Shown here one piece after another: positions 1 through 32,050 of a DNA stretch of 32,050 nt. The stretch is from an uncultured bacterium (GTDB taxonomy: Bacteria; Cyanobacteriota; Vampirovibrionia; Gastranaerophilales; JAILCC01). The translations under genes and the position numbers were made by a program. Numbering within the stretch: the stretch's first letter is position 1; each line of letters starts with the position of its first letter. Below the pieces are notes generated by a model. It was not told the DNA's origin and did no database searches. It worked only from the letters and a program-made list of their open reading frames with translations. Where the stretch lies: assembly GCA_949283935.1 (NCBI GenBank), contig CASDUJ010000030.1, forward strand, positions 1 through 32,050. The letters run 5' to 3'.

Positions 1-1290
1 TGCGGATTGTGCGTCATAAGCTTTCCAATAAGCTTTTTTTTCATCTTCTTTTGCCCAAGTATATTGCATATAAGCCAATGTAGATTCTTTTTTTAAAGTT
101 TCTTCAAGTGCTTCGTCTGTTAGATATTTATAACCTTTTGAAGCCACAATATTTTCTGCCTTTTTTTTCATTTCATTTGCAGTATCTTGTGCCTTTTGAC
201 TTTCTTTTAAGGCTTGTTTTGCCTCCTCGTTTTTTTCCATAGCATCTGCAGCAAGTTCTTTACATTCTTCTTTTTGAGATTTGAATTTTTCTGCCATTCT
301 TTTTGAATAAGCTTTTATAGCTTTTCCTTTTGGTGACTCAAAAAATTTTTCTACAAATTTGGAAGTTATTTCTGCAGCTTTTGACACAATATTAGAAGTA
401 ATTTCAACTATTGAATTTACGAAATTTGATGAATATCCATTTTGCTTAACAAAACTTACTATATTTTCAGCTTGAGAAGATACATAATTTTGTGTAGCTT
501 CAAGTACAGTTTTAGCAACTTTCTCCGAACATTTCTCCGGAAGTGCCCTTCCTACTTTTTCCATAATTTTTTTATGAGAATTTTCTGCTCCTCTGGCAAT
601 TTTTGTTAAATATTCTTCTCTTAGCCTTCGAGTTTCTACTGAATTTGCTCCGTATATATCATTTAACGGCACAAAACTCATCGCAGAACGCATTCTTGAA
701 TGATAATTAATTATTTTTCTGATTCTGTCAAGCTTTTCATCATCTATATTGTCAGTTTCTTCAGAAATATTCTCTTTTATTTCTGCAGCAATTTCATCAC
801 TTACAAATTCGTCTACAAGTTTTATAAATTCTTCTTTAGTAATTTTGCCTTGTTTTTGTGCAATTGCTAAACCTAAATACATTATTTTTTCTTCTCTGCT
901 TAAAGAATTGAAATCTATGCCTAGTTCTTGAGCATGCCTTTCTATTGCCCTTCTTGCAGCCTCTAAATCTTCTTTTGAATATTTTATGTGAGATGATTTG
1001 AAACTTTTTCCACTAGTAGGACTAGGCGAACCGGTTTTCATTTCTTGCTCGTCTATGTATTCATCAACTGACATGCCTGCAGAATTTTCAGAAGTTCTTC
1101 CAATGGGAACAGAAATTGTATCCTGTTTTTTTTCTTGCACAACCATTTCAGAAGAAGTAGATGCTGTACTTAGATTAGTTTCAAATAACGAAGTATCTTC
1201 TGCTTTTTGCTCAGAATCAACAGTTACTTGTTCAGATCTATCAGCCGCAGTTGTAGTTATAATTTTCTTAAATTCTACTTCCGAAGTCAT
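1..1290 (-). CDS. Large lysine/glutamate-rich coiled-coil protein, unknown function (3' end beyond window)
   Basis: Reading the minus strand from ATG at 1290 gives 430 codons without a stop, ending at the left edge, so the C-terminus is missing. The start is MTSEVEFKK, preceded by a GGAAG-type ribosome site about 5 nt upstream. Residues 1-100 are Ser/Thr/Glu-rich and probably disordered. A helical segment with the look of a small acidic domain follows (LGLAIAQKQGKITKEEF). The rest is long, charged helix rich in Lys, Glu and Ala, predicted coiled coil, ending near the edge in AYWKAYDAQSA. I see no signal peptide, membrane segment or catalytic motif. The next gene on the same strand (1392-2750) has similar composition, and the two could form one unit with a 101-nt gap. 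The frame is certain because no stop interrupts it; the function is unknown. Confidence 0.8.
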   Translation of the reverse strand, partial: MTSEVEFKKIITTTAADRSEQVTVDSEQKAEDTSLFETNLSTASTSSEMVVQEKKQDTISVPIGRTSENSAGMSVDEYIDEQEMKTGSPSPTSGKSFKSSHIKYSKEDLEAARRAIERHAQELGIDFNSLSREEKIMYLGLAIAQKQGKITKEEFIKLVDEFVSDEIAAEIKENISEETDNIDDEKLDRIRKIINYHSRMRSAMSFVPLNDIYGANSVETRRLREEYLTKIARGAENSHKKIMEKVGRALPEKCSEKVAKTVLEATQNYVSSQAENIVSFVKQNGYSSNFVNSIVEITSNIVSKAAEITSKFVEKFFESPKGKAIKAYSKRMAEKFKSQKEECKELAADAMEKNEEAKQALKESQKAQDTANEMKKKAENIVASKGYKYLTDEALEETLKKESTLAYMQYTWAKEDEKKAYWKAYDAQSA

Positions 1291-1391
1291 TTTCTTCCAT
1301 TTCTCTTTCCTAAAACACGATAAAAATCAGTATAATATAATAAAAACAATTTTTTACAAATTATTGCCCTAATATATCTAAACGAAAATTA

Positions 1392-2750
1392 TCAAAAATT
1401 ATATAGTTCTTGTAAACTTAGGTTAGATTTGATTTTATCAATTGTTAAATATTTCCAAACTTCTAATCTTTCTAAAGAACAATGCGCCAAATAAACTTCT
1501 GAGTTGACGTCATATAATCTTTTTAAAATATCTTTTTTTTCTAATGCAAGATTGTCATAATCTTTTTGAACACGCAAAGGAATTTTTGAATTTTCTCTTT
1601 TTGCAGTATCCATTTTAATCTCTGTTAAATCAAGTTTTTTCTTATTTTGTAAATAATCTTCCTTTAGTTTCACTTTTTTTGCACTTAGTTTATCCACTTT
1701 TTTCTTAAAATTCTCATTTATTTCATCTATTGTTTCAATTCTATTCTCAAAAATTTTAATATTATTCTTGTGGTAATTATAAGAAGAATTTTTTAAAATA
1801 TTTATATAATAATTGGCTATTTTTAGTGTATTTTGCCTTAAATTATTTTGAATTTGCTCTAATTGCTTCAATTTTTCAGCTTTTTCCGCTTCTGATAAAT
1901 TTGAACTTTCTATCAATTTTTTAGAAAATTTAATTTGAACTTCCGACATTTTTTCAGAAGTAATAGAAAAATCTATAATTGCTCCTTCATCAAATCCTTT
2001 AGGAAGCTCATTTAAAGCAGCTTTTAAAACTTCACTTCTTCTTTCTTCTGCCGTTTCTACGTATAAAATTTTTAGTTGATTAGCTATTTCTTCAGGTAAA
2101 TTATTTGCAGCAGTTTTCACAGCAGCTATATCCATTTTTGCAGTATCTTCAAAAAATGCACTGAAATGTTTTTTCAAAAAAACAGAAAATTTCTGAAGAG
2201 CTTTTGGCATAGCATTTTTGGTTTCATCAGCTGTACGCCTTTTATGTAATTCAGTTAATTTTAAAAGTAAACCGTTATTAGACAATTTTCCAAGTGCATG
2301 TTCGAAAATTATCTTTAAATATTTTTTCTTATCATAATCATTTAATTCTTGAATATCCATTCCTTGAACTTTCAAATTATGTGAAACATTTTCATGTATA
2401 TTTTTAGCTTTTTGGTATAACTCTTGCATCTTACCTGCACAAAAAATTATCCTTCCAGAAAAAGGTGTTGATTCCTTTTTAGATTTAAAAAATGATTTTA
2501 CAAATTCCCAACTTTTTGACCAAAACGACGCATTTTTTTCTTTTTCTTCAGAAATAACTCTGTCCAAAACATTATCAATTTCACGGCTAGAAGCTTCAAA
2601 CTTTGTAGGATTTGTAGTATTCAAAGAATTGTTATTATCGAAAATCACGACTTCTCCAGCTGCATGAGATAATTCAAAATCATCTTGCTTTGAAGATACA
2701 TTATTATAGTTTAATTTATTGTCAACTACTCCTATACCTAAAATTCCCAT
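1392..2750 (-). CDS. Hypothetical helical/coiled-coil protein, 452 aa
   Basis: The preferred start is ATG at 2750, because GGGGA lies 6 nt upstream. A TTG at 2762 would add four residues but would overlap that ribosome site. The N-terminus MGILGIGVVDNKLNY has a short hydrophobic patch, too short for a clear signal peptide. A low-complexity, Asn-rich stretch follows to about residue 60, then mostly helix. From about residue 280 the chain is strongly heptad-like and Lys/Glu-rich, with ETIDEINENFKKKVDKL as an example, typical of a long coiled coil. I recognise no family or catalytic motif. It lies just upstream of the other large coiled-coil gene (1290 to 1, same strand). A structural, cell-envelope or secreted role is possible but unsupported. 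Confidence 0.75.
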   Translation of the reverse strand: MGILGIGVVDNKLNYNNVSSKQDDFELSHAAGEVVIFDNNNSLNTTNPTKFEASSREIDNVLDRVISEEKEKNASFWSKSWEFVKSFFKSKKESTPFSGRIIFCAGKMQELYQKAKNIHENVSHNLKVQGMDIQELNDYDKKKYLKIIFEHALGKLSNNGLLLKLTELHKRRTADETKNAMPKALQKFSVFLKKHFSAFFEDTAKMDIAAVKTAANNLPEEIANQLKILYVETAEERRSEVLKAALNELPKGFDEGAIIDFSITSEKMSEVQIKFSKKLIESSNLSEAEKAEKLKQLEQIQNNLRQNTLKIANYYINILKNSSYNYHKNNIKIFENRIETIDEINENFKKKVDKLSAKKVKLKEDYLQNKKKLDLTEIKMDTAKRENSKIPLRVQKDYDNLALEKKDILKRLYDVNSEVYLAHCSLERLEVWKYLTIDKIKSNLSLQELYNF

Positions 2751-2762
2751 AACATTCCCCAA

Positions 2763-2936
2763 TGTTATTTATTATCCCGAATAAGTCATGCCTTACGCAC
2801 CCTATAAAGAAATAAAAACAACAAAACGCAGTTTATTGCCAACTAAAAATGCAACAAACCAATCTGCAAATTAATTAAAGTTGCAACTCCCCCTTTGTAA
2901 TAGACTTTGGCAAAAAGGCACAAAAAAAAGCTACTT
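2763..2936. other. Intergenic region, no gene seen
   Basis: This gap of 174 nt lies between the 64-residue ORF and the 452-residue gene, both on the minus strand. It contains A/T tracts and should hold the promoter of the downstream minus-strand gene, but I could not pick one convincing -35/-10 pair. No hairpin followed by a T-run is evident. Confidence 0.4.
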
Positions 2937-3131
2937 TTATTTTAAGTTGCTTCCTATCAATGCTTTGTTATAGTTTGCCAAAATACTATACGAGTTAAGA
3001 TTATCTAAGTCTGTGGCTACACTTTTTCTTATATGACCAGACAATCGAGGCTTAATACTTCGAGGAGTCTGGTTTATAGTTCGTAACCCATAAACTGTAG
3101 CAGCTATAGCACATAGCTTTAAGCTCATCAT
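2937..3131 (-). CDS. Small hypothetical protein, 64 aa
   Basis: The reading frame is open from a GTG at 3155, but the better start is the ATG at 3131, where CGGAG lies 7 nt upstream. The product starts MMSLKLCAIAATVYGL, a short hydrophobic segment that could be a signal or membrane anchor. A basic, polar remainder follows (RSIKPRLSGHIRKS). An extended -10-like element (TG-T-TACAAT, 3160-3168 on the minus strand) lies about 30 nt upstream of the start. I do not recognise the protein. The ribosome site and the promoter-like element argue for a real gene, but a product this small cannot be proved from one sequence. Confidence 0.5.
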   Translation of the reverse strand: MMSLKLCAIAATVYGLRTINQTPRSIKPRLSGHIRKSVATDLDNLNSYSILANYNKALIGSNLK

Positions 3132-3239
3132 CGAAAAACTCCGAATAATATCCACAATAATTGTAACATTAACAATTATTCTTGTCTACGTATTTTGTTT
3201 AATATCCTTCATAAATATTAATAAACCAGAAAAACTTTT

Positions 3240-4523
3240 CTAACAAATAATTCCAGCTATAGTTGCCGACAAATAAGAAGCTAAAGTACCACAAATTAAA
3301 GCTTTTACCCCAAGTTTTGCCAAATCCTCTTTTCTATTTGGTGCAATTTCTCCTATACCACCTATTTGTATTGCAATAGAACCTAAATTTGCAAATCCAC
3401 ACAACGCAAAACTTGCTATAATAATTGACTTTTGACTTAGTAAACCATCTTTAATCATAGGAAGCATATCTATGTAAGCAACAAATTCGTTAACAACAAG
3501 CTTTGTTCCCATTAACGAACCTACTTGAGCAGCCTCGTTATAAGGCACCCCCATCAAAAAAGCAAAAACGGAAAATATTGCTCCCAATATACTTTTCAAA
3601 CTTAACGAAGATAAACTTATTCCAAGAAAATTCTCCAAACCTGTAAAATTATGCACCCACAAACCAAATTTCCCCAAAATTGCATTTATCATAGCAATAA
3701 GGGCAATAAAACCAATTAACATTGCAATTACATTGATAGAAATTCTCATTCCATCACTTGCCCCATGAGCAATTGCATCAATTAAATTAACATGGTTTTT
3801 TTTAACTTCCAATGATATTTTATCAGCTGTTTCTGACTTTTCTACTTCAGGATAAACAAGTTTAGAAATAACCAAAGCTCCCGGCATAGCCATAACACTT
3901 GCTGTTAAAAGATACTCAGCAGGCACTCCTAAACCTATATAAACAGCCATAACTCCACCAGCTAAACAAGCTAAAGAACCTGACATAGAAGCAAGAAGCT
4001 CAGACATAGTCATCGTAGGAACATAAGGCTTAATCATTAACTGAGCTTCAACTTGGCCAACAAAAGCACTTGAAACATTAGAAAGAGCCTCACTTCCACT
4101 TACTTTCATAAGTTTATAAACTATTTTAGCTATAAAAGAAACAATTCTTTGCATAATTCCTAAATGATAAGCAATAGAAACCAGTACAGCAACAAAAATA
4201 ATCGTTGGAATTAATCTTAGCGCAAATAAATAATCACCATAAGAGCCAAAAAGTTCATTGTGTATTAAATTAGTTTTTGTCAAAACCCCAAAAACAAAAT
4301 CTCCGCCAAAATTAGAAAATTCTAGCAACTTGTTTATGCAATTTCCAATTTGTTCAAAAATAAATTTTCCTACGGAAGTTTTTAAAATAAAAAAAGCTAA
4401 AACTATTTGAAGTAATAAGCCAGAAATAATTGTGTGCCAATTAATTTTCTTTTTGTTATTTGACATTAAAAAAGAAACGCCAAGTATTACTAAAATACCA
4501 ATAATTCCAAAAAATCTATCCAA
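3240..4523 (-). CDS. nupC: Concentrative nucleoside transporter, NupC/CNT family
   Basis: A 427-residue inner-membrane protein that imports nucleosides with a coupled cation. The chain is a run of hydrophobic helices. It carries CNT family signatures: SSAFVGQVEAQLMIKPYV near residue 150, MLIGFIALIAMINAILG near 265, and GVPYNEAAQVGSLMGTKLV followed by NEFVAY near 325-350. The start codon is TTG at 4523: GGAG lies 6 nt upstream, and the resulting MDRFFGI resembles the MDR start of E. coli NupC as I remember it. The next Met would remove the first membrane helix. It follows pgi with a 26-nt gap on the same strand, so the two are probably co-transcribed. Substrate range (pyrimidine or purine nucleosides) cannot be read from the sequence. 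Confidence 0.92.
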   Translation of the reverse strand: MDRFFGIIGILVILGVSFLMSNNKKKINWHTIISGLLLQIVLAFFILKTSVGKFIFEQIGNCINKLLEFSNFGGDFVFGVLTKTNLIHNELFGSYGDYLFALRLIPTIIFVAVLVSIAYHLGIMQRIVSFIAKIVYKLMKVSGSEALSNVSSAFVGQVEAQLMIKPYVPTMTMSELLASMSGSLACLAGGVMAVYIGLGVPAEYLLTASVMAMPGALVISKLVYPEVEKSETADKISLEVKKNHVNLIDAIAHGASDGMRISINVIAMLIGFIALIAMINAILGKFGLWVHNFTGLENFLGISLSSLSLKSILGAIFSVFAFLMGVPYNEAAQVGSLMGTKLVVNEFVAYIDMLPMIKDGLLSQKSIIIASFALCGFANLGSIAIQIGGIGEIAPNRKEDLAKLGVKALICGTLASYLSATIAGIIC

Positions 4524-4549
4524 TTTCTACTCCAATTCTTTTTAGAAAT

Positions 4550-5935
4550 TTAAACTTCCATTTTCTCTTTTAAAATACGAGCCGACTCCTCGTATCCAAC
4601 CCGTCCCATCAGGGCATATGTGTAATTCTTAGCTTGTTCTACCCCAGGTTGATTAAATGTATCTATATTATACAAAGCTCCTGTAATAGCCGTTTGCATC
4701 ATAAATGTATACATAAGTTGACCAAGATAATATTCATTAACTTGAGGTATAGTTATAGTCACATTAGGTTTTTTGTAATCTGTCAATGTTACTCTTGTTG
4801 CATCTGCTTCTGCATTTATCAGTTCGTTAACAGTTTTCCCACTTAAATAGCTAAGGCCAGTATATTGGAAAATATCAGGTATATTTAACGTTGTGTCAAA
4901 TTTTTCAACCCTGACAAAATTAATAATTTTGTTATTTGGTCCTTCATTATATAACTGTAATTGCGAATGTTGATCAGTAACTCCCAAAGCCTTTACAGGA
5001 GTGGGTCCAATGTTAACTTTTTCGCCAGATAAGTTGTATTCTTTTCCTAAAGATTCTGCCCACAATTGTGCAAACCAATCAGATAAATATTTTAGTCTAC
5101 TTGAATATGGCATCATCACAGTTAAATTTTTACCTTTTTTGGTATCAAGCAAATAATGTATTAAAGCATTTTGAGCTGCAACATTTTCATATATATTTCT
5201 ATTTTGTGCAAGTTTATCAGCATCTCTAACCCCTCTTAAAAGCTCTTTTATATCTATTCCCAAAACTGCAAAAGGTAACAAACCTACTGAACTAAAGACA
5301 GAAAATCTACCACCTACATCATCAGGAACTTCAAAAGCCTTATAACCTTCTTGTTGAGCTAATTGACGCAAGACCCCCACATTTCTATCTGTAGTAACAA
5401 CAATACTTTCGCGATAATTATCATCACATTCTTTTTTCATCTTATCTTTGATTATCATGTAAATAGCCATGATTTCAGCAGTGCTACCGGATTTGGTAAT
5501 AACATTTATCAACGTTTTTCTTAGGTCAATAATATTTAAAAGTCCATTAATAGTATCAGGATCAATGTTGTCTATAAAAAATACTCTTGGAAAACCTTTT
5601 CTTTGTTCTTGCGACAACGAATTCCAATAAGGATTTAAAATAGCATGGCTTATTGCCTTTCCTCCAAGAGAAGAACCACCTATTCCCAACACAAGCATAT
5701 TTTCATATTTATCTTTTACTTCAGCAGCAAATTCGTTAATATACCAAAGAGTATCTTCATCATAGCCAAGATTCATCCATTTTTTCCAAGCATTACGTTC
5801 ATCTTTATTTGCATAAAGCTCATCAATAATTTTGGCAATACAATCTTTGTAGTCCTCAAATTCCTTTTCTACCTCAAGCCCATTTTCAGCACCAATAATA
5901 GAAGCTTGAACATTATGGTAATCAAATTTAAGCAT
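4550..5935 (-). CDS. pgi: Glucose-6-phosphate isomerase
   Basis: A 461-residue cytoplasmic enzyme interconverting glucose-6-phosphate and fructose-6-phosphate in glycolysis and gluconeogenesis. It has the two SIS folds of the short bacterial type. GIGGSSLGG lies at residues 84-92, the sugar-phosphate-binding TKSGSTAE at 147-154, and GGRFSVFSSVGLLPF near 208-222, the PGI signature region. WAESLGKE and DQHSQLQLYNEGP supply the expected catalytic Glu and His. The ATG at 5935 follows AGAGGGA at good spacing. It heads a likely two-gene unit with nupC and diverges from the exported-protein gene at 6039. Length matches Firmicutes/cyanobacterial-type enzymes rather than the roughly 550-residue proteobacterial form. 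Confidence 0.97.
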   Translation of the reverse strand: MLKFDYHNVQASIIGAENGLEVEKEFEDYKDCIAKIIDELYANKDERNAWKKWMNLGYDEDTLWYINEFAAEVKDKYENMLVLGIGGSSLGGKAISHAILNPYWNSLSQEQRKGFPRVFFIDNIDPDTINGLLNIIDLRKTLINVITKSGSTAEIMAIYMIIKDKMKKECDDNYRESIVVTTDRNVGVLRQLAQQEGYKAFEVPDDVGGRFSVFSSVGLLPFAVLGIDIKELLRGVRDADKLAQNRNIYENVAAQNALIHYLLDTKKGKNLTVMMPYSSRLKYLSDWFAQLWAESLGKEYNLSGEKVNIGPTPVKALGVTDQHSQLQLYNEGPNNKIINFVRVEKFDTTLNIPDIFQYTGLSYLSGKTVNELINAEADATRVTLTDYKKPNVTITIPQVNEYYLGQLMYTFMMQTAITGALYNIDTFNQPGVEQAKNYTYALMGRVGYEESARILKEKMEV

Positions 5936-6026
5936 AGATTCCCTCTCACAGAGTAAGTAATATAATAATACATGCTAAAAAAATTTTTTAAACATATTAG
6001 ATGAGTACAAGCAATTTGTTTAGTGA

Positions 6027-6038
6027 TAAAGTTTTGAT
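6027..6038 (+). promoter_or_regulatory. -10-like hexamer 6 nt before the start codon (possible leaderless transcript)
   Basis: TAAAGT (6027-6032) is followed by six bases and then the ATG at 6039. No Shine-Dalgarno sequence is visible. The match to TATAAT is only 4 of 6 and no good -35 box is seen, so this is weak by itself. The same spacing recurs at 12075 and 9842. Confidence 0.25.
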
Positions 6039-6611
6039 ATGAGAAGAGTTTTTTTAATATTTTTGTTATTCGTTTTGTTGCATAATACAGCGTTAGCCAA
6101 GCCTCAAAAAATAAGATGTAATAAACCCATATATTTCTTCGAAAATGCTTCTAAAAATGAGTTCTTTGATTATGTAGATGAAACATTACAAAAAAACAAA
6201 TATGATGTAAAAAAATTTTATCCTGAGCTTGGTTTTTTAACGGTAAATTACAAAACAAAAAAACATTCTACTGAAATCATTTCAATAAATTTAAAACAAT
6301 ATGGAAATGATTTATATTTATTTATAGACACCACTAAAAAAAACACAAAACTTGAACAAGACATTTACAAAAATCTTAAAAAACATTCCCAAAACTCATA
6401 TTTAATAACAGATGATTATTTTTGCAAAGAACTAACAAAAGATGTTAACTCTATAAATAAAGCAAGAAAAAATTACTTAAAAGACGATATATACAATCCT
6501 TTTGTTTACCAAATAAGTATGAAAAGATACATAGGATATGATAAAAAAACTTACTTTTTGAATGAAATAAAAAGTTTTTTTAAAAACAGAAAGAAGAAAG
6601 AAAAGGTTTAA
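6039..6611 (+). CDS. Exported hypothetical protein, 190 aa
   Basis: An unrecognised protein with a clear Sec signal peptide: MRRVFLIFLLFVLL, then an ALA cleavage site at residues 18-20, leaving a mature chain starting KPQKIRC. The mature part mixes predicted strand and helix, has cysteines near residues 27 and 131 that could pair after export, and ends in a very basic tail (KNRKKKEKV). No lipobox is present. No strong ribosome site precedes the ATG. The gene lies 81 nt upstream of another exported protein, the TPR protein, on the same strand, and the two may act together in the periplasm; that is inference. Confidence 0.75.
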   Translation: MRRVFLIFLLFVLLHNTALAKPQKIRCNKPIYFFENASKNEFFDYVDETLQKNKYDVKKFYPELGFLTVNYKTKKHSTEIISINLKQYGNDLYLFIDTTKKNTKLEQDIYKNLKKHSQNSYLITDDYFCKELTKDVNSINKARKNYLKDDIYNPFVYQISMKRYIGYDKKTYFLNEIKSFFKNRKKKEKV

Positions 6612-6692
6612 TATTAATAGCAAATTTAAAGAACTTGACCACTATATTCTTTCAGCTAATAATTATAATTAATAGCATTAAAACACAAGTAT
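6612..6692 (+). promoter_or_regulatory. Gap between the two exported-protein genes; candidate promoter
   Basis: TTGACC (6635-6640) and TATAAT (6664-6669) are present but 23 nt apart, too far for a normal pair. TAATAA (6657-6662) gives a 16-nt spacer with TTGACC instead. One of these may start the TPR gene. Confidence 0.3.
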
Positions 6693-8684
6693 ATGTATAA
6701 GAAAATCGCATTATCCCTAATATTATCTTTGTTTATACTGACAAGCAATTCAGTAGCAATGACGCCTGTGGCTTACCAATACTATCTAAGTGCAAATTAT
6801 TATTTAACTATAAAACAACCTGACAAAGCTATTGAAGAATTAAAAAAAGCCATAGCTGCATCACCAAATGACTCAATGTTATACTTAAAGCTTGGAGGTT
6901 TATATAACGATACAGGCAATTGGAAATTAGCAGTTGACACATACAGACAAGCCTCGACAGTAAAACCTGATGACGGTTTCATATATGTAAGTATTGGCAA
7001 CATTTTACAACAAAATCACGATTACCAAGGTGCATTGGAAGCTTATTTAAAATCATACAAACTAGCTCCAAACTATAAATACAATTTATACAACATAGCT
7101 AATGTAAAAACAATGCTTCACCAAAATGATGAAGCAATAGAATATTACAAAGAATTTTTGGCCAACTACCCAGATCATATTGAAGCAAGAAAAAGCTTAG
7201 CTTCTTTGTACATGGAAAAAGAAAATTACGAAGAAGCTGCAAAAGAATACAAAATTATTTTCAAAAAAAATCCAAGAAAATTCAATGATTTTTATCGTTT
7301 CGCATTTGCATTAATGAAAAATAAAGACTACAAAAATGCAATAGAAGGATTTAAACAAGAAATAAAAATTAATCCGGATAATCCTAGAGCATATGCGAAT
7401 TTAGCTGTTTCATATTTAAATTTGCCGATTCCCAACAAAAAATCAGCTTTATTGTGTTTTGAAAGAGCCTTTAGCTTGGGAGGTGATTTTGATTATTATC
7501 GTTTTGACTATGCCAATTTATTAAATGACGAAAGCAGGTTACAAGAGGCCCAAGAGCAATATGAAAAATACATTGCCAAATATCCTGAAAACGATTACGC
7601 ATATTATAATATAGGAATTATTCAACAAAAGAGCAAAAACTATGACAAAGCAATATTAAATTTTGAAAAAGCCATAAAAATAAACTCTCAAAATCAAGAT
7701 GCCAAAATTCAACTAGCAACATCTTATCAACTACAAGGCAATTACAAAAATGCTAATAAAATTTATGATGAAATACTAGTTAAAAATTCAAACAATCCTG
7801 AGATATTATACAATGCGGCATTGTCGTACGAAAACGAAAAGAAATATCCAAAAGCCATACAATATTTTGAGCAGGCAATATCATTAAACAATGATGAAAA
7901 CATCAAAAAAGAACTTGCCAACTGCTACACAAATTATGGTGCCAATTTAATTAATCTTGAAAAATACAAAGATGCAATAACTCAATACGAAAAAGCATTA
8001 AAAATTGAACCAAATAAACAAGCAGCATTTACTGGATTAGCTTATTGTTATCAAAAGACAGGAGAGCACGAAAAGAGTACCGAACTATATGAAAAATCAA
8101 TTTCCCTAAATTCCAAAAACGAAACAGATTTTGTGGCCTACGGAAATTCTTTAAACGCACTTGACAGAACAGATGAAGCAATAGGTGCATACAAACAAGC
8201 TCTTGAAATAAATCCAAATCTAGCTGCTGCTCACGAAGGTTTAGGAGATGCATACTTAAAAAACCAAATGCACGACGAAGCGATGAAAGAATACGAAATC
8301 TGCATAAAACTTGCTCCTGAAACAGTAAGTGCGAACATAAAACTTGGAAATATGTACAAAGAAAATTTAGACAATCAAAATGCATTGAAATATTACAATG
8401 CAGCATTAATAATTGATTCAAATAATGTAGCAGCTTTACACAATAAAGCTGCTACATTATTTGACTTAGGCAAAAATAATGATGCAAAAAATTGTTATTA
8501 TAAAATACTAAGTATTGACAATAATTTTGCAATGGCTCATTACGGGTTAGGGGTAATAGCAGAAAAAGAAAAAAATTACAGAGAAGCCATATCTCAATAC
8601 GAAAAATTTATTGTAATAACAGATAATGCTTATTTAAAAAACACAATTCAAAGAAGAATTTCGCTTTTAAAAACACGAATATAA
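6693..8684 (+). CDS. Exported tetratricopeptide-repeat protein, 663 aa
   Basis: Residues 1-22 form a Sec signal peptide ending SVA. After that the protein is almost entirely tandem TPR units, with room for about 18 of 34 residues. Typical units include AIEYYKEFLANYPDHIEARKS, whose pattern (Tyr/Ala at fixed spacing, Pro at the unit end) recurs to the C-terminus. No enzymatic domain is attached. TPR solenoids bind other proteins; in an exported form they are often scaffolds for envelope assembly, polysaccharide secretion or pilus systems, but no neighbour identifies the partner. A TATAAT lies at 6664-6669, and no clear ribosome site precedes the ATG. The gene converges on the kinase-like gene at 8693 with only 8 nt between stop codons. 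Confidence 0.88.
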   Translation: MYKKIALSLILSLFILTSNSVAMTPVAYQYYLSANYYLTIKQPDKAIEELKKAIAASPNDSMLYLKLGGLYNDTGNWKLAVDTYRQASTVKPDDGFIYVSIGNILQQNHDYQGALEAYLKSYKLAPNYKYNLYNIANVKTMLHQNDEAIEYYKEFLANYPDHIEARKSLASLYMEKENYEEAAKEYKIIFKKNPRKFNDFYRFAFALMKNKDYKNAIEGFKQEIKINPDNPRAYANLAVSYLNLPIPNKKSALLCFERAFSLGGDFDYYRFDYANLLNDESRLQEAQEQYEKYIAKYPENDYAYYNIGIIQQKSKNYDKAILNFEKAIKINSQNQDAKIQLATSYQLQGNYKNANKIYDEILVKNSNNPEILYNAALSYENEKKYPKAIQYFEQAISLNNDENIKKELANCYTNYGANLINLEKYKDAITQYEKALKIEPNKQAAFTGLAYCYQKTGEHEKSTELYEKSISLNSKNETDFVAYGNSLNALDRTDEAIGAYKQALEINPNLAAAHEGLGDAYLKNQMHDEAMKEYEICIKLAPETVSANIKLGNMYKENLDNQNALKYYNAALIIDSNNVAALHNKAATLFDLGKNNDAKNCYYKILSIDNNFAMAHYGLGVIAEKEKNYREAISQYEKFIVITDNAYLKNTIQRRISLLKTRI

Positions 8685-8692
8685 AATTATTT

Positions 8693-9835
8693 TTACTGCT
8701 CGAAACTCATTCTTTCAATGGGTAATACAAAGCTAAAAATACTACCTTGCTGAGCATTTGGGGAACACCATATAGCTCCATTTAGTTTGTGGACTATCTT
8801 ACGAGCTATAGGCAAAGACAATGCAGTTCCATCATATTTTTTAGCAATTAAAAGATTTTTTGTTTGATACTCATCAAAAATTTCACAAACCTTATCAGAA
8901 GGAACTCCAATACCTTCATCAGAAACATCAACTCTAAGATATGATAGCTCACTATAGCCATTAGGAATTTTTATTTCGTGAAATTCTAAAGTTTCTATAT
9001 CAGGATGTGTAAGAGAAATTTTTATATTGCCATTGCTAGAAAATTTAACAGCATTATCCAAAAGAATTTCTAAAATTTGAGCAAAAGCATATTCATCGCT
9101 AAAAATATTTCTTTTCTCAATTTCTGAAGATACAGAAATAGGAATACCTTTTTTTTCCGCTATGTTTTTGTAATTTTCTGCAACAAAATCAACAATCTTT
9201 AGACAATCAAAATTTTTAAAATTAAATTCTTTTTTGTTTGCATCAAGCGAAATAATATCGAAAACTTTATCCATAAGGATTTTAACTTTTTTATTGTTTG
9301 AATTAATAATATTTATATATTTTTCTTGTTTTTCGTTTAATTCACCACAAACTTTATCAAGCAAGCTTTGCGAAAAACCAATAGCCGCATTTAAAGGAGT
9401 AATAAAATCAAATTTCAAATTACTAATAAAACTATCCCTATTAGAAACAAGCATTTTGGTAGTTTGATAATCATCTAATAGATTTTGCAATTCCAAAAAT
9501 TTATTGGAAAGGGCCCTCACAGAAACAATGGTTTTTGCAGAGCTATGAGCATCATAAGCAGTTACGTCAACAAATATATTTTCACCACTTTTAGTGGTTG
9601 CCTTTAAAATTGTACCATGATTTAGACCAATAATTTTATTAAATCTTTCAAAATCTTCAGCAAAAAGTAGCATTATATTTTTGTTTTTTATTTCAGATTT
9701 TGTATAGCCAAACAACAACTCTGCTTTTTTGTTCCAAACAACAATATTACGCATAAAATCCAGCACAATAATAGCATCAGGGAAATTGTTATATATATTT
9801 TCGTTATTATTAAAAATTATGTTTTTTATACCCAT
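8693..9835 (-). CDS. PAS-domain histidine-kinase-like protein lacking the phosphoacceptor His
   Basis: The layout is PAS domain (about residues 12-110), a short linker, a DHp-like helical hairpin (about 130-195) and a HATPase_c domain (about 235-375). The protein has no membrane segment, so it is a soluble sensor. The H-box region reads NLKFDFITPLNAAIGF where the family has SHELRTPLN: Phe at residue 142 replaces the phosphorylated His. In the ATPase domain the N-box (ILLDNAVKF) and G1 (DEGIGVP) are kept, but G2 is altered (GTALSLPIA instead of GTGLGL). It is therefore probably a pseudokinase that binds ligand or nucleotide and regulates by contact. The ATG at 9835 is preferred over the TTG at 9853. 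No response regulator is adjacent. Confidence 0.87.
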   Translation of the reverse strand: MGIKNIIFNNNENIYNNFPDAIIVLDFMRNIVVWNKKAELLFGYTKSEIKNKNIMLLFAEDFERFNKIIGLNHGTILKATTKSGENIFVDVTAYDAHSSAKTIVSVRALSNKFLELQNLLDDYQTTKMLVSNRDSFISNLKFDFITPLNAAIGFSQSLLDKVCGELNEKQEKYINIINSNNKKVKILMDKVFDIISLDANKKEFNFKNFDCLKIVDFVAENYKNIAEKKGIPISVSSEIEKRNIFSDEYAFAQILEILLDNAVKFSSNGNIKISLTHPDIETLEFHEIKIPNGYSELSYLRVDVSDEGIGVPSDKVCEIFDEYQTKNLLIAKKYDGTALSLPIARKIVHKLNGAIWCSPNAQQGSIFSFVLPIERMSFEQ

Positions 9836-9847
9836 ACGACTATTATA
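9836..9847 (-). promoter_or_regulatory. TATAAT 6 nt upstream of the kinase-like gene start
   Basis: On the minus strand a perfect TATAAT (9842-9847) is followed by AGTCGT and the ATG at 9835. No ribosome site is present. If used, transcription would begin at or within a few bases of the start codon. No good -35 is seen at 17 nt. Confidence 0.4.
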
Positions 9848-9932
9848 CAGCAAAAATACAAATAAAATAACTGTAAAGAAATAAAGGAAATTAGAGCGAT
9901 TTCAAGCAAAAGGAAATTTTTATCATTTTTTG

Positions 9933-9941
9933 TGCTAAAAT
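9933..9941 (+). promoter_or_regulatory. Extended -10 promoter element for gatB
   Basis: TG-C-TAAAAT at 9933-9941 is an extended -10 element 29 nt before the gatB ATG. An AGGA ribosome site lies between them (8 nt before the ATG). The upstream GTG (9932), which would extend the ORF, falls inside this element, which supports the ATG as the start. The -35 region is poor, as is common for extended -10 promoters. Confidence 0.45.
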
Positions 9942-9970
9942 CGAGACGGAGAAGTTTTAGGAATAAATAC

Positions 9971-11428
9971 ATGAGCAATTTAGAAACAATTTTAGAAAAA
10001 TATGAAGTAGTCATAGGTTTAGAAGTACACGCACAATTAAAAAGCAAATCAAAAATATTTTGTGCCGATTCAACAGAATTTGGAGCTCCGCAAAATACAC
10101 ACGTAAGTCCAATTACATTAGGAATGCCAGGAGTTTTACCTGTATTAAATAGAAAAGTAGTTGACATGGCTATTTTGACAGGTCTTGCTTTGAATTGTGA
10201 AATTGCGGAGATTTCTAAATTTGACAGAAAACAATATTTTTACCCGGATCTTCCCAAAGGTTACCAAATTTCTCAATACGATCTTCCGGTTTGTAAGAAT
10301 GGGTATATTATGATAAATGGAAAAAGAATAGGTATTACAAGAGCACATTTAGAAGAAGATGCAGGGAAACTTGTTCACGCAGGAGCAGCAGGGCTAGCAG
10401 GCTCATCTTATTCTTTAGTAGATTTAAACAGAGCAGGGACACCTCTTTTAGAAATAGTTTCAGAACCTGACATACGTTCAGCAGAAGAGGCCAAAAATTA
10501 CATGGAAGAACTACGCAACATTGTAAGATACATGGGTGTATGCGATGGCAATCTTGAAGAAGGTTCTATGAGATGCGATGCTAACATAAGTATTAGACCA
10601 TTTGGGCAAAAGGAATATGGAACCAGAGCAGAAATTAAAAACATTAACAGTTTTTCAGCCTTAAAAAGAGCTATTGAATATGAAATAGAAAGACAAGCAG
10701 AAATTTTGGAAAGTGGCGGAGAAGTTATACAAGAAACACGTTTATGGAACGAAGCTGATGGCGAAACAAAATCTATGCGTTCAAAAGAAGATGCACATGA
10801 TTACAGATATTTCCCAGAACCTGATTTAATGATGTTAGAAATTTCAAAAGAATGGATAGAAAAAATAAGAAAAGACATGCCTGAATTACCTAGTGAAAAA
10901 AGAGCTCGTTATGTAAACAAAGAGGGCTTGAGTGAATACGATGCAGAAGTTATAGTAGAACAAATGGAAACAGCAACATTTTTTGATAAAGTTTTAGAAC
11001 TTGGTGCAAATGCTAAACTAGCCATAAATTGGTTGATGGGTGATATAACAGGTTATCTAAAAGAAAACAAAATAGAAATTACCCAAACCAAACTAACACC
11101 AGAAAATTTAGCAGAAATGATTATGTTAATAGAAAAAGGCACAATTTCAAACAAAATAGCCAAAGATATTATTATAGAAATGCTTAAAACAGGGACCAAA
11201 GCAACAGATATTGTAAAGCAAAAAGGGCTAAGTGTAATTTCAGATGAAAACGAACTTATTGCAATTGTAGAAAAAATCATTAAAGATAATCCTAATCAAG
11301 TAGCTGCATATAAAAGTGGCAAAGACAAACTTTTTGGTTTCTTTGTCGGCCAAGCAATGAAAGCTACACAAGGAAGAGCCAATCCTCAACTAATAAACGA
11401 TTTAATAAAGAAAAAACTTTCCGAGTAA
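9971..11428 (+). CDS. gatB: Aspartyl/glutamyl-tRNA(Asn/Gln) amidotransferase subunit B
   Basis: A 485-residue subunit of the GatCAB complex, which converts Glu-tRNA(Gln) and Asp-tRNA(Asn) into the correctly charged forms. The N-terminal cradle domain begins YEVVIGLEVHAQL and continues with family motifs: LPKGYQISQYD, EDAGKLVHAG, and LEEGSMRCDANIS followed by EIKNINSF. The C-terminal part (about residues 330-480) is the helical tRNA-binding tail, ending in the GatB/YqeY-type region FGFFVGQAMKATQGRANPQ. Length matches the family. The ATG at 9971 is preceded by AGGA. gatA and gatC are not beside it, so the complex is encoded at dispersed loci. A small lipoprotein gene follows 36 nt downstream. 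Confidence 0.97.
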   Translation: MSNLETILEKYEVVIGLEVHAQLKSKSKIFCADSTEFGAPQNTHVSPITLGMPGVLPVLNRKVVDMAILTGLALNCEIAEISKFDRKQYFYPDLPKGYQISQYDLPVCKNGYIMINGKRIGITRAHLEEDAGKLVHAGAAGLAGSSYSLVDLNRAGTPLLEIVSEPDIRSAEEAKNYMEELRNIVRYMGVCDGNLEEGSMRCDANISIRPFGQKEYGTRAEIKNINSFSALKRAIEYEIERQAEILESGGEVIQETRLWNEADGETKSMRSKEDAHDYRYFPEPDLMMLEISKEWIEKIRKDMPELPSEKRARYVNKEGLSEYDAEVIVEQMETATFFDKVLELGANAKLAINWLMGDITGYLKENKIEITQTKLTPENLAEMIMLIEKGTISNKIAKDIIIEMLKTGTKATDIVKQKGLSVISDENELIAIVEKIIKDNPNQVAAYKSGKDKLFGFFVGQAMKATQGRANPQLINDLIKKKLSE

Positions 11429-11464
11429 TTGCAATTTGTAAAATTAAAAAGCAAAGGTAAACAG

Positions 11465-12049
11465 ATGAAGAACTATAAAATTTTGTTGTCATTAATTATA
11501 TTAGCTCTAACATCTTGTGGAGTTCTTGCTGCTCCAAAGGAATTAAAAATTGAATACAATGAGCAATACAATTCAGAAACAAAATACAATGAACCTGCAT
11601 CAAAAGTATTGACCGGAGGAATAACACAAATTCAAGAATTACCATCAGGGATGTATGGTATGTGGGATGTAAAAGGTACTTTGTTGGAAACCAACGATTA
11701 CAGCAAATATGCTACCCATAGCTCAGACATTTGGATTTTAAGAAAAGATGGAAATTACGTAACGTTAATGAATCCGCAAAACGGAGCCAGTGCAACAATT
11801 ACAGTAACATCAGTTCAAGACAACACAGCAACTTTTACAAGAGGAATAAAGACATATAATTCAAAAGACTCGGAGCAAGTAACATTAACATTAAAAGGTG
11901 ACACATTCTACGGAACAGATTTAATTGTTTCAGAAAGAACAAATTTTGGAATTTCTATAACAACTGTAGCCAGATATCGAATTCAAGGCAAAAAAATTTC
12001 TGGAGAAACATTATACAAGCCAAATAGAACAATAAAATTCAAGTTTTAA
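11465..12049 (+). CDS. Small predicted lipoprotein, 194 aa
   Basis: The start is ATG at 11465, with AAGGT 6 nt upstream. An in-frame TTG right after the gatB stop would add 12 non-hydrophobic residues and is rejected. The N-terminus is a signal peptide with the lipobox LTSC at residues 15-18, so Cys18 is probably lipidated. An alternative type I site lies just after it (VLA before APKE). The mature protein is rich in Thr and Asn with alternating hydrophobic residues, suggesting a beta-sheet or beta-barrel fold (SSDIWILRKDGNYVTLM). I recognise no family. It lies between gatB and the mannosidase gene on the same strand. Confidence 0.72.
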   Translation: MKNYKILLSLIILALTSCGVLAAPKELKIEYNEQYNSETKYNEPASKVLTGGITQIQELPSGMYGMWDVKGTLLETNDYSKYATHSSDIWILRKDGNYVTLMNPQNGASATITVTSVQDNTATFTRGIKTYNSKDSEQVTLTLKGDTFYGTDLIVSERTNFGISITTVARYRIQGKKISGETLYKPNRTIKFKF

Positions 12050-12051
12050 AC

Positions 12052-12086
12052 TTTCAATAAAAAACAAAATTTGATATAATACATTT
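12052..12086 (+). promoter_or_regulatory. Promoter of the alpha-mannosidase gene, likely leaderless
   Basis: A perfect TATAAT (12075-12080) is followed by ACATTT and the ATG at 12087, with no ribosome site between. A weak -35-like TTTCAA (12052-12057) stands 17 nt upstream of the -10. The 6-nt distance implies that transcription starts at or next to the start codon. Confidence 0.5.
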
Positions 12087-14561
12087 ATGGTTAAAGAAGT
12101 TTTTGCTTATTTACAAACACATTGGGATCGAGAATGGTACAAAACATTTGAAGAATATCGTTTTCGGCTCATAGAAGTAATAGATGATATTGTAGCAAAA
12201 ATAGAATCCAAAGAAATTCCTTGTTTTTATTTAGATGGTCAAACAATTGCTTTGGATGATTATTTAGAAATTTATTTGGAGAAAAAAGATTTATTAATTA
12301 ATTTAATACGTAACAACAAACTATTCGTGGGACCATTTTATGTTCTTGCCGATGAATTACTAGTAAATGGAGAAAGTTTAGCTCGTAATTTGTTAATAGG
12401 AATTAACGAAGCCAAAAAATATTCATGCACAGATTTTATTGGATATTTACCTGATGCATTCGGCCATAGTTCTTGGATGCCAATGATTTTAAAAAAATTT
12501 GGCATAGAAAATGCATTAGTTTGGAGAGGAGTAGGGGAAGAAAGTCAAGAATTTTTTTGGGAATCTCCTGATAAAACAAAAATAAAAACAATATATCTTG
12601 CTACAGGATATTTTCAAGATTTTTTTTCGAAAAAAAGCTACACACAGAACATAAATAATTTACTAAAAATTTTATCAAAAGCAGCAGAAAATATTCCAAT
12701 ATTGTTACCTATAGGTGCGGATCATCTTGCTTGTGAAAACAAAATTAAAATTAAACTAAAAAATTTTAACAGAAACAATAAAATTTTCAAAATAAAGCTT
12801 TCTTCTCTAAATGAATATCTAAAAGCTACTAAAAACAACAAAAAATTAAACACTATAAAAGGAGAATTAAGAAATAACAGCAAAAGTTCCATTCTCCCAT
12901 CAGTTTATTCATCCAGAATAAAATTGAAACAACACAATACAAAATCACAATGGCTTTTAAGTAAAATATCAGAACCTTTTTATGCCATAAGTACAAATTA
13001 TAAACTACTAAACTCCAGGCAAAATTTATTCAATTATGCTTGGAAACTATTAATACAAAACCAAGCACACGACAGCATATGCGGATGTAGTCTTGACGAA
13101 GTACACAGAGAGAACATTACAAGGTTCAACAAAATAGAACAACTTTGTAATGCTTCAATAGATTTTGCCAAATACAATTTAGCTAAAAAGGTTTCAAAAG
13201 AATCACTTTTAGCAGTAAATTTATCAAATTATACATACGAAGGAGTATTTAGTTTTTTCTCAGACAAAAAACTCCCTTTGCCAATTGTAGGTAGTAAAAA
13301 AACATTTCCCATAGAAATATCTAATGATATACACAACATACCCGTTCAAGAAAACTACAAAAAATATTATGAATATCTTAGTTATGGAGAAATCAAAGGA
13401 TTAACAATTCAAGCAATACCTTTATGCAAAACTCTTCAACATGATCAAATTGTAAAAACTACCAACAAATCTATAGAAAACTCAATTTTGTTAGTTAAAA
13501 TAAAAGAAAACGGAAGCATATACATAAAAAACAAAATAAATGGCAAAGAATTTCAAAATCTTCATATTATAACAGACGAAGCAGATATTGGTGACAGCTA
13601 TAATTTTGCTCCAATAGAAAAAGATTCGAAGCTACAGGCAGAATTTAAAGATTCAAAAATTCTTGAAAAGAATGATTTGAGGGGTAAATTAAAACTTATT
13701 TATACTCTAAAAATTCCATCTCACGCAAAAAGTGAAACCCAGAGAAGTTCAAAAAAAATAAATCACAAATTTGAAATTGAACTTACATTAAGTGCAAATT
13801 CTCCAAGATTAGATTTCAAATTAAACTATGAAAATTTATCGAAAGATCATATTTTAAAACTAAATTTTAAATTACCGCAAAATATAACAGAAACAACAAG
13901 CGAAGACACATACGGAACAATAAAGAGAAAATACGATTCAAACTACAACTACAAAGAACTATTACCTGCTCCCAAGGGGGTAGAAATAGATTTAAATACA
14001 GGAATATTTCAACGTTTTGTGATGGTTCAAGGACTTTGTGTATTAACAAAAGGATTACAAGAATACGAAATTGAAAACAACAATTTAAATATTACCCTAC
14101 TTAGATGCTTTGGAATAATTTCAAAGAAAAAGCTTACCACAAGAAACACAGCAGCAGGTCCTCCATTGCCAACTCCAGAAGGGCAATGTATAGGAGCGCA
14201 GATAGCAGAATATTCTATATTGTTAACAGATGATACTCAAACTGCTTTCATGGAAGCTGATTTCTTTTATAATCCAATAGTTATAACTCAAGGAAAAGCA
14301 AAACAAACAACCTTAAAAAAACAAACATATTTAAATCTTCCCGACAATTTTTATGTATACAACATAAAAGAATCAGAGGATAAAATTGGGTTAATTGTAA
14401 AAATCTTCAATTTATCTTCAGAAGAGAAAAATTTAATAATAAAAGACAAAAAAGAAGTTACAGAAACAAACTATCTGGAAGAAAAACTAGAAAATAAAAA
14501 TTTGGCAAATAAATTAATCAAATTTTCCCCTTATGAGTTAAAAGTTCTAAAAATAAAATAA
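12087..14561 (+). CDS. Alpha-mannosidase, glycoside hydrolase family 38
   Basis: An 824-residue zinc enzyme that removes alpha-linked mannose from oligosaccharides. The N-terminal GH38 catalytic domain opens with THWDREWY (residues 11-18; His12 and Asp14 are zinc ligands). LPDAFGHSSW at 121-130 contains the probable nucleophile Asp123. The family NQAHDSICGCS motif near residue 330 gives the last zinc ligand His. The rest is the central helical region and the large beta-sandwich C-terminal domain of the family, with NTAAGPPLPTPEGQ as a conserved-looking loop. There is no signal peptide, so it acts in the cytoplasm on imported sugars, like bacterial MngB or streptococcal GH38 enzymes. The linkage acted on (1,2, 1,3 or 1,6) cannot be read. 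A sugar-binding lipoprotein gene lies 0.7 kb away on the other strand. Confidence 0.9.
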   Translation: MVKEVFAYLQTHWDREWYKTFEEYRFRLIEVIDDIVAKIESKEIPCFYLDGQTIALDDYLEIYLEKKDLLINLIRNNKLFVGPFYVLADELLVNGESLARNLLIGINEAKKYSCTDFIGYLPDAFGHSSWMPMILKKFGIENALVWRGVGEESQEFFWESPDKTKIKTIYLATGYFQDFFSKKSYTQNINNLLKILSKAAENIPILLPIGADHLACENKIKIKLKNFNRNNKIFKIKLSSLNEYLKATKNNKKLNTIKGELRNNSKSSILPSVYSSRIKLKQHNTKSQWLLSKISEPFYAISTNYKLLNSRQNLFNYAWKLLIQNQAHDSICGCSLDEVHRENITRFNKIEQLCNASIDFAKYNLAKKVSKESLLAVNLSNYTYEGVFSFFSDKKLPLPIVGSKKTFPIEISNDIHNIPVQENYKKYYEYLSYGEIKGLTIQAIPLCKTLQHDQIVKTTNKSIENSILLVKIKENGSIYIKNKINGKEFQNLHIITDEADIGDSYNFAPIEKDSKLQAEFKDSKILEKNDLRGKLKLIYTLKIPSHAKSETQRSSKKINHKFEIELTLSANSPRLDFKLNYENLSKDHILKLNFKLPQNITETTSEDTYGTIKRKYDSNYNYKELLPAPKGVEIDLNTGIFQRFVMVQGLCVLTKGLQEYEIENNNLNITLLRCFGIISKKKLTTRNTAAGPPLPTPEGQCIGAQIAEYSILLTDDTQTAFMEADFFYNPIVITQGKAKQTTLKKQTYLNLPDNFYVYNIKESEDKIGLIVKIFNLSSEEKNLIIKDKKEVTETNYLEEKLENKNLANKLIKFSPYELKVLKIK

Positions 14562-14628
14562 AAGAACCTATTACTTCACAATCAGACCCACCACCAAAAG
14601 TGTAAGAAATAATTTTTAGGTTCTTTTA
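14559..14628. terminator. Inverted repeat with 46-nt loop, candidate bidirectional terminator
   Basis: A 12-bp perfect inverted repeat (TAAAAGAACCTA at 14559-14570, its complement at 14617-14628) starts inside the mannosidase stop codon and sits between convergent genes. T-rich sequence follows the repeat on both strands. The loop is far longer than in ordinary terminators but contains an imperfect inner pairing (CTTCAC with GTGTAAG), so a branched or bulged hairpin could form. Confidence 0.45.
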
Positions 14629-14658
14629 CTTTACTTGTATATTTGTTTAAAATACTAA

Positions 14659-15084
14659 CTAGCCTTTATCACCTAATTTGGTAACAACAGCATAAGCTAA
14701 CCCAGCTATTAATGCACCAGCCACCATAGGTTTTTTAATAAAATTAGCAACAGCTAAGGAACTAGTTCTAAGAAACTCTAAACCTTTTTTGACAGAAGTT
14801 TTTGGCTCTAAACCAGGCAAATACTGCTCAACAGGCTTGTTGTTTTTCAAAATTTTACTTACATTTTCATTAATTGTCTTAATTGCAGAACTTAAAACAT
14901 TTCCAATCATTACTTTAAGATCTTTAGCAGTTTTTTTAGCTGAACTAACAAAACTATCAGCCCTTGAACAATCAACATACTTGTGAACTAAAGCATTAGC
15001 TCTTGGCACCAAAGAGCCAACAGCAGCACCACCCACAACAGCTGTGGCCACGCCTACCGGATTAATTGAAGTTGAGTCTGACAT
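14659..15084 (-). CDS. Small hypothetical protein with two hydrophobic segments, 141 aa
   Basis: ATG at 15084 is chosen because AAGGAG lies 7 nt upstream and a good promoter precedes it; the longer frame to 15213 lacks both. The product begins MSDSTSINPVGVATAVVGGAAVG, a glycine/alanine-rich hydrophobic stretch. An amphipathic, Lys-rich helical middle follows (SAKKTAKDLKVMIGNVLSSA), then a second hydrophobic stretch near the C-terminus (VAGALIAGLAYAVV). No family is recognised. The composition, small hydrophobic termini around a charged helix, suggests membrane association. It lies downstream of the sugar-binding lipoprotein on the same strand but has its own promoter. Confidence 0.7.
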   Translation of the reverse strand: MSDSTSINPVGVATAVVGGAAVGSLVPRANALVHKYVDCSRADSFVSSAKKTAKDLKVMIGNVLSSAIKTINENVSKILKNNKPVEQYLPGLEPKTSVKKGLEFLRTSSLAVANFIKKPMVAGALIAGLAYAVVTKLGDKG

Positions 15085-15109
15085 AATAAATCTCCTTAGA
15101 TACTTTTTG

Positions 15110-15137
15110 ATTATAGCACAATTTTTTTTATTGCAAA
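15110..15137 (-). promoter_or_regulatory. Strong extended -10 promoter for the 141-aa gene
   Basis: On the minus strand TTTGCA (15132-15137), a 16-nt spacer and TATAAT (15110-15115) preceded by TGC form a good sigma-70 promoter. It starts transcription about 20 nt before the AAGGAG ribosome site of the gene at 15084. Confidence 0.6.
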
Positions 15138-15231
15138 CATACAAAGATATATGAAAATATTTTTTTGCTACTTTTACCTGATAAAAAAGAAACCAATCAA
15201 AAAGAAAAATCAAAATGGTTACTATGAGCCT

Positions 15232-15245
15232 ATTTCGACCGAAAT
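15232..15245. repeat. Short palindrome between the lipoprotein stop and the 141-aa gene
   Basis: ATTTCG-AC-CGAAAT is a 6-bp inverted repeat with a 2-nt centre. It lies 17 nt past the lipoprotein stop, in the upstream region of the next gene. No T-run follows, so it is not an ordinary terminator. It could be an operator or chance. Confidence 0.25.
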
Positions 15246-15261
15246 TGAATTTTAATATTTC

Positions 15262-16497
15262 TTAATAATTATTCCAATCATTTTGAGCATTTTGCAAAGC
15301 CTCTTTAATATTTTCTTTATTAAGTAAAACTTTTTGAGTCATATTGTCTACAATTTCGTTTAATGAAGTGTGATTTTTTTGTATTTTTATTGGTTTAACA
15401 GCATTTAGCAGACCTTTTGCTCCTATGTATCTTACTTTTTGTTCCAAATTTTCTTCATAGTTCGAAAAATACTCATCTTTTAAAGCATTTTTTTCTGAAG
15501 GAAACACAGGGGCAAGTTTAGAAAATTCTAATTGATTTTTGGCATTAGTAAGAAACAAAGCAAATTCAACTGCTTCTTTAGGATGTTTAGATTTTAAAGG
15601 AACAATTAAATTCATCATAGAAAAATCAACTTTACCATTAGAACCATACAACTGCTCGTAAATTTGAAGATTAGAATAAACTTCTGGAGCATTTTCTTTT
15701 ATAGTGTTAAGAAAATTTGTTCCGGAAACTAAAATGGCTGTTTGCCCACTCATAAATTGTTCTAAAGCTTCTCTATGAGTTTGAGTCACGGATTCTTTTG
15801 GAATTAAATCATTTTGATATAAATATTTAAAAAGTTCTAAAACTTCTACAGCCTTTAAATTATCAAAGTTCAAAGCTTTTTCATTATACGAAATCACATC
15901 ATATTTGTTAAAAATTTTCAACATAGTACCGTTTTCACAAACAGTAGGCATTATGGCATAAGTATTTGTTTGTTTTTTTACAACAAAAGCAAATTTTTTT
16001 AAATCAAAATAATTTCTGGGTAGGGGTAAATTAACTCTTTGAGTAATAGCTTTGTTGCAATAAGTAACTGAAGTAGTTAAATACCAAGGTATAGCAAAAA
16101 CATTGCCATTATAAGATAAATTTTCAATGGTACTTGGCAAATAATTATTCAAAACATCATCAGAAACATAGTCATTAATATTCAACAAAGCATTACGCGT
16201 TGCTAAAGTAGCACTAAAATCAGGATTAAGATTAACAAGATCAGGAACATTATTACTCATTACCGCAGCCAAAGTTCTTTTTTCACCTTCAGAAAAAGGA
16301 ATATCTACCCATTTAATTTTTATGTTTGGGTGAGTTTTTTCGTATTCAGCAATAATTTTTGTCAGATAAGGTCGAAATGTTTCCAATTGCAATGTCCAAA
16401 ATTCTATTGTTGTAACATTTTTTTCTTGCTGGTTTACATTGCAAGCAGTAAGGATTAGAATTAATATAAACGAGGTAAAAAATTTTAATATCTTCAT
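15262..16497 (-). CDS. ABC-transporter extracellular sugar-binding lipoprotein (family 1)
   Basis: A 411-residue substrate-binding protein of the MalE/UgpB class. The signal peptide ends in the lipobox LTAC, so the protein is anchored by lipid at the outer face of the inner membrane. The mature chain starts with the usual TTIEFWTLQLE strand. It then has KIIAEYEKTHPNIKIKWV and PDLVNLNPD, and near residue 110-120 NVFAIPWYLTT, all typical of family 1. ATG at 16497 has AGGTG 5 nt upstream; the longer frame to 16599 lacks a ribosome site and would put residues before the signal peptide. No permease or ATPase gene is nearby, so partners must be elsewhere. The GH38 enzyme close by suggests, but does not prove, a mannose-containing ligand. 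Its start codon is 16 nt from that of divergent rarA. Confidence 0.9.
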   Translation of the reverse strand: MKILKFFTSFILILILTACNVNQQEKNVTTIEFWTLQLETFRPYLTKIIAEYEKTHPNIKIKWVDIPFSEGEKRTLAAVMSNNVPDLVNLNPDFSATLATRNALLNINDYVSDDVLNNYLPSTIENLSYNGNVFAIPWYLTTSVTYCNKAITQRVNLPLPRNYFDLKKFAFVVKKQTNTYAIMPTVCENGTMLKIFNKYDVISYNEKALNFDNLKAVEVLELFKYLYQNDLIPKESVTQTHREALEQFMSGQTAILVSGTNFLNTIKENAPEVYSNLQIYEQLYGSNGKVDFSMMNLIVPLKSKHPKEAVEFALFLTNAKNQLEFSKLAPVFPSEKNALKDEYFSNYEENLEQKVRYIGAKGLLNAVKPIKIQKNHTSLNEIVDNMTQKVLLNKENIKEALQNAQNDWNNY

Positions 16498-16513
16498 TGG
16501 AACACCTTTAATT

Positions 16514-17746
16514 ATGAATTTATTTGACGAATTAGAAGAACAAAATAAACAAATCCCTTTAGCAGAAATTTTACGACCTAAGACATTAAAAGAATACATA
16601 GGTCAAAATCAAATTATATCAGAAAATAGTGCATTGCAAAATTTATTAACATCAAAAAGATTATTTTCTTTATTGTTGTGGGGACCTCCAGGATGTGGTA
16701 AAACAACTTTGGCAAGACTTATTGCACAAGAAACTACCAGTGATTTTATTGAATTAAGTGCAGTAAATTCTGGAATTAAAGATATAAAAGAAACAGTTGA
16801 AAAAGCAAAAGAAAATTTACGTATAGGAAAAAAGACTATAGTATTTATTGACGAAATTCACAGATACAACAAAACTCAACAAGATGCTCTACTTCCGCAT
16901 ATAGAGAACGGTACTTTATTTTTAGTAGGTTCAACTACAGAAAATCCATCATTCCAAGTAATACCTGCTTTAATTTCAAGAACACAAATTTTAAGATTAT
17001 CTTCTTTAGATGATGAATCCATGCTTAAAATTATTCGAAAAGGTTTCAAATATTTAATGGAAAAATATGGACAAATAGAACTTAACAAAGAGTTTGGGGA
17101 ATTTATATTAAAATACGCAAGAGGTGATGCTAGAATAGCTTTAAATATTGTAGAAAACTCATATTTTGCAAGCAATATAAAAGAAGGAAAGAGATATTTA
17201 ACACTAAACATATTGGAAGAACTTGCTCAAAGCAAAGCTATAAGATATGGAATTGACGAGCATTATGATATAGCATCTGCTTACCAAAAATCTTTAAGAG
17301 GTTCAGATGCAAATGCGGCAATTTATTGGCTAGCAAAAATGATTGCAGGAGGAGAAGATCCCAGATTTATAGCAAGAAGACTGATAGTTTGTGCAGCAGA
17401 AGATGTAGGTAATGCAGATCCACAAGCATTTATTTTGGCAGTAAATGCGCTAAAAGCATGCGAAATTCTTGGGTTTCCCGAAGCAAGAATTCCTTTGGCA
17501 CAAGCAACAATTTACGTAGCAAAAGCTCCAAAATCAAACAAAACTATATGTGCAATTGACGAAGCTTTACAAGACATACTAAAAAACGGAAATAATTTTG
17601 AAGTTCCAATGCACTTAAAGGATTCCCATTACAAAAGTGCAAAAAATTACGGATTTGGAGAAGGATATATATACACACATTCAACCCCTGAAGCTCAACA
17701 AACATTTTTGCCAAAGGAACTTATTGGCAAAAAATATGTGGATTAA
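16514..17746 (+). CDS. rarA: Replication-associated recombination protein A (RarA/MgsA, AAA+ ATPase)
   Basis: A 410-residue clamp-loader-related ATPase acting at stalled replication forks. Walker A is GPPGCGKTT at residues 57-65 and Walker B FIDEIH at 111-116. Sensor 1 is GSTTENPSF near 138, and sensor 2 lies in the GDARIALNIVE region. The C-terminal half carries the MgsA tetramerisation segment, including SLRGSDANAAIYWLAKMI and ARRLIVCAAEDVG. The N-terminus MNLFDELEEQ is typical. ATG at 16514 lacks a good ribosome site; the upstream frame from 16439 would run back through the lipoprotein signal sequence and is rejected. An AT-only hairpin follows the stop. Confidence 0.95.
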   Translation: MNLFDELEEQNKQIPLAEILRPKTLKEYIGQNQIISENSALQNLLTSKRLFSLLLWGPPGCGKTTLARLIAQETTSDFIELSAVNSGIKDIKETVEKAKENLRIGKKTIVFIDEIHRYNKTQQDALLPHIENGTLFLVGSTTENPSFQVIPALISRTQILRLSSLDDESMLKIIRKGFKYLMEKYGQIELNKEFGEFILKYARGDARIALNIVENSYFASNIKEGKRYLTLNILEELAQSKAIRYGIDEHYDIASAYQKSLRGSDANAAIYWLAKMIAGGEDPRFIARRLIVCAAEDVGNADPQAFILAVNALKACEILGFPEARIPLAQATIYVAKAPKSNKTICAIDEALQDILKNGNNFEVPMHLKDSHYKSAKNYGFGEGYIYTHSTPEAQQTFLPKELIGKKYVD

Positions 17747-17750
17747 AATA

Positions 17751-17774
17751 ATATTAAATTTATTTAATATCTTT
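17751..17774 (+). terminator. AT-only hairpin after rarA
   Basis: A 9-bp perfect stem (17751-17759 with 17762-17770) with a tiny loop is followed by CTTTT. It is a plausible weak terminator for rarA just before the pyrG promoter, but an all-A/T stem is marginal. Confidence 0.35.
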
Positions 17775-17801
17775 TACCATTAAAGCTTTTCGGTCTATAA
17801 T
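17773..17801 (+). promoter_or_regulatory. Promoter of pyrG-cdd
   Basis: TTTACC (17773-17778), a 17-nt spacer and a perfect TATAAT (17796-17801) lie about 32 nt before the pyrG ATG. An AGGTGG ribosome site stands just before the ATG. I see no G-rich initial transcript or attenuator of the kind that controls pyrG in Bacillus. Confidence 0.55.
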
Positions 17802-17833
17802 GTAAAAAAAGACATGTAAAAACAGGTGGGAAT

Positions 17834-19471
17834 ATGACGACTAAATATATTTTTGTAACAGGCGGAGTAGTTAGTTCTTTGGGAAAAGGAATTGTTGCAG
17901 CATCTTTAGGTAAATTATTGAAAGCAAGAGGATATTCAATAACAATTCAAAAATTTGATCCATATATAAACGTAGATCCCGGTACAATGAGCCCTTTTCA
18001 ACATGGAGAAGTTTTTGTAACAGATGATGGAGCAGAAACAGATCTTGATTTAGGACATTACGAAAGGTTTACAGGTACTACCTTAGGAAAAGCCAACAAC
18101 GTTACATCAGGTAGTGTTTATTTAAACGTAATTAATAAAGAACGGCGAGGTGATTATTTAGGTGGAACAGTTCAAACAGTTCCTCACATTACAGACGAAA
18201 TAAAATCAAGGATTAAACAAGTTGCAAAAAATAAGACAGACTTTGTAATATGCGAAATAGGCGGAACGATAGGAGATATTGAAGGTTTACCTTTTATTGA
18301 AGCCATTAGACAATTTAAATTTTATGCAGGATTCGGAAATTGTGTGTTTATCCACGTAACACTTTTACCATTTTTAAATGTTGCAGGAGAATTAAAGACA
18401 AAACCATCTCAACATAGTGTTATGACATTGAGAAGTTTGGGCATACAACCTGATATTCTTGTTTGTCGAACACAAAAATCTATCCCCAAAACAGAAAGAG
18501 ATAAGCTTGCTCTTTTCACAAACGTAGATCCTGATGCAGTTATTGAATGTAAAGATGCTAAATATTTGTATGAAGTACCTCTTTTATTGGAAAAAGAAGG
18601 TTTAGCAACACAAGTTATAAAAAGACTAAATGTTGAAGAAAGAGAACCTGATTTAGAATCATGGAAATTACTTTTAGAAAGAGTTAAAAATCCTACTCAC
18701 ACAGTAAAAATAGCTATAGCAGGAAAATATACAAAATTGTCAGATGCTTATATTTCTGTAGTTGAATCTTTAAAACATGCCGGCTTTGATAACCATGCAA
18801 ATGTAGATATTAAGTGGGTTTCTGCGGATGATTTATTAGAGTACGATAAAACAAAAGAAGTTTTGAAAGAAGTAGATGGAGTAGTTGTTCCTGGCGGTTT
18901 TGGTATTAGAGGAATTGAAGGAAAAGTAAATGTAATTAGATATTGCAGAGAGAATAATCTTCCTTTCTTAGGTTTATGTTTGGGAATGCAATGTGCTGTT
19001 ATAGAATTTGCAAGAAACGTATGCGGGCTAAAGGGCGCAAACAGTGCAGAATTTGATGAAAACTCTCCTCATAAAGTAGTAGACATAATGGAAGATCAGA
19101 AATTTGTTGAAGGTTACGGAGGAACTATGAGATTGGGCAAATACAAATGTCATTTAAAAGAAGGTTCCAAAGCAGCATCAGCATACCAAAAAGATGTAAT
19201 AAGCGAAAGACACAGACACAGATATGAAGTTAACAACAAGTACATTGAGCAACTTCAAAATGCAGGTCTAGTATTTTCTGGTCTATCACCAAATGGAAAT
19301 TTAGTAGAAATGGTAGAAATTCCAGAATTAGATTGGTTTGTAGCTTGCCAATTTCACCCTGAATTCAAATCACGCCCAGAAAAACCTCATCCATTATTTT
19401 TGGGATTAATCAAAGCTGCTTCCAATAGAGTAAAAAAAGGTGAAACATGCAAAGAACTTTCGCAAATTTAA
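17834..19471 (+). CDS. pyrG: CTP synthase
   Basis: A 545-residue cytoplasmic enzyme aminating UTP to CTP with ATP and glutamine. The N-terminal synthase domain (about 1-270) opens [17 protein letters not shown] and contains [21 protein letters not shown] and [11 protein letters not shown]. The C-terminal class I glutamine amidotransferase domain (about 290-545) has VPGGFGIRG, the nucleophile motif GLCLGMQ near residue 380 and the His/Glu pair in FHPEFKSRP. Length matches the family. Its last 25 nt overlap cdd, so the two are translationally coupled and joined in pyrimidine nucleotide supply. Confidence 0.98.
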
Positions 19472-19836
19472 TATCGCAAGCTAAACAAGCTGCCCAAAAT
19501 GCCTATGTACCATATTCAAAATTTAAAGTTGGTGCTTGTGCATTATTTGAAAGTGGAAATACTTATATTGGTTGTAATGTAGAAAATTCAAGTTATGGAC
19601 TATCTTTGTGTGCCGAAAGAAATGCTTTATCAAATGCTATAGTTGAAGGAGAAAAATCAAAGCTAATTGCAATAGCTATTGTTTCGGAAAACATGCCGGA
19701 ATGTTCACCTTGTGGAGCTTGTAGACAATGGATATATGAATTTTCTCAAGAAGCTAAAATAATTTTAGAAAAGCAAGACAAAACGATAATCTCTTTTGAT
19801 ATAAAAGAACTTTTGCCAAATGCTTTTTTGATATAA
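19447..19836 (+). CDS. cdd: Cytidine deaminase
   Basis: A 129-residue zinc enzyme deaminating cytidine and deoxycytidine to uridine forms in pyrimidine salvage. It is the short, tetrameric type. Zinc and catalytic residues are in CAERNA (55-60: Cys55, Glu57) and PCGACRQ (88-94: Cys89, Cys92). The ATG lies 25 nt inside the pyrG end with AAGGTG 4 nt upstream, which fixes this start and implies coupled translation. Pairing it with pyrG puts CTP synthesis and cytidine recycling under one promoter. It converges on a small gene with a 7-nt gap. Confidence 0.95.
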
Positions 19837-19843
19837 AAAATTG

Positions 19844-20185
19844 CTACAAAAACTTTTTGATTTGTTCAGCTATTTGGTGGAGTACTTTTATCGACATTGT
19901 TTCGCTATTATTAGCTTCAATATCTAACAAATCAACGATAGTATTATCTGGTTTTTGCAAAAAATAAGTTCTAAAATTCATACCGTTTTTGGTAGTATTT
20001 TTACAGTCTATATTTCCATTAATTGAACTAATAATTTGTTTTGCTTTACCAAATATTCTTCTTTCTTCTGCTCCGCCAAGCCTAGAAACTTTTCTTTCCA
20101 ATTGATTGAATTGTTGATTGAGAATCTGCCCCCAATTTGCAGAAAAATTTTGCTTTTGAGACGAAGTAACTGCATGAATGTGCAT
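19844..20185 (-). CDS. Small hypothetical protein, 113 aa
   Basis: Starts MHIHAVTSSQKQNFSANWG at ATG 20185, with GAGGA 6 nt upstream. The first 20 residues are polar; a predicted helix with charged faces follows (NQLERKVSRLGGAEERRIF), then a small alpha/beta region (FRTYFLQKPDNTIVDLLDI) and a C-terminal helix. No signal peptide, membrane segment or recognisable motif is present. The polar Gln/Asn/Phe start resembles many small proteins I associate with Gastranaerophilales, from memory. It lies downstream of serA on the same strand, with a 102-nt gap, and converges on cdd. Confidence 0.65.
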   Translation of the reverse strand: MHIHAVTSSQKQNFSANWGQILNQQFNQLERKVSRLGGAEERRIFGKAKQIISSINGNIDCKNTTKNGMNFRTYFLQKPDNTIVDLLDIEANNSETMSIKVLHQIAEQIKKFL

Positions 20186-20287
20186 AATATATCCTCTATT
20201 CTTTTAGTTTGCAATTAATATTAAACATCTAAATAATGAAATTTGCTATTTTAAAGTAAAGGTAAATTTGATATTCTTTGTTTATTA

Positions 20288-21880
20288 TTATTTTAAAGAA
20301 ACAAAAAGAGCATTTATAATTCCATCTAGCATTTTAATTTCATTAAGAGTTTCATCATTTACGGAAATATCAGTATTGATAATCATTAATGATTCGCCTT
20401 TTTGTTCTTTTGGTTTTCTAGCTACTTGCATCATGTTTATGTTAATACCCTTACTACCAAGAACAGCTGCAACTGCCGCAACCATTCCTGGTTTATTAAC
20501 GTGAGGAGTTAAAAGAATATGTTCATCAGGTTCAATATTTACATCATATTCATTAATTTTAACTATTCTCGAATTTCCATCAGCTCCAAGTGCTCCAGAA
20601 ACTACATATTCAGCACTTTCTGTAACAACTTTTACGCTTAACAAACCTAAATAAGAACAAGTTTGTTCAGATTTAGTTTCAGATATATCAATACCTCTAT
20701 TTTTTGCATAAACAAGAGCATTTACATAATTAACATTATCTAAACTTTGTGCTAACAAACCTTTTAAAATGGCAACTTTTAAAGGAGCGACATCAAGATT
20801 AGAAAGAGTTCCTCTCGCTGCAATTTTCACAGCTTTTATCGCACCTTTTGCTATTTGTCCAACTAAAGAACCAAGATTTTCCGCCAAAGGCATATATTCT
20901 TTAACAGGTTCAAGTTTATCAGATTTTAAAGAAGGAATATTAACAGCACTTCTTGCATTTCCGCCCAAAAACACATCTCTGATTTGCTCTGCGACATCAA
21001 GAGCAACATTTATTTGAGCTTCTGCAGTGCTTGCACCTAAATGAGGAGTTAAAGTTATATCACCTTTACAAGCCAAAAGGGGATTGTCTTTTCCAATAGG
21101 TTCAGAAGTAAATACGTCAATTGCAGCTGCAGCAACTTTTCCTGAGTCAATGGCTTCTTTTATATCAGCTTCGTTAACAATACCACCTCTTGCACAATTA
21201 ATAATGCGCACACCATCTTTCATTTTTGCAATTGTATCTTTGTTGATTAGATTTATAGTATCTTTGGTTTTTGGAACATGGACTGTGATAAAATCACATA
21301 CACCCCATAATTCATCAAGAGTTTTTACACCTTTTGCACCAATATTTTCTACTAATTCTTGAGAAGCAAAAGGATCATAAACAACTACATTCATTCCCAA
21401 ACCTAATGCAGCAGTAGCTACTCTTGAACCAATTTTACCTAAACCAATAATTCCCAGTGTTTTTTTGAAAAGTTCTATTCCAGTAAATTTTGAACGTTCC
21501 CAGTTTCCATTTTTTGTTGAAGTAGCAGCAGCAGGGATATGGCGAGCCATTGAAAGCATTAAAGCTACTGTATGTTCAGCCGCTGCAGTTGTATTTCCAT
21601 CTGGAGAATTAACCACTATTATACCTGCTTTTGTAGCTTCATCTATATCTACATTATCAACTCCTACTCCAGCTCTGCCAATAATCTTTAAATTTTTAGC
21701 AGCTTGAATAATTTTGGGAGTAACTTTTGTTTGGCTTCTTATCATTAAAGCATCATAACTTTCAATTTTTTTTGCTAAATCTTCTTCATTTAATGTCTCA
21801 ATAAAATCAACTTCAGCAACTGAAGCCAGTATATCTCCAGCAGCTTTATTAATTTTGTCTGTAATTAAAACTTTTGGCAT
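20288..21880 (-). CDS. serA: D-3-phosphoglycerate dehydrogenase
   Basis: A 530-residue NAD-dependent enzyme starting serine synthesis from 3-phosphoglycerate. It is the long form, with substrate- and nucleotide-binding domains, an intervening domain (about 320-450) and a C-terminal ACT domain (about 455-530) of the kind that gives serine feedback control. Visible motifs are GRAGVGVDNVD near 68-78, the NAD-binding GLGKIG at 146-151, INCARGGIVNE with the catalytic Arg, and TPHLGAST with the catalytic His. ACT begins ILLTPHVNKPGMVAAV. The ATG at 21880 has GGAG 7 nt upstream. It diverges from coaX across 95 nt. Confidence 0.97.
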   Translation of the reverse strand: MPKVLITDKINKAAGDILASVAEVDFIETLNEEDLAKKIESYDALMIRSQTKVTPKIIQAAKNLKIIGRAGVGVDNVDIDEATKAGIIVVNSPDGNTTAAAEHTVALMLSMARHIPAAATSTKNGNWERSKFTGIELFKKTLGIIGLGKIGSRVATAALGLGMNVVVYDPFASQELVENIGAKGVKTLDELWGVCDFITVHVPKTKDTINLINKDTIAKMKDGVRIINCARGGIVNEADIKEAIDSGKVAAAAIDVFTSEPIGKDNPLLACKGDITLTPHLGASTAEAQINVALDVAEQIRDVFLGGNARSAVNIPSLKSDKLEPVKEYMPLAENLGSLVGQIAKGAIKAVKIAARGTLSNLDVAPLKVAILKGLLAQSLDNVNYVNALVYAKNRGIDISETKSEQTCSYLGLLSVKVVTESAEYVVSGALGADGNSRIVKINEYDVNIEPDEHILLTPHVNKPGMVAAVAAVLGSKGININMMQVARKPKEQKGESLMIINTDISVNDETLNEIKMLDGIINALFVSLK

Positions 21881-21934
21881 AATTTTTCTCCAACTACCTC
21901 AACTTTATATTTATTTTCGCACAAAAACTTCTTT

Positions 21935-21964
21935 TTGTGTTAAATTTTAAGGTATAGTTACAAT
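21935..21964 (+). promoter_or_regulatory. Candidate coaX promoter
   Basis: TTGTGT (21935-21940), an 18-nt spacer and TACAAT (21959-21964) precede the coaX ATG at 21976. The GAGG ribosome site lies between, so the leader would be very short. Confidence 0.4.
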
Positions 21965-21975
21965 TAGAGGACAAA

Positions 21976-22752
21976 ATGTTACTAGCAATAGATGTTGGAA
22001 ATACTTCAATTTCATTCGGAATTTTTGACAAAAAAGAATTAATAAAACAATTCAATTTAACAAGTGACAAAAAACGCTCAGCTGATGAATATGGAACAAT
22101 TATAAATTCAATTCTTACCCAAAAAGGAATTGCAAAAGAAAATATCAAAGCCGCAGTTATGGGAAGTGTTGTTCCAAATTTAACAGATATTCTAAAAGAA
22201 GCAGTAAAAAATTACTTAGGACTTGAAGTTTTGAAAGTAACAAGCAAAATAAATACAGGAATAAAATATCTTCTGGAAAATCCAAAAGAACTTGGAGCAG
22301 ATAGAATTGCCAATGCTAGAGCAGCCATAGAATTATTTCCAAGCAAAACTTGTATTGTGGTAGATTTTGGAACAGCAACCAATTTTGATGTTGTTTCAAA
22401 AAACAAAGAATTTTTAGGAGGAGCAATTACTGCAGGAATAAATATTTCTGCACTTGCCTTAAATAATTTTACTTCACTTTTACCCAAAATAAGGGTAGAA
22501 AAACCTCCATTCGCAATTGGAAAAAATACAGTAGATTGCATTTTGTCAGGGTTAATTATTGGACATGCAAAAATGATTGACGGAATGATTAATGAAATAG
22601 AAAAAGAATTAGGCGAAAAAGCTATAATAATAGCCACAGGCGGATACAACGACATAGTCAAAAATTCCATGAATAGAAATTTTGACTACATAAAACCAAA
22701 TTTAACATTGGAAGGTTTAAGATTAATTTACGAATCTGCTACAAAAAATTAG
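21976..22752 (+). CDS. coaX: Type III pantothenate kinase
   Basis: A 258-residue kinase for the first step of CoA synthesis, phosphorylating pantothenate. It is the actin-fold CoaX type, not CoaA. Family motifs are AIDVGNTSISFGI at the N-terminus (phosphate-binding Asp6), GADR at 107-110, and VVDFGTATNFDVV (126-140; Asp130 region), followed by GGAITAGI. The C-terminal ATGGYNDI supplies the second phosphate loop. GAGGA precedes the ATG. The gene ends in a strong shared terminator with fba. Type III enzymes require a monovalent cation and are not inhibited by CoA; that is family knowledge. Confidence 0.96.
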   Translation: MLLAIDVGNTSISFGIFDKKELIKQFNLTSDKKRSADEYGTIINSILTQKGIAKENIKAAVMGSVVPNLTDILKEAVKNYLGLEVLKVTSKINTGIKYLLENPKELGADRIANARAAIELFPSKTCIVVDFGTATNFDVVSKNKEFLGGAITAGINISALALNNFTSLLPKIRVEKPPFAIGKNTVDCILSGLIIGHAKMIDGMINEIEKELGEKAIIIATGGYNDIVKNSMNRNFDYIKPNLTLEGLRLIYESATKN

Positions 22753-22757
22753 AAACA

Positions 22758-22791
22758 AAAAAAGGCGGAGAAAAATTTCTCCGCCTTTTTT
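22758..22791. terminator. Bidirectional Rho-independent terminator between coaX and fba
   Basis: A perfect stem with core GGCGGAG (22764-22770) and CTCCGCC (22779-22785) is flanked by A6 and T6. The hairpin therefore carries a T-run on both strands. It lies between the convergent stops of coaX and fba. Confidence 0.92.
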
Positions 22792-22803
22792 GATAATAAA
22801 ATG

Positions 22804-23754
22804 TTAAGCATTACCTGCTGTACCAAGAACTTGCATTTTGTGTTTTACAAGTTCTTTAACTGCAGTTCTACCAGGGCCCATGTATTCTCTCGGATCAAAT
22901 TTAGATGGTTCTTTTATGAAGAATTCTCTAATTGTTGCAGTCATAGCTAATCTTAAATCTGTGTCTATATTTATTTTTGCTACACCATTTTTGGCGGCAT
23001 AAGCTAACATATCTTCTGGAACACCTTTTGCATTAGGTAATTGACCGCCAAATTCATTACATTTAGCTACCAAATATTCAGGAACAGAAGATGAACCATG
23101 AAGAACTATTGGAAAATCATATCCTACAGCTTCATTTATAGCTTTTTTACAAGCAGCAAGTCTGTCAAAATCTAATCTTGGTTCTTCTTTGAATTTATAT
23201 GCACCATGAGATGTTCCAATTGCTATTGCTAAAGAATCACATCCCGTTTCTTTTACAAATCTTGCAGCCTCTTCAGGATCTGTGTAAGTAGCATCTTTTG
23301 CATGAACTTTTACTGCATCTTCTACACCAGCTAATTTTCCAAGTTCAGCCTCTACACTAACATTTCTTGGATGCGCATATTCAACGACTTGTTTAGTTAA
23401 AGCTATATTTTCTTCAAGAGGGAAACGACTTCCATCAATCATAACTGAAGAAAAACCACCATCAATACAAGCTTTGCAAATATCAAAATCTGCCCCATGG
23501 TCTAAATGTAAAGCAATAGGAACAGTTGTAGTTTCAAGAGCAGCTTGTACCAATTTAATCAAATAAGTTTGGTTAGCATATTTTCTTGCCCCAGCAGAAA
23601 CTTGCAAAATAATTGGTGATCTGGTTTCTTCAGCAGCTTCAGCTATAGCTTGTAAAATTTCCATGTTGTTTACGTTGTAAGCACCTATTGCATATTTTCC
23701 GGCAAGTGCTTTTTTAAACATTTCTTGCGTTCCAACAAGTTTTCTTTCGCTCAT
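22804..23754 (-). CDS. fba: Class II fructose-1,6-bisphosphate aldolase
   Basis: A 316-residue zinc aldolase splitting fructose-1,6-bisphosphate into two triose phosphates, and reversing this in gluconeogenesis. Asp85-His86 in LHLDHGADF provide the proton-donor Asp and a zinc ligand. VEAELGKLAG is the conserved glutamate region, and GTSHGAYKF and VLHGSSSVP carry the other zinc ligand His residues. KINIDTDLRLA near the end is the phosphate-binding signature. It resembles the GatY/FbaA branch; a tagatose-bisphosphate specificity cannot be excluded, but as the only aldolase seen and beside central genes, glycolysis is most likely. AAGGAG precedes the ATG. Confidence 0.93.
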   Translation of the reverse strand: MSERKLVGTQEMFKKALAGKYAIGAYNVNNMEILQAIAEAAEETRSPIILQVSAGARKYANQTYLIKLVQAALETTTVPIALHLDHGADFDICKACIDGGFSSVMIDGSRFPLEENIALTKQVVEYAHPRNVSVEAELGKLAGVEDAVKVHAKDATYTDPEEAARFVKETGCDSLAIAIGTSHGAYKFKEEPRLDFDRLAACKKAINEAVGYDFPIVLHGSSSVPEYLVAKCNEFGGQLPNAKGVPEDMLAYAAKNGVAKINIDTDLRLAMTATIREFFIKEPSKFDPREYMGPGRTAVKELVKHKMQVLGTAGNA

Positions 23755-23789
23755 ATTCTTCTCCTTAATTTGTACCTTTTACAAGCTAA

Positions 23790-23798
23790 ATTTTAACA
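23790..23798 (-). promoter_or_regulatory. Extended -10 element upstream of fba
   Basis: On the minus strand TG-T-TAAAAT (23790-23798) lies 35 nt before the fba ATG, with a poor -35. It fits the extended -10 type seen also before gatB and the 141-residue gene. Confidence 0.4.
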
Positions 23799-23831
23799 TA
23801 GACAAAAAAATATAACTACTATTAAAGTTTT

Positions 23832-23860
23832 TTGTTTTGGGTTATCATTATATCAATAAT
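23832..23860 (+). promoter_or_regulatory. Candidate mgtE promoter
   Basis: TTGTTT (23832-23837), a 17-nt spacer and AATAAT (23855-23860) stand just before an AGAGG ribosome site. The leader would be short, leaving no room for a magnesium riboswitch. Confidence 0.35.
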
Positions 23861-23876
23861 TGTAGAGGTTGTTTTT

Positions 23877-25244
23877 ATGCTTAATTTAGAAAACACAATT
23901 GAAAGATTTAAAGATTTGCTAACGCAAAATGATGAACAACTTCTAAAAGAAGAACTCAATAATTTACATTATGCAGATATAGCTGAAATTTTTGAAGCTT
24001 TAACTGAAGAAGAAAGACTTAAAAGTTTTAATGTTTTACCAGAAGATGATGCAGCTGAATTACTTGAGTTTTTAAGCCCTCAAATTCAAGTAGAAATTCT
24101 TAGCGATTTAGATGAAGAAAAAGCTTCAAGAATTATCCTTAAAATGCCCCACGATAGCGTGGCAGATGTTTTAGGTGACTTAGATGATTCAGATTCTGAA
24201 AATTACTTAAATAAATTACCGGAAAGAATTTCAAATCAAATTCGAGAACTTCTAAGCTACCCTGAAGATTCTGCCGGCGGAATTATGAACTCTGACGTCA
24301 TTACTGTTGACAAAGACATGACTGTAGATGAAGTAGTTTCATTTTTGAGAATTAAAGCAGAAACTGACAAAGTAGAATTATTGTATGTTTATGTAACAGA
24401 TAAAAGTGGACATTTGCTGGGAGTTTTAAGTTTAAGAAGTTTATTTACAACGCCTCCGTACGTAAAAGTTGAAGATATTATGATAAAAGACTTGGTAAAA
24501 GTTCATGTAGATGATGACCAAGAAATCGCTGCAGAAACCCTTTCAAAATACGGTATTCTTGCAGTTCCTGTAGTTGATCATTACGGAAAACTAAAGGGAA
24601 TAGTTACTTGGGATGATGCTCAAGATGTTGTTGAAGAAGAAACTACTGAAGAAATTTTACAATCTTCAGGTATCGCGACAGATGTAGTGGATGAAGATGA
24701 AATTTTACAAGGACCACTTCTTATGGCAGTAAGAGCAAGAACACCTTGGTTATTAATTACTTTAGTTGGTGAATTTATTGCTGTAACAGTTGCAAAATAT
24801 TATCACATTACGCTAGAGGCGCTTCCTCTTATTGCAATTTTTATGCCTCTTTTAGCTGGATTAGGCGGCAATATAGGAACACAAAGTATTACTCTTATGG
24901 TAAGAGGACTTTCTACAGGACAAGTAACTTTAAGTGATGCATTAAAACAAATTTGGAGAGAAATGCGCGTAGGAATCTTGATTGGAGCAGCTTTTGGGAT
25001 TCTTGTTATGTTTATTACTTGGGGCTGGCAACATAATATTACCTTAGGAATTGTTGTTGGAAGCGCCATGGCACTAAATATGTCTCTTGCTACAGTAATT
25101 GGAACTGTTACTCCTTTTATGCTAAAAAGAATTAATATTGATCCTGCCATAGCCTCAGGACCTGTTATCGCTACAACTATTGATGTTTTAGGTCTTGCTG
25201 TTTATTTTTCGCTCGTTACGTTTTCTTTAAAATGGTTAATATAA
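23877..25244 (+). CDS. mgtE: Magnesium transporter MgtE
   Basis: A 455-residue inner-membrane magnesium channel. The acidic N domain (about 1-125) contains FEALTEEERLKSFNVLP and LLEFLSPQIQVEILSDLD; two CBS domains follow (about 126-250). After a plug helix (about 250-280), the C-terminal part has five membrane helices. The pore signature GGNIGTQSITLMVRGLSTG is near residue 330. Cytoplasmic Mg binding to the N and CBS domains closes the pore in known members. The start is ATG at 23877, with AGAGG 8 nt upstream; a frame-open GTG or ATG upstream (23832) has no ribosome site and would add a short hydrophobic run. It diverges from fba. Confidence 0.95.
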   Translation: MLNLENTIERFKDLLTQNDEQLLKEELNNLHYADIAEIFEALTEEERLKSFNVLPEDDAAELLEFLSPQIQVEILSDLDEEKASRIILKMPHDSVADVLGDLDDSDSENYLNKLPERISNQIRELLSYPEDSAGGIMNSDVITVDKDMTVDEVVSFLRIKAETDKVELLYVYVTDKSGHLLGVLSLRSLFTTPPYVKVEDIMIKDLVKVHVDDDQEIAAETLSKYGILAVPVVDHYGKLKGIVTWDDAQDVVEEETTEEILQSSGIATDVVDEDEILQGPLLMAVRARTPWLLITLVGEFIAVTVAKYYHITLEALPLIAIFMPLLAGLGGNIGTQSITLMVRGLSTGQVTLSDALKQIWREMRVGILIGAAFGILVMFITWGWQHNITLGIVVGSAMALNMSLATVIGTVTPFMLKRINIDPAIASGPVIATTIDVLGLAVYFSLVTFSLKWLI

Positions 25245-25250
25245 GAAAAT

Positions 25251-25275
25251 AAAAACCGCAGAATTCTTCTGCGGT
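25251..25275 (-). terminator. Rho-independent terminator of the 25327 gene
   Basis: A 9-bp stem (ACCGCAGAA 25255-25263 with TTCTGCGGT 25267-25275, loop of 3) is followed on the minus strand by TTTTTATTTTC. It ends the minus-strand gene that stops at 25327. On the plus strand the hairpin also follows mgtE but without a T-run. Confidence 0.8.
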
Positions 25276-25326
25276 CAAAATCTAGTTTAGCATATCTAAG
25301 TTCTAAAGAATATCTAGAAATTAATT

Positions 25327-26433
25327 TTATGTGAATATTTTAAAAGTTTCTTCAATATTCTTTTGAATTACTTTTTTAACATTTTCCATTTCAGTTTCAA
25401 TAGCTTTGTGTTGAGTTTCTATATTTTTCTCTTCTACTTCAAGTATTTTATCTTGAGCTTGAACTTCTGCAGTTTCAGCTTCATATTTAGCCAAAACATC
25501 AGCGTCATCTTCTGTATAATATCTTTGTTTAAAACCACTGTCTTCATCTGCACGCCAATCAATTACAGATTTTGCTCCATCTGGATTTATCTTAGAATCA
25601 ACATCATTCCAATCGTCTAAAGCACCTTGATATTGTTCAGTGCTCATTCCGTCTGCATAATCATAACCATATTTAGATACTAAGTAATCATAAAATGCTT
25701 TTGTCACTACTTGAGCCTTTCCACTAACCAAAAGTGTTTGAATATCAATACCATTAGCATCTACATATGAATCATTAACCTCGTAGTTGTAACTATTGAC
25801 AGCTTGTACGGTAAATAATCCTTGATAGTCTTCATCTAATTTCTCGTATTCTTCTTTCGAGAGATTGGGGTTAACCTTATAGTACACATTTGAATTATCT
25901 GTAGTCTCACTTTTAGTCTCATCTTTAGTTTCGTCTTTAGTTTCGTCTTTAGTTTCGTCTGTAGTTTCGGCTGTAGTCTCATCTTTAGTTTCGGTGGTTG
26001 AAGAACTTGAATTATTTACTCTTATATATGCTGCCTGATTATTTGACTCTAGATCATTAAACTGCTCTTCAGTTATAGTTGTAGCATCCTCATTAGGAAT
26101 ATATTGTGTATCATTCTTTGGTGTAGTTGCTAAATATGGAGCAGGGTTCAAAGCAGTTCCGCCTGTCCCAATCAACATAAAACCACCATCATAAAGGTTT
26201 TTAAAAGTAAGTTCGTTCCAAACAGTAGACGTGTTACCATCAGTTTTACTTGTTAAGTTACTAGAAATAGCAATAATTTTGTTATTCATGCCATCTGAAT
26301 AAGCACGTGCAATTTCGGCAGTTTTGTATGCTAATTGTAAACGACGCGTATTTATCGTTTGAGATTGATATTCAAGGTCACTTTTCCTTGCTGTTAGTGC
26401 TAGATACCTTGCTTGACTCGCTGCTAAACCCAT
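25327..26433 (-). CDS. MGLAASQ-type protein with repeat linker, 368 aa
   Basis: Starts MGLAASQARYLALTARKSDL at ATG 26433, with AAGGAG 8 nt upstream. No signal peptide or membrane segment is present. Layout: a conserved helical N-terminus (1-54), a variable middle, then the conserved block IQTLLVSGKAQVVTKAF. A C-terminal helix follows, containing YYTEDDADVLAKYEAET and NIETQHKAIETEMENVKKVI. Its neighbour at 26578-27441 has the same ends: 46 of the first 54 residues are identical. The middle here carries an acidic low-complexity linker, eight tetrapeptides of ETKD/ETTD type, and is longer than in the paralogue. Conserved helical ends around a variable centre recall flagellin-like or other axial proteins exported without a signal peptide, but no homology is shown. 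Function unknown. Confidence 0.78.
   Translation of the reverse strand: MGLAASQARYLALTARKSDLEYQSQTINTRRLQLAYKTAEIARAYSDGMNNKIIAISSNLTSKTDGNTSTVWNELTFKNLYDGGFMLIGTGGTALNPAPYLATTPKNDTQYIPNEDATTITEEQFNDLESNNQAAYIRVNNSSSSTTETKDETTAETTDETKDETKDETKDETKSETTDNSNVYYKVNPNLSKEEYEKLDEDYQGLFTVQAVNSYNYEVNDSYVDANGIDIQTLLVSGKAQVVTKAFYDYLVSKYGYDYADGMSTEQYQGALDDWNDVDSKINPDGAKSVIDWRADEDSGFKQRYYTEDDADVLAKYEAETAEVQAQDKILEVEEKNIETQHKAIETEMENVKKVIQKNIEETFKIFT
25898..25993. repeat. Tandem 12-bp repeat, eight units, within the 368-aa gene
   Basis: Eight consecutive 12-bp units of TCTTTAGTTTCG type, four of them exact copies and the others with one to three changes. On the coding strand each unit reads Glu-Thr-Lys-Asp or a variant. 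The unit is a multiple of three, so changes in copy number keep the frame. Confidence 0.9.
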
Positions 26434-26577
26434 TTGTTATACTCCTTATATTCTTTAAATTAACTTGCTTTTTGAAAGTACTACTATAAAAAAAACATTT
26501 TATATATACTAAAGTCATATTTTTTATATATTGTTACATTTCTTAATATTTCTGCAGTCCTTTCTTTTTATTCTGTA

Positions 26578-27441
26578 CTATGCGAATGATTTAAATGAAT
26601 TTTCTATATTTTTATCAATTACTTTTTTTACTGATTCCATTTCGGTTTCTATTGCTTTATGTTGAGTTTCTATATTCTTAATTTCCATTTCTAGCATTTT
26701 ATCTTGAGCTTGTATTTCAGCAGTTGCAGCTTCATAATCAGCGTTAACTTGTGCATCATCTTCTGTGTAATAAGATTGCTTAAAAGTACTTGTTGTATCA
26801 GATCGCCAGTCAACTATTGTTGCAATATCGCTAGTTTCAGGAGAAGATTGCCATTTGTCAAGTAGTTCAGAATATGATATTTCCTTACCATCATCATCAA
26901 CATATCTGCCAGTACCATATCCGTGCTGACATAAGTATTGGAAAAATGCTTTCGTTACAATTTGAGCTTGTCCGCTTACTAACAATGTTTGTATATCCAT
27001 ACCATTATAAGATGGATCGGTATCTTTGCGAATCGTAGCTGTCACAGTATATGTGCCATCTGCATTTTTAGTGCAACTTTCTTTTTGAGATTCGGTAAGT
27101 CCGTCATATATTAAACTTGTTATAGAAGACCCCGAAATATATTCTGTATATGGCGAAGGTTGAAGACTTGCTCCATTTGCACCTATTAACTGATAACCAT
27201 TCGATAATAAATTAGAAAAATTTAATTCTTCCCATTCTTTGGTTGTAGTGCCATTTGTAGTTCCGTATTTAGCAACTTTGATTATTTTGTTGTTCATACC
27301 TTCAGTATAAGCCTTGGCTGCCTCAGCAGATTTGTATGCTAATTGAAGCCTGCGAGTATTAATAACTTGAGATTGATATTCTAAGTCGCTTTTTCTCGCT
27401 GTCAATGATAAATATCTGGTTTGGCTTGCTGCTAATCCCAT
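26578..27441 (-). CDS. MGLAASQ-type protein, paralogue, 287 aa
   Basis: Starts MGLAASQTRYLSLTARKSDL at ATG 27441, preceded by AAGGAG; the frame is open further upstream to a GTG at 27498, but that has no ribosome site. It shares the N-terminal helix, the central block IQTLLVSGQAQIVTKAF and the C-terminal helix ending NIENSFKSFA with the 368-residue gene just downstream on the same strand, separated by 136 nt. It lacks the repeat linker. No signal peptide or membrane segment. Tandem duplication with a diverged middle is the simplest origin. Function is unknown; similar N-termini in gut Gastranaerophilales are recalled, not checked. Confidence 0.78.
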   Translation of the reverse strand: MGLAASQTRYLSLTARKSDLEYQSQVINTRRLQLAYKSAEAAKAYTEGMNNKIIKVAKYGTTNGTTTKEWEELNFSNLLSNGYQLIGANGASLQPSPYTEYISGSSITSLIYDGLTESQKESCTKNADGTYTVTATIRKDTDPSYNGMDIQTLLVSGQAQIVTKAFFQYLCQHGYGTGRYVDDDGKEISYSELLDKWQSSPETSDIATIVDWRSDTTSTFKQSYYTEDDAQVNADYEAATAEIQAQDKMLEMEIKNIETQHKAIETEMESVKKVIDKNIENSFKSFA

Positions 27442-27518
27442 CGACTTATACTCCTTTTCGTAACTTTGGCTTTTCGCCTGCATTATCTTTATCGGCACGA
27501 ATTGATAAAAACTTTAAT

Positions 27519-27553
27519 TTTACAAGAAATTTTGTAAAGATTTTGTTACAAAA
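27519..27553. promoter_or_regulatory. Pair of palindromes upstream of the 287-aa paralogue
   Basis: TTTACAA-N6-TTGTAAA (27519-27538) and TTTTGT-T-ACAAAA (27541-27553) lie next to each other, 80-110 nt before the gene start. Both contain TTGT/ACAA half-sites, the pattern of a dimer-binding operator. In A/T-rich DNA chance is a real alternative. Confidence 0.3.
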
Positions 27554-27624
27554 CAAAACAATAATATTCTGCAAAAGCAAACATAACAATTACTTTGGCA
27601 AAAATCGTTTTGTAATTATTTTAA

Positions 27625-28227
27625 TTATTTATTTCGATTTTTCAAAAGATAATTGTATAAATCTATTGTTTTAAAATTAATCTCTAAATTGCGATCTAGT
27701 AAACTTTTTATCGTCATTTTACTACATAAAAAAATCGTTTTATCCAAATTATTACTCTCTTTTAATTCAGCTCTTATTAGTTCAAAACAAGGCTCAATTC
27801 TTGTATTAAGTTCTATTTTATCAGCGAGAAATATAATTTTTTCAAAATTACTCATCCCTATTCTACCAATAGTATGATATTTTATTGCATCAAGTATTTC
27901 CTTGTCAGAGATTCTAAATTGATTTTTTGCAATATAAGCACTCAGAGGAGCGTGTAAAACTTTTGGAGAATTAATTTCGTCTTCATCAATTTCAATAGCT
28001 TTGTTTTTTATTAGTTCAAGCATTTGTTCATACGTATATTCTTTTGCACAATCATGTAATAAGCCGGCGATTTTAGCATTTAGCACATTTAATCCAAATT
28101 TTTCCGCTAAATGTCCAGCCATTTCTGCTGTACCTAAAGAATGCATAAATCTTTCCTCACTTAAATGCAATTTAAGCCAATTAACTATCTTTTCTAGCTC
28201 AATCTCTGTATAAATGATTTTTTTCAA
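27625..28227 (-). CDS. yqeK: HD-domain phosphohydrolase YqeK
   Basis: A 200-residue cytoplasmic HD hydrolase. YqeK proteins cleave diadenosine tetraphosphate symmetrically in characterised members. Metal-binding residues are visible: His29 in HSLGT, His58-Asp59 in LLHDCAKE, the YHTIGR motif near residue 115 and the final Asp in FLADKIE. The start overlaps the nadD end by 29 nt; this nadD-yqeK order is common in bacteria and supports the call. The upstream gene is uridine-kinase-like, and all three form one minus-strand operon. Confidence 0.9.
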   Translation of the reverse strand: MKKIIYTEIELEKIVNWLKLHLSEERFMHSLGTAEMAGHLAEKFGLNVLNAKIAGLLHDCAKEYTYEQMLELIKNKAIEIDEDEINSPKVLHAPLSAYIAKNQFRISDKEILDAIKYHTIGRIGMSNFEKIIFLADKIELNTRIEPCFELIRAELKESNNLDKTIFLCSKMTIKSLLDRNLEINFKTIDLYNYLLKNRNK

Positions 28228-28789
28228 TGTAATCTTTTACCCCCGTAGGCACCAAGTTGGTTATGTCTTGTTTTAATTTTACCATTTCTCTAATCATAGT
28301 GGAAGATATATCCATTTTATCAGATTGTAAAACGCGAAATTTTACACCTTCAAGAGTTTTGCATGCCTCTAATTCTTGTTCATCTCGAATTAAGACAATA
28401 AAATCAAGAAGTTTAACCAAATTTTTAGCATCATGCCATTTATATATGTTCAAAAAAGCATCAGTTCCAATTACAAAATTAATTTTCCCTTCTATGTCTT
28501 GTAATTTTTTGTACAATTCCAAAATTGTTATGTAAGTATAGGAAAGCCCTTTTCTATCATATTCAATCGTATCCAATTTAAATTTAGGATATTTTGTCAA
28601 TGCAATCTTCAACATTTCTAAACGATGTGGAGCAGAACGTTTACAATATGCCAGATTCTTATGAGGTTGAATATAGGCTGGGATAAAAAGAATTTCGTCA
28701 AACTTAAATTCTTCCAAAACCTTCTCTGCCATTCCTAAATGTGCATTGTGAACAGGATTAAATGTCCCAGAAAAAATACAATATCTCAT
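28199..28789 (-). CDS. nadD: Nicotinate-nucleotide adenylyltransferase
   Basis: A 196-residue enzyme adenylating nicotinate mononucleotide to deamido-NAD in NAD synthesis. The Rossmann-type nucleotidyltransferase signature GTFNPVHNAHLG is at residues 8-19, with the HxxH-type His pair. The second motif, DISSTMIREMV, is near the C-terminus. FIPAYIQPHK fits the substrate loop. The ATG is one base after the stop of the uridine-kinase-like gene (TAA-G-ATG), so translation is coupled and no separate ribosome site is needed. Its end overlaps yqeK. Confidence 0.95.
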   Translation of the reverse strand: MRYCIFSGTFNPVHNAHLGMAEKVLEEFKFDEILFIPAYIQPHKNLAYCKRSAPHRLEMLKIALTKYPKFKLDTIEYDRKGLSYTYITILELYKKLQDIEGKINFVIGTDAFLNIYKWHDAKNLVKLLDFIVLIRDEQELEACKTLEGVKFRVLQSDKMDISSTMIREMVKLKQDITNLVPTGVKDYIEKNHLYRD

Positions 28790-28790
28790 C

Positions 28791-29687
28791 TTAACTTCTA
28801 ACTAATTCCAAAGTAGTTTCGCTTTTTTTTATCATTTTAATTTCTTTTACAATATCTAAAATTTTGTCTATGAAAATTTTGTAACTTGCAATACTGGCCT
28901 CGCCGTTCAATACAATATCTGCTTCATTTTTTGTTGGACGAATGTAAATTTGGGCTTTTTCTAGCGCATTTTGATAAACCTTATCTGCAGATTTTCCAAG
29001 GTCCCTTTCTTTTGCTCTTTTATACCAACGTTTTTTCTGAATTTCTTCGTCTATATCTACGTAAAACTTTACGTCAAAACAACTACCAGAAACTTCTGAA
29101 AAAGTATAAAGCCCTTCCGTTACTATAATTTGCGCTGGTAATGTAAGAATTTTATCTTCGTACCTTTTGGCAGTACCAGACATATCATATTCTGGGGTGT
29201 ATATCGTTTGCCCTTTTTTTAGTTGAGATAAATGCATTGCAAATAAATCTAATTCAAAAGCAGATGGCGAATCTAAATCATAATCTTCAACAAATTTATC
29301 AAAACTTCCTGCCGCAATTACTTCTTTAGAACGATCGTAGTAATAATTATCCATATTTATTTTTGTTATAAGATTTGAAATACTTTCTTTGTGCGCAAAA
29401 TTTTCCAATGCACTAATTAATTCATTAGCAATAGTAGTTTTACCACTTGCAGTTTCTCCTGCGAAGCCTAATGCAACAGGAAATTTTGAAGCATAAAAAA
29501 AACAACGGATAATTTTTCTTGTAACGTTGTTTTTTATTGACTTTACTATAGGAATTTCTAAATTATTGTTCCATTTTAAAATTTCTGCGAGCATGCTTTC
29601 TACTTTAAAAATATTACTTTCTTCACGCTGAAAAATAGGTGTAGTTGCGTATCTTTTGATTTTTTGCATTCTCAATCCGGTGTACAA
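28791..29687 (-). CDS. Uridine-kinase-like P-loop kinase, 298 aa
   Basis: A P-loop kinase of the uridine kinase/phosphoribulokinase family. Walker A GETASGKTT is at residues 77-85. KINMDNYYYDR (near 111) and DLDSPSAFELD (near 135) are the substrate-side motifs, and ITPEYDM-like YTPEYDMSG near 162 and VTEGLYTF near 188 match uridine kinases. The last region holds the lid Arg residues KKRWYKRAKERDLG. About 75 residues precede the P-loop, more than in ordinary Udk, and have no known domain. The start is TTG at 29687, with GGAGG 5 nt upstream; an ATG at 29669 is possible with a weaker site. It heads the operon with nadD and yqeK. Substrate is not proved: uridine is most likely. Confidence 0.82.
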   Translation of the reverse strand: MYTGLRMQKIKRYATTPIFQREESNIFKVESMLAEILKWNNNLEIPIVKSIKNNVTRKIIRCFFYASKFPVALGFAGETASGKTTIANELISALENFAHKESISNLITKINMDNYYYDRSKEVIAAGSFDKFVEDYDLDSPSAFELDLFAMHLSQLKKGQTIYTPEYDMSGTAKRYEDKILTLPAQIIVTEGLYTFSEVSGSCFDVKFYVDIDEEIQKKRWYKRAKERDLGKSADKVYQNALEKAQIYIRPTKNEADIVLNGEASIASYKIFIDKILDIVKEIKMIKKSETTLELVRS

Positions 29688-29780
29688 ATTAACCTCCGAA
29701 AATTTTTGTCATTTTTATCATTTTAACTCTAAAACAGGTTTTTTTTGATAAAAATTTGTATAATGTTAAAAAAAATTAAT

Positions 29781-29809
29781 AAAAAAATGAAGCGTTCATA
29801 AACGCTCCA
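29781..29809 (-). terminator. Rho-independent terminator of rpsU
   Basis: On the minus strand a 9-bp stem with one G-T pair (29801-29809 with 29788-29796, loop of 4) is followed by seven T. It lies 7 nt past the rpsU stop. Confidence 0.9.
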
Positions 29810-29815
29810 TTCTCA

Positions 29816-29998
29816 TTAATAAAATTTTCTATTTCTTTTTCTAGCTGCTTCAGCTTTACGCTTTCTTTTAACACTTGGTTTTTCGTAACGTTCTCTGCGT
29901 TTTATTTCAGATAATATACCAGCCTTTTGAACTTTCTTTTTGAAACGTTTCAAAGCGCTTTCTATACTTTCGTTTTCACCAACTTTAACTTCAGACAT
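29816..29998 (-). CDS. rpsU: 30S ribosomal protein S21
   Basis: A 60-residue basic protein of the small ribosomal subunit, near the mRNA 3' anti-SD region. [20 protein letters not shown] and the following [21 protein letters not shown] are the family hallmarks, and the tail is Arg/Lys-rich ([15 protein letters not shown]). Size is normal. AAGGTG lies 11 nt upstream, a somewhat long spacing. It is transcribed alone, with its own promoter and terminator, and diverges from kdsD. Confidence 0.96.
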
Positions 29999-30024
29999 TA
30001 ATTAAACACCACCTTTACAGGAAA

Positions 30025-30053
30025 ATTTTATTCACTCTCAAATAATAACACAA
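30025..30053 (-). promoter_or_regulatory. Candidate rpsU promoter
   Basis: On the minus strand TTGTGT (30048-30053), a 17-nt spacer and TAAAAT (30025-30030) precede the rpsU ribosome site. Confidence 0.4.
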
Positions 30054-30088
30054 AGAAAAAATTTTTTACAAGCTACAAACATTAATTT

Positions 30089-30104
30089 CAAATTAATTTG
30101 CAAA
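30089..30104. repeat. Overlapping A/T-rich palindromes in the rpsU-kdsD gap
   Basis: CAAATTAATTTG (30089-30100) is a perfect 12-bp palindrome overlapped by TTTGCAAA (30097-30104). It could bind a regulator of either divergent gene. Base composition makes chance plausible. Confidence 0.2.
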
Positions 30105-30144
30105 TACAAACTTGTAAATATTTTCGTATTTTTACAGCAAAGTA

Positions 30145-30173
30145 CTTACAAAATATAATTGATGTTCTATAAT
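30145..30173 (+). promoter_or_regulatory. Promoter of kdsD-kdsC
   Basis: CTTACA (30145-30150), 17 nt, and a perfect TATAAT (30168-30173) lie 31 nt before the kdsD ATG. GGAG stands 6 nt before that ATG. Confidence 0.6.
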
Positions 30174-30204
30174 ATATAATTATATTCAGCATTTGGAGTG
30201 AAAT

Positions 30205-31194
30205 ATGGCAATTATAGAACAAACTGAAGAAACAAAAATTTTACAAAGTGCAAAAGAAGTGTTTGAAATAGAAGCTAAATCCGTATTAGAACTTTCAAAT
30301 AGACTAAATTCTTCGTTTGTTCAAGCAATAAACATTTTGTATGCTTGCAAAGGTCGTGTTGTCATTTCCGGCATGGGCAAATCAGGATTAGTAGGAAGAA
30401 AAATTGCAGCTACCTTATCTAGTACAGGAACTCCTTCGTATTTTTTACACCCAGCAGAATCTACTCACGGGGATAGTGGTATATTGACAAAAGAAGATGT
30501 TGTAATAGCAATTTCAAATAGTGGAGAAACAGAAGAATTGCTTAGATTATTACCAATTATCAAACGCATAGGTATTCCGATAATAGCCATAGTAGGGAAA
30601 ATTAATTCGACTCTTGGGGATAAAAGTGATGTAGTTTTAGATGTTACTGTTGAAAAAGAAGCATGCCCTCTTAACAAAGCTCCTACTGCAAGCACAACAG
30701 CTACTTTAGCCATGGGAGATGCTTTAGCAGTATGTTTACTTAAAAAAAGAGGTTTCACTGCAGAAGATTTTTTATTATTTCATCCATCAGGTTCCTTAGG
30801 AAAAGGATTTTTGTATACAGTTAAAGAACTTATGCATTCTGATTATGAACTTCCTGTTATAAGTGCTAACGACAAGTTTACAGATGCAATAAAAATCATT
30901 ACAGAAAAACGATTGGGAATAGGCGTAGTGACTAATACAGAAGGAAAAACCGTTGGAGTAGTATCAGACGGAGATATTAGACGTGCAATAATGAAACACG
31001 CAAATGCAAATGAATTGTTTGTCAAAGATGTTATGAATGCCAATCCTAAATTTATAGAAGAAAAAGATTTAGCAGCAAAAGCACTTCAAATTATGGAAAA
31101 ACATTCTATTACCTCACTTTTAGTAAATGACGAAAATTTGTGTCCCAAAGGTATTATACACATTCACGATTTATTAAAAGCGGGGGTGGCTTAA
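30205..31194 (+). CDS. kdsD: D-arabinose-5-phosphate isomerase (KdsD/KpsF family)
   Basis: A 329-residue cytoplasmic isomerase making arabinose-5-phosphate from ribulose-5-phosphate for Kdo, the inner-core sugar of LPS. The SIS domain (about 1-205) has VISGMGKSG at 53-61 and FLHPAESTHGDSGIL at 80-94, then FHPSGSLGKGFL near residue 190. Two CBS domains (about 206-329) end the chain, as in KdsD and KpsF. The next gene is kdsC, touching it with no gap, which supports the Kdo pathway. Which of the isomer names applies (KdsD, KpsF, GutQ) cannot be decided by sequence alone. Confidence 0.95.
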   Translation: MAIIEQTEETKILQSAKEVFEIEAKSVLELSNRLNSSFVQAINILYACKGRVVISGMGKSGLVGRKIAATLSSTGTPSYFLHPAESTHGDSGILTKEDVVIAISNSGETEELLRLLPIIKRIGIPIIAIVGKINSTLGDKSDVVLDVTVEKEACPLNKAPTASTTATLAMGDALAVCLLKKRGFTAEDFLLFHPSGSLGKGFLYTVKELMHSDYELPVISANDKFTDAIKIITEKRLGIGVVTNTEGKTVGVVSDGDIRRAIMKHANANELFVKDVMNANPKFIEEKDLAAKALQIMEKHSITSLLVNDENLCPKGIIHIHDLLKAGVA

Positions 31195-31719
31195 ATGGGA
31201 TTAAATTTTCAAAACATAAAACTCTTAGGACTAGATGTTGATGGGGTTCTCACGGATGGTTCTATTTCTTACACAGATAACGGACAGGAAATAAAAACCT
31301 TTAATGCTAAAGATGGTCAAGGAATAGCAATGTTAACCAAAATAGGAATTAACGTAGCTATAATAACGGCAAGAACATCATCAATAGTTCAAAGAAGAGC
31401 AGCAGATTTAGGTATTCAGTATATTTACCAGGGAGTAAAAAACAAATTAGATAAACTTGAAGAACTACGCAAAATTTTGGGAATAACATACGAAGAAATA
31501 GCTTATATGGGAGATGATTTGCCAGATATGCTAATATTGCAAAAAGTAGGAATAAAAGCTTGCCCAAATGATGCTATAGAAGAAATAAAAAAAATATGTA
31601 ATTTTAAAGCAAAAAATAATGGAGGCAAAGGGGCAGTAAGAGAACTTACTGATTTAATATATTACCCTGCTAAAATTAAAGCAGAAAAAAGACCTGTAAA
31701 TTTACCACCAATACAATAG
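31195..31719 (+). CDS. kdsC: 3-deoxy-D-manno-octulosonate-8-phosphate phosphatase
   Basis: A 174-residue HAD-family phosphatase of the short, tetrameric C0 type, releasing phosphate from Kdo-8-phosphate. The nucleophile motif is DVDGVLTDG at 14-22 (Asp14 nucleophile, Asp16 acid/base). TARTSSIVQRRAADLGI is the Ser/Thr motif region. MGDDLPDM near residue 102 carries the metal-binding Asp pair, and NDAIEEIKK follows. The C-terminal extension (IKAEKRPVNLPPIQ) is basic and unremarkable. The ATG abuts the kdsD stop (TAA-ATG), so the two are translationally coupled. An AGGAG site for the next gene sits right at its end. Confidence 0.94.
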   Translation: MGLNFQNIKLLGLDVDGVLTDGSISYTDNGQEIKTFNAKDGQGIAMLTKIGINVAIITARTSSIVQRRAADLGIQYIYQGVKNKLDKLEELRKILGITYEEIAYMGDDLPDMLILQKVGIKACPNDAIEEIKKICNFKAKNNGGKGAVRELTDLIYYPAKIKAEKRPVNLPPIQ

Positions 31720-31730
31720 GAGTTTAAACA

Positions 31731-32050
31731 ATGGAAACAAACAAAAAACCGTTTTTTTTCGACTCAACATTAAGAGACGGCAATCAAGCTTTAAAAAAAC
31801 CTTGGAATTTACAAGAAAAAGAATTTGTATTTAATCTCCTAATGAAACTTGGAATTCAAGCTATTGAAGTAGGTTTTGCAGGTTCTTGTGACATGGAATA
31901 TGAAACTTGCAATTATTTAAGTTCTATTGCTAACGAAAATACAATAGTTTGTTCTTTAGCAAGAACAGTAGAAAAAGATATAAATTTAGCTTACGAAGCT
32001 ATAAAGAATGCTCACCGCCCCAGAATTCATACTTTTGTAACACTTTCTCC
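31731..32050 (+). CDS. 2-isopropylmalate synthase-family protein (5' part only)
   Basis: ATG at 31731, with AGGAG 8 nt upstream, gives 106 codons open to the right edge. The chain has the DRE-TIM metallolyase start: FFFDSTLRDGNQALKKPWN, with the TLRDGNQ signature near residues 13-19 (the DRDG-like metal site). AIEVGFAGSCDMEYETC follows, then PRIHTFVTLSP near the edge, which matches the LeuA loop RIHTF. LeuA itself (leucine synthesis), homocitrate synthase and related enzymes share these motifs. The long-loop LeuA form has DGNQAL, which favours 2-isopropylmalate synthase, but the substrate-specific part is outside the window. It is only 11 nt from kdsC, so it may be co-transcribed with the Kdo genes. 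Confidence 0.8.
   Translation, partial: METNKKPFFFDSTLRDGNQALKKPWNLQEKEFVFNLLMKLGIQAIEVGFAGSCDMEYETCNYLSSIANENTIVCSLARTVEKDINLAYEAIKNAHRPRIHTFVTLS

Follow-up and report, generated by a model that had tools for sequence, protein, structure and literature searches.

A gene in a 32,050-nucleotide stretch of DNA from an uncultured member of the Gastranaerophilales (the whole stretch is referred to here as the window) encodes a soluble PAS protein with a histidine-kinase body and Phe in place of the phosphoacceptor His. Alignments and gene trees show, at the level of sequence, that it represents in this genome a family of kinase-dead histidine-kinase homologues that spans the order and is inherited vertically. 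The window protein is very probably kinase-dead and maintained. It probably functions in signalling through contact with a partner and not through phosphate transfer.

Domain organisation of the window protein

The features of the gene and its product are summarized in Table 1. The reading frame starts with ATG, although an alternative TTG start is possible at 9853, and contains no internal stop. Pfam detected a PAS domain, HisKA (26.1 bits, slightly below the cut-off of 26.9) and HATPase_c (64.7 bits). A single PAS domain precedes the DHp in both the Pfam result and the structural model, and no obvious transmembrane segment was found when the sequence was inspected by eye. The AlphaFold2 model was built on a 10-row alignment; its confidence was lowest, N-terminus aside, in the ATP lid (about residues 321–340). 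Foldseek matched the model to PAS-kinases, phytochrome kinase-related modules, GacS/RetS, HK853-RR468 and DivL (4q20). The DHp hairpin and the HATPase_c fold were thus both recognised by Pfam, AlphaFold2 and Foldseek, and the kinase fold is predicted to be intact, in agreement with a sequence-only reading of the same DNA, which had described an intact frame with a PAS domain and a kinase body.

Table 1 Positions in the window of the pseudo-histidine kinase gene and its features.
Feature	Position	Strand	Basis
CDS, 380-aa soluble PAS-DHp-CA pseudo-histidine kinase	8693..9835	-	ORF, Pfam, AF2 mean pLDDT 81
PAS domain, residues 12-105	9521..9802	-	Pfam PAS + PAS_9, AF2 model
DHp helical hairpin, residues 111-198 (helices 111-159 + 168-198)	9242..9505	-	AF2 secondary structure, HisKA match
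Phe142 (TTT) at phosphoacceptor His position	9410..9412	-	translation, alignment
DHp base, residues 147-182 (helix 1 C-terminal part, loop, helix 2 N-terminal part)	9290..9397	-	alignment; PMC4211667
CA (HATPase_c) domain, residues 206-376	8708..9220	-	Pfam, AF2 model
N-box Asn261, present in window protein	9053..9055	-	alignment
G1 motif DEGIG, residues 306-310 (D306xGxG), present	8906..8920	-	alignment
G2 motif GTALSL, residues 336-341; second Gly to Ala	8813..8830	-	alignment

The H-box of the window protein, SNLKFDFITPLNA, aligns with the canonical SHELRTPLNA, and Phe142 stands at the HisKA His, as the sequence-only reading had stated. Among the features of functional HisKA kinases, the H-box His and a GxGLGL-type G2 are missing, and the N-box Asn and the G1 DxGxG are present. 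The same reading had recognised the N-box and G1 and had given G2 as GTALSL, which proved accurate; the Ala replacing the second Gly of G2 is common to all four members from the window's own family of the order (f1; the other families are likewise denoted by f and a number).

Orthologues across the order and loss of the kinase motifs

The protein has one-to-one orthologues throughout much of the order Gastranaerophilales (Melainabacteria). When the proteins of 192 genomes from the order were searched, 131 genomes had a match at E ≤ 1e-35, and almost every match was a full-length orthologue; this is an undercount, as two genomes scored as absent (G015 and G028) carry the gene directly upstream of the ABC gene described below. 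At the same threshold, the window query had no match outside the order, and a query from f5 run on 48 genomes from other orders of the class retrieved mostly larger multidomain kinases. The closest named relative, 73% identical, is encoded on a contig of a Candidatus Gastranaerophilales bacterium from horse faeces (G001:C34).

We aligned 113 sequences, namely 112 orthologues and the window protein, obtained from whole-protein searches. The loci of an earlier set had been picked partly by the peptide NEKQEKYI, so that agreement there is meaningless; the 113-row set is free of this bias. The residue at the His site, counted as sequences and not as evolutionary events, was N in 67, G in 16, H in 9, S in 8, T in 5, F in 2, P in 2, and I, D, Q and L in one each. 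Thus, 104 of the 113 lack the phosphoacceptor His. Another histidine kinase of the same genome (30 orthologues) served as an active control, and His, HELRTP and the N-box Asn were each found in 30/30. Since His is lacking in 104/113 versus 0/30 in this active paralogue family, its absence is not due to chance. The window genome (1.73 Mb) has 12 HisKA and 23 receiver-domain matches; H-boxes were read in 11 of the 12 HisKA proteins (all but L248), and His was present in ten, with the window protein being the only one without it.

The sequence-only reading had named His in close relatives and a sequencing error at this codon among the grounds that would refute it, and neither applied. The members of f1 have F, F, P and L at the site. 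A sequencing error as the source of Phe142 was ruled out by the independent genome G001, whose orthologue agrees in both the Phe and the GTALSL.

The kinase motifs are unequally preserved among the families. A complete set (HELRT/S, N-box, G1 and GTGLGL) was found only in the two f5 members, and f5 resembles, by its motifs, an active ancestor. The ATP-site motifs are still largely there in f3, f4 and f7. In f2, a gut family and the largest of the families, G2 is gone in 92/92 and the N-box Asn in 73/92. As a counterpoint to the His-less reading, His is again found in seven f2 members (G024, G043, G054, G063, G077, G109 and G167), without the N-box Asn or G2; these are probably N-to-H reversions or cases where His was retained without a kinase. 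The ATP-lid lysines 332–333 (KK; window 8837–8842) are kept even in f2, where G2 is gone, and the CA domain may accordingly be a site for binding something other than ATP.

These motifs bear on two readings of the function. A kinase that is still active and phosphorylated on another residue would be in keeping with the N-box Asn and G1 of the window protein. However, the site has no conserved substitute phosphoacceptor (N, G, S, T, F, P, L, Q, I and D occur), G2 is altered in the window and the ATP site has lost most of its motifs in f2, making this reading highly improbable. The sequence-only reading had also suggested signalling by binding or by nucleotide state. Nucleotide-state sensing is possible for the window protein, with its intact N-box and G1, but as a function common to all families it was ruled out, because f2 has lost G2 and, in most members, the N-box Asn, to the extent given above.

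In two gene trees, each family of the order formed one clade, consistent with vertical descent. The best tree groups the His-bearing f5 with f4 (88/76); if this tree is right, His was therefore lost several times independently. An alternative tree that unites every His-less family in a single clade was not rejected (AU p 0.195), so that a single loss of His below an early-branching f5 is compatible with the data. We propose that the protein family derives from an active soluble PAS kinase of a type still seen in f5, that His was lost once or several times, and that the ATP site would then have been free to decay, furthest in f2.

Selection, gene neighbourhood and candidate mechanisms

The dN/dS ratio had a median of 0.09 and a maximum of 0.18 over 117 pairs with usable dS, nearly all of which come from f2. 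By domain, the medians were 0.034 (DHp), 0.077 (PAS) and 0.101 (CA), indicating purifying selection that is strongest in the DHp. Pairs that involve the window copy are at or close to saturation at synonymous sites, and for this copy we infer selection from 58–73% identity and intact frames. Stops flagged inside some orthologue matches are probably terminal stops, the open frames being full length. A pseudogene or decaying kinase was ruled out by the dN/dS values and the full-length intact frames. The proposal of a maintained pseudokinase was thus borne out by the order-wide His-less orthologues, the low dN/dS, the full-length frames and a nearly invariant DHp base.

This base (GFSQ...EKQ.KY..IIN.N) is the most conserved stretch of the alignment, and F154, K169, K172, Y173 and N180 are identical in 113/113. 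Mean entropy of the pseudokinase and the active control was 1.65 versus 0.13 at the start of helix 1, 1.38 versus 0.0 in the H-box, 0.99 versus 0.75 at the end of helix 1, and 1.84 versus 0.38 at the end of helix 2. Only in the loop and the start of helix 2 was it lower in the pseudokinase (0.89 versus 1.39). Judged from these alignments, constraint is inverted relative to the control, a single active paralogue family: the H-box is variable and the hairpin base is kept. The end of helix 1 and the start of helix 2 form the response-regulator docking module of HK853 and DivL (PMC4211667), to which the conserved base corresponds by sequence position only.

The best single mechanism, which we favour tentatively and at somewhat under even odds, resembles that of DivL, with a PAS sensor that lacks catalysis and offers its DHp as a docking site for a receiver. 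The PAS domain would sense a cytoplasmic signal and determine which conformation the DHp dimer adopts. A receiver domain, most likely that of a response regulator whose gene lies elsewhere in the genome, would then dock at the base of the DHp bundle, where it would be sequestered, have its phosphorylation state read or have its access to a real kinase controlled, all without phosphotransfer. DivL provides a precedent, as it binds DivK~P at the docking module without kinase or phosphatase activity (PMC4211667). The DHp is also the dimer interface, and its conservation could reflect dimerisation or the binding of another kinase.

One such alternative is a modulator that pairs, through its DHp, with an active kinase present in the cell and inhibits or activates it, as in RetS/GacS and RocA/CovS. 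The DHp being the most constrained domain would suit this role, among PDB entries the DHp is matched best by RetS structures, which also rank high in the fold search, and RocA is a pseudokinase that acts through CovS (PMC7028121). However, conservation is concentrated at the base of the hairpin; the start of helix 1 and the end of helix 2, which are also in the bundle, vary, and no linked kinase gene was recognised. We regard heterodimerisation as unlikely.

A dedicated phosphatase is also a rather unlikely reading. Here kinase activity would be gone, and an acidic residue at H+1 and a hydroxyl or amide residue at H+4 would still place a water molecule for the dephosphorylation of a partner regulator. 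By analogy with CheX and NarX, it has been proposed that HisKA phosphatases have an acidic-plus-amide pair beside the His (PMC3510030). In the alignment, E or D occupies +1 in 107/113, S, T or N occupies +4 in 105/113, and both occur in 99/113, including D143 and T146 of the window protein. However, +4 is Ser in 88/113 and not the usual Thr or Asn, Lys in several f4 and f7 members, and Ala in one f1 member. Phosphatases of the HisKA type usually work with a nucleotide-bound CA domain, a state that probably cannot form in f2. Moreover, phosphatase activity is absent from DivL, the best studied of the pseudo-histidine kinases (PMC4211667).

The sequence-only reading had noted that no response regulator is paired with the gene. 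Consistent with this, there is no receiver gene in the window or on its contig, all 23 receiver-domain matches of the genome, 20 of which exceed the Pfam cut-off, lying elsewhere, and no response regulator was recognised among the recurrent neighbours of the orthologues, including those of the His-bearing f5. The next gene on the same strand in f2 (91/92) and f7 (3/3) encodes a UgpC-family ABC importer ATPase. The two genes often overlap by 8 bases, which suggests translational coupling, and farther neighbours change. A UgpC/MsmX-type ATPase gene directly follows the pseudokinase gene at L082–L101, L069, L072 and L079. An rsmI-like gene, identified by eye, lies directly upstream in f3, f5 and part of f7 (L066, L069, L072, L073, L080 and L081), perhaps the ancestral arrangement. 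Both links are gone at the window locus, with the ATPase gene located on a different contig (C37). In the window, the pseudokinase gene converges with the gene of a 663-aa TPR protein (6693–8684, + strand), with the stop codons 8 bases apart (8684–8693); the pair also adjoins in f1_G002 (L062) and not in f1_G003 (L064).

The conserved gene order raises the possibility that the pseudokinase is a partner of the UgpC/MsmX-type ATPase and adjusts sugar import to a cytoplasmic signal by touching it. This is improbable: the linkage is not found in f1, f3, f4 or f5, no such ATPase turned up at E ≤ 1e-50 in G003 and G019, both of which carry the pseudokinase, and shared transcription does not imply contact. 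It is similarly a long shot that the receiver-docking protein is an order-wide hub in gut Melainabacteria, in which the DHp would serve as a fixed binding platform, ATP handling would have been lost in one family, and the receiver signal would be coupled to the general sugar-import ATPase of the same operon.

Significance and comparison with known systems

Characterised bacterial pseudo-histidine kinases are few and mostly from single lineages. Here, one orthologous group contains a whole series, from a complete kinase (f5) through loss of His with intact ATP-site motifs (part of f4) to loss of both (f2), and stays under purifying selection. The series therefore offers a natural test of non-catalytic histidine-kinase function and of the DHp surface responsible. 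The protein is also common across an order of gut bacteria in which signalling has hardly been studied. Pseudo-histidine kinases as such are already known from DivL, RocA and laboratory-evolved ChrS. The present family is a variant undescribed in the literature searched (pseudo-histidine kinases, and Melainabacteria or Gastranaerophilales signalling), in which coverage of subscription papers was poor.

DivL of Caulobacter crescentus (PMC4211667, PDB 4q20) shares the PAS-DHp-CA architecture, the replaced phosphoacceptor His, the retained kinase fold and the conserved response-regulator docking module. However, its orthologues fix Tyr (Ala in one species), whereas the site is free to vary in the present family, and they keep the N, G1, F and G2 boxes, whereas G2 is altered or lost here. 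DivL is also alphaproteobacterial and has several PAS domains, in contrast to the one PAS of the window protein. RocA of group A Streptococcus (PMC7028121) is likewise kinase-like, works without a phosphoacceptor His and has altered CA residues. Unlike the window protein, RocA is a membrane protein, still has H246 and has a known partner kinase, CovS.

RetS of Pseudomonas aeruginosa is a large membrane hybrid protein. It has a similar DHp-CA fold (PDB 6dk7, 7n0e) and modulates GacS by direct contact, but its DHp keeps SHEIRTP, His included. The ChrS frameshift pseudokinase of Corynebacterium glutamicum (PMC9491836) is kinase-dead and still promotes signalling through another kinase; it is, however, a laboratory-selected CA truncation and not an evolutionary lineage. 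The histidine-kinase-related domains of plant phytochromes and the His-less ethylene receptors are also maintained kinase-related modules, some without His, and phytochromes were among the top Foldseek matches of the window model. In contrast to the present family, these are eukaryotic photosensory or membrane receptors and are not close relatives.
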